Source: Tahibacter aquaticus
Lineage (GTDB): Bacteria > Pseudomonadota > Gammaproteobacteria > Xanthomonadales > Rhodanobacteraceae
DNA length: 64,000 nt
Direction: 5' to 3'
Assembly (NCBI RefSeq): GCF_004363655.1
Contig: NZ_SNZH01000002.1
Span: 310,001 to 374,000, forward strand
Shown here: piece after piece, positions 1 through 64,000 of the stretch
Layout: each line of letters starts with the position of its first letter
Numbering within the stretch: position 1 is the first letter of the stretch
The notes under the pieces: generated by a model
Told to the model about the DNA's origin: nothing
The model's input: only the letters and a program-made list of their open reading frames with translations
Database searches by the model: none
Program-made: the position numbers and the translations under genes

Positions 1-3000
1 ATCGAGTCGGCCCAGACCATGGCGCCGCTCAAGAGCGATCTGTTCGGCGACAAGACCAGCCTCTACAACGGCTCAACCGAGTTCATCCAGACCGACGTCA
101 GCCTGCCCGGCAACAATGCCTTGCCGGTGTCCTTCGGCCGCCGCTTCGCGGTGGAGAACCGCGGCGCTGCCGGCCTTACCAGCAACCGCTACGACCTGGG
201 CGACTGGGACATCGAAGTGCCGTATCTCAGCGGCGTCTATGCCGAAGGCCAGGGCTGGACGGTCAGCATCGGCAATACGCTTGCCCGCTGTTCGGGACCG
301 GCCAATGCCGACCAGGCGCAGCCGCCAGACGTGGCATCCAACGGCGATAACGTACTCGCCTCGCAATTCTGGCAGGCGCCGTCGATGTACATCCCCGGCA
401 CCGGCAGGCAGCCGTTGCTGTTCCTGACCAACCAGAACATGCCCAAGCCGACCGACGGGGCGACGTATCGCTGGGTCACCAAGGACAACTGGTTCCTGTC
501 GTGCATCACCGGCGGCAACGTGGGCAATGGCCTGGGCGAGGGTTTCATCGCGCGGTCGCCGAGCGGCGTGAAATACACCTTCAACCATATGGTGAAGCTG
601 ACGTATCCGCCGATCCTGCGCGAGCGCAAGGACGCCAACGGCGTGCAGCGCAATACCGTGGTCAACCGCGAAGAGGTGCGCCTTTACGCCACGATGGTGG
701 AGGATCGTTTCCAGAACGAAGGCGGCGTGACGCTCAAGTTCCCCAACAACTACGTCAAGTACACCTGGGACGGCAACCAGCTGCGCACGATCACCAGCGG
801 CGACGGCCGTGCACTGACGCTGACGTATAGCGGCAATCGCATCGGCTCGCTCAGCGATGGTACGCGTACCTGGACTTACGGCTATGCCAATCCCACATAC
901 CGGTCGCTGACGTCGGTGGTGCTGCCCGACGGCAGCAACTGGACCTACGACCTGGTCGATCTGGCCGACGGCCGCACCAAATATCCCATTAGTGGTCCGG
1001 TGAACTTTGTCGGCCCCCAATGCAACAAGCGGCGCGAAATGGCGCCGGCGGGCGGAATCAACGTACATACCGGCAGCATGACGCATCCGTCGGGTGCGAC
1101 CGGTGTATTCCAGTTCGAAATCCTGCGCCACGGCCGCTACAACGTCGATCTGCTCTGCGACGAGGGCCAGTCCACGATATCGGTCGATCCGCAGTATTTC
1201 GCCGGCATGTATCCGGTGCAGTTCGAGATCAACTCGCTGACGAAAAAGACCATCACCGGCGCGGGCCTGCCTGCGGCCGGACAGGCCTGGCAGTACGAGT
1301 ACGAAATCCTGCCCGGCGCCAACCGCTGCGATCAGTCGGGTAACTGCAACATTGGCCCGCAAAGCAAGGCCGTCACGCTGATCGAGCCGGACGGCTCGCG
1401 CACGGTGAATACCTACGGTGTGCGTTACGGCGAGAACGAAGGCCAGCTGCTGGGCATGAAGGTCTATTCGCCGGCGGCGGCCTTGCTGCGCGAGCAGACC
1501 TTTGCCTACGTCACCAATGCCGAGGCGCCGAGCCACCCGTTCCCGCAGGCCATGGGCGAAGTGCTCAACCCGCGCAGCGACAACATGTCGTCGGTGCAGC
1601 TGCGTCCGCAGAAAGAGCGCATCACCGTGCAGGACGGCGCCACCTTCCGCTGGCAGGCCCTGGGTTTCGACCTGTTCGCGCGCACCACCGACGTGAGCCG
1701 TTCCAGCACCCTGGTGGGTGCGCCGCGCGTGGAACGCACCAGCTACCACGACAACTATGCACATTGGGTACTCGGCCAGGTGGCCAAGGTCGAGCACATC
1801 GCCGACGGCACGCCGATCCAGACCATCAGCGAAAATGTGTACGACGTGAGCAAAGCGCAGCTGCTCAGCGAATCGAGCTGGGGCAAGGTGCGCAAGAGCT
1901 ACAGCTACTACGTTACCGGCATGCTCGCCAGCGTCGCCGACGGCGCCGCGCAGACGACGACGTTCGCCAACTATTTCCGTGGCGTGCCGCGCTATATCGG
2001 CTATCCCGACAGCAACAGCGAACAGGCTGAAGTCGGCAACATCGGCAATATCCTCTGGGTCCAGGACGAGCAGGGCTACCGGACCACGTTCGGTTACCAC
2101 CCGACCTCGGGCCGCCTGACCAGCATCACGCCGCCGGCATCCGACGTTGTCGCCTGGTCGCCGACCAATATGCTGTTCGAGAAGATCAACACCGCCGAAC
2201 ACGGCCTGAACACGGCTCACTGGCGCCACACCACGACGACGGGCAACCTGAGCAAGGTCACCTATTTCGATGCGCTGCTGCGGCCGGTTTTGGCGCGCGA
2301 GCGCGACTCGGCCCGCCCTGGCCAGGACCGCGTTACCGTGCGCCGTTTCGACGAGCGTGGCCGCGAAGTCTTCGCTGCCTATCCGCAGTCGGCCATGCCG
2401 AGCAGCTTCACCAATACGCTGCCGGGCACGCAGACCGTCTACGACGCGCTGGACCGCACGCGCTTCGTTTACCAGAACTCGGAAAACGGCGTGCTGGAAA
2501 CCAAGACCGAATACCTCGCCGGCTTCAAGCGCAAGGTGACCGATCCGCGCCTGAAGGAATCCACTACCGCGTTCTGGGGCATGGACGAGCCCAGCTACGA
2601 TCTGCCGGTCGAAGTGCTTGCGCCCGAAGGCCTGAACATGACGATTCAGCGCGACATCTTCGGCCTGACCAAGCGCGTGCGCCGCGCGGCAGTCGTCAAC
2701 GGCTCCACCCTGACGGTCAGCCGCAACTACGTCTACGACGCCAACCGCCGCCTGTGCAAGCTGTGGGAAAACGAAACCCAGGCGAACTATTTCGGCTATG
2801 ACGCGGCCGACAATGTGGCCTGGACCATCCGCGGCTTCCCGTCGTCGATCTCGTCGAGCCAGTGCGACTACGCCGAATTTGGCACCACGCCGAAGACCAC
2901 GTATACCTACGACGCACGCAACCGCCTGCGCGACACGGTCTATCCGGCCGGCACGAGCAGCGTCTTCCAGACCTACTATCCGGACGGTTCGCTGCAGACC

Positions 3001-6000
3001 ACGTCGGCCGGCAATAGCACCTGGACCTACGAATACAACAAACGCCGCCTGCTGGAAAAAGAAACGCTGCAGTACGACGGCAAGACCTTCGTACTGGACT
3101 GGGCCTATGACAGCCTGGGTTCGGCGCAGTCGCTGACCTATCCCGATGGCAGCATGGTCGACTACGCACCCGATGCGTTCGGCCGCCCGACCCAGGTCGG
3201 CAGCTATGCCAGCGGCATCAGCTACTACCCGAACAATGCCACGGCGCAATTCACCTACGGCAACGGCGTACAGCACACGCTGACGCAGAACGCACGCCAG
3301 CTGCCGCTGCGCAGCAAGGACAGCATCGGCAGCACGGCCATCCTCGATTACGAATACGACTACGACAACAACGGCAATGTCGCGCAGATCGACGACTTCG
3401 CCCAGGGCGGACTGGAAAGCAAGACGCTGGCCTATGACGGGCTCAATCGCCTGATCGCCGCCACCTCGGGGCTGTGGGCCGGCACGGCCACGTTCGAGTA
3501 CGACGCGCTGGAGAACCTGCGCCGCATGCAGGTCAACAACCGCATCCACACCTACACCATCGATACGGCACGCAACCGCGTCAGCCAGCTGGTCTCCAAT
3601 CTCGGCCCCACGCTGAACCTCAGTTACAACAACCAGGGCAATCTGGTCGGCAAGGGCAGCCAGAGTTTCGTATTCGACCTGGCCAACCGCATGACCTCGG
3701 CCACCGGCCCGGGCGGCAGCGGTGGCGAAAGCTATGTCTACGACGGCCATGGCCGCCGCGTATCCATTCTTAAAAATGGTCAAAGCACCAAGAAATACAC
3801 GGTCTACAGCAAGGAAGGAAAACTGCTGCACGAACTGGATGCGACGGGTGCGCCGACCCATTACATCTATCTGGCCGGCAGCCTGCTGGCGCGCCTGCAG
3901 AACGGCGTGGTGACCAACGCACCGGTGCTGTCGGTCAATCCGCCGAACAAGACCAGCGGCGATTTCACCGTGAGCTGGACCAATGTGCTGAGCAACGGCA
4001 GCTACAAGCTGTCGGTACGCCGCGGCACCAGCGCGCCCCAGGTAACGACCCTGCCATGGACCACGCTCAACAAGCTGTATTCCAGCCCCGACGGCGGCAC
4101 CTACACCATCGGCCTGCAGGCTTGCCCTGCGGTCGGAGCGTGCAGCGACGCAAACCCGCTGAGCTATGGCGTGACACCGAAGAAAGTGGCCTCGGTCAGC
4201 GTGCCGCAGGTGCAGCAGTCGGGCCCCTACAGCATCAGCTGGCAGGCCTCCGTCGATGCGAGCTATCGCGTCGAACAGTCGGCCGACAACGGCGTGAACT
4301 ACTCACTAGTAACGGCCAGCACGGCGAACACGTCGGTCCAGTTGCCGGGCACGGTCGCGGGCACTTACGTCTACAAGGTCACCGCCTTCAACAGCTGGGG
4401 CGATCGCGGCGGCACGGTTTCCGGCCCGGTCACGGTGGTACCGCCGAACACCTGCGACACGGTCACGACGCTGGCCACGCCGGTCATTACGCCGATCACC
4501 CTGGATAGCCCGAACGGCTATACGGTGCGCTGGACCGAGCCGAATTGCGCAACGGCCTATACCGTGGAGGAGTCGACCAACGACGTGAACTGGACAGCGG
4601 CACCGGGCTATGCGGCGCCGATCAATCTGGCCGAGGCGGTGTTTACCGGCCGCGCCAATGGCACCTACTACTACCGCGTGCGCGCCAGCCGGCCGGGCAA
4701 CACACCGGTGCCGTTCAGCGCCTACAGCACGTCGAAGTCCATCGTGGTTTCTGTGTCAGTCGATCCGCCGATTCCGGCCAATGTGCGCCTGGCCAGCACC
4801 GGCGTCGTCACGGGGCCGATCATCCATCTCACCGGCAACACCAGGCGCGTCGATGTGCTGTGGGACGCCGTAGCCAACGCCACCAGCTATGTGGTCAAGC
4901 GTGTCACCGACCATACCCAGTGCGCTGGTGGCGACGGCGAGCAGACCGTAACCGGTTCGCCGCCGCTCGCCATCCTGGCGAACCAGGCCGTGCCGTACAT
5001 CTGTGGCGGCCATTCCCAGGCACCGACGGCGTACGAGTTCCAGGTCAAGGCCTGCATCGGCAGCAACTGCTCGCAGTGGTCGTCCATTGCGCGAGTGGAA
5101 GTCGATGCACCGGGTGGCGGTGGCGGCAATGGTCCGAACGCGATCGAAGCACTGCAGCCGGTCTACTACCACACGGATGCACTCGGCAGCCCAGCCGCCG
5201 AAACCGACGCCGTAGGCACCATCTCGACGATCAAGCGCTTGTACTACGAGCCCTACGGCGGGCCGCTGGACGGCATCTACAGCGACAAGCCCGGCTATAC
5301 CGGCCATGTCGCGGATTCGACCACGCAGCTGAACTACATGCAGCAGCGTTACTACGATCCGATGCTGGGGCGGTTTTTGAGTGTGGATCCGGTAGAAGTC
5401 AACAAGCAGACTGGCGCCAGCTTCAACAGATTTGCGTATGCGGGCAACAACCCCTACACGTTCACGGATCCTGACGGTCGCGAATACGGCGCTGCATATG
5501 CCACCATTTTCAAGGCTGACTCTGGAATTCCGCTCGCGACCGACGATGGAGGCAAAGCGATCGGGATAGTCGTCGATTTCATTCCGGTAGTTGGTGACGT
5601 GAAGGGCATTGTGGAAGCGATTGCAGATCCAACGCCAATCAATATCGCCGGTGCCGTGATCGGTCTATTTCCAGTAGGCGGAGACATTGCCAAAGCGGCG
5701 CTCAAACATGGGGACGAGGTTGCCGCGCTCGGCAAGGCAGCCCCCGATTTTGATACCGCTCGACGCACCGCATTCGAGAACGCAGGAATGACGGATGCAT
5801 CCAAAGTGGAGTTTTCCAAGATGGACGAAGCAACCGGTACTGTTGTGGAGTTCAAGGGTGAAGGTGGAGCAAAGGTTGGTTATGATGGACCCCACGCGAG
5901 TCCGGGCCCTCACCACGACACTCAGCACATCAGCTGGCAGTCAGCTGGAAAGCGAGGCGATGGCGGCGCAAAACGCGGCAACGAACCCTACTCGGGAGAG

Positions 6001-6036
6001 CGCCATCCGTCCCGCCCGGATAGGAAAGACCAATGA
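1..6036 (+). CDS. Rhs/YD-repeat polymorphic toxin, 5' end outside the window
   Basis: The frame is open from base 1, so the true start lies upstream; residues are counted from the first ATG at 19. Many YD-type repeats (e.g. 'YEYDYDNNGN') run through residues about 250-1290. About 400 residues of four fibronectin-III-like segments follow (about 1300-1695), then a Gly-rich hinge and the Rhs core (YYHTDALGS, YYDPMLGRFLSVDP, ending DPDGRE near residue 1822). The last ~183 residues are the variable tip: a hydrophobic pretoxin segment (IPVVGDVKG, LFPVGGDIAK), then a His-rich tail with GPHHD, HISWQSAGKR and RHPSRP. By family knowledge the core forms a shell that holds the C-terminal toxin. The tail recalls the 'polymorphic toxin type 47' group, but that is from memory and unverified. 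The GC drop in the tip and the overlapping downstream gene fit a toxin/immunity cassette. Confidence 0.9.
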   Translation: MESAQTMAPLKSDLFGDKTSLYNGSTEFIQTDVSLPGNNALPVSFGRRFAVENRGAAGLTSNRYDLGDWDIEVPYLSGVYAEGQGWTVSIGNTLARCSGPANADQAQPPDVASNGDNVLASQFWQAPSMYIPGTGRQPLLFLTNQNMPKPTDGATYRWVTKDNWFLSCITGGNVGNGLGEGFIARSPSGVKYTFNHMVKLTYPPILRERKDANGVQRNTVVNREEVRLYATMVEDRFQNEGGVTLKFPNNYVKYTWDGNQLRTITSGDGRALTLTYSGNRIGSLSDGTRTWTYGYANPTYRSLTSVVLPDGSNWTYDLVDLADGRTKYPISGPVNFVGPQCNKRREMAPAGGINVHTGSMTHPSGATGVFQFEILRHGRYNVDLLCDEGQSTISVDPQYFAGMYPVQFEINSLTKKTITGAGLPAAGQAWQYEYEILPGANRCDQSGNCNIGPQSKAVTLIEPDGSRTVNTYGVRYGENEGQLLGMKVYSPAAALLREQTFAYVTNAEAPSHPFPQAMGEVLNPRSDNMSSVQLRPQKERITVQDGATFRWQALGFDLFARTTDVSRSSTLVGAPRVERTSYHDNYAHWVLGQVAKVEHIADGTPIQTISENVYDVSKAQLLSESSWGKVRKSYSYYVTGMLASVADGAAQTTTFANYFRGVPRYIGYPDSNSEQAEVGNIGNILWVQDEQGYRTTFGYHPTSGRLTSITPPASDVVAWSPTNMLFEKINTAEHGLNTAHWRHTTTTGNLSKVTYFDALLRPVLARERDSARPGQDRVTVRRFDERGREVFAAYPQSAMPSSFTNTLPGTQTVYDALDRTRFVYQNSENGVLETKTEYLAGFKRKVTDPRLKESTTAFWGMDEPSYDLPVEVLAPEGLNMTIQRDIFGLTKRVRRAAVVNGSTLTVSRNYVYDANRRLCKLWENETQANYFGYDAADNVAWTIRGFPSSISSSQCDYAEFGTTPKTTYTYDARNRLRDTVYPAGTSSVFQTYYPDGSLQTTSAGNSTWTYEYNKRRLLEKETLQYDGKTFVLDWAYDSLGSAQSLTYPDGSMVDYAPDAFGRPTQVGSYASGISYYPNNATAQFTYGNGVQHTLTQNARQLPLRSKDSIGSTAILDYEYDYDNNGNVAQIDDFAQGGLESKTLAYDGLNRLIAATSGLWAGTATFEYDALENLRRMQVNNRIHTYTIDTARNRVSQLVSNLGPTLNLSYNNQGNLVGKGSQSFVFDLANRMTSATGPGGSGGESYVYDGHGRRVSILKNGQSTKKYTVYSKEGKLLHELDATGAPTHYIYLAGSLLARLQNGVVTNAPVLSVNPPNKTSGDFTVSWTNVLSNGSYKLSVRRGTSAPQVTTLPWTTLNKLYSSPDGGTYTIGLQACPAVGACSDANPLSYGVTPKKVASVSVPQVQQSGPYSISWQASVDASYRVEQSADNGVNYSLVTASTANTSVQLPGTVAGTYVYKVTAFNSWGDRGGTVSGPVTVVPPNTCDTVTTLATPVITPITLDSPNGYTVRWTEPNCATAYTVEESTNDVNWTAAPGYAAPINLAEAVFTGRANGTYYYRVRASRPGNTPVPFSAYSTSKSIVVSVSVDPPIPANVRLASTGVVTGPIIHLTGNTRRVDVLWDAVANATSYVVKRVTDHTQCAGGDGEQTVTGSPPLAILANQAVPYICGGHSQAPTAYEFQVKACIGSNCSQWSSIARVEVDAPGGGGGNGPNAIEALQPVYYHTDALGSPAAETDAVGTISTIKRLYYEPYGGPLDGIYSDKPGYTGHVADSTTQLNYMQQRYYDPMLGRFLSVDPVEVNKQTGASFNRFAYAGNNPYTFTDPDGREYGAAYATIFKADSGIPLATDDGGKAIGIVVDFIPVVGDVKGIVEAIADPTPINIAGAVIGLFPVGGDIAKAALKHGDEVAALGKAAPDFDTARRTAFENAGMTDASKVEFSKMDEATGTVVEFKGEGGAKVGYDGPHASPGPHHDTQHISWQSAGKRGDGGAKRGNEPYSGERHPSRPDRKDQ

Positions 6037-6482
6037 CGGAATCAGCGTCGACGATGCCATCAAATAGTGTGCTCGAGGATCTGGCAAAGCACGCAAGGCT
6101 TTGCTTGTTGCAGACAAATGACGCCTACAAGGTGCTCGAAAAAATTGCGGTGTTGCATGTATCGGATAGGGCTCTCGTATACTGGTGGCAAGGGCTACAT
6201 AATGTTCAGGCACGTCTGAGCTATGGAACGGCTTCCACCGATGGGCTCGATCTCCTGTCGGAACAGCTAGAAAAGCTGGATAGTGAAGAGATTTATCTTG
6301 TTGCAACGGATGATCAGCTTGCTCCTTGGCCAGTGTTCGTATGTTGCAGGCATGATGTCAGAGGTGTCCTCGCTGATATGCCTTTTTTCGAGTATTTCAT
6401 CTCGACAATGGACTGCTCGGTTTTGATCTTTGATACACATCACAACGAACTGGTTTTGTCGATAGCCAAGAAATTCGACTGA
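6033..6482 (+). CDS. Putative immunity protein for the upstream Rhs toxin
   Basis: A 149-residue soluble protein without signal peptide or membrane segment. Its ATG overlaps the Rhs stop (ATGA), so the two genes are translationally coupled, as is normal for toxin/immunity pairs. GC is much lower than in the neighbours (29 of 60 bases in 6061-6120), a usual sign of exchangeable Rhs cassettes. I do not recognise the family. Sequence marks are a Trp pair (YWWQG), a central acidic helix and a C-terminal stretch with two Cys (VCCRHD). The immunity role is inferred from position, overlap and composition only. The gene ends 11 bases before a strong terminator, closing the unit. Confidence 0.75.
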   Translation: MTESASTMPSNSVLEDLAKHARLCLLQTNDAYKVLEKIAVLHVSDRALVYWWQGLHNVQARLSYGTASTDGLDLLSEQLEKLDSEEIYLVATDDQLAPWPVFVCCRHDVRGVLADMPFFEYFISTMDCSVLIFDTHHNELVLSIAKKFD

Positions 6483-6493
6483 ATCTGTGGGAT

Positions 6494-6532
6494 AAACAAA
6501 ACAAGCCCGCTATTGGCGGGCTTGTTTTGTTT
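6494..6532. terminator. Bidirectional intrinsic terminator after the Rhs cassette
   Basis: A perfect 17-bp inverted repeat (6494-6510 with 6516-6532) with a 5-base loop (TATTG). The stem has a GC core next to T-runs on the plus strand and A-runs on the left arm, so it can stop transcription from both the Rhs/immunity pair and the converging reductase gene. Confidence 0.85.
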
Positions 6533-6605
6533 TGATAGGCCATGCGGGAACTGGTTCGACATGGTTCAAGGCATGGAACCCCTGATAAAACGCCCGATTG
6601 TTTTT

Positions 6606-7616
6606 TCACCCCTTCCGCTGCTGCATCCTCTGCCGCGCCAGATACTCTCCCACCCGCGCCAAACCCTCGTTCGTCGTAACCCGCGGCGAATAGCCCAGAT
6701 CGCGCCGTGCCGCGGCAATGCTGAACCAGTGCGCCGTCGACAGCTGTTCGACGATGAAGCGCGTCAGCGGCGGCTCGGATTTGATGCGCAGCAGTTTCCA
6801 GATGCGCTCCATGTAGGTGCCGGCGAAACGGGCGAAATCCAGCGAGATGCGCCGCGTTTCCGGCGGCAGGCCGGCGGCTTTGAGCAGGGCGTTGATCATC
6901 GCGTCCTGGTTGACCGGCTCGCCCTGGGTGATGAAATAGGCCTTGCCGGCGATGGGCGAGCCGGGCTGCAGTTTGTCCAGCGCCAGCACATGCGCTTCTG
7001 CCGCATTGTCCACATAGACCGTATCGATCTTTTTCGGCGTATCGCCGATATGGCGCAGGCGGCCTTTTTCCGAGCGCTGCAGGATGCGCGGCAGCAGGTG
7101 CGGATCGCCTGGGCCCCAGATCAGGTGCGGGCGCAGAGCGACCGTGGCCAGCTGCGGCGAATTGGCGGCGAGTACGCGCTGCTCGGCCAGTGCCTTGGTC
7201 TGCGGATACGGCGCCAGGAAATGCGTCGCGTACGGCGTCGATTCGTTGACGCCATTCAGGTCCTTACCGTTGTGCACAACGCTGGGGCTGGAGGTATACA
7301 CCAGGCGCCGGATATTGTGGATTTCACAGGCGGCCAGCACCACGTCGGTGCCGCGCACATTGGTTTCGTAGTAGTCCAGCAGCGAGCCCCAGGCACCGGC
7401 CTTGGCTGCGGTATGCACGATTGCATCGCAGCCGGCGGCCGCGGTCGCGACCTGGTCCAGGCTGCGCAGGTCGCCGAGGCGCTGTTCCACGCCCAGCGTC
7501 TTCAGTTCGGGATAGTCGTGCCGGTTCAGTGCGCGCACTTCGTGACCCCGGGCGACCAGCTGCTTGCAGATGGCCTTGCCGAGAAAGCCGCCGCCACCGG
7601 TTACGAGAATTTTCAT
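6606..7616 (-). CDS. OleD-like NAD(P)-dependent epimerase/3-beta-hydroxysteroid dehydrogenase-family reductase
   Basis: 336 residues of extended short-chain dehydrogenase type. The N-terminal cofactor motif is TGGGGFLG (residues 6-13), and the catalytic Tyr-Lys lies in YPQTK with a preceding TSSPSV serine segment. The pattern AKAGAWGS, RPHLIWGPGD and AHWFSIAAARRDLGY strongly recalls OleD of Xanthomonas, which reduces 2-alkyl-3-ketoalkanoate during long-chain olefin synthesis. The partner genes oleA, oleB and oleC are not next to it here, so the substrate is uncertain; a sterol or sugar epimerase role is possible. ATG start at 7616. It converges on the Rhs cassette and is followed by the shared terminator. 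Confidence 0.8.
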   Translation of the reverse strand: MKILVTGGGGFLGKAICKQLVARGHEVRALNRHDYPELKTLGVEQRLGDLRSLDQVATAAAGCDAIVHTAAKAGAWGSLLDYYETNVRGTDVVLAACEIHNIRRLVYTSSPSVVHNGKDLNGVNESTPYATHFLAPYPQTKALAEQRVLAANSPQLATVALRPHLIWGPGDPHLLPRILQRSEKGRLRHIGDTPKKIDTVYVDNAAEAHVLALDKLQPGSPIAGKAYFITQGEPVNQDAMINALLKAAGLPPETRRISLDFARFAGTYMERIWKLLRIKSEPPLTRFIVEQLSTAHWFSIAAARRDLGYSPRVTTNEGLARVGEYLARQRMQQRKG

Positions 7617-7781
7617 CGAAGGGTTTCCTGTGGCGAGTGCGCAGCGACTCGATCATAGCGGCCTGAACGTCGATATTCAGGGGCGGGTCGTTTTGCGCGC
7701 GCGGCTGTCGGCGATGGAGCAGGGCGGTGCGGGGCAAAAAGCCGTCCGCACCGCCGGTTTTACGCTGTTGCAGCGCTATGC

Positions 7782-9671
<1,890 letters not shown>

Positions 9672-9909
9672 TGACGATAGTCCTGTGCAATGGAGAAGGT
9701 GCGTCGCAGCGGCGGGCCTGGACGAAAAGCCAGTGGCGCAAGCCACCCTCCCGAAGGCCGGAAGCCTCGCACGCCGCGGGGCCATCGGGCCGGCTATTGT
9801 ACTGGCCCAAGGTCTAGCGTCGATGACGGTTGTGCTACGGCCCAAAGCGCCTGGGGAATGGGTACAATCGCGCGCCCCGAACCGACCGCAACCTGCCGAG
9901 AACAGCGCC
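9672..9909. promoter_or_regulatory. Divergent speA/speE promoter region
   Basis: Noncoding gap between speA and speE. A TACAAT hexamer at 9863-9868 would make a good -10 box for speE with a leader of about 35 bases. I could not find a convincing -35 at 16-18 bases from it (a TTGTGC at 9830 is too far). No clear operator or riboswitch fold was seen. Confidence 0.35.
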
Positions 9910-10761
9910 ATGTCCGATTCCACCTGGTTCACCGAGCAGCACGAGCATTCCGGCTCGTCCATCGGTTTTCGCGTGAAACAGAAACTGCACTCGGAAAAGA
10001 CGCCGTTCCAGACCATCGAGATCTACGACACGACGGACTGGGGCAAGCTGATGGTCATCGATGGCTGCATGATGGTGAGCAGCCGCGACAACTTCCTGTA
10101 TCACGAGATGATGTCGCACCCGGCGCTGTTCACCCATGCGCGCGCCAAGCGTGTCGTCATCATCGGCGGCGGCGACTGCGGCACGCTGCGTGAAGTGCTG
10201 CGGCACGACGAAGTGGAAAAGGCCGTCCAGGTCGAGATCGACGAGCGCGTGACGCGCCTGGCCGAAAAATATTTCCCCGAGCTGTGCGAAGCCAACGACG
10301 ATCCGCGCGCTGAACTGCTGTTCATCGACGGCATCAAGTACATGGCCGAGTGCGAGCCGGAATCGCTGGATCTGATCATCGTCGATTCCACCGATCCGGT
10401 CGGTCCGGCCGAAGGCCTGTTCAATGCCGCGTTCTATACCAGCTGCTACAAGGCGCTGCGCCATGGCGGCATCCTGGTGCAGCAATCCGAGTCGCCGCTG
10501 GTGCATCTGGATCTGATCAAATCGATGCGCGTGGCGATGAAGAGCGCCGGCTTCCAGTCGGCCAAGACACTGAATTTCCCGCAGCCGTGCTATCCCACCG
10601 GCTGGTGGAGCTGCACCATGGTGCGCAAGGGTGCCGATCTGGCCGGCTTCCGAGAACGCGGCGCCGCGAGCAAGCAGTTCCCCACGCGCTACTACAACGT
10701 CGACATGCACCGCGCTGCGCTGGCCATGCCGGAGTTCGTGCGCGAGGCCCTGGGCGAGTAG
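9910..10761 (+). CDS. speE: Spermidine synthase (polyamine aminopropyltransferase)
   Basis: Transfers the aminopropyl group of decarboxylated S-adenosylmethionine to putrescine. 283 residues from the ATG at 9910, where the family N-terminus (WFTEQH) begins; the frame is open further upstream but without family sequence. Signature residues are IGGGDCGTLREVLRH (the Rossmann-type GGG), the QVEID loop, and the catalytic Asp loop IVDSTDPVGPAEGLF. The downstream part keeps CYPTGWWS and TRYYN. Length matches bacterial SpeE. It pairs functionally with the divergent speA; no adenosylmethionine decarboxylase gene is present in the window. Confidence 0.97.
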   Translation: MSDSTWFTEQHEHSGSSIGFRVKQKLHSEKTPFQTIEIYDTTDWGKLMVIDGCMMVSSRDNFLYHEMMSHPALFTHARAKRVVIIGGGDCGTLREVLRHDEVEKAVQVEIDERVTRLAEKYFPELCEANDDPRAELLFIDGIKYMAECEPESLDLIIVDSTDPVGPAEGLFNAAFYTSCYKALRHGGILVQQSESPLVHLDLIKSMRVAMKSAGFQSAKTLNFPQPCYPTGWWSCTMVRKGADLAGFRERGAASKQFPTRYYNVDMHRAALAMPEFVREALGE

Positions 10762-10770
10762 AACGTTTCG

Positions 10771-10801
10771 CCGCGCCGGCAGCTTCGCTGCGCCGGCGCG
10801 G
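10771..10801. other. GC-rich stem-loop after speE
   Basis: An imperfect hairpin: 8 bp outer stem, 2-base bulge, 5 bp inner stem and a 3-base loop. It lacks a T-run, so it is not a typical intrinsic terminator; it may limit 3' decay or act as a weak terminator of speE. Confidence 0.35.
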
Positions 10802-10875
10802 CCGCCCGGCCTGGCGCCGGCACCGACCATCGCCGCATTGCAGCATGAGGCCGGCGCGCGAATACTCGGCGCCCG

Positions 10876-11787
10876 ATGAGTGTCTTCGCCTCCTTCGCCT
10901 TCGTACTGCTGCTGCTGGCCCTGGGCCGTACCCTGTCCTGGCGGCGGCTGGTTCCCGACAGCGCGCCCGACGCCCTGAACATCGTGGTGCTGTACATCTG
11001 CATGCCGGCCTCGATCCTGCTGCAGGTGCCCAAGCTGCAGTTCAGCAGCACGACCCTGAGCGTGGTGCTGGTGCCATGGCTGCTGTTGGGGTTCAGCACG
11101 CTGCTGGTGCTTGGCGCAGCGCGCTTGTGGCGCCTGCAGCGCGCCGACACGGCCGTGCTGCTGCTGGAAGTGCCCCTGGGTAATACCTCGTTCCTCGGCT
11201 ATGCGCTGGTGCCGGTACTGGCCAGCCATGCGGCCATGCCGTTTGCCGTGCTGTACGACCAGTTCGGCAGTTTCCTGATCCTTTCCACCTTCGGCCTCAG
11301 TGTCATCGCGGTGTATTCCGGCGGTGCGCGGCCATCGCCGGCCGTGGTGCTGGGACGGGTGATGCGCTTTCCGCCCTTCCTCGCCCTGGTGTTCGCGCTG
11401 ACCCTGATGCCGGCGCAGCCGCCGGAAGAAATCGTCAAGGTGCTGCAGCAGCTGGCCAATGCCATGTTGCCCATGGTCGGCCTGGCCCTGGGCATGCAGT
11501 TGCGCCTGCGCCTGCCGCGGGCGCAGCTGCTGCCGCTGGGGCTGGGCTTGTGCGGCAAGCTGCTGGTTGTGCCGGCACTGGCCTGGGCCTTGAGCCTGCT
11601 GCTGGGCCTGCATCCGGATGCGCGTGCGGCAGTGGTGCTGGAATCGGCCATGCCGCCGATGATCACGGCCGCGGCGCTGGCGGCCATGGCGCGGCTGTCG
11701 CCGGAACTGGGCTCGGCCCTGGTCGGTTACGGCGTGGTGCTGTCGATGCTGACCCTGCCGCTGTGGCGCTGGTGGCTGGGCTACTGA
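10876..11787 (+). CDS. AEC-family permease (auxin efflux carrier-type)
   Basis: 303 residues, almost wholly hydrophobic, with about 10 predicted membrane helices and short loops, typical of the AEC family of small organic-anion/amino-acid efflux carriers. Characteristic pieces are the early YICMPASIL segment, LEVPLGNTSFLG in the first half, and the ESAMPPMITAAALA segment in the second-half repeat. The substrate cannot be deduced. It lies 114 bases after speE on the same strand, with a GC-rich hairpin between them, so co-transcription is doubtful. A REP-like repeat pair follows it. Confidence 0.88.
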   Translation: MSVFASFAFVLLLLALGRTLSWRRLVPDSAPDALNIVVLYICMPASILLQVPKLQFSSTTLSVVLVPWLLLGFSTLLVLGAARLWRLQRADTAVLLLEVPLGNTSFLGYALVPVLASHAAMPFAVLYDQFGSFLILSTFGLSVIAVYSGGARPSPAVVLGRVMRFPPFLALVFALTLMPAQPPEEIVKVLQQLANAMLPMVGLALGMQLRLRLPRAQLLPLGLGLCGKLLVVPALAWALSLLLGLHPDARAAVVLESAMPPMITAAALAAMARLSPELGSALVGYGVVLSMLTLPLWRWWLGY

Positions 11788-11884
11788 AGCGGTTCGGGGC
11801 TGCGGCGCAAATCGACGTGCTTGTCGCGCTCTGCGCAAAACGCGGCATAGCCCAGCTGGCCACGAAAATGCCATCGACAGCGTA

Positions 11885-11979
11885 AGGTGCGATGAGCGAA
11901 TGCGAATTGCACAGCAAGGCCTTTCCGCCGGCTTCCATCGCCGGCAGACACGGCGCAATTCGCTTTGCTCATCGCGCCC
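11885..11979. repeat. REP-like palindrome pair (inverted, BIME-like)
   Basis: Two inverted copies (about 11885-11911 and 11953-11979) of the intergenic element whose core reads approximately GATGAGCGAAGCGAATTGC, separated by about 40 bases that contain a GCCGGC/GCCGGC hairpin. It sits between converging genes. Related copies occur near 21761, 27681, 33574 and 51706-51864. Confidence 0.75.
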
Positions 11980-12016
11980 CGCATGAAGCGTGTCTTTGCC
12001 TGGTTGGCCGCAAACG

Positions 12017-12044
12017 AAAAAGCCACGCGCGTAGGCGCGTGGCT
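12017..12044 (-). terminator. Intrinsic terminator of the cupredoxin gene
   Basis: Perfect 10-bp stem (12021-12030 with 12035-12044), loop GTAG. Read on the minus strand, the stem is followed by a run of T (the plus-strand A tract 12017-12021). It lies 32 bases beyond the cupredoxin stop codon. Confidence 0.8.
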
Positions 12045-12075
12045 TTGCTTCAGCAGTCGCTTGTCTGTCCTGGCG

Positions 12076-12855
12076 TTACGGACAGGTGGTGCCCTGCACC
12101 GTCGTCACGCGTTCCAGTGCCAGCGTGCCCGAGGCACTGAAGGCCGGGTCGGTCGAGGTCCATTGCACCTGGCCGGCGCTGCAGCTGGTGAAGGTGAAGG
12201 TCAGCGTGCCCCAGGGCGGGTTGGTGATCTGGGCCGGGTCGAAGTTCGGCGGGAAGCGGCCGCCGCGGCTCTTCACGGCCTGCATTTCGATGCGGTTGTT
12301 GGCGATGGTGCCGACGCCGAGTATCCAGACCTGGTTGCCGGCGTTGTCGAAGGTGAACCAGAACGCGGTGACGGTGGTGTCGTTGACCTTTTCCAGCTGG
12401 AAGCCATGGCCGCTCTGGGCCGGGTTGAACCAGTTGCCGCTGACGCCGGTACCGATGGAGAACGTCGGCGTGTCGTTCGGCTGCACGATGATCTTGCCGG
12501 ACATGCCCGCTCCGCCGGGACCGCCGTGGGCGGTGCAGTAGTAGCCGACCGTGCCGACCGTATCGAAGGTCAGGGTCTGGCTCCATTCGCCGGAAGCGGG
12601 CGCGCCGCCGCTGGTATAGCCTTCGCGATAGCAGTCGGTGGCACAGCGGAAGCTGCCGTCGTCGGCAGCAACATTGTGGAAACCGCCTGCATTGCGAAAT
12701 GTGACCGTATCGCCGGCCTTGATCGTCAGCGACGACGGCGAGTAGCCATTGCCCGCTGCGCCACCGACGGTGACCACGTGATTGGCGGCCGAGGCCAGCC
12801 AGGTGCTTAGCAGCAGGCAAGTGCCTGCCAGGTATTGAACGATTCGCCGGTTCAT
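12076..12855 (-). CDS. Secreted two-domain cupredoxin with C-terminal 'NPAQSGHGF' domain
   Basis: 259 residues from the ATG at 12855, chosen because it has a GGAG ribosome site and starts a signal peptide ending ASAA. Residues about 25-127 form a plastocyanin/azurin-like domain with a complete type 1 copper set: His60 (GGFHNV), Cys107, His110 and Met118 (YYCTAH...GMSG). Residues about 137-259 are a domain (NWFNPAQSGHGFQLE, then WFTFDNAGNQVWILG, ending in a Cys near the C-terminus) that I know from many secreted Xanthomonadales proteins; its function is unknown. It is a paralogue of the cupredoxin at 20218 in the electron-transfer operon, so it may be an accessory electron carrier, though it is on the opposite strand with its own terminator. 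Confidence 0.85.
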   Translation of the reverse strand: MNRRIVQYLAGTCLLLSTWLASAANHVVTVGGAAGNGYSPSSLTIKAGDTVTFRNAGGFHNVAADDGSFRCATDCYREGYTSGGAPASGEWSQTLTFDTVGTVGYYCTAHGGPGGAGMSGKIIVQPNDTPTFSIGTGVSGNWFNPAQSGHGFQLEKVNDTTVTAFWFTFDNAGNQVWILGVGTIANNRIEMQAVKSRGGRFPPNFDPAQITNPPWGTLTFTFTSCSAGQVQWTSTDPAFSASGTLALERVTTVQGTTCP

Positions 12856-13026
12856 CGTGGAAATCTCCGTAGTTGCGGCGCGCGCAGCGGCGCGGCCTTC
12901 AGTCGCGATCAGGTCATGGTCAACCGGCGCGCAATGGCGCTGGTTGCAGGACGTGAGTACCGGCAACGGGAGAAACGGTTGCATGAATGCGGCGGCGGAC
13001 AGGGCAGAGCCGCTGGCGTCGGCGCC

Positions 13027-13734
13027 TCAGAAGTTCCAGACCAGCGTGGTGACCCAGCGGTTGCGTTCGCTCGATCCGGTGTTGTAACGCAGCGCTCCCC
13101 GCGTGGCCAGCAGCAGCGAAGAGTAAATGTGTACATCGCCGATGCCGTAGCTCAGGCCGGCACTGCCGTAGGAATAGTTCAGATCGGCCTTGTGCACGCG
13201 GGCAAGGCCCAGGCCGAAATGGGCGGCCAGACGGCCACGAATCGGCTGGTTGTAGCTGAGTTCTGCGGCGGCCGCGAAGCCGGTGGCGGCGCCGCGGTAG
13301 GTAAAGATGCCCGGGGTATCGGGCGACAGAGCCAGCGAAAGGCGCCAGCGGCCGCGCCAGCCGACCGCGGCAGTGAGTTCGTTGTAGTTGAGTTCGTCGC
13401 GCCAGATATTCGACGGTGACTCGTAATGCATCAGCCCCAGCTTGGCCGACCAGTCCTCGTCCAGCTGCCAGCGCCGGTCCAGATATACGGTGTACTGCAC
13501 GCCGGCGTCCTGGAAGCGCGGCTTCTCCCGCGATGCGCCGATACCGGCGGTCCAGCGCCCATCGACGCTGTAGTGCAGGTCGGCCAGCCAGGCGGGCTCG
13601 CCGGAACTCAACGATACGCCGCGGTATACATTGTCGCTGCCATAGCCCAGTGCTCCCCCCCAGCCCTGGGCAAGGACCAGTGAAGGTACGGCGGCGAACA
13701 ACAGTGCAATCAACCGTACCCCAGGACCTGGCAT
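13027..13734 (-). CDS. TorF-family putative outer-membrane beta-barrel protein
   Basis: 235 residues with a signal peptide (cut after about LVLAQ). The rest alternates short amphipathic strands and turns and ends in an aromatic residue (LVWNF), typical of outer-membrane barrels. The pattern GSDNVYRGVSLSSGEPAW near the N-terminus matches the TIGR02001/TorF family of proteobacterial outer-membrane proteins, whose role is poorly known. It lies upstream of, and divergent from, the sigma factor that heads the cytochrome operon, and on the same strand as the two-domain cupredoxin. An envelope role linked to that operon is possible but unproven. Confidence 0.75.
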   Translation of the reverse strand: MPGPGVRLIALLFAAVPSLVLAQGWGGALGYGSDNVYRGVSLSSGEPAWLADLHYSVDGRWTAGIGASREKPRFQDAGVQYTVYLDRRWQLDEDWSAKLGLMHYESPSNIWRDELNYNELTAAVGWRGRWRLSLALSPDTPGIFTYRGAATGFAAAAELSYNQPIRGRLAAHFGLGLARVHKADLNYSYGSAGLSYGIGDVHIYSSLLLATRGALRYNTGSSERNRWVTTLVWNF

Positions 13735-13899
13735 AGCGCAGAATCTGCCTGCATTGAGCGAATTCGAAGAAGGAAGTTATACCGATTTCGCCGCGGCGAT
13801 TGCGCTGACAATCACGCCGGGGAGGAAATACGGACGGGGCGCAACCATTTCCCGCTGGGCGGGCACTCACAGCATCGAACCCCTGCGCAAGCCTAGCCG

Positions 13900-14523
13900 A
13901 TGAAGCCGACGCCTGACGACCAGCCAGTACGCAGCGAGGTCCGTCCCGACAACGAGACAGACCTGCGCGACCGTGCCTGGCTCGGTGCGGTAGCGCGGGG
14001 CGACCGGGCGGCTTTCGAGCGTCTGTACCTGGCGCACCAGCCGGCGCTGGCGCGTTTCATCGCGCGCCATTCCTCGCGCCGCGACCTGATCGACGAAATC
14101 ATCAACGATGCATTCTGGGTGGTATGGCGCAAGGCGGCGGAATTCCGTGGCGACTCCAAAGTGGCCACCTGGATCATCGGCATCGCTTACCGCTGCATGC
14201 TCAAGGCGCTGCGCAGCAACAACCTGCCGGCCGAAGCCGAGAGCGAAACCGTGCTGGACGAAGCACTGGCCGATTTCAGCAGCGAAGCCGAGCAGCGCGA
14301 ACTGCGCGACTGGGTAAGGCGTGGCCTGTCCCTGCTGGCGCCGGAGCAGCGCATGACCATGGAGCTGGCCTATTTCCTCGGCCAGTCCTGCGACGAAATT
14401 GCCGCCATCATGAATTGCGCCAGCGGCACGGTGAAGGCACGCATGTTCCATGCGCGCCTGCGCCTGCGCAATTCGCTGCCGGCCCTCGGCGGCGACGCGG
14501 CCCATCACTTCGCGCGGAAATGA
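13900..14523 (+). CDS. ECF-type RNA polymerase sigma factor
   Basis: 207 residues. Region 2 (about residues 37-95) has the core-binding DEIINDAFWVVWRKA and the -10 recognition segment ATWIIGIAYR. Region 4 (about 148-197) has the LLAPEQR entry and the helix-turn-helix SCDEIAAIMNCASGTVKARMFHAR. There is no region 3, so it is an ECF sigma. The next gene, 4 bases on, is a zinc-finger anti-sigma factor, and the run continues without break into the decahaem cytochrome operon. The simplest reading is that this sigma drives its own operon in response to an envelope signal. Confidence 0.93.
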   Translation: MKPTPDDQPVRSEVRPDNETDLRDRAWLGAVARGDRAAFERLYLAHQPALARFIARHSSRRDLIDEIINDAFWVVWRKAAEFRGDSKVATWIIGIAYRCMLKALRSNNLPAEAESETVLDEALADFSSEAEQRELRDWVRRGLSLLAPEQRMTMELAYFLGQSCDEIAAIMNCASGTVKARMFHARLRLRNSLPALGGDAAHHFARK

Positions 14524-14527
14524 CAGC

Positions 14528-15181
14528 ATGAATCACGACACCACTCCGCACAGCCAGATCTGGGAACTGATTCCCTGGGTTGCCAACGGCACTGCCACGC
14601 CGGCACAGCAGCAGCGTGTGCAGGAACACCTGCGCGACTGCAGCGACTGCCGCGACGAATACGCCCAGCAATGCCGTTTCCTGGCCGGCATGCAGCTCGA
14701 CGATGACGCGCCGCCGGCAGCCGAACCAGCGCTGCGCCGGCTGATGCAGCGCATCGATGCGGCCGAACCCGCCATCCTGCCGGCGCCGTCTGCGCCGGCG
14801 CGTTTGGCCGCACGTGCGGTGCCCTGGCTGGCTGCCGCCGTGGTGGTACAGGCCATCGGCCTGGCCCTGCTCGGCAGCGCGCTGGTGCAGCGCCCGCCGG
14901 CAACCCGCGCCGACTACGTCACCCTGAGCCAGGCGCCGGCCAGCGAGCGCGCCGCCGTACGCCTGGTTGCCGCGCCGGAAATGGATCTGGCCAGCCTGCG
15001 CCGGGTGCTTGGCGAAACCGGCCTGCATATCGTGCAGAGCAATGCCGACAACAGCATCTTCGGCCTGGCACCGGCACGCACTGCGCCGGCCGTGGATGTC
15101 GCCGAAGCGATTGCGCGCCTGCGCCGCGAACCCGGCGTGCTGCTGGCCGAGCCGGCCGCCGGCACGGCGGCACTGCACTGA
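14528..15181 (+). CDS. Membrane zinc-finger anti-sigma factor with subtilase-propeptide-like periplasmic domain
   Basis: 217 residues from the ATG at 14528 (4 bases after the sigma gene). The cytoplasmic part has the zf-HC2 pattern His34-x3-Cys38-x2-Cys41, the standard sigma-binding ZAS fold. One membrane helix spans about residues 96-119. The periplasmic remainder (about 122-217) ends in AIARLRREPGVLLAEP, which resembles LARLNRDRRVRLAQP in the propeptide of the next gene, a subtilase: both look like the end of an I9-type inhibitor fold. By family knowledge it would hold the sigma at the membrane until released. I infer that the periplasmic domain is an inhibitor or bait for the neighbouring protease. 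Confidence 0.85.
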   Translation: MNHDTTPHSQIWELIPWVANGTATPAQQQRVQEHLRDCSDCRDEYAQQCRFLAGMQLDDDAPPAAEPALRRLMQRIDAAEPAILPAPSAPARLAARAVPWLAAAVVVQAIGLALLGSALVQRPPATRADYVTLSQAPASERAAVRLVAAPEMDLASLRRVLGETGLHIVQSNADNSIFGLAPARTAPAVDVAEAIARLRREPGVLLAEPAAGTAALH

Positions 15182-15189
15182 GGCCGGCC

Positions 15190-16503
15190 ATGACCATCAC
15201 TCTGCGCTCGCGCTATGCCCTGGTCCGCTGGCTGGGCCTGTGGCTGCTGCTGTTGCCGCTGCTGGCAGGCGCCCAGGGTGCAGCACCGGACTGGTCGGCT
15301 GGCTATGACGCTACGCGCATGATCGTGATCGCGGTGGCGAACAAGCCCGAACCTTCGCCTGCGGCCGGCGCCACGCCGCGCGGCTACGATGCCCTGCCCA
15401 GCTATGCCGGCAGCGAGCGGGCGAACGGCCTGGCGGCCAAGATCGCTGCGGAATACGGCCTGCAGGAAATCTCGGCCTGGACCATAGAGCCGCTGCGCCT
15501 GCGCTGCCTGGTCTATCTGTTGCCGCCGTCGGCCGATCGCGACGAGACCCTGGCGCGGCTCAACCGCGACCGCCGCGTACGCCTGGCCCAGCCGCTGCAG
15601 GAGTTCGACACCCTGAGCCTGCCCACCGCGGCGCCGCCGGGCGCGCAGTACAACGACCCCTATCTTTCGCTGCAGCACAATTTTTCCACCATTGCCGCGG
15701 CGGACGCACAGCGCTGGACGCGCGGCGAGGGCGTCGAGATCGCCCTGATCGACACCGGCCTGGATGCCGATCACCCGGACCTGGCCGGGCGCATCGCCGG
15801 CCAGCGCAATTTCGTCGGCAACGTAGCCGTATCGGCGGCGGAACGCCACGGCACCGAAGTCGCGGGTGTCATCTCCGCCGTGGCGGACAACAAATTGGGC
15901 ATTGTAGGCATTGCACCGAATGCAAAATTGTTCGCCTATCGCGCCTGCTGGTCGCTGCCGGGACAGGCGGCCGGCGCACGCTGCAACTCCTATACGCTGG
16001 CCCTGGCACTGGGTGCGGCGATTGCGTCGAACGCGCGCATCATCAACCTGAGCCTGGGCGGACCGGCCGATCCGCTGCTGCAGCAACTGCTGCAGCATGC
16101 GGTGCGCCACGGCGCCATCGTCGTCGGCGCGGTGCCGCCGGACCGGCGCATGGACGGCTTTCCGGTCGGCGTGCCCGGCGTGATCGCCGTGGCGTCGGCG
16201 GAAGATCCCAGGCCCGACGCACCAGCCCTGGCTGCGCCGGGGCGCGACATTCTCACGCTGGAACCGGGCGGCAGCTTCGACTATGCCTCGGGCAGCTCGC
16301 TTGCGACGGCGCAGGTCACCGGCGCCATCGCCCTGCTGCTGGCGCTCAAGCCTGGCCAGGATGCTGCGGGGCTGTACGCCTTGTTGAGCAGTACCCAGAA
16401 AAGCGCCGGCGCGCCGATCGACATCTGCGCCGCTGTTGCGCGCATAGATCCGGATGGCGGGTTTTGCGCCCCGGCCACGCTCGACCGCAAGCCGGACCAC
16501 TGA
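15190..16503 (+). CDS. Secreted S8-family serine peptidase (subtilase)
   Basis: 437 residues with an N-terminal signal segment (about 1-28), a propeptide-like region (about 40-140) and a peptidase domain (about 165-405). The catalytic triad is visible: Asp188 (ALIDTGLD), His220 (RHGTEVAGV) and Ser370 (SGSSLATAQ). The oxyanion-hole Asn usual in AAGN is not seen; the equivalent stretch reads VVGAVPPD, so activity may be altered. It sits 8 bases after the anti-sigma gene and 4 bases before the decahaem cytochrome gene. Likely roles, by inference, are regulated cleavage of the anti-sigma factor or maturation of exported operon products. Confidence 0.9.
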   Translation: MTITLRSRYALVRWLGLWLLLLPLLAGAQGAAPDWSAGYDATRMIVIAVANKPEPSPAAGATPRGYDALPSYAGSERANGLAAKIAAEYGLQEISAWTIEPLRLRCLVYLLPPSADRDETLARLNRDRRVRLAQPLQEFDTLSLPTAAPPGAQYNDPYLSLQHNFSTIAAADAQRWTRGEGVEIALIDTGLDADHPDLAGRIAGQRNFVGNVAVSAAERHGTEVAGVISAVADNKLGIVGIAPNAKLFAYRACWSLPGQAAGARCNSYTLALALGAAIASNARIINLSLGGPADPLLQQLLQHAVRHGAIVVGAVPPDRRMDGFPVGVPGVIAVASAEDPRPDAPALAAPGRDILTLEPGGSFDYASGSSLATAQVTGAIALLLALKPGQDAAGLYALLSSTQKSAGAPIDICAAVARIDPDGGFCAPATLDRKPDH

Positions 16504-16507
16504 AGCC

Positions 16508-17575
16508 ATGACCGTTCCCCTGCACACGCCCACCCCGATCGGCACGCGTGTCGTAGCCCTGTGCCTGCTGATGCTGCTGAGCCAGTGGGCCTGGGCGCAA
16601 CAGGACCGCGCCGCCTTCGCACAGAGCCTGCCGTCGTCGGATTTTTCCGGCAGCGACGTGGCCGCGAGCACACGCCGTTTCCTGGCGGCGCCGGGCTTTG
16701 CCCGTGCCCGCGTGGCGGAAAATCCGCTGGCGCCGGGAGCTACGCCGGTCGGCGAGAAAACCTGTATCGCCTGCCACCAGCTGGAGAGCGATCACTTCAC
16801 CCACACCCTGCACGCACTGGGCCTGCATGCGGCGGCCAAGGCCGATCCGGCAATTCCGGTGTGCGAAACCTGCCACGGACCGGGTTCGGCGCATGCGCAG
16901 GAGCCGGCCGGGAAAGGCCTGATCATCGGCTATACGCGCAAGTCGGCCACGCCGATTGCGCTGCAGACGCGCACCTGCCTGACCTGCCACGAAGGCGGCG
17001 CCCGCGATCACTGGCTGGGTTCCATCCACCAGCGCAACGATCTTTCCTGCAGCGACTGCCACAACCCGATGGCGAAGTTTTCCGCCGACGGCCTGCTCGC
17101 GCGCCGCTCGATCAACGATACCTGTGCACAATGTCACAATGATGTGAAGCAGCAGTTCGGCCGCCGTTCGCACATGCCGCTGCAGGAAGGGCAGATGAGC
17201 TGTGTCGACTGCCACAATCCACACGGCTCGCTGACGGCGCCGCTGCTCAAGACCGCAACCGTCAACGAAACCTGCTACCAGTGCCACGCGGAGAAACGCG
17301 GGCCTTTCCTGTTCGAGCATGCGCCGGTGCGCGACAGCTGCCTCAACTGCCACACGCCGCACGGTTCGAATCAGCACGCGCTGCTGGTCGCGCCGCTGCC
17401 CTTGCTGTGCCAGCAGTGCCACAGCCAGCTCGGCCATCCGAACGATCTGCACACACCGGCCTCGCTGGCCAATGGCGCGCACCCGGACGAACGCCTGATG
17501 GGCCGCGCCTGCCTTACCTGTCATGCGCAGATCCACGGGTCCAACGCGCCTTCGGGCCCGAAATTCCATGAATAG
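16508..17575 (+). CDS. DmsE/MtrA/PioA-type periplasmic decahaem c-type cytochrome
   Basis: 355 residues from the ATG at 16508, which opens a clear signal peptide ending AWAQ. Ten CxxCH haem sites are present (first Cys at residues 86, 119, 147, 171, 196, 222, 246, 268, 291 and 325), the exact number for the DmsE/MtrA family. These proteins sit inside an MtrB/PioB barrel and carry electrons across the outer membrane. The porin gene follows 15 bases later. No outer-surface MtrC-type cytochrome is encoded nearby, which resembles the iron-oxidising PioAB and MtoAB systems more than the metal-reducing Mtr system. Direction of electron flow is inference. Confidence 0.95.
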   Translation: MTVPLHTPTPIGTRVVALCLLMLLSQWAWAQQDRAAFAQSLPSSDFSGSDVAASTRRFLAAPGFARARVAENPLAPGATPVGEKTCIACHQLESDHFTHTLHALGLHAAAKADPAIPVCETCHGPGSAHAQEPAGKGLIIGYTRKSATPIALQTRTCLTCHEGGARDHWLGSIHQRNDLSCSDCHNPMAKFSADGLLARRSINDTCAQCHNDVKQQFGRRSHMPLQEGQMSCVDCHNPHGSLTAPLLKTATVNETCYQCHAEKRGPFLFEHAPVRDSCLNCHTPHGSNQHALLVAPLPLLCQQCHSQLGHPNDLHTPASLANGAHPDERLMGRACLTCHAQIHGSNAPSGPKFHE

Positions 17576-17590
17576 CCAGGGAGCCAGGCC

Positions 17591-20140
17591 ATGCCGACAT
17601 TGCCGCTAGCACCGCTGACCCTGGCCCTGCTGCTGGCCCTGCCCATGGCGGTGCGCGCCGACAGTGGCGTCGGCGTGGACAGCGTGCGCGCCAACAAGCT
17701 CGACCCCAGTGCGGGCGTTGCCGGCGCGCCGGCCGATGCGCGCGGCACCAGCTGGCTGCGGCCGGGCCAAAGCCGTTCACCCAGCGGCAACCTGTACGAA
17801 TGCCCGTTGCTGCCGCCGTCGCTGCAGCAGGCTGGCGAATGGGAATACGACGGCCATGTGCAGGTCGGCTATCTGTCCGCCTTCGGCGACGACGACAACG
17901 CCTTGTGGAACCGCTACGTCGCCTGGGACAGCGGCCTGGTACTGGGGCTGCTGGAAATCGCCCTGCGCCGCCCGGCCGATGGCAGCTATGCCGACGTGCG
18001 GGCCAGCCGCATCAGCAGCGACGACGCCTTCTTCGATGCTGCCTTCGGCCGCGCCGGCAGCTACAAGGTGCAGGCCTTCCTGCGCGAGCTGCCCAACGTG
18101 GTCAGCAGCAATACGCGCTCGATCTGGAACGGCGTCGGCAGCAATGAACTGACCCTGCTGCCGGGGCTGACACCGGGTGGCAGCAGCAGCGCAGACGTGG
18201 CCGCCGTCGCCTCGGGTCTGCCGAACCGCCGCCTCAGCGTAGTTCGCAGCAAGACCGGGCTGGGCGTCGATGCCTACCTCGACAGCCGCTGGAGCGTATA
18301 CGGCCATGTCAGCGAGGAACAGCGCCGCGGTGCGCGGCCGTTCGGTGGCGCCTTTTTCTACAATTTCCTCTTTCCGGGCAATGCCGGCGCGCTGGAAACG
18401 CTCAAGCCCGTCAACGACAGCACCATCAACCTCGACGCCGGCCTGCGCTTCGCCGGTGCGCGCTGGCGCATGGATTTCGCCTACACCGGCTCGTTCTATC
18501 GCGACAGCGACCGCAGCTTCCGCTTCGAAAGCCCGTTCGCCCTGACGCCGACGCGGCCTGGGGCGCGCTCTGCGCCGATCTACCAGGGCCAGTTCGCGCT
18601 GGAGCCCGACAACGACTACCACAACCTGCGCGGCAGCCTGACCCGGCGCCTGCCTTGGAACGGCGAGCTGTCGCTCACCGCCTCGGCCGGCCGCATGAGC
18701 CAGGACGACGAGCTGATCGCGCCGATCGACTGCCAGGGCACTTTCGGCGTGGATACCGCGGGTACCGGCGTGTCGGGGCCGAACAATCCATTCCTGTACA
18801 ACTGCGCAGACTGGAATACGCCGGCCGCCTTGTCGCGCCGCAGCGCCGACCTGCGCATCGATACCGCGCTGTTCGATGGCCGCTTCAGCGTACAGCCCAG
18901 CAGTGCCTGGCTGCTGCGCGGCGGACTGAAGTTCGAGCGCGAGGACTATCGCAATACCTATCTCGCTTACAACCCGCTGACCGGCGATTACGGCTATATC
19001 GCCGAAAACGGCGCGATGGCAAGCATCCTGCCTGGCGTGGTCGGTACCTGGAACCCGCTGACCTCGCCGTCGGCCATCACGCGCGTGCGCAGCCTGCCGC
19101 TGGACGAACAGACCGCGACGGCCAATGCCGGTGCCGACTGGCGCCTGGCCGCAAGGACTACGCTGGGCCTCACTGTGCAGCGCGAGCAGCAGGAACAGAG
19201 CAATCGCGAGCGGCGCCGTGTCGACCGCGACAGCGTCAGGCTCAGTTTCGTCGACCGCAGCCTGGACTGGCTGACCGTGCGTGCCAACTACAGCTGGATA
19301 GAGCAGGGCGGCAGCCGCTATGAATCCAATCCCTACGAATTTCTGTATTCCTCCAGTTTGCCGGGCTTCGTGCCGCCTGCCGGCGGCGTGCCTGCGTTCA
19401 CCGTGGATGCGTTGCGCAAGTACGACCTGAGCGACCGGCGCGAGCACAAGTTTGATCTGAAGACCACGCTGGCCCTCGGCGCGCAGACCAGCCTCAGCGC
19501 CGGCCTGCGCGGCGACTGGAACGACTATGGCGCGGAGATCGGCCGCCAGGCCTACGACCGCAACGGCATCGACCTGCAATGGGAATGGCAGCCGTCGGCC
19601 GCTACGCGCGGCAGCATCTACTACGGTTTCGAACGCGCGCGCCTGCGCATCGCGAACGTGGCCGACGTGGCGTTCGGCCCGGACGGTTCGCTGGGCGGCC
19701 CCGACTATCCCACCCAGGCGCGCTGGTGGGCGTACGACAAGCAGCGCAGCCGCAGCGCCGGCGCCAGCCTCGACCACGACTTCGGCCCACTGCGCCTGGA
19801 CGCGAACTGGAACCTCACCGATACGCGCGGCCTGACCAGCTACCGCTTCAATGCACCCGATGCGCTGGCCTATTTCGCCGACGGCCTGGATGGCGCGCGC
19901 GAGGGCGCCTTCCCGCTCATGCGCTATCGCGTCGACAGCCTTACCGTGGGACTGAGTTTTCCGCTGTCGTCGCGTTTTTCGCTGCGCGTTTTCGACAATT
20001 TCGAGCGCGGCCGCATCCAGGACTGGCACTACCTCGGGCTGGAGCAGGCGCGCGTGATCGATCATCGCGTCTACAGCGACGGTGGCCCGCAAAGCTATAC
20101 CAGCAACCTGATCGGCCTGCTGCTGGACATCAGGCTGTAA
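17591..20140 (+). CDS. MtrB/PioB-family decahaem-associated outer-membrane porin
   Basis: 849 residues with a signal peptide ending VRADSG, followed by a very large barrel of alternating strands and turns; the C-terminal strand ends LLLDIRL. The family makes a wide outer-membrane beta-barrel that sheaths the decahaem cytochrome encoded just upstream, forming an electron conduit to the cell surface. Motifs such as GVDAYLDSRWSVYGH and the repeated barrel strands fit the MtrB/PioB family. The N-terminal CxxC known from Shewanella MtrB is not seen; only a single Cys (YECPLL) lies near the N-terminus. A GC-rich hairpin and a 77-base gap separate it from the soluble carriers downstream. Confidence 0.92.
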   Translation: MPTLPLAPLTLALLLALPMAVRADSGVGVDSVRANKLDPSAGVAGAPADARGTSWLRPGQSRSPSGNLYECPLLPPSLQQAGEWEYDGHVQVGYLSAFGDDDNALWNRYVAWDSGLVLGLLEIALRRPADGSYADVRASRISSDDAFFDAAFGRAGSYKVQAFLRELPNVVSSNTRSIWNGVGSNELTLLPGLTPGGSSSADVAAVASGLPNRRLSVVRSKTGLGVDAYLDSRWSVYGHVSEEQRRGARPFGGAFFYNFLFPGNAGALETLKPVNDSTINLDAGLRFAGARWRMDFAYTGSFYRDSDRSFRFESPFALTPTRPGARSAPIYQGQFALEPDNDYHNLRGSLTRRLPWNGELSLTASAGRMSQDDELIAPIDCQGTFGVDTAGTGVSGPNNPFLYNCADWNTPAALSRRSADLRIDTALFDGRFSVQPSSAWLLRGGLKFEREDYRNTYLAYNPLTGDYGYIAENGAMASILPGVVGTWNPLTSPSAITRVRSLPLDEQTATANAGADWRLAARTTLGLTVQREQQEQSNRERRRVDRDSVRLSFVDRSLDWLTVRANYSWIEQGGSRYESNPYEFLYSSSLPGFVPPAGGVPAFTVDALRKYDLSDRREHKFDLKTTLALGAQTSLSAGLRGDWNDYGAEIGRQAYDRNGIDLQWEWQPSAATRGSIYYGFERARLRIANVADVAFGPDGSLGGPDYPTQARWWAYDKQRSRSAGASLDHDFGPLRLDANWNLTDTRGLTSYRFNAPDALAYFADGLDGAREGAFPLMRYRVDSLTVGLSFPLSSRFSLRVFDNFERGRIQDWHYLGLEQARVIDHRVYSDGGPQSYTSNLIGLLLDIRL

Positions 20141-20159
20141 GGCAGTACAGGGGACATCC

Positions 20160-20181
20160 GGCGGGCTGCCGAAAGCCCGCC
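20160..20181 (+). other. Intercistronic hairpin between porin and carrier genes
   Basis: Perfect 8-bp GC-rich stem (20160-20167 with 20174-20181), loop GCCGAA, with no T-run after it. It is followed by an AT-rich leader and an AGGAG ribosome site before the cupredoxin start. It may set different transcript levels for the porin and the soluble carriers through processing or partial termination. Confidence 0.5.
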
Positions 20182-20217
20182 GTAACACGTTGTAAATAAG
20201 TAAACAAGGAGACTGAC

Positions 20218-20619
20218 ATGCGCATCCCCAACTCTGTGTGCCTCGTTTTGCTGGCGGCGCTGCCGTTCGCGGCGGCTGCGGCCGATCATGAAGTGCTGGT
20301 CGGCCAGGGCGGCAATACCTTCCAGCCGAATTTTCTCGAAATTCGCGCTGGCGACACGGTGACGTTCCGCCAGGTCGCCGGATTCCACAATGTGGCGACC
20401 CTGGCCGGTGCAGTGACGGCATTCCGCTGCGGGCCGAACGGCTGCGACGGGGTGGGCAGCGGCAACGGTGAACCCGGCGGCGGCGTGTGGTCGCAGACCG
20501 TGGCGTTTCCGACCATGGGCACCATCGACTACCTCTGCGATGTGCACGGCCAGGTGATGAGCGGCAGCATCGTCGTCAATCCGGTGCCGGTGACGCTGCA
20601 GAAGTTCGAGATCGACTGA
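20218..20619 (+). CDS. Periplasmic cupredoxin (plastocyanin-like blue copper protein)
   Basis: 133 residues with a signal peptide ending AAAA-D. The mature protein is a single plastocyanin-like domain with all four type 1 copper ligands: His57 (AGFHNVA), Cys107, His110 and Met114 (YLCDVHGQVMSG). It starts after a good AAGGAG site, 77 bases after the porin gene. In the operon it is a plausible periplasmic carrier between the outer-membrane conduit and inner-membrane or soluble acceptors, comparable in role to rusticyanin in acidophilic iron oxidisers; that comparison is functional inference, not sequence identity. Confidence 0.9.
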   Translation: MRIPNSVCLVLLAALPFAAAAADHEVLVGQGGNTFQPNFLEIRAGDTVTFRQVAGFHNVATLAGAVTAFRCGPNGCDGVGSGNGEPGGGVWSQTVAFPTMGTIDYLCDVHGQVMSGSIVVNPVPVTLQKFEID

Positions 20620-20650
20620 AACCTGCCAGCGCCTGCGCCGGAGTCTTGCG

Positions 20651-21304
20651 ATGAAGTGGACAATTGCACTGGCCAGCCTGTTGTTCGCCGCGCAAGCCGG
20701 CGCGCAGATGGTCGACTTGCGCGCGGCCGATGCCGTCGGCGGCGATGCGGCGGCGGGGGCGGCCAAGGTCGCGGTCTGCGTTGCCTGCCACGGTCCTGGC
20801 GGCAATGCCGTGGTGCCGGCGTTCCCGGCTCTGGCGGCGCAGCATGCAGGCTATCTCTACCAGAGCTTGGCCGGCTTCCAGCGCCGGGCCGATCCGGCCT
20901 CGCCGATGACGGCGCAGGTGAAAGACCTGAGCGACACCGATCTGCGCAACATCGCCGCCTATTTCGCCGCCCAGCCGCGCAGCGCGGCGGCGACGGCGGT
21001 TGCCGGCGAGGCCGGGGCACGGCTGTTCCGCCAGGGCGATGCCCGGCGCGGCATTCCGCCCTGCCAGGGTTGCCACGGCGTTGCCGGGCAGGGCCATCCC
21101 TTGCGCGGCAGCGCCCCGCGCTACGACTACTATCCGGCGCTGGCGCAGCAGCAGTCGGCCTATCTGGTGGCGCGACTGGCCCAGTACCGCGACGGCAAGC
21201 TGGCCGATTCCAGCAACGCGCTGATCATGCGCGGCGTCGCCCACAACCTCGACGACGCGGCAATCCGCAGCCTGGCCGACTGGCTGGCTGCAATGCCGCG
21301 CTGA
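20651..21304 (+). CDS. Dihaem cytochrome c4-like protein
   Basis: 217 residues with a signal peptide ending AGAQ. Two class I cytochrome domains are visible: haem sites CVACH (43-47) and CQGCH (138-142), with probable axial methionines Met86 (SPMTAQV) and Met193 (ALIMRGV). This arrangement matches cytochrome c4, a periplasmic shuttle that usually delivers electrons to cytochrome oxidase. It lies 31 bases after the cupredoxin and 29 before the HiPIP gene, so it is part of the same transcript. In this context it likely links the outer-membrane conduit to the respiratory chain. Confidence 0.92.
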   Translation: MKWTIALASLLFAAQAGAQMVDLRAADAVGGDAAAGAAKVAVCVACHGPGGNAVVPAFPALAAQHAGYLYQSLAGFQRRADPASPMTAQVKDLSDTDLRNIAAYFAAQPRSAAATAVAGEAGARLFRQGDARRGIPPCQGCHGVAGQGHPLRGSAPRYDYYPALAQQQSAYLVARLAQYRDGKLADSSNALIMRGVAHNLDDAAIRSLADWLAAMPR

Positions 21305-21333
21305 ACCCGCCGCCCATCCCACGGAGACTACCG

Positions 21334-21660
21334 ATGCGTACGACTGGCAATGCTCCGCCGACTTTTCCCGGCCTGTCGCGCCGGCATTTCCTGCAGCTGG
21401 CCGCCGGCAGCGGGGTTGCGCTGCTACTGGCGCAGCGCGCCGCTGCCGAGCTGCCGCCGTTGACGGAAACCGATCCTACCGCACAGGCCCTGGGCTACCG
21501 GGCGGACGCGGCGCAGGTCGACGCAGCCAAGTTTCCGCAGCGCAAGGACGGACAGCATTGTGGTAATTGCAATTTCTATCAGGCCGGCGCCTGCCAGCTG
21601 TTTCCGGGCAAGCGTGTCAGCGACAAGGGCTGGTGCTCGGCGTATGCCGCGAAACCCTAG
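21334..21660 (+). CDS. High-potential iron-sulfur protein (HiPIP, PioC-like), Tat-exported
   Basis: 108 residues. A twin-arginine signal (SRRHFLQLAAG, Arg16-Arg17) marks export of a folded cofactor protein. The C-terminal part has the four cluster cysteines in HiPIP spacing: Cys76 and Cys79 (HCGNC), Cys87 (GACQLFPG) and Cys101 (GWCSAY), binding one 4Fe-4S cluster. HiPIPs are periplasmic one-electron carriers; PioC in the Rhodopseudomonas pioABC operon is one. Its place as the last gene of a decahaem-porin operon is the strongest hint that this locus resembles Pio-type iron oxidation. An inverted repeat and a REP-like element follow. Confidence 0.95.
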   Translation: MRTTGNAPPTFPGLSRRHFLQLAAGSGVALLLAQRAAAELPPLTETDPTAQALGYRADAAQVDAAKFPQRKDGQHCGNCNFYQAGACQLFPGKRVSDKGWCSAYAAKP

Positions 21661-21793
21661 CCGCAGGCTATGGGCGGTGCGAGGGCGCAATTCGCCGGCG
21701 CTTGTCGCAGCCTGCGGGAGCCGCGTCGGCCGGGCGTCGCTGCGGTAGGGCGTCATAGCGGTAGGGCGCGATGAGCGCCAGCGAATTGCGCCG
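21661..21793. repeat. Inverted repeat plus REP-like element after the cytochrome operon
   Basis: A 9-bp inverted repeat (21661-21669 with 21709-21717) directly follows the HiPIP stop and encloses a partial REP core. A fuller copy of the REP-like element lies at 21761-21793. There is no T-run, so termination here, if any, would be factor-dependent or structure-based. Confidence 0.6.
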
Positions 21794-21816
21794 CAAGGTC
21801 TGCCACCGCGGTGCAA

Positions 21817-22653
21817 TCAGACCGACGTGCCCAGCCGCTTGTTCAGGTCTTTCAGCTTGGACAGCTGCTGTACCAGCAGCGGCACCTGGTCCAGCGAGGT
21901 TACATAGCGCCAGACGTAGGAAAACGTCGCATAGATATCGCCGGCGCGGCTGGTATCGCCCTGGGCCAGGCGTGCCAGAGCGACCACGAACAGCAATACC
22001 ACGGTGATTTCCATCGCACCGAAAGCTTTCGCCTCGCTGTCGGACAAGCGCACGCGCCAGCCGCTCAAGGCGCGGAAATGGCGCTGCACCGCGCTGGCAC
22101 GGCCGCGCCGCAGTACTTCGATCTCGCGTTCGAGCCGGTCATTGAGGCCGCGGTTGAGGCGCAAGGAGCGCCGCGCCAGCCAGCGGTTGATCAGCACCAG
22201 CGGAAAGATCAGCACCAGGCAGGCCGCGCCGATGGCCGTATCCAGCCAGAACAGCGCGCTCAGCGAGATGACCAGGCCGATAATGGCGAACATCAACGCC
22301 GGTATGTCGCGTTCGAGGAAAGTGATGTATTCGCGCGAAAGCGCACTGCGGGCGGCAATGGTCGACGGTTCGATGCCGTCGGCGTGCGCGCGCTGCACGA
22401 AGTTGCTGGCCATGTCCGCATACAGGCGCGTGAACACGCGCGTGTCGAGCATCTTGGCGCTCACTTCCAGTACCAGGGCCAGGCCATGGCAGGCCACCAG
22501 CCAGCCGATGGCGAGATAGTCCTTGCGCAGCACGCCGTTGATGGCGACAGCGGTAGCCAGCGGATACAGCTGGCCGGCGATGCAGCCGCCGATGGCCAGC
22601 GCATACGCCGCGGCCAGGCGCCAGCGATGCCTCACGACGAACGGATAGATCAC
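21817..22653 (-). CDS. ABC-transporter-type six-helix membrane protein without ATPase domain
   Basis: 278 residues with GTG start at 22653 and a GGGAG site about 8 bases upstream. It looks like the transmembrane half of an ABC exporter: about five to six helices, with a charged linker (RRSLRLNRGLNDRLEREIEVL) between the third and last helices. No Walker A, signature or Walker B motif follows, and no ATPase gene is adjacent. Proteins annotated as 'ABC transporter six-transmembrane domain-containing' have this build. Function is unknown; it could be a stand-alone exporter half or a derived membrane protein. Confidence 0.65.
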   Translation of the reverse strand: MIYPFVVRHRWRLAAAYALAIGGCIAGQLYPLATAVAINGVLRKDYLAIGWLVACHGLALVLEVSAKMLDTRVFTRLYADMASNFVQRAHADGIEPSTIAARSALSREYITFLERDIPALMFAIIGLVISLSALFWLDTAIGAACLVLIFPLVLINRWLARRSLRLNRGLNDRLEREIEVLRRGRASAVQRHFRALSGWRVRLSDSEAKAFGAMEITVVLLFVVALARLAQGDTSRAGDIYATFSYVWRYVTSLDQVPLLVQQLSKLKDLNKRLGTSV

Positions 22654-22734
22654 GATGCTCTCTCCCGTCGCGGTGGCGTTGCAGCCGGGCCCGCAGCCCG
22701 CACCGGCCCGCGCTGGCGGGCCGGCGTCAGCAGC

Positions 22735-23178
22735 CTATTTCTTGCCTTTGACCAGGGGTAGGTCGGCGGCGACCCAGGCGCCGGTACCGCCGCCCAGGGT
22801 ATGCACCTTGGTAAAGCCGGCCTTGACCAGGCGGGCCGCCGCGCCGGCCGAGGTCTGGCCGTTGCGGCAGACCACGGCGACGGGACGTTCCTTGACCTTG
22901 GCCAGTTCCTTGTTTTCCGGATCGAACTGCGACATGGCGACATGGCGCGAGCCGGTGATATGGCCTTTCTCGAAATCGGCCTGGGACGAGACATCGACGA
23001 CCAGCGCATTTTCGGTATTGATCAGCTTGGTCAGTTCCGCCGGCGTCACTTCCTTGTAACCGCGGAACAGACGGCCGGCCTCGCTGGCAATCACGGCAAA
23101 CAGCAAGCCGAAAAAAGCGACGGACAGGATGGGATGGTTGCCCAGGAATTCGGGCAGGCGCTGCAGTATTTCAGACAT
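22735..23178 (-). CDS. Membrane-anchored rhodanese-like protein (YibN type)
   Basis: 147 residues from the ATG at 23178; the frame is open further upstream, but that part has no family sequence. One membrane helix near the N-terminus (HPILSVAFFGLLFAVIAS) is followed by a single rhodanese domain with the active-site loop VCRNGQTSAG; the persulfide Cys is present. The build matches YibN-type proteins, which transfer sulfane sulfur or act as membrane-bound chaperone partners. It sits 81 bases upstream of the ABC-like membrane gene on the same strand. Confidence 0.87.
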   Translation of the reverse strand: MSEILQRLPEFLGNHPILSVAFFGLLFAVIASEAGRLFRGYKEVTPAELTKLINTENALVVDVSSQADFEKGHITGSRHVAMSQFDPENKELAKVKERPVAVVCRNGQTSAGAAARLVKAGFTKVHTLGGGTGAWVAADLPLVKGKK

Positions 23179-23325
23179 GGGGCCGGGGGCCGGTGCGCAG
23201 AAGGGGCGGGGATTATCGGCAAAATCCTCGCCCCAAGGTAGCGCAGCCGTATGACAGCGGCCGCAAGCGCGCCCGCGGCCCCACTGCGTGTGCGGCGGCA
23301 ACCGGGTCGCGGCACGAAGCCGCGG

Positions 23326-23742
23326 CTATTCCTTGGTGGTAATGCGCGGCAGCCCGGACATCAGCCACCAGCGCTTTTCCTTCTCGTCGTAGCGCCAGGT
23401 CTGGCGATCGACCACGACGCGTTCCGACTGGCTGTGGTTGTTGACGACGCCGATCTCGGCCAGTACCTGGATTTCGGTCTTGCTGACCGTAACCGGCGAT
23501 TGTGCGTGGTAGTAGCTCACGCGCACCTGGCGGTAGCGGCTGAGATCGACGGCCGGTATCGGACTGGCCTCGCGCACGGCCGGATCGATGAAGGACAGCG
23601 CCTGCTCGAAACCGCCCCAGCGCAGAGTGGCGGCGTAGTCCAGCAGTACCTGGTCCATCAGCTTGTCTTTCTTGCTGCGGGCTTGCGCCGTGCCGAAGCA
23701 CAGGCACAGCAACAGCAGCGGGAGCAACAGCCAGCGACGCAT
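23326..23742 (-). CDS. Secreted protein of unknown function
   Basis: 138 residues from the ATG at 23742, which begins a signal peptide (RRWLLLPLLLLCLCFG, cut near AQA). The mature part (about 115 residues) begins with basic KKDK and has two alpha segments followed by alternating strands rich in Val/Gln (RYRQVRVSYYHA, KTEIQVLAEIGVV, ERVVVDRQTWRYD, RWWLMSG). This would suit an NTF2-like alpha+beta fold, which is only a guess. No catalytic motif or recognised family was seen. It lies on the minus strand between the thioesterase gene and the rhodanese gene. Confidence 0.7.
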   Translation of the reverse strand: MRRWLLLPLLLLCLCFGTAQARSKKDKLMDQVLLDYAATLRWGGFEQALSFIDPAVREASPIPAVDLSRYRQVRVSYYHAQSPVTVSKTEIQVLAEIGVVNNHSQSERVVVDRQTWRYDEKEKRWWLMSGLPRITTKE

Positions 23743-23809
23743 AGACAGCTCCGTTTGGGCGTACCGGCCGATTGTGCCGCAGGTTGCGCTGCGAAGCGCG
23801 GCCCGGTCT

Positions 23810-24286
23810 TCAGGCGGCGCTGGAACGCGCCTCGCGGCGCAGGGCGACGAAGCGCGCCTCCAGCGTGGTTGCTGGCTTGCCATTCTGGTCAAGCACGCAG
23901 GCATTCACACGCAGGCGGCCCTTGCCGCGTGCGCTGAGCATGCCGAAGAAACCTTCCCATCCTTCGTCGGCGGCCAGGCGCGATTCGGCACGGATCTCGC
24001 CCCATACCGGCGCCAGGTATTTCAACTGCGAATCTTGCACATAGACGTCGCAGTCCTCGCCCGCGGTACGCAGACGCAGTACGACCAGAGCCCAGCACGA
24101 CAGCGTCAGCAGGCTGGCCAAACTGCCACCGAAGGCGCAGCCTTTGTCATTGATATTCGGCGCCAGCGGCGCCAGCAGGGCCAGGCGGTCGGCCGAATGC
24201 GCATCGATACGCAACTGCATGGCCTGGGCCAGCGGAATATCGGCAAGGATTTCGCGCTCGAGCGCGTGGACCAGGGTTAGCGTCAT
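23810..24286 (-). CDS. YiiD C-terminal-type thioesterase-domain protein
   Basis: 158 residues from the ATG at 24286. The hotdog-fold signature NINDKGCAFGGSLASLL is typical of the putative thioesterase domain found at the C-terminus of YiiD, here standing alone without the acetyltransferase half. The substrate is unknown, probably an acyl-thioester. It is divergent from hemD, with a 97-base gap. Confidence 0.8.
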   Translation of the reverse strand: MTLTLVHALEREILADIPLAQAMQLRIDAHSADRLALLAPLAPNINDKGCAFGGSLASLLTLSCWALVVLRLRTAGEDCDVYVQDSQLKYLAPVWGEIRAESRLAADEGWEGFFGMLSARGKGRLRVNACVLDQNGKPATTLEARFVALRREARSSAA

Positions 24287-24383
24287 GGACAGTAGAGCAG
24301 ACAAACCAGTAAGGGCGCGCACGGTGCCACGGCGCGATGAAAGGGACAAGACGGGATCTGCCCCAACAACAGTTCCTAGCCGT

Positions 24384-25175
24384 ATGGTCGTACGGCTGAG
24401 CCTGCCACTGAGCGGCGCCGGCGTCATCGTCACACGCCCGCCCGGCACTGCTGCGGCCTTGCAGCGGCTGCTGCAGCGGCAGGGCGCCGAAGTGGTGCTG
24501 CTGCCCGGCATCAGCCTGCGTGCGATCGAAGCGGCGGATGTCGCCCGGCGCGAACTCGGTGTCGCCGCGCGTGCCGACGGGCTGATCTTCATCAGCCCCG
24601 CCGCGGTGAAATTTGCCTGGAAGCTGCTGCCATCGCTGCGCCTGCTCAAGCGCAGCGCGCTCTGCGCCGTGGGACAGGGAACGGCTCTGGCGCTGGCGCG
24701 CGCCGGCAGGCGCAACGATGTGGTCGTGCCCGATTCCAGCCAGGACAGCGAAGGACTGCTGGCGATGGACGCGCTGCGCGGTGTGCGCGGCCAGGACTGG
24801 TGCATCGTCGGCGCCGCCGGCGGCCGCGATGTGCTGGCACAGGGGCTGCGCCGGCGTGGCGCGCGGGTGCGCTTGATCGAGGTCTACCGCCGCGCCGCGC
24901 CGCGCTGGAGCCGGCTGCATTTCGCGCGCCTGGAAACGGCGCCCAAGCCGCTGATCCTGCTGGTATCCAGCGCCCAGGCGCTGGCCAATCTCGCCACCGG
25001 TCTGCCGGCCGGGCTGGTACTGGCCCTGCGGGCGGCAGAGCTGGTGGTCAGCAGCGCGCGCCTGGCCGGGCTGGCGCGGGAGCATGGGTTTACACGTATA
25101 CATGTGGCGGAATCGGCGCTGTCGCCGGCGCTCGCCGCGGCCGCGGTGCAGGCGTTGGCGCGGCACAGGCTATAG
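24384..25175 (+). CDS. hemD: Uroporphyrinogen-III synthase
   Basis: Closes hydroxymethylbilane with ring-D inversion to uroporphyrinogen III in haem, sirohaem and cobalamin synthesis. 263 residues from the ATG at 24384. The family is weakly conserved; visible marks are the opening VIVTRPPGTAAALQRLL, the ISPAAVKFAW segment, the CAVGQGTALALARAG loop and the C-terminal LVSSAQALANL. Identity is strongly supported by the following HemX and HemY genes, a standard gammaproteobacterial order. hemC, usually just upstream, is not here. Confidence 0.88.
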   Translation: MVVRLSLPLSGAGVIVTRPPGTAAALQRLLQRQGAEVVLLPGISLRAIEAADVARRELGVAARADGLIFISPAAVKFAWKLLPSLRLLKRSALCAVGQGTALALARAGRRNDVVVPDSSQDSEGLLAMDALRGVRGQDWCIVGAAGGRDVLAQGLRRRGARVRLIEVYRRAAPRWSRLHFARLETAPKPLILLVSSAQALANLATGLPAGLVLALRAAELVVSSARLAGLAREHGFTRIHVAESALSPALAAAAVQALARHRL

Positions 25176-25306
25176 GCACCGGCAGCGGAAAAGTCTGCAC
25201 AGAGGACAGAAAACTTTTGCGCCGGAGTGGGTTTTTTGCTCCTTTGAGGCAAGTCTAGCCTTTGGTCGTTTCGACCCTGAACCCGGTTCTTCGGTAGGAT
25301 TGACGC

Positions 25307-26392
25307 ATGGACATGGATACGCCCGATTCCGCACCGCCGGCGTCGTCACTTTCGCCCGAGCCTGTGACGCAGCCCCATTCACCGCCGCCGGCAGCGCGAA
25401 GCAAGCTCGCCGGCCTCGCCCTCGTTGCGGCATTGCTGGGCCTGGGCCTCGGTGCCGTCGCCCTGTGGCAGGCTGCCGCCGAGTCGCGCGGCAATGCCGC
25501 CACCGCCACCGAAATTGCCCTGGCCCGTACCGACATCGACGGCCTGCGCCGCCAGGTCGAGCAGGAGCGACGCGAACGCGAACAGCTGCGCCAGCGCCTC
25601 GGCGACGCCGACAGCATCAACAAGACCCTGCGCGAGGAAGTCCTCGGCGTATCCGAGCGTGCCCGCGTACTCGAAGACGCCATCGCCAACCTGGCGGACA
25701 AGCGCCTGTCCGGCCACGACGCGCTGCTGCTGAACGAGGCCGAGATGGTGCTGCTGCTCGCGCAGCAGCGTTTTGAACTTTTCCACGATGCGGCAGCAGC
25801 GCTGCGCGCCTATCGCATCGCCGACGAGGCCCTGGCCGCGTTGCAGGATCCGCTCTACGCCACCGCACGCGAAACCCTGGCGGTGGAACAGCGCAGCCTG
25901 GAACAGCTGAACCAGCCGGCCCAGGGCGCGGCCCTGGCCGAGCTGGCTGCGCTGCGCCAGCAAGTGGCGCAATTGCCGCTGGCCGCGGCGTTTGCCCGGC
26001 CCAGGGCCGAATCCGATACGCGCCTGTGGCGTGCGCTGGGGCAGTTCGTGCGCATCAGCCGCAGCGGCCCGGGCGGCATCGGCATGGCCGATCCCGCGCT
26101 GTCGCGCAATTTCGTCGGGCTGGAACTGCGTGCTGCCGAACTGGCCCTGCTCGAACGCAACGATGCGGCGCTGCGCGCTGCGCTGGCCCGCGCCGCGCAA
26201 CAGCTGAAGGACGGCTTTGACGCGAGCGATGCCGCCGTCGCCAGCGCCCTGGCCGGCCTGGACAAACTCGCCGGTGCCGGCGCACCGCCGCCGGCGCCCG
26301 TGCTGGGCGCTACCTTGAAGGAATTGCGCAACCTGCGTACCGCGCAGGGCCTGCAGTCGGCAACGCGCGCCGCCGGGGCGGGTACTCCATGA
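25307..26392 (+). CDS. hemX: HemX-family membrane protein
   Basis: 361 residues. One membrane helix at about 33-56 follows a Pro-rich cytoplasmic start. The rest is a long, highly charged coiled-coil (REREQLRQRLGDADSINKTL) and helical repeats, as in the HemX family. It is often annotated as uroporphyrinogen-III C-methyltransferase, but it lacks methyltransferase motifs; its role in the haem pathway is not well established. Its stop overlaps the next start (ATGA at 26389), so hemX and hemY are translationally coupled. Confidence 0.87.
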   Translation: MDMDTPDSAPPASSLSPEPVTQPHSPPPAARSKLAGLALVAALLGLGLGAVALWQAAAESRGNAATATEIALARTDIDGLRRQVEQERREREQLRQRLGDADSINKTLREEVLGVSERARVLEDAIANLADKRLSGHDALLLNEAEMVLLLAQQRFELFHDAAAALRAYRIADEALAALQDPLYATARETLAVEQRSLEQLNQPAQGAALAELAALRQQVAQLPLAAAFARPRAESDTRLWRALGQFVRISRSGPGGIGMADPALSRNFVGLELRAAELALLERNDAALRAALARAAQQLKDGFDASDAAVASALAGLDKLAGAGAPPPAPVLGATLKELRNLRTAQGLQSATRAAGAGTP

Positions 26393-27657
26393 GGTACTGG
26401 CTGGGTGGTTTGCTCCTGGTCGCGGCGATGCTGGCCGCGGCCTTCGGCTATCACTGGCTCGCCAGCGATCCGGGCTATGTATTGCTGCGGCTGGGCCAGA
26501 CCAGTTACGAAAGCACCGCCGTGGTCGCGTTCGTCCTGCTGGTCGTGCTGTGGGCGCTGATCGGCGTGCTCTGGCGCCTTGGCCGCTGGCCGTTGCGGCT
26601 ATGGTTCCGCCGCGTACGCCGCAAGAGCCGCGAGCGCCTGGCCAATGGCCTGGTCGCACTGGCGGAAGGGCGCTATCTGCGCGCCGAGAAGGAACTGGCG
26701 CGCGCCACCCAATACCGCGAACTGCGCGCTCCGGCCATGCTCGCCACCGCGCGTGCGGCCCTGGCCCTGGGCGAAACCGCGCGCGCCGAAGCAGCGCTGG
26801 ATGAAGCCGCCCAGACCGCCCCGGCCGCTGCGCTGGCCCTGCGCGCGCGGCTCAGGCGCGAGCGTGGCGAATCGGCCGAAGCGTTCCGCCTGCTCGCCGC
26901 CGAAGCCAAGACCACCAGCCTGGCGCCGTCGGCCTGGGTCGAATACATCGAGGCCGCACTGGCGACCGGCGAAGGCGATGCGGCGCTCGCGGCGCTGGCG
27001 CCGCTGGCACGTGGCCAGGCCTTGTCGGCATCGACCTTTGACGCGCTGGAAACGCGTGTACTGGCGGCGGCGCTGGCGCAGCAGCGCAGTGCCGACGGCC
27101 TCAATGCCCTCTGGGCCAGCCTGAGCCGCGGCCAGCGACGCGTGCCCGAGGCGCTGGCAGCCTATGCCACGCGCATGGCCCAGCTCGGCCAGCCGCTGCC
27201 CGGCATGAGCGAGATCGAAGCGCATCTGCGCAAGGACTGGTCGGATGTCGCCGTGCTGGCCTATGCCGGCCTGCAGGGCGCCGACACCGGTGCGCGCCTG
27301 CGTCAGGCCGAGGGCTGGCTCAAGCCGCATCCGAACAGCGTGGCCCTGCTGACCGCCCTGGGCCGGCTGTGCGTCGCCGGCAAGCTATGGGGCAAGGCGC
27401 GCGAATACCTGGAACGCGCACTCGCCATCAGCGAAACCGCGGCCAACTGGGAAGCCCTGGGCGACTGCCACAGCGGCGAAGGCAGCCACGACACGGCCGA
27501 GCAGTGCTATCGCAACGCGCTACGGCTGCATCGGGGCGAGGCCAGCGAAGCGCTACCCGGCCAGGGCCTGCCGCGCCTGGGCCTGGATACCAAGGCCGTA
27601 GTGGTCGAGGAACGCAGCGAACACGGCGTGCCGCGGCTGCCCGACCTGTCGCGCTGA
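26389..27657 (+). CDS. hemY: HemY-family inner-membrane protein with TPR-like repeats
   Basis: 422 residues. Two membrane helices near the N-terminus (about 5-22 and 42-64) with the HemY_N pattern GYVLLRLGQTSYESTAVVA, then helical TPR-like repeats to the C-terminus (e.g. ARATQYRELRAPAMLATARA). This is the proteobacterial HemY of the hemCDXY cluster, unrelated to the protoporphyrinogen oxidase also called HemY. The exact role in haem metabolism is unclear. It ends just before a REP-like repeat. Confidence 0.9.
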   Translation: MRYWLGGLLLVAAMLAAAFGYHWLASDPGYVLLRLGQTSYESTAVVAFVLLVVLWALIGVLWRLGRWPLRLWFRRVRRKSRERLANGLVALAEGRYLRAEKELARATQYRELRAPAMLATARAALALGETARAEAALDEAAQTAPAAALALRARLRRERGESAEAFRLLAAEAKTTSLAPSAWVEYIEAALATGEGDAALAALAPLARGQALSASTFDALETRVLAAALAQQRSADGLNALWASLSRGQRRVPEALAAYATRMAQLGQPLPGMSEIEAHLRKDWSDVAVLAYAGLQGADTGARLRQAEGWLKPHPNSVALLTALGRLCVAGKLWGKAREYLERALAISETAANWEALGDCHSGEGSHDTAEQCYRNALRLHRGEASEALPGQGLPRLGLDTKAVVVEERSEHGVPRLPDLSR

Positions 27658-27680
27658 AGCAACGTCGGCGCGGCGTCGCG

Positions 27681-27713
27681 TAAGGTGCGACGAGCGAAAG
27701 CAAATTGCACCGC
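27681..27713. repeat. REP-like palindrome copy
   Basis: A single diverged copy of the dispersed element (TGCGACGAGCGAAAG, then CAAATTGCACCGC), 23 bases after hemY and between converging genes. Confidence 0.65.
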
Positions 27714-27806
27714 AAGGTGCCGGCAGCGGCCTGCATCGCTCAAGCCGCCGGGCCGCTCGCAAGGTACTACTCCGACGACCGGCATCCGCATCGGCCGTTA
27801 GCCGCC

Positions 27807-28370
27807 TCAACGCCCTTCGGCGCTGACGCTCTGCAATCGTCCATTGTGGAAAGTGAGAATACGCAGCAGGCGGTTGTCGCCCAGGTCGTAGATCCACTCC
27901 TCGCGTTTCACCGGCGTATAGCGCTCGTTGCCGCGGCCGTCGCGGCGCACATTCGCTTCGCGCTGCAGCCGGCGCGTTGCCGGTTCGCCGCAATAGGCAA
28001 CGATTTCGCCGGCGCTGGTGCCGCTGGGAAAGGAGTCGAGATTGCAGCTGTCGCCGATCTCGTTGACGCCGTAGCCCAGGGTTTCCTCGCGCTCCAGCAG
28101 GCCGTTGCGGAACAGCAGGCGCACCATCAGCTTGCGTGGACCGAAGTTGTAGTACCAGGCGTCGTAGCGGTTCTCGACCTGGGTCTCGAACGGCCCGTCG
28201 GCTCCGCGCACGTCGTAGCTGGCAAATTCCTCGGTATAGAAAGGCACGCCGCAGCGGTCGCGCACGGCGAAATCGCGGTCGCCGTCGCTGATGACACGGG
28301 TACCGCAGCGCAGCGCCTGGGCGGGCGCCGCGACGAGCAACAACAGGCACAACAGGCTCAAGCGGTTCAT
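27807..28370 (-). CDS. DUF2845-family secreted protein
   Basis: 187 residues with a signal peptide ending PAQA. The mature start LRCGTRVISDGD, the later CGVPF and CGEPATRR repeats and the closing EEWIYDLGDNRLLRILTFHNGRL are the hallmarks of DUF2845, a periplasmic family common in gammaproteobacteria. The two CGxP half-repeats suggest a duplicated fold. Function is unknown. Its ATG overlaps the stop of the ferredoxin reductase gene (ATGA), so the two are coupled. Confidence 0.88.
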   Translation of the reverse strand: MNRLSLLCLLLLVAAPAQALRCGTRVISDGDRDFAVRDRCGVPFYTEEFASYDVRGADGPFETQVENRYDAWYYNFGPRKLMVRLLFRNGLLEREETLGYGVNEIGDSCNLDSFPSGTSAGEIVAYCGEPATRRLQREANVRRDGRGNERYTPVKREEWIYDLGDNRLLRILTFHNGRLQSVSAEGR

Positions 28371-29419
28371 AGGCCATGTATCCCGGCGCGGTTGCGCAAG
28401 ATTTGCGCCAGTACATCCGGCGCATAGTCGAAACTGTCGTAGTAAAGCCGGTCTTCACTCAAGCCCGCCGCGACAAAACTGCGCCGTCCCGCATCGATCA
28501 TTGCCGGCGGGCCGCTCATGTAGATGTCGAAACCGGACAGGTCTGCATGGTCTTCGATCACTGCCTCGTGCACCAGCCCGCAGCGCAGCCCCTGGGCGAA
28601 TTCCGCATCCGAGACAACTGGCGCGTAATGGAAGTTCGGCCATTGCTGCATCCACTGCTGCGGCAGCGCCGCCTGGTACAGATCATCGGCGCGGCGCGCG
28701 CCCCAGTAGAGCTGCAGCCCGCGTCGCGTGCCCAGGTGCAGGAAATGCTCGATCAGCGCCTTGACCGGCGCGAAGCCGGTGCCACCGGCGACGAAGATCA
28801 TCGGTCGCTCGGAATCTTCCCGCGGCACGAAAGTGCCCAGCGGGCCCTCCACCTGCAGTACTGCACCCAATTGCAGGCCATCGAACACATGGCCGGTAAA
28901 ACCGCCGCCGGCGACGTGGCGGATATGCAGTTCGATCTGCTCGTCGCCCTCGGGCGCGTTGGCGATGGAAAACGCGCGGCGCTTGCCTTCCGGCAGCAGC
29001 ACGTCGAGGTATTGCCCGGCCAGGCGATTGAGCCGCTCGCCGGGCGGCGGCTGCAGGATCAGCTGCATCACATCCGGCGCCAGCCGCGCCTTGCCGGTCA
29101 GGGTCAGCGCCAATACCCGGCGCGGCAGGTCGGCTACCGAAGCCACTTCCCGGGCCAGCAGAACCAGGTCGCTGGCCGGCACCGCCTGGCACAGCAGAAT
29201 CTGGTGGCGTGCCTGCTCGCTGGCATTCAGTGCGGCGGGCGGATTGCGCGGATAGTTCACTTCGCCCCGCACCAGGCTGGCCTTGCAACTGCCGCAGACG
29301 CCGGCAAGACAGGAATAGGGCAGGGCCAGGCCGGCGCGTTGGGCCGCTTCCAGTACGCTTTCGCCCGGCTCGACGGAAAAAGACTTTCCGCTGGCCTGCA
29401 AGGTGACGGTGTGACTCAC
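28367..29419 (-). CDS. 2Fe-2S ferredoxin/flavin oxidoreductase (CDP-6-deoxy-delta-3,4-glucoseen reductase-like)
   Basis: About 350 residues from a GTG at 29419, chosen because the family N-terminus (SHTVTLQASGKSF) begins there; an ATG at 29455 is an alternative. The N-terminal plant-type 2Fe-2S domain has the cysteines in SCLAGVCGSCKA and ILLCQA. Then come an FAD-binding barrel (RAFSIANAP) and an NAD(P) domain (VAGGTGFAPVKALIEH) ending in FDYAP. It would pass electrons from NAD(P)H through FAD to the iron-sulfur centre. Homologues are usually named after the ascarylose-pathway reductase, but no deoxysugar genes are nearby, so the partner is unknown. Confidence 0.85.
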   Translation of the reverse strand: MSHTVTLQASGKSFSVEPGESVLEAAQRAGLALPYSCLAGVCGSCKASLVRGEVNYPRNPPAALNASEQARHQILLCQAVPASDLVLLAREVASVADLPRRVLALTLTGKARLAPDVMQLILQPPPGERLNRLAGQYLDVLLPEGKRRAFSIANAPEGDEQIELHIRHVAGGGFTGHVFDGLQLGAVLQVEGPLGTFVPREDSERPMIFVAGGTGFAPVKALIEHFLHLGTRRGLQLYWGARRADDLYQAALPQQWMQQWPNFHYAPVVSDAEFAQGLRCGLVHEAVIEDHADLSGFDIYMSGPPAMIDAGRRSFVAAGLSEDRLYYDSFDYAPDVLAQILRNRAGIHGL

Positions 29420-29562
29420 TCGGGGATCCGCTGGAACGACGCCGCATTGTCGCATGCACAATGGCGTCGCAAGGGTCATATCCGCCATTGGCGTCCCGCG
29501 CCCTTCCGCCGCGCCGGCCCAGCCGGTCTAATCCGCTTTCGATCACAGGCGAGAACCCACCG

Positions 29563-30000
29563 ATGAGCATCTGGAAATCCCAGCCCGACCTCGACCGCAT
29601 CAACAGCTGGAGCGAAGGCACGGCCGCCACGGCCCTGGGCATTCGCATCAGCGAAATCGGCGACGACTACCTCTGCGGCACCATGCCGGTGGACGAACGC
29701 ACGCGCCAGCCCTTCGGCCTGCTGCACGGCGGCGCCTCGGTGCTGCTGGCTGAAACGCTGGGCAGCCTGGCGGCCAATCTGTGCCTGGAGGGGCAGAGCG
29801 AAGTGGCGGTCGGCCTGGACATCAATGCCAATCACCTGCGCGCCGTGCATTCGGGCCAGGTCACCGGCACGGCGCGGCCGCTGCATATCGGCCGCACCAC
29901 CCAGGTGTGGGAAATCCGCATCGTCACCGACGCCGGCGAGCTGTGCTGCATCTCGCGCCTGACCATGGCTGTGGTGCCGCGGCGCGACCGCCGCGCATGA
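29563..30000 (+). CDS. PaaI/MenI-type hotdog-fold thioesterase
   Basis: 145 residues from the ATG at 29563. The hallmark LLHGGASVLLAETLGS carries the catalytic-loop HGG and the acidic residue of the hotdog helix, and VGLDINANHLR is the usual following strand. This group hydrolyses aromatic or acyl-CoA thioesters (YdiI, MenI and PaaI relatives). The stop overlaps the start of the SrkA-like kinase gene (ATGA), making a two-gene unit. Confidence 0.88.
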   Translation: MSIWKSQPDLDRINSWSEGTAATALGIRISEIGDDYLCGTMPVDERTRQPFGLLHGGASVLLAETLGSLAANLCLEGQSEVAVGLDINANHLRAVHSGQVTGTARPLHIGRTTQVWEIRIVTDAGELCCISRLTMAVVPRRDRRA

Positions 30001-30941
30001 GCGCTGCGCCCTATGCCGACCTGACTCCCGAACGCGTACTCGCCGCCGTCGAAGCGCTGGACCTGCCCACCGACGGCCGCATGCTCGCCCTCAACAGCTA
30101 CGAAAACCGTGTCTACCAGATCGGCCTGGAAGACGCGGCGCCGGTCGTCGCCAAGTTCTATCGGCCCGGACGCTGGTCCGATGCCGCCATTGCCGAGGAA
30201 CACGCGTTTGCCGCCGAACTGGCCGCGGCCGAGTTGCCAGTGGTGGCGCCGCTGCTGCTGCACGGGCGCAGCCTGCACCACAGCGGCAGTCACCGCCTGG
30301 CGCTGTATCCGCGCCGCGGTGGCCGCGCGCCGTCGCTGGAATCGGCCGATCACCTGCAATGGATGGGCAGGCTGATCGCGCGCATCCATCTGATTGGCGC
30401 CCGCGAACGCTTCCAGCGGCGCGGTGCGATCGACCTGGATACCTTCCTGCATGCACCGCGCGCCGCGGTGCTGGCTTCGTCGTTGCTGCCGGTGCAGCTG
30501 CAGTCGCGCTATGCCGCGGCGGTCGACCAGCTCGAACCCGTCCTGCGCCAGCGTTTCGACCAGGTGCAGGCGCGCAGCCTGCGCCTGCACGGCGACTGCC
30601 ATCCCGGCAACGTGCTGTGGACCGACCACGGTCCGCATTTCGTCGATCTGGACGATGCGCGCCTTGGTCCTGCGGTGCAGGATCTGTGGATGCTCGCGAC
30701 GGACAGCATCGCGCTCAACCAGCTGCTGGAAGGCTATGCCGAGTTTCGCGATTTCGACTACGCCGAGCTGAGCCTGGTCGAACCGCTGCGCGCGCTGCGC
30801 CAGGTGCATTGGGCTGGCTGGATTGCGCAACGCTGGAACGATCCGGCTTTCCCGCAGGGCTTTCCGTTTGCCGGCGAAGCGCGCTGGTGGGAACAGCATG
30901 TCGGCGACCTCGCCGAAGCGGCGCAGCGCCTGCAGGAATAA
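29997..30941 (+). CDS. srkA: SrkA/RdoA-type stress-response kinase
   Basis: 314 residues of the aminoglycoside-phosphotransferase/kinase fold. The nucleotide-binding start is LNSYENRVYQIG with the lysine in VVAKFYRPGRWS. The catalytic loop is HGDCHPGNVLW and the metal-binding segment FVDLDDARLGP. All key positions are intact and the length is normal for YihE/SrkA, a cytoplasmic Ser/Thr kinase that protects cells under oxidative and envelope stress. Translationally coupled to the thioesterase upstream. Confidence 0.9.
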   Translation: MSAAPYADLTPERVLAAVEALDLPTDGRMLALNSYENRVYQIGLEDAAPVVAKFYRPGRWSDAAIAEEHAFAAELAAAELPVVAPLLLHGRSLHHSGSHRLALYPRRGGRAPSLESADHLQWMGRLIARIHLIGARERFQRRGAIDLDTFLHAPRAAVLASSLLPVQLQSRYAAAVDQLEPVLRQRFDQVQARSLRLHGDCHPGNVLWTDHGPHFVDLDDARLGPAVQDLWMLATDSIALNQLLEGYAEFRDFDYAELSLVEPLRALRQVHWAGWIAQRWNDPAFPQGFPFAGEARWWEQHVGDLAEAAQRLQE

Positions 30942-31049
30942 GGCCATGCAAAAAAGTCCCTGCGGTTTGAATCGAACGGCTTCGCCGCGCATGAATGCCG
31001 CCGCGGCATTTATTTGGCGGCGCCCGCGCGCTTGGTTACCCTTGCGCGG

Positions 31050-31889
31050 ATGAATGCCGCCGCCGACACCGCCGTGACCGCCAGCCGCCCGGACCGCCTG
31101 CGTCCCTTGCGCTATATCTGGCGCACGCCGCTGCTGCTTGTACACCTGCTAATTGCGCTGCCCCTGGCGATGCTGGTGATCAACCCGCTGGGTGCGCGCC
31201 TGCGCATCGGCGAGATGCGCCTGGACCACTGGATGACCTGCTGGTGGTCGCGCTGGCTGGTGCGCTGCTTCGGTTTCCGCCTGCGCCGCTACGGCGAGCC
31301 GCTGCCCGGCGCCACCTTGTTCGTCGCCAATCACCTGTCCTGGCTGGACATCGAACTGCTGCACAGCCAGGCCTTCATGTGCTTCGTGGCCAAGGCCGAA
31401 ATCGGCCGCTGGCCGCTGGTCGGCTGGCTGGCCAGCCGCGCCGGCACCATCTACCACCAGCGCGGCAGCGGCCATTCCCTGGCCGCGGTAATGGCCGTCG
31501 TGGTGGAACGCCTGCAGCAGGGCCTGCCGGTCGGCGTGTTTCCCGAAGGCGGCACCGGCGCCGGCGATCGCGTGCGCACCTTTCACGCGCGCATCTTCCA
31601 GGTGGCGCTGGATGCGGGCGTGCCGGTGCAGCCGGTGGCCCTGCGCTACGGTAACGACGGCAAGCAGGATCCGGCCGTTGCCTTCGCGCCCGGCGAGAGT
31701 TTCCTCGGCAATTTCCTGCGTGTGCTGGGCGGGCCGGGCATGAACGCTGAAGTGCATTTCTGTACACCGGTACCATTGGACGGCGAAGGCCGCCGCCGCA
31801 TCGCCGAGAACGCCCGCAGCGCGATCTGCGAGACGCTGGGCCTGCCGCTGGGCAACGAACGCAATGCCGCGGCTGCCGGTGACGACTGA
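31050..31889 (+). CDS. PlsC-type 1-acyl-sn-glycerol-3-phosphate acyltransferase family protein
   Basis: 279 residues from the ATG at 31050. An N-terminal membrane segment (LLVHLLIALPLAMLVI) precedes the acyltransferase domain. Motif I is NHLSWLD (His-x4-Asp) and motif III is FPEGGTG, both intact. It would acylate lysophosphatidic acid or a related lysolipid at the membrane. It could also be a paralogue acting on ornithine lipid or another lipid; the main plsC cannot be identified from this window. Confidence 0.85.
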   Translation: MNAAADTAVTASRPDRLRPLRYIWRTPLLLVHLLIALPLAMLVINPLGARLRIGEMRLDHWMTCWWSRWLVRCFGFRLRRYGEPLPGATLFVANHLSWLDIELLHSQAFMCFVAKAEIGRWPLVGWLASRAGTIYHQRGSGHSLAAVMAVVVERLQQGLPVGVFPEGGTGAGDRVRTFHARIFQVALDAGVPVQPVALRYGNDGKQDPAVAFAPGESFLGNFLRVLGGPGMNAEVHFCTPVPLDGEGRRRIAENARSAICETLGLPLGNERNAAAAGDD

Positions 31890-31983
31890 GGCCGGTGCCG
31901 CGGCCGGCTAAAATCACGCACCTCCGCCGTCAGCGCCGGCGAAGACTGAGCGGTTTCCCTCCTTCACTCTTCGATGCCAGCCC

Positions 31984-32973
31984 ATGCGTGCCACCGATTT
32001 CCGTCCTCATCGTCTGCTGCGCAATGCGCACCTGCAGTCCGTATTGGCTTCCAGCGGCATGCGCCGCTGGCTGTTCCGCGGCCGGCGCCAAGCGCTGGAA
32101 GCCGAGTCCAGCGAGCTGATCCTCGATTGCGGCGACGGCGTGCGCCTGCAGGGCTTCCACTCCGCCCAGCACGTACGCGCCGCGGCCCGCGGCCTTGTCG
32201 TGCTGCTGCATGGCTGGGAAGGCAGCGTGCAGTCGAGCTACCTGCTGCATACCGGCGCGCGGCTGCTAAGCGAAGGCTGGGACGTATTCCGCCTGAATTT
32301 CCGCGACCACGGCCAGACCCATCATCTGAATCCGGAAATGTTTCATTCCTGCCGCCTGGACGAAGTGGTCGGCGCGCTGCAGGAACTGGCGCGGCGCTTT
32401 CCGGCGCGTCCGCTCGCCGTGGTCGGTTTTTCCCTGGGCGGCAATTTCGCCCTGCGCGTGGCGCTGCGCGCCCCGGCGGCGGGCCTGCCGCTGAGCTATG
32501 CACTGGCGGTCTGCCCCGCCGTGCATCCACCGTCGATTCTCGATGCGATCGAAAACGCACCCTGGTTCTACCACGCCTATTTCATGCGCAAATGGCGCGA
32601 ATCGCTGCGCCGCAAACAGCGCCTGTTCCCCGATGCAGCGCGCTTCAGTGCGGCCGAACTGGGCACGTCCATGCGCGAGCTGACCGCCACCATGGTTGCG
32701 CGGCATACCGACTTCGGCAGCCTCGACGCCTACCTCGACGGCTATTCCATCGCCGGCGACAGGCTGGCCGATCTGGCGGTTCCGGCGACCATTCTCACGG
32801 CGTCGGACGATCCGATCATTCCCGTCCACGGGTTCCACCAGATGAAGCTTTCGTCCTGCACCGAGCTGGAGATTGCGCCGTCGGGTGGGCATTGTGGATT
32901 TATACGGGATTTCAGTTTGCGTAGCTGGACCGAGGATTTTATCGCGGATCGGTTGGGGAGGCTGGCGGCCTGA
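31984..32973 (+). CDS. YheT-family alpha/beta-hydrolase
   Basis: 329 residues. Hydrolase fold with LHGWEGSVQSSY near the oxyanion hole, the nucleophile elbow GFSLGGNFALR (Ser), an acidic residue in TASDDPIIPVHGF and the final His in SGGHCGF. The opening FRPHRLLRNAHLQSVLAS is the YheT/embryogenesis-associated hydrolase signature. The substrate is unknown, likely a lipid or ester. It lies 94 bases after the acyltransferase gene. Confidence 0.88.
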   Translation: MRATDFRPHRLLRNAHLQSVLASSGMRRWLFRGRRQALEAESSELILDCGDGVRLQGFHSAQHVRAAARGLVVLLHGWEGSVQSSYLLHTGARLLSEGWDVFRLNFRDHGQTHHLNPEMFHSCRLDEVVGALQELARRFPARPLAVVGFSLGGNFALRVALRAPAAGLPLSYALAVCPAVHPPSILDAIENAPWFYHAYFMRKWRESLRRKQRLFPDAARFSAAELGTSMRELTATMVARHTDFGSLDAYLDGYSIAGDRLADLAVPATILTASDDPIIPVHGFHQMKLSSCTELEIAPSGGHCGFIRDFSLRSWTEDFIADRLGRLAA

Positions 32974-33060
32974 GGGTTGGGGTGCCTCGGATGATGGGCT
33001 TGTGCATTTGGCGCCTGATCCAATGTCTCGTTTTTGTTGGCGCGAGGGCCGCAAGAATTC

Positions 33061-33089
33061 CCTGTCCCCCAAGCTTGCTTGGGGACAGG
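33061..33089. repeat. Hairpin repeat with CCCCAAGCTTGCTTGGGG core
   Basis: Stem CCTGT/ACAGG continued by CCCCAAGC/GCTTGGGG with one bulged C and a 2-base loop. The same core recurs at 33468-33497, and both copies are followed by G-rich text (GGGGTGAGGGG; GGGGGCGGGG). Confidence 0.75.
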
Positions 33090-33213
33090 GCTGGGGTGAG
33101 GGGCGGTGTCGGACCTTGCTTCGTTATCGGGTTTTTGGCGAAGGAGTCCGCCGTTGGCGGATGGTTGTTTGTGCACCTTTCGGCGCGATCCTCCAAGGAC
33201 ACCCCGGATGCCA

Positions 33214-33243
33214 CGGTTTTGGGCCATCCATGGCCCAAAACCG
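33214..33243. repeat. Perfect 13-bp palindrome
   Basis: Arms 33214-33226 and 33231-33243 (CGGTTTTGGGCCA and its complement) around a TCCA loop. No T-run follows. It could be a repeat element or a protein-binding site. Confidence 0.75.
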
Positions 33244-33467
33244 CGTGAGGCCGCTACGGCGGTCGGCGCACGGGATGTCCTGTCCCCCTGCTCCGACTCG
33301 CGGCCATCCCTGGCCGCGACCCTCCGGGCTTTTCCCTCCGCGGCCTCACCGCGGCATACGGGGGCCCCGGTAAGAAGCGCGCTTCCTGCGCGAAGAAGCA
33401 ACAGCAACTACCAAAGCAAAATCACGCCAACGCCAAGCCTGTAGCTGGCGACTTCTTGCTTTTGGCC

Positions 33468-33497
33468 CCTCTCCCCCAAGCTGGCTTGGGAGAGAGG
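33468..33497. repeat. Second copy of the CCCAAGC/GCTTGGG hairpin
   Basis: About 14-bp stem with one mismatch; the core CCCAAGCTGGCTTGGG is nearly the same as at 33061-33089. Confidence 0.7.
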
Positions 33498-33573
33498 CTT
33501 GGGGGCGGGGGCAGGCCGTCACACTGGCGATTTCAGCGGGTTTTCGCGATAGCTGTCGCGGGGCAATGACGAC

Positions 33574-33610
33574 ACCTTGCGGCGCAATTCGCTGCGCTCA
33601 TCGCGCCCTA
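33574..33610. repeat. REP-like palindrome copy
   Basis: Reverse-oriented copy of the dispersed element (ACCTTGCGGCGCAATTCG, then CTGCGCTCATCGCGCCCTA), 22 bases beyond the stop codon of the AAA ATPase gene. Confidence 0.75.
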
Positions 33611-33632
33611 TGTGAGCGCATAAACAAAGCGG

Positions 33633-35129
33633 CTAGTCCGCTGCCACCGTGCGTTCTTTCGCCCAGCTGCGCAGGTCTTCGACCTGTTCGGCCATCAGCA
33701 CCGACAACGGCCGGGTGCGGCGGATTTCGTCGAGGATGTCCTGCTGGATCAAACCGCGCTGTGCGCCGGCGGCGGTATACAAGGCCGCAACGATGGCCTG
33801 TTCGATCTCGGCACCGGAGAAACCCGCGGCGGCCGTCGCGAGTGTCGTGGGCTCGAAGCCGAGTTTGTCCAGTTCGCGCTTGTGCAGGTGCAGGCGGAAG
33901 ATTTCTGTGCGGATGGCTTCGTCCGGCAGGTCGACGAAGAAGATTTCGTCGAAGCGGCCTTTGCGCAGCAGTTCGGCCGGCAACTCCTGTACCTGGTTGG
34001 CGGTGGCGACGAGGAATACGTTGGCCTTGCGCTCGGCCATCCAGGTCAGCAGATAACCCAGTACCCGGCGCGACACGCCGTCGTCGGAACTGCCAGCGGC
34101 CAGACCTTTTTCGATTTCGTCGATCCACAGTACGCAGGGCGCCAGCAGTTCGGCGTTTTTCAGCGCGGCGCGCAGGTTGCGTTCGGTTTCGCCGTGGAAT
34201 TTGTTGTACAGCGAACCGAAATCCAGCCGCGCCAGCGGCACGCCGAAACCGCCGGCGATGGCCTTGGCGGCCAGGCTCTTGCCGCAGCCTTGCACGCCGA
34301 GCAGCAGCACGCCCTTGGGCGGATCGAGCTTGATCGCGGTCTTCGCGCCGATGAATGCGCCGCGGCGCTGGTTGACCCAGGTCTTCAGCCGGCTCAGTCC
34401 GGCCACGTCGGCAAATTGCGCGGTGTGGTATTCGAAATGCAGCAGGCCGTCGCGGTTGAGCAGGGCGAACTTGGCCTTGGCCAGCTCGGGCAGGTCGTCC
34501 TGGCCGAGTGCGCCGTCGCGCCAGATCAGCTGGCGCACGATCTGCCGCGCATCGTTGAGGGTAAGTCCGATCAGGTTGCGCACCATGGTGCGCGCCGCAT
34601 CGGCGTCGACTTCGACGCGCTTGCCGGTTTCGCGCGAATAGGCGAACGCCTCGGCGCGCAGCAGGTCGGCGATGGCCTTGGCGTCGGGCAGGCTGAGGCT
34701 GAAGCGGGTGACGTAGGGCTCCAGCTCCTCGGGAATTTCCAGCTTGGTCGCCACCAGTACGACGGTATGCGCGACGCCGCCCTGGCGCTGCACGATTTCG
34801 CGCAGCAGGCGCAGGATCATCGGATAGCGCAGGTAGGGATTGAAATCCAGCATCAGATAGATGCCGCGTGCGGCCTGCTGGCGCATGTACTGCAAGGTGT
34901 AGGACGCATCCGGCGCCAGCGAGTCGACGCTGTCGCCGCCGCTGTCGGACAGGTCCAGGTCGATGCGGCGCAGCCCTTCGGTGATGCTCCAGCGGTGCAG
35001 CGGCAGCAGCGCGTCGGCGATGGCGTGGCGAAAACTTTCGATGACGCGGTCTTCTTCCGGCGACTCGATTGCGATCAGCGGTGTGGCCGCCCGCAGCAGG
35101 GTGACCAGGTCATTATGGGTGGTGGGCAT
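33633..35129 (-). CDS. Ycf46-like AAA ATPase
   Basis: 498 residues from the ATG at 35129; the frame is open far upstream but there shadows the TPR gene. An N-terminal non-ATPase part (about 1-230) with LIAIESPEEDRVIESFR at its start matches the Ycf46 family of bacteria and plastids. The AAA module follows: Walker A GVQGCGKS, Walker B LWIDEIEKG, sensor 1 VATANQ and arginine-finger region RKGRFDE. The C-terminal helical lid has GFSGAEIEQAIVAALY. In cyanobacteria Ycf46 has been tied to CO2 and photosynthesis regulation; in this organism its role is unknown. Divergent from the TPR gene. Confidence 0.87.
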   Translation of the reverse strand: MPTTHNDLVTLLRAATPLIAIESPEEDRVIESFRHAIADALLPLHRWSITEGLRRIDLDLSDSGGDSVDSLAPDASYTLQYMRQQAARGIYLMLDFNPYLRYPMILRLLREIVQRQGGVAHTVVLVATKLEIPEELEPYVTRFSLSLPDAKAIADLLRAEAFAYSRETGKRVEVDADAARTMVRNLIGLTLNDARQIVRQLIWRDGALGQDDLPELAKAKFALLNRDGLLHFEYHTAQFADVAGLSRLKTWVNQRRGAFIGAKTAIKLDPPKGVLLLGVQGCGKSLAAKAIAGGFGVPLARLDFGSLYNKFHGETERNLRAALKNAELLAPCVLWIDEIEKGLAAGSSDDGVSRRVLGYLLTWMAERKANVFLVATANQVQELPAELLRKGRFDEIFFVDLPDEAIRTEIFRLHLHKRELDKLGFEPTTLATAAAGFSGAEIEQAIVAALYTAAGAQRGLIQQDILDEIRRTRPLSVLMAEQVEDLRSWAKERTVAAD

Positions 35130-35285
35130 AGGTCCGGATCGTAGCAGGCAGCCCGCGTTTGCGGCCGCGCCCGCTGCCGGCAATTGTGCGCACGCCGACG
35201 CGTGGCGCTGGCAAAGGCGCAGCACGGGCAGCTGCGGCATAATGGCCGGCTTGCGGCCAGGCCGCCCCGTCCTGTTGTGAAGCCC

Positions 35286-37352
35286 ATGCTGGAAGAACTG
35301 ACCCGACTGCATTCCCAAGGCCATCTTGACCAGGCCGAAAGCGGCTACCGCGAACTGCTCGCGGCCGAGCCCGACAATGTCGACGTGCTGCATCTGCTGG
35401 GCCTGTTGCGCCGCCAGCGCCAGGATCTGCTCGAAGCGCGCCAGCTGCTGGACAAGGCGCGCCGCCTGGCCCCCGAACGCGGCGACGTGGCGCTGGAACT
35501 GGCCGGGCTGTATTTCCTGGAACAAGACCCGATCGGCGCGCGCGTGCTGATCGAGGAAACCCTCAAGCACAATCCCAACCAGCCGGGTGCGCATACCTTG
35601 CTGGGACGCATCGCGGTGATCCAGGACGACCTGCCCCGGGCCGAGACGCTGTTCCGCACCGCCCTGCGCACCAACGAAAACGACGCTTATGCCATTGCCG
35701 GCCTGGGGCGCCTGCTGCTCGACCGCGGCGAAGCCGAGCGTTCGCTGGCCTATCTGAGCCGCGCGGTGGAGCTGGTGCCCAAGGACGCGAACCTCGCCTA
35801 TGCGCTGGCGCGGGCGCTGGTACTCAACGGCAATCGTGCGTTCGGCGAACAGGCCGCGCGCAATGCGCTGGCGCTGCAGCCGGAATTGCACGCGGCGCGC
35901 CATCTGCTCGGCCAGCTGATGCTGGACGCGCGCAATTTCGATGAGGCCCTGGCCACCTTCGCCGTGCTCAGCGAGGCGCCGGGTTTCAAGGCGGTTGCCT
36001 TGTTCGGCCTGGCCGACGTGGCGCGCCAGCAGCTGCGCCTGGACCGTGCCGCGGAGCTGTACCGCGAAGGCCTTGCGCTGGAGCCCGATCACGTGCGCGC
36101 GGTGCAGTTGCTGGGCTCCTGCCTGATCGGCGGCGGCCGCAGCGACGAAGCGCTGGCGCTGTACCAGGATTTCCTCGCGCGCAATCCGCAGGTAGTCGCC
36201 ATCGAGGCGGCCCAGGCCGAACTGCTGGCCCAGGCCGGCAACGACGCCGGCGCGCTGGCGATCTGGCAGCAGCTGGCGCAGCGCCGGCCGAACGACCCCA
36301 TCCCGCTGGCCCGCCTGGCCGTGCTGCACGAGCGTGGCGGCGATTTCGCCGGCGCCGATGCGCTGGCCGCCCGCGTCGCCAGCGCCCTGCCGGAAGACGT
36401 GGACCTGGTGCTGCTGCGTTCGCGCTCGGCCCAGCGCGAAGGCCGCGACGGGGACTCGCTGGCCCTGCTCGAAAGCCTGCGCTCGCTGCCGCTGTCGCCG
36501 TTCGGCGTGATGCAGGCGGCACACCAGTACGGTGTGCTCGCCGACCGCAGCAATGCCGCGCAGTCCGCCGTGCCGGCCTGGCTGGAATCGCAGGCCGCGC
36601 TGCCGGTGGCCGTGCACGAACAGCCCAGCCTGGGCGCGGAACTCGATAGCGCGCTGGCCGCGCCGGCAGCTGCCGCACAAGGCCGCGCGCCGATCTTCCT
36701 GCTCGGCCTGCCGGGCAGCATGGTCGAGCGCGTTGCGGCCTTGCTGCATCAGCAGCCGGGTCTGCAGTTGTTGCGCGACCGCGCCTTTGCGCCGACGCGC
36801 AACGACGCCTTCAGCCAGCCTGATTTCGCGGCCTGGGCCACGGGCGTCGACGCGGCTGCCGCGCAGTCCGTGCGCCAGCAATGGGAAGCGGAAGTGCGCC
36901 GCATCGGCGCCGATCCGGATGCGCCGCTGGTGGACTGGCTGGTGCGCTGGGACGCGCGCCTGCTGCCGCTGCTGCGCCAGGCCTTTCCCGGCGCCACCCT
37001 GATCGTGGTCGAGCGCGACCCGCGCGATCTGCTGCTGAACTGGCTCGCCTTCGGCTGGATGGCCGGCTTTGCCCTGCACGAACCCGTCGCCGCGGCGCGC
37101 TGGCTCAAGGCTGCGCAGGTGCATATGGCGCGCTGCGACCAGGTCGACGGCCTGCGCACGCTGCGAATCAATGCCGATGCCGTGCTGGTCGATCCGATCG
37201 GGCAGGGCCAGCCGCTGGCTGCCGTCCTGGGCCTGGAGTCCCTGCTGCCCGGTGCGCCGCAGCGCGGCCTGGGCGGACTTCCCATCGGCCTGCCGGCCGG
37301 GCGTTGGGAGGCCTATGCCGAAGTGCTGGGCGCCGCGTTCGCCGAACTGTAA
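35286..37352 (+). CDS. TPR protein with degenerate sulfotransferase-like domain
   Basis: 688 residues from the ATG at 35286. About 430 residues of tetratricopeptide repeats are followed by a sulfotransferase-like domain starting at PIFLLGLPGS. In active TPR sulfotransferases this loop reads like PRSGTTLVE; here it is GLPGSMVERVAALL, so the 5'-phosphosulfate-binding SGTT is missing. The later VVERDPRDLLLNW, matching the 3'-phosphate motif, is kept. It may be inactive or bind another ligand. It precedes a second TPR gene encoding an Asp/Asn hydroxylase, suggesting both act on the same proteins or glycans. Confidence 0.82.
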   Translation: MLEELTRLHSQGHLDQAESGYRELLAAEPDNVDVLHLLGLLRRQRQDLLEARQLLDKARRLAPERGDVALELAGLYFLEQDPIGARVLIEETLKHNPNQPGAHTLLGRIAVIQDDLPRAETLFRTALRTNENDAYAIAGLGRLLLDRGEAERSLAYLSRAVELVPKDANLAYALARALVLNGNRAFGEQAARNALALQPELHAARHLLGQLMLDARNFDEALATFAVLSEAPGFKAVALFGLADVARQQLRLDRAAELYREGLALEPDHVRAVQLLGSCLIGGGRSDEALALYQDFLARNPQVVAIEAAQAELLAQAGNDAGALAIWQQLAQRRPNDPIPLARLAVLHERGGDFAGADALAARVASALPEDVDLVLLRSRSAQREGRDGDSLALLESLRSLPLSPFGVMQAAHQYGVLADRSNAAQSAVPAWLESQAALPVAVHEQPSLGAELDSALAAPAAAAQGRAPIFLLGLPGSMVERVAALLHQQPGLQLLRDRAFAPTRNDAFSQPDFAAWATGVDAAAAQSVRQQWEAEVRRIGADPDAPLVDWLVRWDARLLPLLRQAFPGATLIVVERDPRDLLLNWLAFGWMAGFALHEPVAAARWLKAAQVHMARCDQVDGLRTLRINADAVLVDPIGQGQPLAAVLGLESLLPGAPQRGLGGLPIGLPAGRWEAYAEVLGAAFAEL

Positions 37353-37535
37353 CCTCGGCTTGGCCTACGCGCTGCAGGACACTGGGGAGGGTCTGGAGAC
37401 GTGTCGAATTTGTGGCTTTGCTACCCGGCGGCTCGGCGCCGCGACGGCAGCCGGTCCTTGTCCTGCAAGGGCCGGGCATACGGCAATTGGCGCCATCAAC
37501 GCCGGATTCCTGCCTGTGGCGGGGTGGCCTAGTCC

Positions 37536-38846
37536 ATGACCGCTCCCGCGCCGCCGGCTGCGCTGGCTGCCCAGTTGGAACAGGCGCGCAACGCCGCGAC
37601 GCAGGGGCGCATCGCCGAAGCCGAGGCGCACTACCAGCGCCTGCTTGCGTTACTGCCCGATTCGGCCGAGGCGCTTAACTTCCTTGCCATGTGTGCGCTG
37701 GCCCGGCAGCAGCCGGCCCAGGCCATCGCCCTGCTCGAACGCGCCCGCGCGCTGGTGCCCGCCGATGCGGAGACCCTCAAGAGCCTGGGCCTTGCCTATC
37801 GCCAGGCCGGCCGCACGGACGAAGCCGTGGCCAGCCTTGGCGCCGCGGTGGAGCAGGCGCCGGATTATTTTCTTGCACGTTTCCACCTGGCTACTTTGCT
37901 GCAGCAGCTCGGTCGCGACGACGAGGCCTTGCCGGTGTTTTTCCGTGCCCTGCGCGATGCGCAGGATCGTGGCCACTGGCGCGACCAGCAGTCTACGCCG
38001 CCTGGCCTGCGCCAGGCCGTGGTGGCAGCCATGCGCTATGTCGACGAGGGCCGCCATCGCCTGTTCGACGGCGTGCTGGCGCCGCTGCGCCAGCGCTACG
38101 GCGCGCAGGAGCTGGGCCGGGTGGAACAGGCACTGGCGATCTACCTGGGCGACGCGCCGGCCCAGTACGCCGATCCGGCGCAACGGCCGCTGTTCCTGTT
38201 CTTTCCCGGCATTGCCTCGCAGGGCTACTACGAGCGCGAGCGCTTCCCCTGGCTGGAGACGCTGGAACAACACACCGACGCGATCCGCCTGGAACTGCTC
38301 AACCTGCTCGCCGCCGAGCACGGGTTTGAGCCGTTCCTGCGCTTCGATTCGCTCAAGCGCGTGGAAGACTACTTGCGCGGCCCCAGCGGCCAGGCCGGCT
38401 GGACCGGTTTCTTTTTCTACCGCCACGGCGAGCGCCGCGAAGAGAATTGCGCGCGCTGCCCGCTGACCAGCCAGGTGCTCGATGCGCTGCCTATCGTGCG
38501 TATCCGCGAGCATGCGCCGGAAGTGCTGTACTCCCTGCTGACGCCGGGCGCGCACATCCTGCCGCACCGCGGCGTGACCAATACCCGCCTGGTGACCCAT
38601 CTGCCGCTGATCGTGCCGGACCACTGCGCACTGCGTGTCGGCGGCGTCGATCACGTCTGGCAGGAAGGCCGCTGCGTCGTATTCGACGATACCTACGAGC
38701 ACGAAGCCTGGAACCGCAGCGAGCAGACCCGCGTGGTGCTGATCCTCGACACCTGGCATCCCGACCTCAGCGAGGCCGAGCGTGCCGCCGTGACCGACCT
38801 GGTCGGCGCGATCGGCGGGTTCAATCAGCGTGCCGGATTGAAATAG
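37536..38846 (+). CDS. TPR-linked aspartyl/asparaginyl beta-hydroxylase
   Basis: 436 residues. TPR-like repeats fill about residues 10-135. The C-terminal half is the Fe(II)/2-oxoglutarate hydroxylase domain: ILPHRGVTNTRLVTHLPL holds the first iron His and following substrate residues, FDDTYEHEAWN the second His, and the Arg of TRVVLILD would bind 2-oxoglutarate. AspH-type enzymes use a two-His iron site, so the set is complete. It follows the TPR-sulfotransferase gene by 183 bases. The closest well-known build is AspH and its bacterial relatives that modify lipids or proteins. Confidence 0.9.
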   Translation: MTAPAPPAALAAQLEQARNAATQGRIAEAEAHYQRLLALLPDSAEALNFLAMCALARQQPAQAIALLERARALVPADAETLKSLGLAYRQAGRTDEAVASLGAAVEQAPDYFLARFHLATLLQQLGRDDEALPVFFRALRDAQDRGHWRDQQSTPPGLRQAVVAAMRYVDEGRHRLFDGVLAPLRQRYGAQELGRVEQALAIYLGDAPAQYADPAQRPLFLFFPGIASQGYYERERFPWLETLEQHTDAIRLELLNLLAAEHGFEPFLRFDSLKRVEDYLRGPSGQAGWTGFFFYRHGERREENCARCPLTSQVLDALPIVRIREHAPEVLYSLLTPGAHILPHRGVTNTRLVTHLPLIVPDHCALRVGGVDHVWQEGRCVVFDDTYEHEAWNRSEQTRVVLILDTWHPDLSEAERAAVTDLVGAIGGFNQRAGLK

Positions 38847-38885
38847 GCCGGGGCTTGCGCTCCGGCCGTCCCGCGCAGGCGCCGC

Positions 38886-40259
<1,374 letters not shown>

Positions 40260-40390
40260 CGAATCTCCATCGGGGCAGCTCGTGCAGTCTGCAAGAGGTG
40301 TTCATCGTTCCCTGCAATCCGCGGCTAGGGCGAACCGAGGGGAACATCTCAACACTATGAAAAATATCAGGAAATATCCAGCCGGCCGGC

Positions 40391-40406
40391 TGGCACGCCG
40401 ATTGAC
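40391..40406 (+). promoter_or_regulatory. Candidate sigma-54 (-24/-12) promoter
   Basis: TGGCACGCCGATTGAC fits the sigma-54 consensus TGGCAC-N5-TTGC in spacing and in all fixed bases except the last (A for C). It lies about 65 bases before the DUF1328 start and next to the divergent gene for a sigma-54 activator, which raises its credibility. Confidence 0.6.
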
Positions 40407-40469
40407 TCTATTACTTCGACCGCGGCGGCATCGGATGCGACGCGGATACCGAAATCAAAGGAGAGTCCC

Positions 40470-40631
40470 ATGTTGCATTACGCCGTTGTGTTTTTCGTGG
40501 TCGCCTTGATCGCCGCAGTGCTGGGCTTCGGCGGAATCGCCGGCGCGGCAGCCGGCATCGCCAAGATTCTGTTCTTCGTGTTCCTGGTGCTGTTCGTAAT
40601 CTCCCTGATCACCGGTCGTCGCCGCGTATAG
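40470..40631 (+). CDS. DUF1328 (YtjA-like) small membrane protein
   Basis: 53 residues, with two closely spaced hydrophobic helices ([20 protein letters not shown] and [20 protein letters not shown]) and a basic tail (TGRRRRV-type, here TGRRRV). The AGGAG site is 6-7 bases before the ATG. DUF1328/YtjA proteins are tiny inner-membrane proteins induced by stress; their molecular function is unknown. First gene after the candidate sigma-54 promoter. Confidence 0.88.
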
Positions 40632-40723
40632 GCGCGACCCTCCCAAGGAAGATCGGTTTTGACGCCCGCATATAGCCGCCACGGAAGGCGGCCTGGCAAA
40701 CCCCTGAAGACAAGGAGCAACAC

Positions 40724-41161
40724 ATGAGCACCAGCAGCAATCTGAAAGACCTGATCGAACTGCTCAACGATGGCGAGAAGTTCTATAGCGAAGCCGCCAC
40801 CAAGGTGAAGGTGCCGGCCTATGCCAACCTGTTCCAGCGCATGGCCCAGCAGAAACAGGCCATCGCCAGCGACCTGTCGGCACGCCTGGCTGCCCACGGC
40901 GAGGCCGCACCCGAAGGCGGTACCGTGATGGGTTCGCTGCGCCAGTTCTATGCCGACGTTCGCGCCAGCATGAGCAAGGACAGCGAGAGCGTCTACGTCG
41001 CCCAGCTGGAACAGACCGAAGACCGCATCCTCGAAGCGTTTCGCGACGAGCTGACCCAGAGCGACGACCTGGAACTGCGCCGCATCGCCGAACGCCACTA
41101 TCCGGACCTCAAGCGCACGCACGACGAAATGCGCGACCTCAAGCGCCGCCTGGCGGCCTGA
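40724..41161 (+). CDS. PA2169/DUF2383 four-helix-bundle (ferritin-like) protein
   Basis: 145 residues, all helical, without signal peptide. The pattern [19 protein letters not shown] at the start and [22 protein letters not shown] at the end is that of the DUF2383/PA2169 family, a ferritin-like bundle with Glu/His residues in helix positions. It is often found with CsbD and DUF1328 genes in stress-inducible clusters, as here. It may bind metal, but that has not been shown as far as I know. Good AAGGAG ribosome site. Confidence 0.88.
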
Positions 41162-41190
41162 ACCGTGAACCAAACCCACAAGGAGCTGTC

Positions 41191-41388
41191 ATGAACCAGG
41201 ACATCATCAAGGGCAAATGGAAGCAGCTCAGCGGCCAGGCCAAGGTGCAGTGGAACAAGCTCACCGACGACGACCTCGGCGTTGCCGACGGCCATCGTGA
41301 ATACCTGGTCGGCAAGTTGCAGGAACGCTACGGCTGGGCCAAGGACGAGGCCGAAGGCGAAGTGAAAAAGTTCGAAAACTCGCTGTAG
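41191..41388 (+). CDS. CsbD-family stress protein
   Basis: 65 residues. The signature start [18 protein letters not shown], the middle [12 protein letters not shown] and the [17 protein letters not shown] end are classic CsbD. The proteins are small, acidic, poorly structured and controlled by general stress in many bacteria; function unknown. Last gene of the three-gene run started by DUF1328. Confidence 0.95.
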
Positions 41389-41445
41389 AAACACCTTGTA
41401 TTCATCTTTGCTGCCGCAATCTGTGGCGCAGGATGAAACGAAATA

Positions 41446-41646
41446 CGGACCGCCCCGGTGGTCCGACAGGAAGTTGACAATGTGACAAGGATGTCAATTT
41501 CCCCAAGTGGATCGGTCACCGTAATACCCTTCCCCCGACCGACCGGTCCCGCACCGCTGTGAAGCGGAGCAGCACCCGCCCCACCCCAAGGGGGCCAAGT
41601 GCAAGCCAACGGCGGCGACGTACCCCTGCGTCGCCGCTTTTTTTTT
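41446..41646 (+). ncRNA. Candidate structured small RNA ending in an intrinsic terminator
   Basis: The 220 bases between csbD and a strong terminator hold no gene but several hairpins: CGGACC/GGTCCG at 41446-41465 with a C-rich loop, TTGACA...TGTCAA, CCGC/GCGG, and CCCC/GGGG shortly before the terminator. The terminator loop is also C-rich (TACCCCTG). Repeated C-rich loops suggest pairing to G-rich ribosome sites, as in sX13 of Xanthomonas. The 5' end is unknown; it could instead be the long 3' tail of the csbD transcript. Confidence 0.35.
41612..41646 (+). terminator. Strong intrinsic terminator
   Basis: Perfect 9-bp GC-rich stem (41612-41620 with 41629-41637), loop TACCCCTG, then nine T. 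It lies 220 bases after csbD. Confidence 0.9.
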
Positions 41647-41788
41647 GGTTATTCGCCCATCCGCCTGCGTCTGCCGCGTGGCGGGCATCAGTGTAAAACC
41701 CCACGAAATAGACTAACGGCACTTGTGGCGTAAATTTCGCCGCGACGTTGCCGCGACATATTCGCGGTCTCTGGGCAGGCAAGCGAGC

Positions 41789-41798
41789 TTAACGTTAA
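41789..41798. promoter_or_regulatory. TTAACGTTAA palindrome upstream of a secreted-protein gene
   Basis: Perfect 10-bp palindrome in an AT-richer stretch about 130 bases before the start of the small secreted protein; a possible operator. The rest of 41647-41927 shows no gene. Confidence 0.3.
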
Positions 41799-41927
41799 AC
41801 ATACATCTTCGCCGTGGCGACTGGCCTACGCTCACAAGGTGCACAAAGAGAATTACTGAAAAGTGACTCTCGACCGTCGTGCACACCTGTCTGCAACAAG
41901 TTCTAGGAAAAACCACGGAGAATATCT

Positions 41928-42275
41928 ATGCGTCTGGTTCGTTCTGCCTTGTTCGCCGCTGTTGCACTCCTCCCCTGCACTGCCTTCGCCAGCGTCAGCC
42001 TGAGCTGTAGCGGCGGCAGCAATTTCTGCTACGCCAGTGCCAGCAGCCCGGGTTCACCCACGCCGTTCAATGTCTACTGGGGCTACAACTATTCGCCGGG
42101 CTCGCCACATGTCAGCGTGGTCATTCCCGCCAACTGCGAAGACGACTACTTCTGCATCTTCCGCTGCCCTAACGGCGATACCTTCCTTACCGTCAGCATC
42201 ACCGTGACCGATGCCAACAACAATCCAATTGGCAGCGCTTCAGACGAGCTGTATTGCACCAATTACGATATGTAG
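41928..42275 (+). CDS. Small secreted Cys-rich protein of unknown function
   Basis: 115 residues with a clear signal peptide (ALFAAVALLPCTAFA). The mature part (about 93 residues) has six cysteines (LSCSGGSNFCYA, ANCEDDYFCIFRC, ELYCTN), probably disulfide-bonded, and a beta-rich Ser/Gly/Pro composition. I do not recognise a family. The ribosome site is GGAG. It has its own upstream region after a terminator and ends at a shared bidirectional terminator, so it is monocistronic. Confidence 0.8.
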   Translation: MRLVRSALFAAVALLPCTAFASVSLSCSGGSNFCYASASSPGSPTPFNVYWGYNYSPGSPHVSVVIPANCEDDYFCIFRCPNGDTFLTVSITVTDANNNPIGSASDELYCTNYDM

Positions 42276-42296
42276 TGCAGGCGGTTGCTGCGGGAA

Positions 42297-42330
42297 AACA
42301 AAAAAGCCGCTCTTGAGCGGCTTTTTTGTT
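42297..42330. terminator. Bidirectional intrinsic terminator
   Basis: Perfect 15-bp stem (42297-42311 with 42316-42330), loop CTTG, with A-tract and T-tract arms, between the converging secreted-protein and TonB-receptor genes. Confidence 0.9.
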
Positions 42331-42345
42331 GCTGCCCTGGCAGGC

Positions 42346-45213
42346 TCAGAAACTCTGCCGGTAGCTCGCATACCAGAACCGCCCGGGTATGTCGTAGTCG
42401 GGCTGGGAGGAGTTCATGAAGGCGGAGTACGACACCGGCGGATCGCGATCGAAGGCGTTGCGGACGCCCAGCGTGACGCGCGCCTTCCACGGTGCGTCCC
42501 AGCTGGTTTCCAGGTCGAAATAGGTCACGCTGGCCATGCGGTTTTCCGGCGCGTTGTAGGGTTCGCCGCCGTTGCCGACCGAAATGATGCGGTTGGGGTT
42601 GGAGCACAGGTTCGCCAACTGCGGCTGGCCCAGGTATTCGGCATAGTCGACCGGGTTGCTGCAGTCTTCGTCGCTGGGCGAGAAATAGCGCACGCCAACG
42701 GAGTGGTTCCAGGCCTCGTGCTGCCAGTCCACGCGCATGGTGGAGCGCAGGCGCCAGACCATGCCGTAGAAGCTGCCGGGGTTGCGGTTGTCGCTCACGA
42801 CATTGCCCTGCGCCGGCGAGCCGTCGGGCAGGATGCTGGCGCGCGTGGGCTGGTGCAGTTCGCCGTAGTAGCTGACGTAGGCATTGTCCCAGCTGATGTG
42901 GAAGTCGCCGGCACTGGTGCTGCGGCGGAAGCTCAGGCCGAAATCGAAGCCTTCGGTTTCCAGTCCGCCGGGCAGGTTCTGTGCCGTGGCCAGCACGCGC
43001 GCCAGGCTGCCGTCGCTGGCCAGGCGCTGGATGCGCGCACAGGCGTTCGGATCGGCGCGCACATAGCAGTCGTCGACCACCGCCTGCGAATCGCGGTCGC
43101 CGATCGCGTCGCGGATCTGCACGCGATACCAGTCGATGTTGGCTTCCAGCCCTTCCAGCCACTGTGGCGAATAGACCAGGCCGAGCGAACGCGAGAGGGC
43201 ACGCTCGGGTTGCAGCTGGCGGTTGCCGCCGGTAGTGATGTTGACCAGTTCGCTGTCCTGCACGCCGGCCGGAACACCCTGGGCCTGGCAGCGTGCCAGG
43301 GTCGACGGCGAAGGCGAGTGCTCGGCCGAACAGGGGTCTTGCAGCAGGCCGATGTAATCGACCGAGCCGGAATACAGGTCGAGCAGGCTGGGCGCGTGGA
43401 AGCCCTGGGCGATATTGCCGCGTACCAGTACGTCTTCGGCCGGCTTCCAGCGCAGGCCGAACTGGGAGTTGGTGGTACCGCCGAACTCGGAGTAGTCGGA
43501 ATAGCGCGAAGCCAGCGATACGTCGAGCTGGCGTGCCAGCGGCAGGTCCTTGAGCAGCGGCAGGTTCAGTTCGACGAACGCTTCGTTGACCGAATAGCTG
43601 CCCTGGGTGGCGTCGTAGGTGACGCCGGTGCCGTTGGCATCGCCGCGCGCGATGGCGGCATCGGGCCGGTTGTAGCCTTCTTCCTCGCGCCGCTCCACGC
43701 CGACGGCGATGCCGAGTTCGCCCGCAGGCAGGTCGAGCACGCTGCCTTCGGCGTGCAGTACCAGGTCGCGCGATTCGGAACGCTTGCGGTTGTGCGCGTC
43801 GATGCCGACATAGGCCAGCATGTCCGGCGTGATCGAGCCGGGCGGGCCGATCAGGTTCAACGGCACGCAGCCGGCGATGACTGCGCCGGGCCGGCCGCAA
43901 TGCGCCACGCCGGCGGCGTCGCGGAAGGACGGGCCCAGGGCCAGCGCGAGGCGGCTGTTATCCGCATACGGCGATACCGACTCGCGCTGGTCGGCGCGCG
44001 TGGCGGTGTAGTTCAGGCCCCAGCTGAATTCGCGCGAGCCCAGCGCGAACAGGCCGTCGAGTCCCAGGTCGATGCGGGTGGTGTCGACTTCCTGGCGCAG
44101 GCGGCGCGGTCCGGCTTCGACGAAGCGGCGGTTTGCAACCGAGATAGCCTCGCCGAACGGGTTGTAGATATTGTCGGGGCTGATCGAGATCAGGCCGGCC
44201 GGGCCGTCCTGGAACGGATTGAAGCTGACCACCGGTTCGGCCAGCTGCTGGGCCGAGCGGCGTTCGTTGTGCAGCACGTTGATATGCACGCCCAGGCGCG
44301 TGCTGAAGTCGTAGCGCGCCTGGGCGAACAGGGCGCGGCGTTCCTGCGGGGTCTGCAGATAATTCTGCAATGTGTAGTTGTAGCTATCGGTGACCGGGTC
44401 GATCGGGCGGAAATCCTCGGGCGAGGTGCCACCGCGGCCTTCGATCAGCCGCACGTAGTCCTCGTAAGAATCGGGCAACAGGCGCGAATAGCCGGTGGTG
44501 AGCGAACCGGTCCCCTGCAGCGGCAGGCCGAAGTAGGGCACGCGCGAAATGGCGCGGTCGCGTGCATACGTCGCCTCGTCCTTGCTGTAGGCGGCGCCGC
44601 CGGCCACGCTCCAGCCTTCGCCGGTCTTGCCCCAGGTCAGGTCGTAGGCGCGGCGCTGGCCGTCGTTGTAGGCGTTTTCGCCGAAATAGGCGCTGGCCTC
44701 GCCGCCGTTGTAGTCGCGCCGGGTCACAATATTGACCACGCCAGCGATCGCGTCCGAACCGTAGATCGCCGAGGCGCCGTCGCGCAGCACTTCCACGCGC
44801 TGCACCAGGGCCAGCGGAATCGCGGTGAGGTCCACGCCGCCGTCGAGCGCCGATACCAGGCGATGGCCGTCGACCAGTACCAGGCTGCGGTTCTCGCCGA
44901 GCGAGCGCAGGTTGATGCGGGCTTCGCCGGTGCCGCCGTTGTTGATATTGCGGTTCAGCGACTGGCCGTTGCTGCTGATGGTCTGCAGAATGTCGGCGAT
45001 GTCGCTGAGGCCGGTCTTGAGCAAGGCTTCGCGCTCGATCACCAGCACCGGATGCTGCGTCTCCATGTCGACCCGCCGCAGGTGCGAGCCGACAACTTCG
45101 ACTTTTTCCAGTTTGATCGCCTCGTTGTCGACCTTGATCTGCTGGGCCAATGCCTGGCCGCAAGCCAGTGCGAGCAATGAAAGTGTGCAGGCCGCCTTGC
45201 CTAGATTCGCCAC
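42346..45213 (-). CDS. TonB-dependent outer-membrane receptor
   Basis: 955 residues from a GTG at 45213, chosen for its GGGGAG ribosome site and signal peptide (CTLSLLALACGQALAQ). The plug domain contains the usual LRSLGENRSLVLVDGHR and EVLRDGASAIYGSDAIAGVVNI. The large 22-strand-type barrel follows and ends in a terminal Phe (YRQSF). The build is that of the large TonB receptors with mixed substrates, many in Xanthomonadales. The substrate cannot be named: no transporter or degradative enzyme for a specific nutrient sits beside it. Divergent from an SLC13 permease gene. Confidence 0.93.
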   Translation of the reverse strand: MANLGKAACTLSLLALACGQALAQQIKVDNEAIKLEKVEVVGSHLRRVDMETQHPVLVIEREALLKTGLSDIADILQTISSNGQSLNRNINNGGTGEARINLRSLGENRSLVLVDGHRLVSALDGGVDLTAIPLALVQRVEVLRDGASAIYGSDAIAGVVNIVTRRDYNGGEASAYFGENAYNDGQRRAYDLTWGKTGEGWSVAGGAAYSKDEATYARDRAISRVPYFGLPLQGTGSLTTGYSRLLPDSYEDYVRLIEGRGGTSPEDFRPIDPVTDSYNYTLQNYLQTPQERRALFAQARYDFSTRLGVHINVLHNERRSAQQLAEPVVSFNPFQDGPAGLISISPDNIYNPFGEAISVANRRFVEAGPRRLRQEVDTTRIDLGLDGLFALGSREFSWGLNYTATRADQRESVSPYADNSRLALALGPSFRDAAGVAHCGRPGAVIAGCVPLNLIGPPGSITPDMLAYVGIDAHNRKRSESRDLVLHAEGSVLDLPAGELGIAVGVERREEEGYNRPDAAIARGDANGTGVTYDATQGSYSVNEAFVELNLPLLKDLPLARQLDVSLASRYSDYSEFGGTTNSQFGLRWKPAEDVLVRGNIAQGFHAPSLLDLYSGSVDYIGLLQDPCSAEHSPSPSTLARCQAQGVPAGVQDSELVNITTGGNRQLQPERALSRSLGLVYSPQWLEGLEANIDWYRVQIRDAIGDRDSQAVVDDCYVRADPNACARIQRLASDGSLARVLATAQNLPGGLETEGFDFGLSFRRSTSAGDFHISWDNAYVSYYGELHQPTRASILPDGSPAQGNVVSDNRNPGSFYGMVWRLRSTMRVDWQHEAWNHSVGVRYFSPSDEDCSNPVDYAEYLGQPQLANLCSNPNRIISVGNGGEPYNAPENRMASVTYFDLETSWDAPWKARVTLGVRNAFDRDPPVSYSAFMNSSQPDYDIPGRFWYASYRQSF

Positions 45214-45533
45214 GATACCGACTCCCCGTTGGTGTGACTGCAATTGCGCGTTCGGCGATGGTAGCGAAGCCGTTGTCACATATGAAAGCCTTCGTACGAA
45301 GTTGAACGTGTTTTTGCTGCGATGTAGCGCAAGCAACAATGCGGATACGTAGGTATTGCGACGCGGCAGAAATTGCTGCACGAATGGCCCAGCGCCGATG
45401 CTGCACTGCGAGGCACTCACGCCCGCACAACGGCATACCGGTAATGCTGGGCCCGGCGTTGCGGCAGGCGGGGCTGGCCGCCGCAACACGCTATCGCCAC
45501 ACTGGACCGTCCTCGAAGGGAGTCGTCGCGCGC
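45214..45533. promoter_or_regulatory. Divergent region between TonB receptor and SLC13 permease
   Basis: 320 noncoding bases. The clearest signal is a perfect 12-bp palindrome CTTCGTACGAAG at 45290-45301, about 77 bases before the receptor start, which could be an operator. No iron-box-like sequence or convincing -35/-10 pair was identified. Confidence 0.35.
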
Positions 45534-47330
45534 ATGAGCCAACCCCAGATTGTCTGCCTGCTGATCCTCGGCCTTACCTTGCTGTTGCTGGTCACCGAGT
45601 GGCTGCGCGCGGATGTGGTCGCCCTGGGCGCCGTGGTAGCCCTGGTCGCCACTGGCGTGCTCGTTCCCGAGCAGGCTCTGAAAGGTTTCGGCAGCGAGCC
45701 GGTGATTGCCGTCATCGGCGCCTTCGTTCTGTCGGCGGCGGTCGTGAATACCGGCCTGGCCGAACGCCTGGGACAATGGGTCACGCGCATCGCCGGCACG
45801 CGCCTGGTCTGGGGGCTGCTGGTATTGATGCTGGCGGCGGCGCTGTTGTCGGCGCTGACGCATCACCTGCTGATTACCGCGCTGATGGTGCCGATTGCCG
45901 GTACGGTCGCGGCGCGCGGCAACTTCCCGGCATCGCGCCTGTTGATGCCAGTCTCGCTGTCGGCTTCGATAGGCACCACCCTGACCCTGATCGGCGCGCC
46001 GGCCTTCCTCGTCGCCGACCATGTGCTGCAGGAGGCCGGACGCGAAGGTTTCGGCATCTTCTCGCTGACGCCCATCGGCATGGCCCTGGTTGCCTGCAGC
46101 CTGTTCTACATGCTGCTGCCGGGGCGCTGGCTGTTGCCCGACCGCGTCGGCAGCGACAGCAGCACGGTGCGCTTTGCGCTGGACGACTACTACACCGAAA
46201 TCCTCATCGTCGAGGGCGGCCCGCAGGTCGGCCTGGGGCTGGCGGCACTGAGCGAGCGCTACAAAGGCCGCTTTGAAGTGATTGACTGGCTGCGCGGCGG
46301 CGATCCGATCCGGCATGGCCGCGACGAGCGCAAGATCCAGGCCGGCGACGTGCTGCTGGTGCGCTCCACGCCCGAAGGACTGGCCGACATTGCCGACGAA
46401 AAAGGCCTGGCCCTGCACGCCGTCGCCAAGTACGGCGAGGCCACCGACGCCGAGGCCGAAGAGCAGTTCGGCGAGGAGCGCCTGGCCCAGCTGGTCATCG
46501 CGCCGCGCTCGTACCTGTCCGGCCGTGCCGTCGGCGAAGTGGATTTCCGCCAGCGCTACGGCGTCATCGTGGTCGGCCTGTGGCGGCGCGAGGGCTGGGT
46601 CGGTGGCGAGCTGTCCGGCATACGCCTGCAGCCCGGCGACACCCTGGTGGTCTGGGGCGAGCCGCAGAGGCTCGACAGCCTGGGCCTGCAGCGCGAATTC
46701 CTCATGGCCTTGCCGTTCCGCGCGCGGCGCCTGCGCCGTTCGCGTGCCTGGTGGGCGCTGGGCATTCTCGGCAGCAGCGTGGTGCTGGCGGCAACCGAAC
46801 TGCTGCCGGTACACGTGGCCTTCCTGGCCGGTGCCCTCGGCGTGGTGGTTGCGCGCTGCCTCAGCGCTGAAGAAGCCTATGCCGCGCTGGAACTGCGCGT
46901 GATCGCCTTCATCGCCGGCGCGCTGGCCCTGGGCGCCGCGCTGGAGCAGACCGGCCTGACCACGCTCGCGGCCACGCACTTCGCGCCGCTGCTGCAGGAA
47001 TTTTCGCCGTTCTGGATCCTGGTGCTGGTATTCAGTGCCGGCGCCATCCTTACCCAGATCCTGTCCGATGCCGCCACCGTCGTGCTGCTGGCGCCGATTG
47101 CCGCGCGCATGGCCGAGCCGCTGGGCCTGGCGCCCGAAGCGCTGGTCGCATCGCTGGCCATAGGCGCAGTGGCAGCGTTTCTCACGCCGCTGGGCCACCA
47201 CGGCAACTTGCTGGTCTACGTGCCCGGCGGCTATCGCTTCGGCGATTTCTTCCGCGTCGGCGCGCCGTTGACGGTGCTGTTCGGCCTGATCACGGCATTT
47301 GTCGCACTGTGGCTGTGGCCGGCGGCCTGA
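45534..47330 (+). CDS. SLC13-family permease with tandem TrkA-C domains
   Basis: 598 residues from the ATG at 45534 (GAAGGG site). About five to six helices make the first half (to about residue 205). Two TrkA-C/RCK-type domains follow in the middle (about 205-285 and 300-385; the second includes GRAVGEVDFRQRYGVIVV). The second set of helices has the SLC13/DASS-like segments (LSDAATVVLLAPIA and LTPLGHHGNLLV). Proteins of this build are often annotated as sodium/sulfate or dicarboxylate transporters, but the TrkA-C insert suggests nucleotide or ion control. Substrate unknown. Confidence 0.87.
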   Translation: MSQPQIVCLLILGLTLLLLVTEWLRADVVALGAVVALVATGVLVPEQALKGFGSEPVIAVIGAFVLSAAVVNTGLAERLGQWVTRIAGTRLVWGLLVLMLAAALLSALTHHLLITALMVPIAGTVAARGNFPASRLLMPVSLSASIGTTLTLIGAPAFLVADHVLQEAGREGFGIFSLTPIGMALVACSLFYMLLPGRWLLPDRVGSDSSTVRFALDDYYTEILIVEGGPQVGLGLAALSERYKGRFEVIDWLRGGDPIRHGRDERKIQAGDVLLVRSTPEGLADIADEKGLALHAVAKYGEATDAEAEEQFGEERLAQLVIAPRSYLSGRAVGEVDFRQRYGVIVVGLWRREGWVGGELSGIRLQPGDTLVVWGEPQRLDSLGLQREFLMALPFRARRLRRSRAWWALGILGSSVVLAATELLPVHVAFLAGALGVVVARCLSAEEAYAALELRVIAFIAGALALGAALEQTGLTTLAATHFAPLLQEFSPFWILVLVFSAGAILTQILSDAATVVLLAPIAARMAEPLGLAPEALVASLAIGAVAAFLTPLGHHGNLLVYVPGGYRFGDFFRVGAPLTVLFGLITAFVALWLWPAA

Positions 47331-47346
47331 ACCCGGGCGCGGCGAT

Positions 47347-48453
47347 TCACGCTGCCGCCAGCGGCAATTCGAAGGCAAACACACTGCCGCCGCCGGTGCG
47401 CGGTTCGAACCAGAGAAAACCGCCCATCTGCTCGATATCGTCCTTGGCGATAGCCAGGCCCAGGCCGGTGGACAGGCTTTCGTCGGCGTCGCTGGGCGCT
47501 TGCGCAATACGCGCGAAACGCTGGAACAGCTTGGTGCGTTCGGTTTCGGCAATGCCAGGGCCGCGGTCGAGGACGAAGACGCGGGCGAAGCCGGGCCGGT
47601 CGGCGTCCAGCTGCACTTCGATCACCGAATCGCGCGGCGCATAGCGGATCGCATTCGACAGCAGGTTCTGCAGCACATTGCGCAGCGCTGCCGCATCGCC
47701 CTGCGCCGCCAGCGGCTGGCCGCTGCGCAGCAGGCTGACGCCGCGCGCCTCGGCGGCGGCCTGGTGGCGCGCGATGGCGCGATCCACCAGCTGGCTCAGG
47801 TCTACCGTTGCCGATTCCAGTGCGCGTACGCGCTCGATCGTGGCGCGGCGCTGCAGGAAGCGCTGCACGAATTCGATCGCCTCGTCGCAGCAGCTGACGA
47901 TGTCGTCGACCAGGCTGGCCTGGCGCTCGGCGGTCAGGTTGGGCCGGCGCAGCATCTGCGCGGCGAAGCGGATATTCGAGATCGGGTTCTTCAGATCGTG
48001 CGCGACGATGGCAGTGACATCGTCGCGTTCGCGCACGATCAGGCGCAGGTGCTCGGTCGCACGCTTGAGGTTGACGTGGGTGCGCACGCGCGCCAGCAGT
48101 TCCTCGGCGACGAAGGGCTTGGTGATGTAGTCGACCGCGCCCAGTTCGAACGCGCGCACCAGGTATTCACGCTCGGTCGCGGCGGTGAGAAAAATCGCCG
48201 GCACCTCGACCAGGGTCGCATCGGCCTTGAGCCGGCGGCACAGTTCGAAGCCGTCCATGCCCGGCATCATCATGTCCATCAGCACCAGGTCGGGCCGGCG
48301 CGCCTGGGCGCGTACCAGCGCCTGCTCGCCCGAGGTGGCCGGCATCACTTCATAGCCAGCATCGGACAGCATCTGGCCGAGCAACTGCACATTGGCCGGT
48401 TGGTCGTCGACGATGAGTACCAGCGGTTCGCGCGGTGGAGCAGAGAGCGACAT
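47347..48453 (-). CDS. Hybrid response-regulator histidine kinase (REC-HisKA-HATPase)
   Basis: 368 residues, soluble. An N-terminal receiver domain (LIVDDQPAN, phospho-Asp in LVLMDMMMPGMDG, Lys in ITKPF) comes first, then the kinase: His in VAHDLKNPISNIRF, N-box LQNLLSNAIRYA, G1 DRGPGI and G2 STGLGLAIAK. This receiver-first order is typical of intermediate phosphorelay kinases. Its start overlaps the stop of the upstream hybrid kinase (TAATG), so they form a coupled pair, with phosphate likely passing from the membrane kinase to this one. Confidence 0.92.
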   Translation of the reverse strand: MSLSAPPREPLVLIVDDQPANVQLLGQMLSDAGYEVMPATSGEQALVRAQARRPDLVLMDMMMPGMDGFELCRRLKADATLVEVPAIFLTAATEREYLVRAFELGAVDYITKPFVAEELLARVRTHVNLKRATEHLRLIVRERDDVTAIVAHDLKNPISNIRFAAQMLRRPNLTAERQASLVDDIVSCCDEAIEFVQRFLQRRATIERVRALESATVDLSQLVDRAIARHQAAAEARGVSLLRSGQPLAAQGDAAALRNVLQNLLSNAIRYAPRDSVIEVQLDADRPGFARVFVLDRGPGIAETERTKLFQRFARIAQAPSDADESLSTGLGLAIAKDDIEQMGGFLWFEPRTGGGSVFAFELPLAAA

Positions 48454-50600
48454 TACGAGGGATCCTGCAGATACGCAGCGAGTTCGGCCCGCTGCTGGGG
48501 AAAATCGCGCAAAGTGGATTCCAGCGCGGCGGGGTCGAACAACGCAGCGGCCTGTTGCAGGCGCAGGGCGTAGCGCTGCAGCGAGGGCGCACCCAGCTGC
48601 TGCGCCAGCTGCAGCAGCTGCTCGGCCAGGCGCGCGCTTTCGCGCACAGCCAGCGAAGCAGACAGGCCGGGCCAGCGTTCCTTCTCTATGTGCTGCAGCT
48701 GGCGCAGTACCTCGGGCAAGGCCTGTGGCCGGCTTGGCGTGTCGTCGCCGGCTTCGACCGGCGCGGGCGGCGGCGGCAGCACGCGCAGCAGCTCGGCCAG
48801 CAGGCGCTCGCGCGTGATCGGCTTGCGCAGGTAGCCGTCGAAGCGTTCGCGCAATTGCGCATCGTCACCGCTCAGGCTCGACGCGGTCACGGCAATCACC
48901 GGGGTCGCCGCAATGGCCGCATCGGCGCGGATCTGCGCCAGCGCGCCCAAGCCGTCGAGCTGCGGCATGCGAATGTCCATCAGCACCACGGCCGGTTTGT
49001 GGGCGCGGGTCAGCGCGACGGCCTGCACGCCGTCCTCGGCCAGCAGCAGGCGGTGGGCGCTGCCGCGGAACATGGCTTCGATCAGCTGGCGGTTGAGGCT
49101 GACGTCGTCGGCGACGAGGATGGTCAGCGGCGCCAGCGCCGCGATCTCGATCGCCGGCGGCTGGATGTCGTCGGCGAATACCGCCAGCGCCACGTGCGGC
49201 AGGCGGATCTGGAAGCGCGAGCCGCGCCCCGGTGCGCTTTCCAGGGTCACCGCGCCGCCCATCAGATGGACCAGGCTGCGCGTGATCGACAGACCCAGGC
49301 CGGTGCCTTCCTGGGCCGACTCGCCGACCGCCTGGGTAAACGGTTCGAAGATGCGTTCGTGTGCCTCGGCGGCAATGCCTACGCCGCTGTCCTCTACCTC
49401 GATCACCACGGTCGCATGCAGCTCGTCCGCGTCTGCGGTGGCGCTGGCGCGAATGTGTACATGGCCCTTCGCGGTGTACTTGATGGCATTGCCGACCAGG
49501 TTGAACAGCATCTGGCGCAGGCGCGCCTGATCCAGTTCCAGCACATCGGGCAGCGAGGCATCGACGCGCGTGTCCAGCTGCAGGCCCTTGTCGGCGGCCA
49601 GTTGCGAGAACACCAGCTGGGCGCTGTCGATCAGTTCGCGCACGCTCATGGGGGCCGGCCGCACATCCAGCTTGCCGGCCTCGATGCGCGACAGGTCGAG
49701 CACGTCGTTGATCAGCGCCAGCAGCGAGCGGCCGCTGGTCACGATGGCATCGACATAGCGCTTGTCCTGCGGGTCGGTCACGCGTTCGGACAGCAGCTGG
49801 CTGAAACCGAAGATGGCGTTCATGGGTGTGCGGATTTCGTGACTCATATTGGCGAGGAAGGCGCTTTTTTCCCGGCTGGCCTTGTCCGAGCGTTCTGCCA
49901 CGGCGCGCAGCTTCTGCTCCTGGCGCAGCGCCAGCAGGTGGCGCCGCAGCAGCACAACGCCGGCCAGGCTGGCCACGATAGCCAGTCCCAGCGCGCTGAA
50001 AATCGACACATTGCGCTGCGCGATGACTTTTTCCAGATAGGCCTGCTTGTCCGCAATCAGGCCGCGACCGTCGACGGTCAGGCGCGCGATGGCGCCGCGG
50101 ATGTCTTCCATCACGCGATTGCCCTCGCCACTGCGCACCAGGGCCAGCGCCTGCTGCGGCCCCTGCTGCTGGTAGGCCGCCAGCGAGGTGGCGATCTCGC
50201 CGCGCTTTTGCGCCAGTGCCAGCTCGATCGCGGCGAGTTCCTCGCGCGCTTCGGGATAATCGCCGAGGGCTTCGTCGACGCGGCGGAACTCGCTGCTGAT
50301 ATTGCGTTCGGCCTCCACGTACGGCTTGAGATAGATCTCTTCGCCGGTGAGCAGAAAGCCGCGCTGGCCGGTTTCCAGATCGACCACGCGCGCGAGCAGG
50401 GCCGACAGGCGTTTGGTCGCTTCCTGCAGCTGAGTCACCTGGCGCAGAGTCACGCTGAGCTGGTCGCCGGTGCTCAGCGCCGCCCAGCCCACGCCCAGCA
50501 GCAACAGCAAGGCGAGGACAAACAGCAGCAGATAGCGCTGCCAGCCGTCCCAGTCCGGCGACTGCGGCGGCGCCTGCAATGCGTTTTGGTCCTCGGCCAA
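48453..50600 (-). CDS. Membrane hybrid histidine kinase with CHASE3-type sensor
   Basis: 715 residues from a TTG at 50600 with a GGAG site; no in-frame ATG or GTG lies nearby upstream. TM1 is about 22-41 and TM2 about 199-218, bracketing a periplasmic helical CHASE3-like domain (LETGQRGFLLTGEEIYL). The kinase core has His254 (NMSHEIRTPMN), N-box LVGNAIKYT, and G2 GTGLGLSITR. A receiver domain (phospho-Asp in VVLMDIRMPQLDG) follows. The last ~95 residues are an HPt-like helical domain lacking a visible phospho-His. It probably senses an envelope or small-molecule cue and feeds the next gene. Confidence 0.92.
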   Translation of the reverse strand: MAEDQNALQAPPQSPDWDGWQRYLLLFVLALLLLLGVGWAALSTGDQLSVTLRQVTQLQEATKRLSALLARVVDLETGQRGFLLTGEEIYLKPYVEAERNISSEFRRVDEALGDYPEAREELAAIELALAQKRGEIATSLAAYQQQGPQQALALVRSGEGNRVMEDIRGAIARLTVDGRGLIADKQAYLEKVIAQRNVSIFSALGLAIVASLAGVVLLRRHLLALRQEQKLRAVAERSDKASREKSAFLANMSHEIRTPMNAIFGFSQLLSERVTDPQDKRYVDAIVTSGRSLLALINDVLDLSRIEAGKLDVRPAPMSVRELIDSAQLVFSQLAADKGLQLDTRVDASLPDVLELDQARLRQMLFNLVGNAIKYTAKGHVHIRASATADADELHATVVIEVEDSGVGIAAEAHERIFEPFTQAVGESAQEGTGLGLSITRSLVHLMGGAVTLESAPGRGSRFQIRLPHVALAVFADDIQPPAIEIAALAPLTILVADDVSLNRQLIEAMFRGSAHRLLLAEDGVQAVALTRAHKPAVVLMDIRMPQLDGLGALAQIRADAAIAATPVIAVTASSLSGDDAQLRERFDGYLRKPITRERLLAELLRVLPPPPAPVEAGDDTPSRPQALPEVLRQLQHIEKERWPGLSASLAVRESARLAEQLLQLAQQLGAPSLQRYALRLQQAAALFDPAALESTLRDFPQQRAELAAYLQDPS

Positions 50601-50718
50601 AGGCGGTGCTCCGGGCTGGCAACGACAGACAGCCCAGGCTTGGCTGGGGCCGTCTTGCGATCTGCACGATAGACAGAGCGTACGGCGGGATTAGTGCAAG
50701 CCCCGTGATTGCAGAAAT

Positions 50719-50739
50719 GATATATAAATCAATATTTTA
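50719..50739 (+). promoter_or_regulatory. AT-rich motif GATATATAAAT-N3-TATTTT
   Basis: A conspicuous AT-rich block about 70 bases before the lipoprotein start in GC-rich surroundings; a plausible promoter element or binding site. An almost identical block lies at 52555-52574. Confidence 0.4.
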
Positions 50740-50808
50740 GTTTTCTGTCGCGGCTGGCACGAAGCGTGATGCAGGTAATCACCACGCTACCAACCCGATG
50801 GAGTTGCC

Positions 50809-51357
50809 ATGAATACCAAGCCCCTGCTGTTGTGTGCCGGCCTCGCCGCCGCCCTGATGCTGAGCGCCTGCGACCGTGCGGAAGATCCGGCCAAGAATCG
50901 CGCCGACGTAGCCAAGGCCCAGGCCGAAGCCAATCAGAAGGTGCAGGACGCCCGCGCCGACGCGAGCAAGGACGTCGCCGCCGCCCAGTCCGACCTGGCC
51001 AAGGTGCAGGCCGATGCGAACAAGGACATGAATTCGGCCGAACGCAAGGCTGGCGAAGAACGTGTCGACAGCAATGCTCAGCTCAGCTCGGCCGCGCACG
51101 ACGCTGCTGGCAAGGTCGACAAGGAACAGGCCGAAGTCCTGCGCACTCGTGCCAAGGCCGACTACGAAGTCGCCAAGACCGAAGCCGAGCAGGTGCAGAA
51201 AGTAGCCAACCAGCGCTGCGACGCCGTAACCGGCGAAACCCGCGATGCTTGCCAGAACAAGGCCAAGGCTGACTACCAAGTGGCGATTACCGCCGCCGAG
51301 TCGCGCCGCGAGCAGCAGCTGCGCGAGGCCGATGCGCTGGCCGCAAACGCGCGCTGA
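50809..51357 (+). CDS. Ala/Lys-rich coiled-coil lipoprotein
   Basis: 182 residues. The lipoprotein signal has a good lipobox (LMLSAC, Cys20). The mature part is a long, heavily charged helix rich in Ala, Lys, Asp and Gln (VAKAQAEANQKVQDARADAS and similar), with two Cys (NQRCDAVTG, DACQNKAK) that may bond. It looks like an envelope-anchored coiled coil; no specific family is recognised. It lies 51 bases before an entericidin-like gene, and together they form a small envelope-stress-like unit. Confidence 0.8.
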   Translation: MNTKPLLLCAGLAAALMLSACDRAEDPAKNRADVAKAQAEANQKVQDARADASKDVAAAQSDLAKVQADANKDMNSAERKAGEERVDSNAQLSSAAHDAAGKVDKEQAEVLRTRAKADYEVAKTEAEQVQKVANQRCDAVTGETRDACQNKAKADYQVAITAAESRREQQLREADALAANAR

Positions 51358-51408
51358 GCCCTGGGCAGATAGCTACTTTCCAACTAAATAAATAAAGGGA
51401 GAAATGCC

Positions 51409-51561
51409 ATGAAGACCAGCCTGAAGACGATTTCGCTGCTGCTGGCCCTGGTGCTGAGCGCCGCTTCGCTCAGCGCCTGCCACACAGTCAAGGGGGCGGG
51501 CAAGGACATCGAGCGCGCTGGCGAGGAAATCCAGAAGGCGTCCGACGACGTGCGCAAGTAA
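51409..51561 (+). CDS. Entericidin A/B-family small lipoprotein
   Basis: 50 residues, too short to appear in most gene calls. Signal and lipobox LSAASLSACHTVKG (Cys24), then a short helix GKDIERAGEEIQKASDDVRK, exactly the entericidin/EcnAB pattern. An AAGGGAG site precedes the ATG. In Escherichia coli entericidins are stress-induced membrane lipoproteins, toxin (B) and antidote (A); many genomes, like this one, have a lone copy whose role is unclear. An intrinsic terminator follows. Confidence 0.9.
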   Translation: MKTSLKTISLLLALVLSAASLSACHTVKGAGKDIERAGEEIQKASDDVRK

Positions 51562-51610
51562 GCGCCGCGTCCATCCGAATCCACCGCGCCACCTCGCGGT
51601 GCGATGGCGA

Positions 51611-51640
51611 AACCCCGGCCAGCAATGGCCGGGGTTTTTC
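51611..51640 (+). terminator. Intrinsic terminator after the entericidin gene
   Basis: Perfect 11-bp stem (51611-51621 with 51626-51636), GCAA tetraloop, followed by a T-rich tail. Confidence 0.9.
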
Positions 51641-51671
51641 TTTTGGCGCATCGCCTACTGCGCCGCGAGCA

Positions 51672-51864
51672 GCTTGACCTTGGCCAGCAGACGTCCAGGT
51701 CGCGACCTTGCAATTCGCTTCGCTCATCGCACCGTACGAAGATGCAGCGCGGCGTCAATCACGTAGGGCGCGATGAGCAACGCGAATTGCGCCGCGAGGG
51801 CTTCGACCCTGGCCAGCAGGCGGCCAGGTAGCGACGGTGCAATTCGCTTCGCTCCGCACCCTAC
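51672..51864. repeat. Cluster of three REP-like copies within a duplicated ~55-bp unit
   Basis: REP-like copies lie at about 51706-51733, 51762-51795 (opposite orientation) and 51835-51864. A longer direct repeat (about 51672-51727 and 51800-51855) carries a GGCCAGCAG segment ahead of the REP core, showing that the mobile or duplicated unit is larger than the palindrome. The 365-base gap 51562-51926 otherwise holds only the terminator. Confidence 0.75.
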
Positions 51865-51926
51865 AAGGACGCCGCCTGACGTGATGGTGTTCGGGTGTGA
51901 TGTGGCTTTGTGCTGCGCCGGATGCC

Positions 51927-52430
51927 TCAAAGACTGCGTTCGCGCCCCTGGCGCTTTTCCTCGTCGGCCTCGATCGCCTCGTCCAGCGAATGGGTTTCGT
52001 GCACGCCGCGTTTCTGTGCCAGTTCTGCCAGGCGGCAATAAAACTTGCGCAGCGTGGCCAGTTCGACCTCGTCCAGGTCTTCGATCGCCACCAGGCGATT
52101 GCTGGCGCTGCGGTGCGAGGCCAGCAACTCATTCAACTTCAGATGCAAGGCCAGACTGTCCTTGTTCTGCGCCTGCTGGATCAGGAACACCATCAGGAAG
52201 GTGATGATGGTGGTCGCGGTGTTGACGATCAGCTGCCAGGTCTCCGAGTAGCCGAACAGCGGCCCGGTAGCGGCCCAGACCACGATGGAGCCCAGCGCGA
52301 TACCGAACGCCGCCGGCGTGCCGACGGCATGGGTCATCGCACCGGCGGCGCGGTCGAACCAAGAATGGCGCTTGCCGCGCTTGAGCTGCGGCATCGGGTT
52401 CGAGGGGTCGTTGTTCCGGGACTGCGACAT
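51927..52430 (-). CDS. Low-affinity iron permease-family protein
   Basis: 167 residues from the ATG at 52430. After a charged start come two membrane helices (AFGIALGSIVVWAATGPLFG and QLIVNTATTIITFLMVFLIQ), then QQAQNKDSLALHLKLNELL, the signature of the low-affinity iron permease family (PF04120), and an acidic/basic C-terminal helix. Despite the name, iron transport by the bacterial members is not proven. The AT-rich motif at 52555 lies upstream of its start. Confidence 0.85.
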   Translation of the reverse strand: MSQSRNNDPSNPMPQLKRGKRHSWFDRAAGAMTHAVGTPAAFGIALGSIVVWAATGPLFGYSETWQLIVNTATTIITFLMVFLIQQAQNKDSLALHLKLNELLASHRSASNRLVAIEDLDEVELATLRKFYCRLAELAQKRGVHETHSLDEAIEADEEKRQGRERSL

Positions 52431-52520
52431 GCGAGGCTCCTGCGAGTAGGGATACCGGACCACTTACGCCGATGCCTGCGTAGCTGCGGTGCTGCGGCCG
52501 CGTCAGCGCAGCGATCCACG

Positions 52521-52548
52521 CAAAAAGCCACGCCCCATCGGGCGTGGC
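52521..52548 (-). terminator. Intrinsic terminator of the BON-protein gene
   Basis: Perfect 9-bp stem (52527-52535 with 52540-52548), loop CATC. On the minus strand the stem is followed by TTTTTG. It lies 67 bases beyond the BON gene stop. Confidence 0.8.
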
Positions 52549-52554
52549 AGTAAA

Positions 52555-52574
52555 GATATATAAATGACTATTTA
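52555..52574 (-). promoter_or_regulatory. Second AT-rich GATATATAAAT-N3-TATTTA motif
   Basis: Near-copy of the block at 50719-50739, here about 125 bases upstream of the low-affinity iron permease start and just past the BON terminator. Strand is assigned from the gene it precedes. Confidence 0.35.
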
Positions 52575-52614
52575 CACGACGACCGGATAACCCGTCACTG
52601 GGCCGGCCGGGGAT

Positions 52615-53448
52615 TCAGCGGCGGGTTTTCAGGCCGCCGGCGTCGACCTTCTTGGCGCCGCGGATATTGTCCGCAATCTCGATCGCCAGCGATTTCTCCG
52701 CTGCGGTCTCGACCAGCCCGTCCAGACTGACCACGCCGTTGACCGTCTTCACGTCGATATCGTCGTCCATCAGTGGCCGTGAAAGGGTCAGCGACGACTT
52801 CACCTTGGCCGTCACCCAGGTATCGGTGACCGGCTGTTCCGAACTGGCGGCTGCGCGCTTGGCATCGCTGGCGACAACTAGCTCATTGTTCACTTTGCGC
52901 ACGCCGCCGGTATTGGCGGCATAGCGCGCAGCCAGATCCTTGCCTTCGGCGGTCGGCACCTTGCCGCGCAGCGTGACCACGCCGCTGGCCGTGTCGACAT
53001 TGATATCCAGGCCGTCGGTGTGTTCGCTCCAGAGCAGCTTGCTCTTTACGGTAGCGGTGATGGTGGCGTCTTCGGCCGCTTGGCCGAAGCTGCGCTCGCC
53101 GGCCGGTCGCGGCTTGGGCGCCCAGTCCGGATCGACCTTGACGTTGTTGACCACCTTCTTCACGCCGCTGACGCCCAGGGCCACCTGTTCGGCCAGCTCC
53201 TTATCGATGGATTCGTCGACAGTGCCGCCCAGAGTGACGGTTTCGCCGTTGACCTTCACGTCGAATTCGAACGGATTCAGATGGCGGTTCAGCGCAAAGC
53301 TGGCCCAGATGCGGCCTTCCTTGTTGGCGTCGCTGAGATTCTGTTCCAGCGACTTCTCGGCCGATTTCTCCGCTGCCGCGGCCGGCAGCGCAAGGCTGCC
53401 GCCGAAGACGAGCAGGATGGCGAGGGCAAGCGGCTTGATCGCGTTCAT
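52615..53448 (-). CDS. Periplasmic protein with three BON domains (OsmY-like)
   Basis: 277 residues from the ATG at 53448, chosen as it begins the signal peptide (LALAILLVFGGSLALPAAA). Three BON repeats are visible, each with the core 'GxVxLxGxV' (ETVTLGGTVDES, GVVTLRGKVPTA, GVVSLDGLVETA) and a following KKV or RKV strand. BON proteins such as OsmY bind phospholipid membranes and act in osmotic or envelope stress. The family commonly carries two repeats; here there are three. Own terminator downstream. Confidence 0.9.
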   Translation of the reverse strand: MNAIKPLALAILLVFGGSLALPAAAAEKSAEKSLEQNLSDANKEGRIWASFALNRHLNPFEFDVKVNGETVTLGGTVDESIDKELAEQVALGVSGVKKVVNNVKVDPDWAPKPRPAGERSFGQAAEDATITATVKSKLLWSEHTDGLDINVDTASGVVTLRGKVPTAEGKDLAARYAANTGGVRKVNNELVVASDAKRAAASSEQPVTDTWVTAKVKSSLTLSRPLMDDDIDVKTVNGVVSLDGLVETAAEKSLAIEIADNIRGAKKVDAGGLKTRR

Positions 53449-53630
53449 GCGTGTACTCCCGAAACCGGATGGCGGCCCGAATGGCCGGCGGGAGGACTGG
53501 AGCAAGGGTGTTGCCAACTGCGACACCAACGGTATCCGGCGTCAAAACAACGATCTACACAGCGAGCGCGAGCAGCGTGCAGGGCAACTTGCAAGATCGG
53601 CCGCGACCTTACTGCAAATTGCGTTGTTGT

Positions 53631-54980
53631 CTAGGGCTGGGCCTCGATGGTCTGCAGCAGTGCATCGATGACGGCCTGCGGTCGCAGCGGGTCGTCGGCC
53701 AGCGGCAGGTCGGGCGTCAGCAGCGCCGGCGCCAGCGCTCCCGACGGGCGCCGCAGGATAAAGCGGGGCACCGCCAGCACCAGGCCTGTATGCGCCAGTG
53801 CCAGGTTTTGCACGCCGCCGCTTTGCTGCGCGCGCGCCAGCCCGCCGCTGCCGGCTATCGTGGCGAACGCGAAATCCTGCAGCACGTTGCTGAAAAGTAT
53901 GGCCGAGGAGTACGTGCCGCGGCCGACCAGCACATAGGTCTGGCCGCGGAAGAACAGCGGATCGCCGCTTTGCGGCGCAATCCAGCGGTCAATCGGGCCA
54001 TCCACCACCGCGCCGGGTGTTTCGCCCGCGTCGCGGTATTTTTCGATGATCTTCTTGCGATAGCCGGAAGCGAAACGAAACGGCTTGTCGGCGAGATAGG
54101 GCATCAGGCCGTCCAGCCACTGGTCGTCATTGCCGCCGCCGTTGGCGCGAATGTCGATGATCAGCGTGTGCACCGCGGCTTGGCCCAGGCGGCGGAAGCT
54201 GGCCGCGGTGAAGTCCAGCACCTGCTGTTTTTCCGGCCAGGCGAAAGTATTCACGCGCAGCACGGCCGTATTGCCGGGCAGCAGGGTCAGGCCGAATTCG
54301 TCGTCGAAGCGTGGCGCGCTGGCGGGCCGTGCCGCGGCAACGCGCAGCCGTTGCCGGCCTGCCCGTTCAATGTCGATATCGACGTCGAACTGCGCGCGCT
54401 GCCCGTACATTTTCCAGAAATAGAAACCAAACCGCCGCGACAGCAATGCGGCGCGGAAGGCCGGCGTATCGCCATGCATGCGCGCCAGCAGATCGGCCGC
54501 GATGCGCCGCGCCGGCCTGCCGTCGATGGCGACGATGCGGGCGCCGGCCAGCGGCGTGGCGCGGCCGGCCACAGTCGCGCGTACGACGATCTGGCCGCTG
54601 TCATCGACCTGAACCTCGAACGGGAACAGGCCGCCCCCGCGACTGGCCAGGGCCGCGGCTTCGGCGCGCCAGTCGTCGAAACAGACGCAGAAATGGGCGT
54701 CGGCCAGCAGCGGATTGAGCGTGGCCAGCCGGCGCCAGGCCTGGTCGCGATCGATGGGGCTGCGCACCGAGGTGGCCAGCTCGTCCAGCTTGCGGTCGAG
54801 CTGTTGTGGATCGACTGAAAACCCGACGTCGGGATGCGTCTGCGCAATGCCGCTGCGGATTGCGGCTACGTCGGCGCGCCATTGCTGCGGCGAAATCGAT
54901 GCGTGTGCTGCTGCAGCAGTGGAAAACAATGCCAGCAGCAGCGCGAAAATCCATCGTGGGCAGTGCGCGCAAGCATCCAT
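53631..54980 (-). CDS. S41-family (C-terminal processing-type) peptidase
   Basis: 449 residues with a GGAGG ribosome site and signal peptide (FALLLALFSTAAAAHA). A helical N-terminal domain precedes a region where a PDZ-like fold would be expected (ARIVAIDGRPARRIAADLL). The peptidase core contains TLIIDIRANGGGNDDQWL and the nucleophile loop GRGTYSSAILFSNVLQDF, with a later Gly-rich SGGLARAQQSGG. It is a secreted tail-specific-type protease; the physiological substrate is unknown. No operon partner is evident. Confidence 0.87.
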   Translation of the reverse strand: MDACAHCPRWIFALLLALFSTAAAAHASISPQQWRADVAAIRSGIAQTHPDVGFSVDPQQLDRKLDELATSVRSPIDRDQAWRRLATLNPLLADAHFCVCFDDWRAEAAALASRGGGLFPFEVQVDDSGQIVVRATVAGRATPLAGARIVAIDGRPARRIAADLLARMHGDTPAFRAALLSRRFGFYFWKMYGQRAQFDVDIDIERAGRQRLRVAAARPASAPRFDDEFGLTLLPGNTAVLRVNTFAWPEKQQVLDFTAASFRRLGQAAVHTLIIDIRANGGGNDDQWLDGLMPYLADKPFRFASGYRKKIIEKYRDAGETPGAVVDGPIDRWIAPQSGDPLFFRGQTYVLVGRGTYSSAILFSNVLQDFAFATIAGSGGLARAQQSGGVQNLALAHTGLVLAVPRFILRRPSGALAPALLTPDLPLADDPLRPQAVIDALLQTIEAQP

Positions 54981-55067
54981 GACGACCTCCAGTGAGAGGC
55001 TGGATGGATGTGGCGAGGCGGCGGGAAGTTAGCTCGTGCGATCGGAAGGTCGGGGTAGCCGCCCTGT

Positions 55068-55231
55068 CTAGGCTGGGGTAAGCCGCAGGCGCTCTCCAGC
55101 ACCGTGATGCACGAATCGACGAGAAGCCAGCACCGAAGGAACCCGCCAAATGACGGAATTCCTCCGGCACGGGCTTTTGGCTGCGGATATGCCGCGATGT
55201 TGGGGTGCGCCTGCGGCTTACCCCAACCTAC
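55068..55231. repeat. Long inverted repeat touching the uppP stop codon
   Basis: Arms 55068-55092 and 55207-55231 match over 25 bases with two mismatches (core TGGGGTAAGCCGCAGGCGC). They are separated by 114 bases. The right arm overlaps the uppP stop codon. It looks like a REP/MITE-type element different from the GATGAGCG family. Confidence 0.75.
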
Positions 55232-56016
55232 GTTGCGGCCATGCCGATCAGCAGGGCCAGCCCCAGCGCAATGCGATACCAGGCGAAGGCGGTGAAGGTA
55301 TGCGTGCGGATATAGCCCAGCAGCCACTTCACCACGACGAAGGCGGTGACGCAGGACACGGCGAAGGCGATGCCGAGCAGGTTCCAGTCTTCGTGTACCT
55401 GGCCTTGCTTCAGTGTTTTCAGCAGCTCGTAGGCCGAGGCGGCGAACATGGTAGGGATGCCGACCAGGAAGGCGAATTCAGTCGCCGCGGCACGGCTGGT
55501 GGTGCCGGCGAGCAGGGCGACGAAGATGGTCGCGGCGGAACGCGAGGTGCCGGGGAATACGCCGGCCAGCACCTGCAGCAAGCCGACCAGGGCGGCCGTA
55601 TGCCAGGCAATCGCGGTCACTTCGGCCTTGTTCGCCACGAGTTTTTCCGCCAGCAGTATCCAGGCGCCGCCGATCACCAGCGCCCAGGCAATCGGTGTCA
55701 GCGTGGTCGGCAGCTTGAAGCCGAGCTTGGACACGGCCAGCCCCAGCACCGCGGTAATGCCGAAGGCCAGCAGCAATTTTGCGGCGTAATCCCTTTGTTC
55801 CTTATTGTTCAAGCCGGTGGCCAGCTGCCATAGCCGTTCGCGGTAGATCAGGCAGACCGCGAGGATGGCGCCGGCCTGGATCGCGATATTGAACAGGTCC
55901 GAGCGCGCGCCCAGCCAGTGTTCGGCAATCAGCAGGTGCCCGGTGCTGGAAATGGGCAGGAACTCGGTGATGCCTTCGATAAGGCCGAGCAGGATGACGT
56001 TGAGGATTTCGTTCAT
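55228..56016 (-). CDS. uppP: Undecaprenyl-diphosphatase
   Basis: 262 residues, about eight membrane helices. Both catalytic signatures are intact: EGITEFLPISSTGH near the N-terminus and PGTSRSAATIFVALLAG in the second half. It recycles undecaprenyl pyrophosphate to the monophosphate carrier for peptidoglycan and other envelope polymers, and overexpression gives bacitracin resistance (alias bacA). Length is normal. The stop codon lies within the right arm of an inverted repeat. Confidence 0.97.
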   Translation of the reverse strand: MNEILNVILLGLIEGITEFLPISSTGHLLIAEHWLGARSDLFNIAIQAGAILAVCLIYRERLWQLATGLNNKEQRDYAAKLLLAFGITAVLGLAVSKLGFKLPTTLTPIAWALVIGGAWILLAEKLVANKAEVTAIAWHTAALVGLLQVLAGVFPGTSRSAATIFVALLAGTTSRAAATEFAFLVGIPTMFAASAYELLKTLKQGQVHEDWNLLGIAFAVSCVTAFVVVKWLLGYIRTHTFTAFAWYRIALGLALLIGMAAT

Positions 56017-56204
56017 GCGTAGCGGATAGCGCCGGGGGCAGCGCGCTAGCTTAAGCGTTTCGGCGGTGGTTCTTCACCGTCCGGCGCCGGGCAGGCTGCC
56101 CCCGGCGCGCGTGCCACCGCGACTCCGCCTTGCGCCCGGCGGCGAGGATGAGCAGCGGTATGTGAAGATGCCCGGCGAATCGGCCGACGGGAAGGAATGC
56201 TGCG

Positions 56205-57590
56205 ATGAAACAGGCAATCGGGCTGGCACTGTGCATGGGGTTCGTCGCCACGCCCCTGGCGGCGCAGCAGAAAGCGCCCGAGGGCTACGAGCGTGCGATT
56301 GCGGCGGGCTACAAGGCGCTGACCTTGTGCAGTGTCCTGTTCAACGCCGGCCGCAGCGAGGCCCAGGCCGCGACGCTGGAACTGAAGGGCATCTATGCGG
56401 AATACGATGCGATCGTGCCGACCCTGGCCGCCAGCGTGGACAGCGAAGCCCGGGTGGTCTCGGTTGCCTTTGACGACCGCCTGCCGCCGCGCATGGCGGC
56501 ATGGCGGCCCAACCTGGGCTGTGCCCAGATTCCCGTCGGAGCAGGGCACCCGGCCTTGGCCGCGCTGCCGCGCCTGGATGCACCGGCGCCCGCGCTGGAC
56601 AGCAAGCCCTGGCCGCTGGGCGAACGCGCTGCGACGGGCCGTCTCAAGGGCGACCGCAAGCAGCTGCGCCGCGGCATCGATGCTGCCTTCGCCGGCACGT
56701 CCTTCGGCGAAGGCATAGCAACGACCGCCGTCCTCGTCGTGCAGAACGGCCGCATCGTTGCCGAGCAGTATCGCGACGGCTTCGGCCCGCACGTGTCCCA
56801 GCGCACCTGGTCGGTGGCCAAGAGCCTGGCCGGCACGCTGATCGGTGTGGCGGCCGGCGAAGGCCGCATCGATCCCGCCCGGCCCGCGCCGATCGCGCAG
56901 TGGATGAGCCCCGGCGATCCGCGTGCCGCCATCACCACCGACAATCTGCTGCGCATGGCCAGCGGGCTGCACAGCAGCACCGCCGGCAATCGCACCGACG
57001 CGCTGTATTTCGGCGGCGCCGCCGTCAGCGAGGAAACCGTGGCCTGGCCGCTGCTGGCACCACCCGGCACGCGTTACCGCTATGCCAACAACGACACCGT
57101 GCTGGCCATGCTCGGCCTGCGCACGGCCAGCGGCGACGAGGCCAAGGCACTGGCGTTTCCGTTCACCGCCCTGCTCTGGAAAATCGGCATGACCCGCACC
57201 GTGCCGGAAACCGACTGGAAGGGAAATTTCATGATGTCCAGCCAGGTCTGGACTACCGCGCGCGACCTGGCGCGGCTGGGCCTGCTGTACCAGGACGACG
57301 GCCTGTTCCTCGGCCAGCGCGTGCTGCCGCAGGGCTGGCGCGACTACGTCACGCAAGCCTCAGGTCCGCAGCCGGCGCAGGGGCCGTTCGGCTACGGCGC
57401 CACGTTCTGGCTGATGAGCAAGTCGCCCGGCATACCCGCCGATACCTTTGCCGCGATCGGCAACCGCGGCCAGTTCCTGGTGATCGTGCCCAGCCGCAAG
57501 GTCGTTATCGTGCGGCGTGGCGAAGATCCCGGCGCCGCGCGTTTCGACATTGCCGCGTTCACGGCACAGGTGCTGGCGGCGTTGCATTGA
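56205..57590 (+). CDS. Secreted serine hydrolase of the beta-lactamase/class C fold
   Basis: 461 residues with a signal peptide ending PLAAQQ. After an unusual ~110-residue N-terminal extension with its own pair of Cys, the hydrolase domain has the nucleophile motif SVAK (in TWSVAKSLAG) and the second motif YAN (YRYANND). The third KTG-like motif is not clear. The fold covers class C beta-lactamases, esterases and D-amino-acid peptidases; nylon-oligomer hydrolase (6-aminohexanoate-dimer hydrolase) relatives have similar WSVAKS and ASGL text. The substrate is unknown. Confidence 0.87.
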   Translation: MKQAIGLALCMGFVATPLAAQQKAPEGYERAIAAGYKALTLCSVLFNAGRSEAQAATLELKGIYAEYDAIVPTLAASVDSEARVVSVAFDDRLPPRMAAWRPNLGCAQIPVGAGHPALAALPRLDAPAPALDSKPWPLGERAATGRLKGDRKQLRRGIDAAFAGTSFGEGIATTAVLVVQNGRIVAEQYRDGFGPHVSQRTWSVAKSLAGTLIGVAAGEGRIDPARPAPIAQWMSPGDPRAAITTDNLLRMASGLHSSTAGNRTDALYFGGAAVSEETVAWPLLAPPGTRYRYANNDTVLAMLGLRTASGDEAKALAFPFTALLWKIGMTRTVPETDWKGNFMMSSQVWTTARDLARLGLLYQDDGLFLGQRVLPQGWRDYVTQASGPQPAQGPFGYGATFWLMSKSPGIPADTFAAIGNRGQFLVIVPSRKVVIVRRGEDPGAARFDIAAFTAQVLAALH

Positions 57591-57673
57591 CCCTGCCGCT
57601 CAAGCTGTCCCGAGTACAGCGTTCGCGCAGTTTCCGCTGTGTGGTGCGCCGCCGTTGGAACCGGTAAACACCA

Positions 57674-58045
57674 ATGACCGTAGGCAAGTTCCGCAATCAC
57701 AAGGCTTATCCCAAGCCGCGCCACCAGCGCCGCTACCTGCTGCCGCATGCCTGCCTGCAATGCCGCAAGGCATTCCGCAAACCGCCGGCCGCGCAGGCAT
57801 ACCGCTGCCCGCACTGCGCCGCGACGCTGATCGAACTCGGGCGCAATTTCTGCGCGCCGGCCCGCTCCGATACCGACCAATGGAACACGGTTGCCTTCCT
57901 GCTGCAGCGTGGTTTCCGCTTCCGCACGCTGTATGCGCCGCACGACGACGGCAGCTGCCGTCGCGTGAGTTATCCGGCGACGCTGGCGCAGGCGCGCGAA
58001 TTCGTCATCCGCTACGCCAGCAGCCTGCGGCCGCCGCCGTCATGA
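57674..58045 (+). CDS. Zinc-ribbon protein of unknown function
   Basis: 123 residues, basic N-terminus. Two CxxC knuckles (HACLQCRKAF and YRCPHCAATL) form a probable zinc ribbon. The later conserved-looking part contains FLLQRGFRFRTLYAP and a C-terminal helix. Proteins like it occur in Xanthomonadales without known function. It starts 83 bases after the serine hydrolase and converges on the pentapeptide-repeat gene. Confidence 0.78.
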   Translation: MTVGKFRNHKAYPKPRHQRRYLLPHACLQCRKAFRKPPAAQAYRCPHCAATLIELGRNFCAPARSDTDQWNTVAFLLQRGFRFRTLYAPHDDGSCRRVSYPATLAQAREFVIRYASSLRPPPS

Positions 58046-58056
58046 ACTTCGGCACC

Positions 58057-60378
58057 TCAGCTTCCGCTGGGCGTTGCTGCTGGCCATTGCGTGATCACGC
58101 CGCCGCGGCGCGTCCATTTTTCCACCGAGTCGCAGGGGCCCTCGCCGCCGATCGGACAGGTCGTCGTGCGGTCGGTGGCGTTGGTGCTGATGATGGTTGG
58201 GCCGCAGCGCAATGTGTCCGATACGCCATCGGGACGGCGCACGTTGAGCGCGGGTACTGGCTGGAACGAGATATTCGCATTGCCCAGCTGTGCACCGGAC
58301 AGGTTGCAGTCGGTGAAGTCGGTGCCGAGCAGGCAGGCGCCACTCAGGTTCACGCCGCTCAGGGCGGCGCCCTTGAACTTGCAGTTGGCCAGGCAGGCAT
58401 TGACGAAATTCGCCTCCAGCATGGCTTTTGCGTCCACGCCGGTGAAATCCAGTCCGGCCAGGTAGGCGCCGCCGAACTGGGTATGGTCCATGGTGGCCTT
58501 GGCCAGGCTGGCGTTCTCGCCGAAGAAAACGGCATTGGAAAAATTCGCGCCGTTGCCGTCCGTAGTGCCGCGGCCCAGGTAGGCGTTGCTGAACACCGCG
58601 TTGAGCAGGTATGCGTTGCTCAGGTCGGTGATCAGCTTGGTACTGGCCTGCGCCAGCGATTCCAGCCGCGCCGCATCGAAATTGGCCGCTTCGAGCCGGG
58701 CAAAGGTGAACTTGGCGCCGTGCAGCCTGGCGCCGGTGAATTTCGCGGCGTAAAGGTCGGCGTTGTTGAACTTGGCGCTGGTCAGGTCGGCGTGGCTGAA
58801 GTCCGGGCTCATCTCGGGCTTGTCGTCTTCCGAGGTGGCGCCGGTCAGTATCACGCCGGTCATGCGCGCGTAGCGGAACGAGGCGTAGGTGAGGTCGGCT
58901 TTTTCCAGGTTGTAGTTATCGGGAAAATTGCAGTAATGCGCAATAAAGCTGCGCATGACGGGTTTGCCCTGGATGGTGGCGCCGCTCAGGTCAAGCATGC
59001 GCCAGTTGCTGCCCAGCACGGCCAGCGGCACGGTGGCATTTGCCAGGATGGCGCGGCGGTGCTGGGCATCGGGCACCAGGGTGGTGGCTTCGACGAACGT
59101 CGCCGGCCTGGCGATGGTGACCTTGCTCAGGTCGCAGCCGCTGAAATCGATCTCGTACAGCGTTGCCTCGCTGAACGTGGTGCGCTTGGCCGCCTCGGCA
59201 TCGCTAAAGGTGCCGAACACGGCCGAGCCGATATTGGCCTTGGTCAGCACGGCCTTGACGAATTTGGCGCTGGTCAGGTCGGCCTGGAACAGCCTGGCCC
59301 CGGTCAGCACCGCCTCGCCGAAGTCCGCGCCCTGCAGCTGCGCCTTGTACAGCTGGGCGCCAGTCAGGGTGGCTTTGCGGAACACGGCGCGCTGGGCATT
59401 GGCTTCGTCCAGCAGCACGCCAGGCATGTCCGCACCAGAGAAATCGACGCCGGTCAGCGTTGCCTTGCGCAGGTCGGTGGCAGCCATCTTGGCGTTGCGG
59501 AAGTCGCAACCGACCAGGTTCTTGTCGCCGAACTTCGCCTCGCCGAGCTTGGCGCGCTGAAACGTGGAATTGCCAAAGACCGCGGTGCGCAAGTCGGTCT
59601 TCCGAAAGTCCGTGTCGAACATGATCGCGTCCTGGAAACCGCATTCCTTGGCCGTCACCCCGCTGAAATCGGCTTCGCTCAGGGTGGCACCGGCAAAGAG
59701 CGTGTAGTCGAAGCCTGCGCCGCGGAAATCCGACTTGTACAGGTTGGCACCGGAGAAATCCGCCCAGCGCAGGTTGGCGCCGGCGAACGAGGTGGAGCCG
59801 AAACAGATATTGCGCAGTTGCAGTACGTAGCGCAGGTCAGCATTGGCCATGCTGGCGCGGTTCCAGCGAAGCGTAGTCTCGGTCTGCCAGGTGGCGTTTT
59901 CGAAAAGCTCGCCCGGTGAGGGCGCCCACAGGCGGATCTTGCCGTCCTCACTCCGCGCCGCGACATAGAAGCGCCGATTGTCCGGATCCTGCAGGCGCAG
60001 CGTTTCGCCGTTCTGATGAGCGACGAAGCGGCGCGCATCGGCTACATAGGTGAACATGGTGGGGAAAAGTCCCTGGGAACCCCAGGGTGCGAGGAAAGAC
60101 CCTGCCCAGCCGCTGCGCGCATCGTCGGTTGGCGCGGCCTGCAGCATGTAGGTATTCGCTACCGCGGCATTCCTCACCCGGTACATAGCCATGGGCTGGG
60201 CGCGATTGCGGTCGGTGGTGAACTCCAGTTCGAAGACGCCGTCACTGAACTTCGCCAGATACTGGCGCTCCCTGCCGATCACGATCGACATGAGGAATTT
60301 GCGCTCGAACTCCAGCTCGGGCATGCGGCCCTTGAGCTCGGACTGGCCTTTGCTGTCATGCATGGGAACCTCGCTCAT
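58057..60378 (-). CDS. Large pentapeptide-repeat protein
   Basis: 773 residues from the ATG at 60378. The first ~185 residues are non-repeat, with a beta-rich domain (LYLAKFSDGVFELEF-type text and VADARRFVAHQNGETLRLQD) that may be a lipocalin- or fascin-like recognition module. The rest is a long right-handed pentapeptide helix (ANLRWADFSGANLYKSDF and similar A(N/D)LxX units) with some breaks. The last 50 residues are non-repeat and have two Cys pairs. No signal peptide. The start overlaps the stop of the 1198-residue gene (ATGA), so the two are made together. Function unknown; pentapeptide proteins can be scaffolds, gyrase mimics or effectors. Confidence 0.85.
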   Translation of the reverse strand: MSEVPMHDSKGQSELKGRMPELEFERKFLMSIVIGRERQYLAKFSDGVFELEFTTDRNRAQPMAMYRVRNAAVANTYMLQAAPTDDARSGWAGSFLAPWGSQGLFPTMFTYVADARRFVAHQNGETLRLQDPDNRRFYVAARSEDGKIRLWAPSPGELFENATWQTETTLRWNRASMANADLRYVLQLRNICFGSTSFAGANLRWADFSGANLYKSDFRGAGFDYTLFAGATLSEADFSGVTAKECGFQDAIMFDTDFRKTDLRTAVFGNSTFQRAKLGEAKFGDKNLVGCDFRNAKMAATDLRKATLTGVDFSGADMPGVLLDEANAQRAVFRKATLTGAQLYKAQLQGADFGEAVLTGARLFQADLTSAKFVKAVLTKANIGSAVFGTFSDAEAAKRTTFSEATLYEIDFSGCDLSKVTIARPATFVEATTLVPDAQHRRAILANATVPLAVLGSNWRMLDLSGATIQGKPVMRSFIAHYCNFPDNYNLEKADLTYASFRYARMTGVILTGATSEDDKPEMSPDFSHADLTSAKFNNADLYAAKFTGARLHGAKFTFARLEAANFDAARLESLAQASTKLITDLSNAYLLNAVFSNAYLGRGTTDGNGANFSNAVFFGENASLAKATMDHTQFGGAYLAGLDFTGVDAKAMLEANFVNACLANCKFKGAALSGVNLSGACLLGTDFTDCNLSGAQLGNANISFQPVPALNVRRPDGVSDTLRCGPTIISTNATDRTTTCPIGGEGPCDSVEKWTRRGGVITQWPAATPSGS

Positions 60379-63300
60379 TTCGGCGGCGCCGGCGGAATCC
60401 ACAGACTGATGGACGGCTCGGTCCTGTCGTCCTTGCCCAGGATGACTTCGTAGTTCAGCGTATACATGTTGCGCAACAGGTCGACGGTGATCTTGTCCGC
60501 GGCGACCTTTGGCGTGGAGACGAGGAAAGTGCCGTCGGGTTCGTACAGGTCGACCTGGTAGTTCTCCGGTCCGGTGCCGTTGCGCCGGCGCAGTACGTAC
60601 AGATAGCCTTTCGCTTCCACGGCCAGGTCCAGATACGACGAGTTGGCCGGATCTTTCAGCGCCAGCGTGGAAATGTTCTCGCCGCCCTTGGGGTTTTTGA
60701 AATAGCGCACGGGCTTGCCTTCCAGGTCGAAGGCCTGGATGCGGTCGTTGCCGCCTTCGAGCACCAGCACGCGGCCGTCCAGGCCGACGGCCAGGGCGCG
60801 CGGTCCGTCGAGCAGTCCTTCGCGCTTGCCTTCGCCGCCGGCCATGGTGGCCTGCGCGGCCAGATCGTCGCTGCTCGCCACGGCCGGCAGCTTGAGCATC
60901 CACAGCTTGTGCGATTTGTAGCTGACGCCCAGCACCACGCCCTGCGGATGCAGTACATAGCGGTCGATGCCGACCGGGAAACGGCCCCAGCTCTTGTTGC
61001 TGCGCGTGGCGAAATCGGGCTTGCCCAGGTATTTCAGCTCGACCCGGCGCAGATGCATGCCGCCGGCCGGGTTTTTCTCGGCGTCGAAATCGCCGCGGCT
61101 GGCATCGACGAAGAAATTGCGCCCGCTGCCATCCTGCGCACTGGTCACGTCGTAGAAAACTGCGCCGGGCAGGTTGAAACCGACCGGCGGCGTGGCGTAG
61201 GCGCTGTCGGGATCTTCCAATGTGGACAGATTCTGCAAGGTATACATGGACTGGTTGCTGCGCGGCGTGGCCGCATCGTCCATGGGCTGGTTCAGGCCGG
61301 TGGCCTGCCAGGCATAGGCGACCATGGCCGGGCGCTGCGCCGTGGTGATCGACAGCAGGCGCTGGATCTGATGGTCGCGATACGGCTGCGGCGAAGTCGC
61401 GGTGGCCGTGGGCGGGTCTTTGCTGCCCTGCCAGAAATGCCCGCGCGCCTTGGTATAGGCGATCTTCGAGGCATGAGTATAGATCGAGGCGCCGCTCAGC
61501 GGCACTTCGTTGGTGGTGATTTCCAGACCGGCGATGCTCAGGGTGGAGCCGGACGTGCCCTTGGCATCGATCCAGGCCGATTCGCCCTGGCCGGCCTGCC
61601 AGCCATTTTCTGCATAAAAGAACACGTATATTTTCAGCCGGCCGCCGGCGGGTACGTCGCTGAATTTCACGTTGAGCGGCTTGCTGTGCGGCGGCGCGGA
61701 CAGGCGGAATACCTGGCGCGGCAAAGTAGCGCCCTTGTCGTAGACCACGCTGACGGCGTAGCTGGTAGCCAGGTCGGGGAACTTGTGCCAGCGTTCGTCG
61801 GCCTTGAGGGTGATGTCCAGGTCGATGGCACGGGTGATTTCCGCATTGAATACCCAGGGCGAGCTCATCACCTCGCAGATGGTCTGGCTCAGCTGGGCGG
61901 CGGTCACCGCGGCGCTGACGATGGTGCTGAACACGTTGAAGAACGGCGCACAGCGCGCGGCCGTGCCTTCGGCGAACTTCTGCATGAGGTACTGGCCCAG
62001 CGCCGTGGCCGGTGACAGCAGCATCGGCCCCAGGGTGATGGCCAGATCCTTGATCGCCTTGGTCGAATCCTGTGCTACGCCGATATACGTGGCCGAGCCG
62101 CCCGCGACCAGGAAGCCGGCCACGGTACAGACCGCGAACAGTACTTCCTTGTCCGCCATCAGCTTCACCACCGGCTGGGAATTGGTGATGGCGATGCCGG
62201 CAAACAGGATGATCATCGGCAAGGCCATTTCCGCGACCACGGTGACGGCGACGCCGACCGGGCATACGGCGCTGTCGTAGCTGCCGCCGCGGCCAAGGCC
62301 GCCGAAGTACAGTTGTATCGATTGTGCATCCGGTGGCACCGGAATCACGATGCGGGTCGGGTCGGCCGGCAGCGGCACGCCGAACACGGTGCGCACCGGC
62401 GGTACCAGTTCGAGGAACTTGGTATTCGGGTCTTGCTGGAAGATCGGGCGCAGGCCGCTGGGAATCTTGTCCGACCAGTCCTTCGGTGCCAGCACCTGGC
62501 CCTTGGCATCGCGGTATTGCACGCAGGCCGACAGGTGGCGCAGCCACTCGTTGGTGCAATGCATGACCAGGTTGCCGTTGGCGCTGTCGTCGACGATGGA
62601 AAACGCGCGCAAGGTCTTGCCGCCTTCGCCTTTCTCGCCGATGCCGAAGGCGCCGCTGGGCGAGGCGCCAAGCTCCTTGTTGGCCTTGATGGCGAAGGTC
62701 AGCGCCGTGCGCAGGTCGTTGAGACGGAAGCTGCCGCTGGCGCTGGCCTTGGTGCCGGCGACCAGGCCGGCGAATTCGGCTTTCAGCGTGACTGGCTTGC
62801 CGGCTTCCACCGTGCCTTCGGGCTTGAGGTGCGCTCGTAGCAGGCCTTCCGGATAGGCCGGTGTGGACAGGGTCACGTGGACGCGTCCGGCCAGCAGATC
62901 CTGCACCACGGCCGGGCTGAGTGCGGCATCCTTGTCGTTGTTCAGCCAGATATCGCTGGTGTTGTATTCCTTGTTTGCCGGTGCCGGGGCGTAGCTGAGG
63001 TTGGGGTCCATCACCAGGCCGCTGCCTGGCGTGCGGTTGGCCAGCGCCCATTTGTACGGGCCGGCGGCGCTTACCGCTTCGGCCGCGAGCAGGCCTTCCT
63101 GCGCCGGGGCGCTGCCGTCGCTGGCGCGCGCCGCATAGGTCGCCGTGGTCACGCCGTATTGCACGTTCCATTGCTGGCCGCGCAGACGCTCGTCGTCCTT
63201 GGCCAGGCGGATGGCCAGGCCGAGCGGTCCGGGCAGCGCCGCGGCAACGCGCGTGTGCAGGATGCGCGTGTACACCAGGTTGCCCTGCGCATCGCGCAGC

Positions 63301-63971
63301 GGCTGGCCGTCGGGACCGACTGCCACCTCGGTCTTCATCCAGCGCTCGCCCAGGCTGCCGATGATTTCGGTCAGCGCGCCGCTGCGGCTCAGGGCGACGG
63401 CGACGCACTGGTTCTTGATGTAGGCCGGTATGTCGAAATCGCCCTTGGTGCCGAGGTTGATCAGCTCCGGATGGGCCAGCAGCAGGGCCTGGGCCGATTC
63501 GAAACTGCCGTGCAGGTTGCTGATGCCTTCGGGCATCCAGTCGCTGTCGCCCTCGGCGGCAAGCTGCGCCGCATACGGCAGCAGCTTCGGATGCACATCC
63601 CAGAGTTTCTGCGCGCTCGCGCGCGACAGCCGTGCCGCCGACTGCACGCCGCTATGCGGCACATGGAAGGCCAGCTGCAGGGTCTGCTCGGCCGGGCGGC
63701 CGTCAATCTCGATGGGCCGTGCCAGTTCGAGCATGGACACCGCGTCGCTGGGCAGGCCGGCTTCCAGATAGTGGGTCAGGTCGCTGTCGGGTATATGGCG
63801 CAGGAAACGCTGCTCCGCGCGCGCCTCGCGCCGCGTATGCGCATCGTGCGGGCGCACGGCGAACGAACGCAGGCCTACATGCAAGACCAGCTCGCTGTCG
63901 GCGGCCACCTGCGGCTGGATGAAATTCAGCAGGTGTTTTTCAGTGGGACGTGATTCCTGCGCGGCGTTCAT
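60375..63971 (-). CDS. 1198-residue protein of unknown function, coupled to the pentapeptide-repeat gene
   Basis: No signal peptide; the ATG at 63971 has a GGGGAAAG site. A segment near residues 255-385 ends in GRVHVTLSTPAYPEGLLRAHL, which recalls the CHRD domain. Two or three hydrophobic segments follow about residues 570-660 (VAVTVVAEMALPMIILFAGI, LFAVCTVAGFLVAGGS). The C-terminal third has NHL/beta-propeller-like text (ALAVGLDGRVLVLEGGNDRI; YLDLAVEAKGYLYVLRRR). I know no characterised protein with this build. Together with its coupled neighbour it may form a secreted or cell-surface complex, but that is speculation. The gene is complete, ending 29 bases short of the window edge. Confidence 0.75.
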   Translation of the reverse strand: MNAAQESRPTEKHLLNFIQPQVAADSELVLHVGLRSFAVRPHDAHTRREARAEQRFLRHIPDSDLTHYLEAGLPSDAVSMLELARPIEIDGRPAEQTLQLAFHVPHSGVQSAARLSRASAQKLWDVHPKLLPYAAQLAAEGDSDWMPEGISNLHGSFESAQALLLAHPELINLGTKGDFDIPAYIKNQCVAVALSRSGALTEIIGSLGERWMKTEVAVGPDGQPLRDAQGNLVYTRILHTRVAAALPGPLGLAIRLAKDDERLRGQQWNVQYGVTTATYAARASDGSAPAQEGLLAAEAVSAAGPYKWALANRTPGSGLVMDPNLSYAPAPANKEYNTSDIWLNNDKDAALSPAVVQDLLAGRVHVTLSTPAYPEGLLRAHLKPEGTVEAGKPVTLKAEFAGLVAGTKASASGSFRLNDLRTALTFAIKANKELGASPSGAFGIGEKGEGGKTLRAFSIVDDSANGNLVMHCTNEWLRHLSACVQYRDAKGQVLAPKDWSDKIPSGLRPIFQQDPNTKFLELVPPVRTVFGVPLPADPTRIVIPVPPDAQSIQLYFGGLGRGGSYDSAVCPVGVAVTVVAEMALPMIILFAGIAITNSQPVVKLMADKEVLFAVCTVAGFLVAGGSATYIGVAQDSTKAIKDLAITLGPMLLSPATALGQYLMQKFAEGTAARCAPFFNVFSTIVSAAVTAAQLSQTICEVMSSPWVFNAEITRAIDLDITLKADERWHKFPDLATSYAVSVVYDKGATLPRQVFRLSAPPHSKPLNVKFSDVPAGGRLKIYVFFYAENGWQAGQGESAWIDAKGTSGSTLSIAGLEITTNEVPLSGASIYTHASKIAYTKARGHFWQGSKDPPTATATSPQPYRDHQIQRLLSITTAQRPAMVAYAWQATGLNQPMDDAATPRSNQSMYTLQNLSTLEDPDSAYATPPVGFNLPGAVFYDVTSAQDGSGRNFFVDASRGDFDAEKNPAGGMHLRRVELKYLGKPDFATRSNKSWGRFPVGIDRYVLHPQGVVLGVSYKSHKLWMLKLPAVASSDDLAAQATMAGGEGKREGLLDGPRALAVGLDGRVLVLEGGNDRIQAFDLEGKPVRYFKNPKGGENISTLALKDPANSSYLDLAVEAKGYLYVLRRRNGTGPENYQVDLYEPDGTFLVSTPKVAADKITVDLLRNMYTLNYEVILGKDDRTEPSISLWIPPAPPK

Positions 63972-64000
63972 GTGCTTTCCCCGGTAGTGACTCTGTCGAG

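What the first reader, a model, noticed from the sequence alone, without database searches (positions are those of the whole stretch)
13900..21660. Eight-gene operon joining an ECF sigma/anti-sigma/subtilase module to a Pio/Mto-like electron conduit
Seen: all eight genes are on one strand with gaps of 4, 8, 4, 15, 77, 31 and 29 bases. They encode sigma, zf-HC2 anti-sigma, S8 protease, a decahaem cytochrome with ten CxxCH, an MtrB/PioB-type porin, a cupredoxin with all four copper ligands, a dihaem c4-like cytochrome and a Tat-exported HiPIP. Known: decahaem plus porin plus HiPIP is the pioABC set for phototrophic iron oxidation, and MtoAB is the neutrophilic counterpart; no MtrC-like surface cytochrome is present here. 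Inferred: a self-regulated outer-membrane electron-uptake or iron-oxidation system in a Xanthomonadales bacterium. I know of no described system with its own sigma and protease built into the operon.
Basis: partly seen in the sequence, partly recalled or inferred. Interest (0 to 1): 0.88.

Follow-up and report, generated by a model that had tools for sequence, protein, structure and literature searches.

The report
Protease-linked sigma switch for electron conduits
A bacterial operon carries both a wire-like protein complex predicted to move electrons through the outer membrane and its own genetic switch, and related bacteria keep the same switch while exchanging the wire for an unrelated one.

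Summary
The conduit is a decahaem/MtrB-type pair plus cupredoxin, dihaem c and HiPIP in a Tahibacter-like host. Sigma, anti-sigma and S8 protease form a module of their own: among 128 loci with this anti-sigma, 68 have a Cyc2-like operon beside it, 19 the decahaem conduit, none both, 41 neither. In L199 versus L254 the conduits are swapped between collinear flanks behind the same promoter. A predicted ECF promoter (GCAACCTTTC-N12-GGCACTCA) precedes the window's sigma gene and a divergent cupredoxin gene. The anti-sigma's periplasmic domain is related to the protease's own prodomain (hhalign 87%, four controls under 1%). The protease keeps its triad but lacks the oxyanion asparagine in 118 of 118. 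Most likely a propeptide-type anti-sigma, held or cut by its partner protease, switches on exchangeable outer-membrane electron conduits. Signal, cleavage and electron direction are untested; no RuBisCO, NapC/CymA or MtrC family was found.

The parts
13900..14523 (+). ECF sigma factor (SIG), 207 aa
   Evidence: Pfam/NCBIfam; nine-member alignment
14528..15181 (+). Anti-sigma factor (ASF), 217 aa: cytoplasmic zf-HC2 (H34, C38, C41), one helix taken as transmembrane (91-120), periplasmic prodomain-like beta-alpha-beta-beta-alpha-beta domain (144-209)
15190..16503 (+). S8 (subtilisin-type) protease with its own N-terminal prodomain; triad D188/H220/S370, oxyanion Asn replaced by Pro; conserved C106, C253, C265
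16508..17575 (+). Decahaem c-type cytochrome, MtrA/DmsE family, ten CxxCH
17591..20140 (+). MtrB/PioB-type outer-membrane barrel, 849 aa
20218..20619 (+). Cupredoxin, 133 aa
20651..21304 (+). Dihaem c4-like cytochrome, 217 aa
21334..21660 (+). High-potential iron-sulphur protein with Tat signal, 108 aa
13840..13870 (+). Predicted ECF promoter of the operon (CAACC-N16-GCACTCA), ends 29 nt before the sigma ATG
   Evidence: 31.9 bits (this site was among the 40 that built the matrix); 1 mismatch to the pattern
12953..12983 (-). Second predicted ECF promoter, 97 nt before the divergent cupredoxin gene
   Evidence: 24.8 bits, not in the training set; pattern hit with 2 mismatches
12076..12855 (-). 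Divergent cupredoxin-domain protein; likely true start ATG at 12855, not 12984 as the longest ORF suggests
   Evidence: signal-peptide-like start after the promoter, by eye
13027..13734 (-). TorF/Gcw_chp-type putative porin, divergent from the sigma gene; the usual neighbour of the sigma module
   Evidence: TIGR02001 46.0 bits, just under cut-off 47.15; a TorF-type gene within 9 kb of ASF in 116 of 128 loci

Best explanation
The operon is a self-controlled outer-membrane electron conduit. A decahaem cytochrome in an MtrB-type barrel carries electrons across the outer membrane; cupredoxin, dihaem c and HiPIP link it in the periplasm, most likely inward to an oxidase (direction inferred). Expression is controlled by the co-encoded ECF sigma factor, held by a membrane anti-sigma factor whose periplasmic domain is related to the partner S8 protease's prodomain. 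That domain is expected to dock on the protease like a propeptide; when an unknown envelope or redox signal changes this complex, the anti-sigma is cut or let go, the sigma is freed and transcribes from GCAACCTTTC-N12-GGCACTCA promoters: the whole operon and a second cupredoxin gene. The same switch is predicted to control a Cyc2-like operon in other Lysobacterales, so the conduit is an exchangeable part. Shown by sequence: anatomy, conservation, shared promoter motif, prodomain relationship, conduit exchange. Inferred: sigma-motif recognition, docking, cleavage, signal, electron direction. My odds: regulator-conduit link 0.85; docking of the anti-sigma domain on the protease 0.6; net electron uptake 0.55.
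For: Gene identities. SIG, ASF and S8 all present in 121 of 128 ASF loci. Beside the module: Cyc2-like operon 68, decahaem conduit 19 (porin seen in 18; the contig of L082 ends), both 0 of 128. Promoter: 266 sites of 12 bits or more in 2.52 Mb, both strands, against 7 in the reversed-sequence control, whose best was 20.0 bits. Not used in training: sites before SIG within 200 nt in 66 of 68 Cyc2-like loci, and sites before the decahaem gene in 4 of 4 loci where it leads an operon on the SIG strand (L199, L200, L204, L257). Sites before b561/Cyc2-like in 63 of 68, many of them training sites. Conduit exchange with promoters kept, L199 against L254; at least 4 changes of conduit type on the SIG+ASF+S8 tree. 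Prodomain relationship: hhalign probability 87.2%, E 3.9e-6, 23% identity over 56 columns; four control pairs 0.1-0.9%. ASF model: residues 141-210 at pLDDT 85-95 in blocks of ten; of the 50 rows shown, subtilase propeptides have the highest target-normalised TM-scores (2z57_B 0.66, 9fid_D 0.63, 1scj_B 0.62). The S8 model's best match is unprocessed pro-subtilisin E over 409 columns.
Against: All is sequence inference; no expression, protease or electron-transfer data. Of 33 genomes that matched both the porin and ASF, compared by eye, 14 have them within about 5 kb, 18 elsewhere in the genome, 1 is split by contig ends. In 4 of 4 loci with a divergent conduit (L201, L202, L203, L246) no site of 12 bits or more precedes the decahaem gene (L202 has one of 11.7); L051 and L246 lack a site before SIG. 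In the remote ASF clade (27 low-scoring loci) only 1 has a site before SIG. Foldseek gave no PDB match to the ASF model at E <= 0.001, and its first rows are RRM, EF1B and ACT-type domains of the same fold class. PF22148 (a prodomain family) matches ASF only at E 0.085, under its cut-off. The protease lacks the oxyanion Asn and may be slow or inactive. The own-genome pattern search gave 3 hits against 2 in its backwards control. The S8 model has mean pLDDT 62. The tree is a quick one with long-branch warnings.
Confidence: 0.62

Rival explanations
1. The S8 protein is a catalytically dead or single-turnover pseudo-protease: it works as a periplasmic receptor whose catalytic fold is held by either its own prodomain or the anti-sigma's, and signalling is by exchange of partners, with another protease (DegS/RseP type) cutting the anti-sigma.
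For: Oxyanion Asn absent in 118 of 118 aligned S8 proteins, Pro in 102; anti-sigma domain is a prodomain relative; three nearly invariant cysteines (C106 118/118, C253 117/118, C265 118/118 rows without a gap) could form a redox-sensitive link.
Against: Asp-His-Ser triad kept in 117 of 117 rows with residues there, unusual for a dead enzyme; subtilases with a changed oxyanion residue can keep activity (recalled, e.g. PC2).
Confidence: 0.3
2. The sigma module is a general envelope-stress regulator and the conduit genes are passengers that happen to sit beside it.
For: 41 of 128 loci have neither conduit near; the TorF-type porin is a commoner neighbour (116 of 128) than either conduit; a divergent promoter toward sugar-modification-like genes is paired with the conduit promoter in 55 of 68 Cyc2-like loci.
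Against: Two unrelated kinds of conduit occupy the same place behind the same promoter; cupredoxin genes carry the motif in 8 cases; the conduit's own start has a site in 63 of 68 and 4 of 4 loci.
Confidence: 0.2
3. The conduit exports electrons (respiration onto minerals or humics, or electron disposal) rather than taking them up.
For: MtrA/MtrB homologues work in either direction (recalled); no RuBisCO large subunit was found in the host.
Against: No NapC/CymA-family quinol partner and no MtrC/OmcA-family surface cytochrome was found in the genome; the periplasmic partners are carriers usually of high potential (HiPIP, cupredoxin, c4; recalled).
Confidence: 0.25
4. The S8 protease matures or degrades the conduit proteins themselves (quality control of cytochrome or barrel), and its link to sigma is only co-expression.
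For: Protease and conduit are co-transcribed by prediction in the window.
Against: The protease stays with SIG-ASF in loci without any conduit and with the unrelated Cyc2-like one; the ASF domain is related to its prodomain.
Confidence: 0.12

Closest known systems
MtrAB / MtoAB / PioAB porin-cytochrome conduits (structure 6r2q, its identity as an Mtr complex recalled)
   Same: Decahaem matches 6r2q chain A at 3.5e-61 and the barrel matches chain B at 9.3e-21; adjacent genes; no extracellular cytochrome, as stated for MtoAB and PioAB in PMC5566968 (passages).
   Different: Co-operonic ECF sigma, anti-sigma and S8 protease; cupredoxin and dihaem c in the set; TIGR03509 score 202.4 is below that family's curated cut-off 240.05.
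PioABC of Rhodopseudomonas palustris
   Same: Decahaem, porin and HiPIP in one operon.
   Different: HiPIP matches ordinary HiPIPs far better than PioC; no RuBisCO large subunit found in the genome; own sigma gene.
Cyc2 fused cytochrome-porin (the alternative conduit in relatives, not in the window)
   Same: Published motif AXPXFAR[Q/K][T/Y], CXXCH and PXL (PMC8406198, passages): a relaxed form (F or Y) in 58 of 68, strict F in 26 of 68.
   Different: Porin part not modelled; iron oxidation not known for these members; no match to one member's sequence in the window's genome (no positive control).
ECF54-type sigma factors with subtilase/CHAT neighbours (PMC8999054, passages)
   Same: A subtilase in the conserved neighbourhood of an ECF sigma.
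   Different: ECF54 is described there as lacking an anti-sigma and as possibly controlled by proteolysis; here a zf-HC2 membrane anti-sigma carries a prodomain-like periplasmic domain. The ECF group of the window's sigma was not assigned.
RseA/RseP-type regulated proteolysis of membrane anti-sigma factors (recalled)
   Same: Anti-sigma with one membrane helix and a periplasmic domain, presumably released by proteolysis.
   Different: Dedicated, co-encoded subtilase whose prodomain resembles the anti-sigma's own sensor domain.

Membership tests
MtrAB/MtoAB/PioAB conduit | Decahaem MtrA/DmsE-family cytochrome | tested here: met
   TIGR03508 255.9 bits over cut-off 192.2; ten CxxCH
MtrAB/MtoAB/PioAB conduit | Partner MtrB/PioB barrel in the adjacent gene | tested here: met
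   PF11854 303.6 over 23; but TIGR03509 202.4 is under its cut-off 240.05
MtrAB/MtoAB/PioAB conduit | Outer-membrane complex that moves electrons | not testable with these tools
   needs biochemistry
MtrCAB | MtrC/OmcA surface cytochrome | tested here: not met
   no TIGR03507 match in the genome; no control genome passed the cut-off, so the negative is weak
PioABC | PioC-like HiPIP in the operon | tested here: inconclusive
   HIPIP family met (75.8 bits over 22); PioC chain 6xyv only E 0.015
PioABC | RuBisCO-based autotrophic host | tested here: not met
   no RuBisCO large subunit match; photosynthesis genes not searched
ECF sigma factor | Sigma70 regions 2 and 4 only | tested here: met
   PF04542, PF08281 over cut-off; TIGR02937 over cut-off; ECF group number not tested
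zf-HC2 membrane anti-sigma | N-terminal zinc-finger anti-sigma domain and a membrane helix | tested here: met
   PF13490 32.3 over 22.2; H34, C38, C41 invariant in 9; helix 91-120 taken as transmembrane
Subtilase prodomain family (Inhibitor I9 / Fervidolysin_NPro-like) | Profile score over cut-off for the anti-sigma's periplasmic domain | tested here: not met
   PF22148 13.7 bits, cut-off 21; related to the partner protease's own prodomain by hhalign
Subtilase prodomain family (Inhibitor I9 / Fervidolysin_NPro-like) | beta-alpha-beta-beta-alpha-beta fold | tested here: met
   same strand/helix order in ASF 144-209 and S8 44-133; propeptides give the highest target-normalised TM-scores of the 50 rows shown, without a significant E-value
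Active S8 peptidase | Asp-His-Ser triad | tested here: met
   117 of 117 rows with residues there; 2 further rows gapped
Active S8 peptidase | Oxyanion-hole Asn | tested here: not met
   0 of 118, 1 row gapped; Pro in 102; Asn of 7xr8 aligns with Pro
Cyc2 (alternative conduit in relatives) | AXPXFAR[Q/K][T/Y] + CXXCH + PXL, at least 365 aa | tested here: inconclusive
   strict F form 26 of 68, relaxed F/Y form 58 of 68 with 406-417 aa from motif to end; of the 10 misses, 5 show the motif by eye with a longer spacer and 5 are unassigned, one of them a 204-aa frame
Cyc2 (alternative conduit in relatives) | Fused 16-strand porin | not tested
   no Pfam hit for the one member scanned; no model made

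The most novel reading that the evidence does not exclude
A new class of transmembrane signalling: an anti-sigma factor that carries a relative of a protease's propeptide as its sensor, paired with an oxyanion-modified subtilase, that serves as a dedicated, transferable switch for outer-membrane electron conduits, with MtrAB-type and Cyc2-type conduits exchanged as cassettes behind the same promoter.
Probability: 0.5. Interest if true: 0.88.

Novelty: new variant of a known kind. Interest (0 to 1): 0.79.

Why it matters
How bacteria decide when to build outer-membrane electron conduits is, as far as I recall, poorly known, and the searches here found little on conduits of Lysobacterales. If right, one small switch marks both MtrAB-type and Cyc2-like conduits, gives a DNA motif with which to find more of their regulon, offers hosts such as Tahibacter and Dokdonella in which to test function, and adds a sensor principle (a propeptide relative on an anti-sigma) to ECF signalling. 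It also makes testable whether Cyc2-like proteins outside known iron oxidizers do the same job as MtrAB.

Tried and rejected
Pio-type autotrophic iron oxidation: not supported. MtrCAB-type reduction: no MtrC/OmcA or NapC/CymA family found. Module peculiar to this operon: rejected. Separate ECF promoter in the 77-base gap before the cupredoxin: in window 5001-30000 only the two named sites reach 9 bits; sigma-70 promoters were not scanned. Third genome hit of the promoter pattern (C4:194690): about 250 nt before a regulator-like gene (winged helix and TPR by eye); kept as possible chance because the backwards control also gave 2 hits. A second structural aligner was not available. Literature: the listings showed no title or abstract start that joins an ECF sigma or subtilase to Mto, Pio, Mtr or Cyc2 genes (one search listed 20 of 34 papers); most subscription journals are not in that library, so absence from print is not shown. 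PMC9230146 (passages) mentions a sigma-70 factor and an anti-sigma antagonist up-regulated during electron uptake in Rhodovulum; I did not compare those genes. PMC7029218 and PMC10512742 word searches gave nothing of use.

Dropped rows: L205 (fetched for its porin, holds no ASF) was left out of the 128. Two weak partial ASF places (G070:C1:816954, G091:C2:670889) were never fetched. Rows under 85 bits, without the gene, or with stops were left out of the protein alignments (121 ASF, 119 S8, 120 SIG, 102 TorF); 118 rows had all three of SIG, ASF and S8 for the tree. The gene caller missed the decahaem gene in 17 of the 80 loci, so its neighbour lists were used to find families; the counts on the sigma module come from the profile searches. 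Loci found in both named and unnamed collections were counted once, recognised by equal contig lengths.
Full report
WHAT IS THERE. Profiles name an ECF sigma factor, a zf-HC2 anti-sigma factor, an S8 peptidase, a DmsE/MtrA-family decahaem cytochrome with ten CxxCH, an MtrB/PioB barrel, a cupredoxin, a dihaem cytochrome and a HiPIP with a Tat signal. The decahaem matches chain A of 6r2q at 3.5e-61 and the barrel chain B at 9.3e-21; that 6r2q is an Mtr complex is recalled, since the listing calls chain A something else. The nearest named relatives are Tahibacter genomes (decahaem identity 79-84% for T. harae, T. soli and T. caeni).

CONSERVATION OF THE OPERON. The exact eight-gene order recurs in four loci near the window (L037, L038, L039, L041). 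A fifth relative (L175) has sigma, anti-sigma, S8, decahaem, porin, dihaem c and two cupredoxin-like genes, with no HiPIP detected; L035, L036 and L277 are cut by contig ends. Dokdonella loci L042, L045 and L051 have the triplet, conduit and dihaem c with a cupredoxin at the end and no HiPIP detected. Of the 80 loci found by the decahaem (not all of them Lysobacterales, some short), 8 hold the whole triplet. Where the triplet is absent, other neighbours recur: gene clusters found in 19, 19 and 12 loci were identified from one member each as CcmF, a cupredoxin and a TetR regulator.

THE TRIPLET IS A MODULE OF ITS OWN. A profile of the anti-sigma (ASF) rings in 116 of 398 genomes of the order and in 18 of 369 of the class sample, two of which are the window's own genome and one of its genus. 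In L180 and L082 roughly 1 kb separates S8 from the decahaem gene. The Cyc2-like protein was recognised by its sequence and by the published Cyc2 motif (PMC8406198, passages read): 58 of 68 by a relaxed pattern, 26 of 68 by the strict one; its barrel was not modelled. The window's genome gave no match to one such protein (no positive control). At genome level the two types can coexist: five genomes with the Cyc2-like locus (L214, L225, L240, L259, L260) also matched the porin elsewhere (compared by eye). Outside the order, 5 of 8 short loci hold a strong S8 next to SIG and ASF, one more a weak one; in the genome of one of them (L307) a divergent 376-aa frame with a single CXXCH near its N-terminus lies close by, possibly another cytochrome-barrel.

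EXCHANGE OF CONDUITS. L199 and L254 are collinear up to the first conduit gene (82% identity, both promoters included) and again from inside the TorF gene through SIG, ASF and S8 (77%); between these flanks L199 has decahaem-porin-dihaem and L254 has b561, Cyc2-like and cytochrome c. L200 against L254 and against L242 gives the same picture, except that the left alignment ends shortly before the forward promoter, which both nevertheless have. On a quick tree of SIG+ASF+S8 (118 rows, LG+G4, SH-aLRT only, long-branch warnings printed) the two conduit states need at least 4 changes, and L199, L200 and L257 lie inside a starred clade whose other rows are Cyc2-like loci or loci with no conduit. Direction of change cannot be read from the count.

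THE PROMOTER. Word-pair counting upstream of the operons gave one strong signal: GCAACCTTTC-N12-GGCACTCA, built from 40 sites. With the resulting matrix, 266 sites of 12 bits or more were found in 2.52 Mb (both strands) against 7 in reversed sequence, whose best reached 20.0. Sites not used in training: before SIG in 66 of 68 Cyc2-like loci within 200 nt, and before the decahaem gene in 4 of 4 loci where it leads an operon on the SIG strand. Sites before b561/Cyc2-like were seen in 63 of 68, but many of these built the matrix. Of the 19 decahaem loci 17 have a site before SIG; L051 and L246 do not. Against: none of 4 divergent conduits has a site of 12 bits or more before the decahaem gene, and the remote ASF clade (27 low-scoring loci) has a site before SIG in only 1. 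In the window the motif stands at 13840-13870, 29 nt before the sigma ATG (31.9 bits; a training site), and at 12953-12983 on the other strand (24.8 bits; not a training site), 97 nt before the likely start of a second cupredoxin gene. The own-genome pattern search with up to 2 mismatches gave 3 hits, these two and one more, with 2 hits in its backwards control. A single predicted ECF promoter before all eight genes is what the finding needed; sigma-70 promoters inside the operon were not excluded.

THE SENSOR. The anti-sigma's periplasmic domain aligns with the N-terminal prodomain of the neighbouring protease (hhalign 87.2%, E 3.9e-6, 23% identity over 56 columns; four control comparisons 0.1-0.9%). 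The AlphaFold2 model has zinc-finger-region helices, a long helix at 91-120 taken as transmembrane, and a beta-alpha-beta-beta-alpha-beta domain at 144-209. Foldseek finds no significant PDB match (0 at E <= 0.001), as may be expected for a common small fold, but of the 50 rows shown the subtilase propeptides have the highest target-normalised TM-scores (0.62-0.66 at 2.7-3.5 A), above ACT and RRM domains, which head the list by E-value. The protease model (mean pLDDT 62) is best matched by unprocessed pro-subtilisin E across prodomain and catalytic domain. Its triad is complete in all 117 rows that can be read, yet the oxyanion asparagine is missing in 118 of 118 (Pro in 102), and three cysteines are nearly invariant. 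That subtilase propeptides act as inhibitors and are cut by their own protease is recalled; hence the proposal that the anti-sigma is both gate and ligand of its partner protease.

FUNCTION OF THE CONDUIT. No MtrC/OmcA family, no NapC/CymA family and no RuBisCO large subunit was found (the MtrC search had no control over its cut-off). A bacterium without RuBisCO that takes up electrons from reduced metals or other donors and passes them through cupredoxin, c4 and HiPIP to an oxidase fits best, but this is inference from carrier types, and export is not excluded.

WHAT IS KNOWN. PMC8999054 (passages) reports subtilases near ECF54 sigma factors that lack an anti-sigma; PMC5566968 (passages) surveys MtoAB/PioAB and other conduits and the word 'sigma' does not occur in its main text; PMC10654088 (passages) notes Rhodanobacteraceae among Cyc2 homologues. 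PMC8406198, PMC9230146 and PMC10512742 were seen as passages, PMC7029218 by a word search without result; all others as search listings only. No listed title or abstract start joins these parts. I therefore rate it a new variant of known kinds (ECF/anti-sigma signalling; MtrAB-type conduit) with a signalling principle that may prove new.

Noticed in passing
L199 3376-3406, L254 5074-5104 and 55 of 68 Cyc2-like loci: A second copy of the promoter motif points away from the conduit, toward divergent genes that include FdtA/WxcM-like, hexapeptide-transferase and GNAT-like families, suggesting co-control of a surface sugar.
   Followed up: partly
loci such as L058 and L076-L079: In many Lysobacterales the decahaem-porin-dihaem core sits beside CcmB, CcmC-like, CcmE and CcmF genes, a TetR regulator and a cupredoxin, without the sigma module.
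   Followed up: partly
L307 2222-4599: Outside the order, the triplet is divergent from a 376-aa frame with one CXXCH near its N-terminus and a 429-aa frame with one CXXCH: perhaps a third conduit type.
   Followed up: no
L038 8649-10367: The S8 reading frame runs about 400 bases past its usual end, over the decahaem gene's start.
   Followed up: no
L056 and L064: Two decahaem-porin-dihaem sets in tandem.
   Followed up: no
whole genome G000: 31 S8-family matching stretches in one genome; 26 of 30 of these loci show an [AS]AGN string in some reading frame, part of which is chance, while the operon's own S8 locus does not.
   Followed up: partly
window 12076-12984: The longest ORF overstates the cupredoxin gene; the start at 12855 follows the predicted promoter and begins with a signal-peptide-like stretch.
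   Followed up: yes
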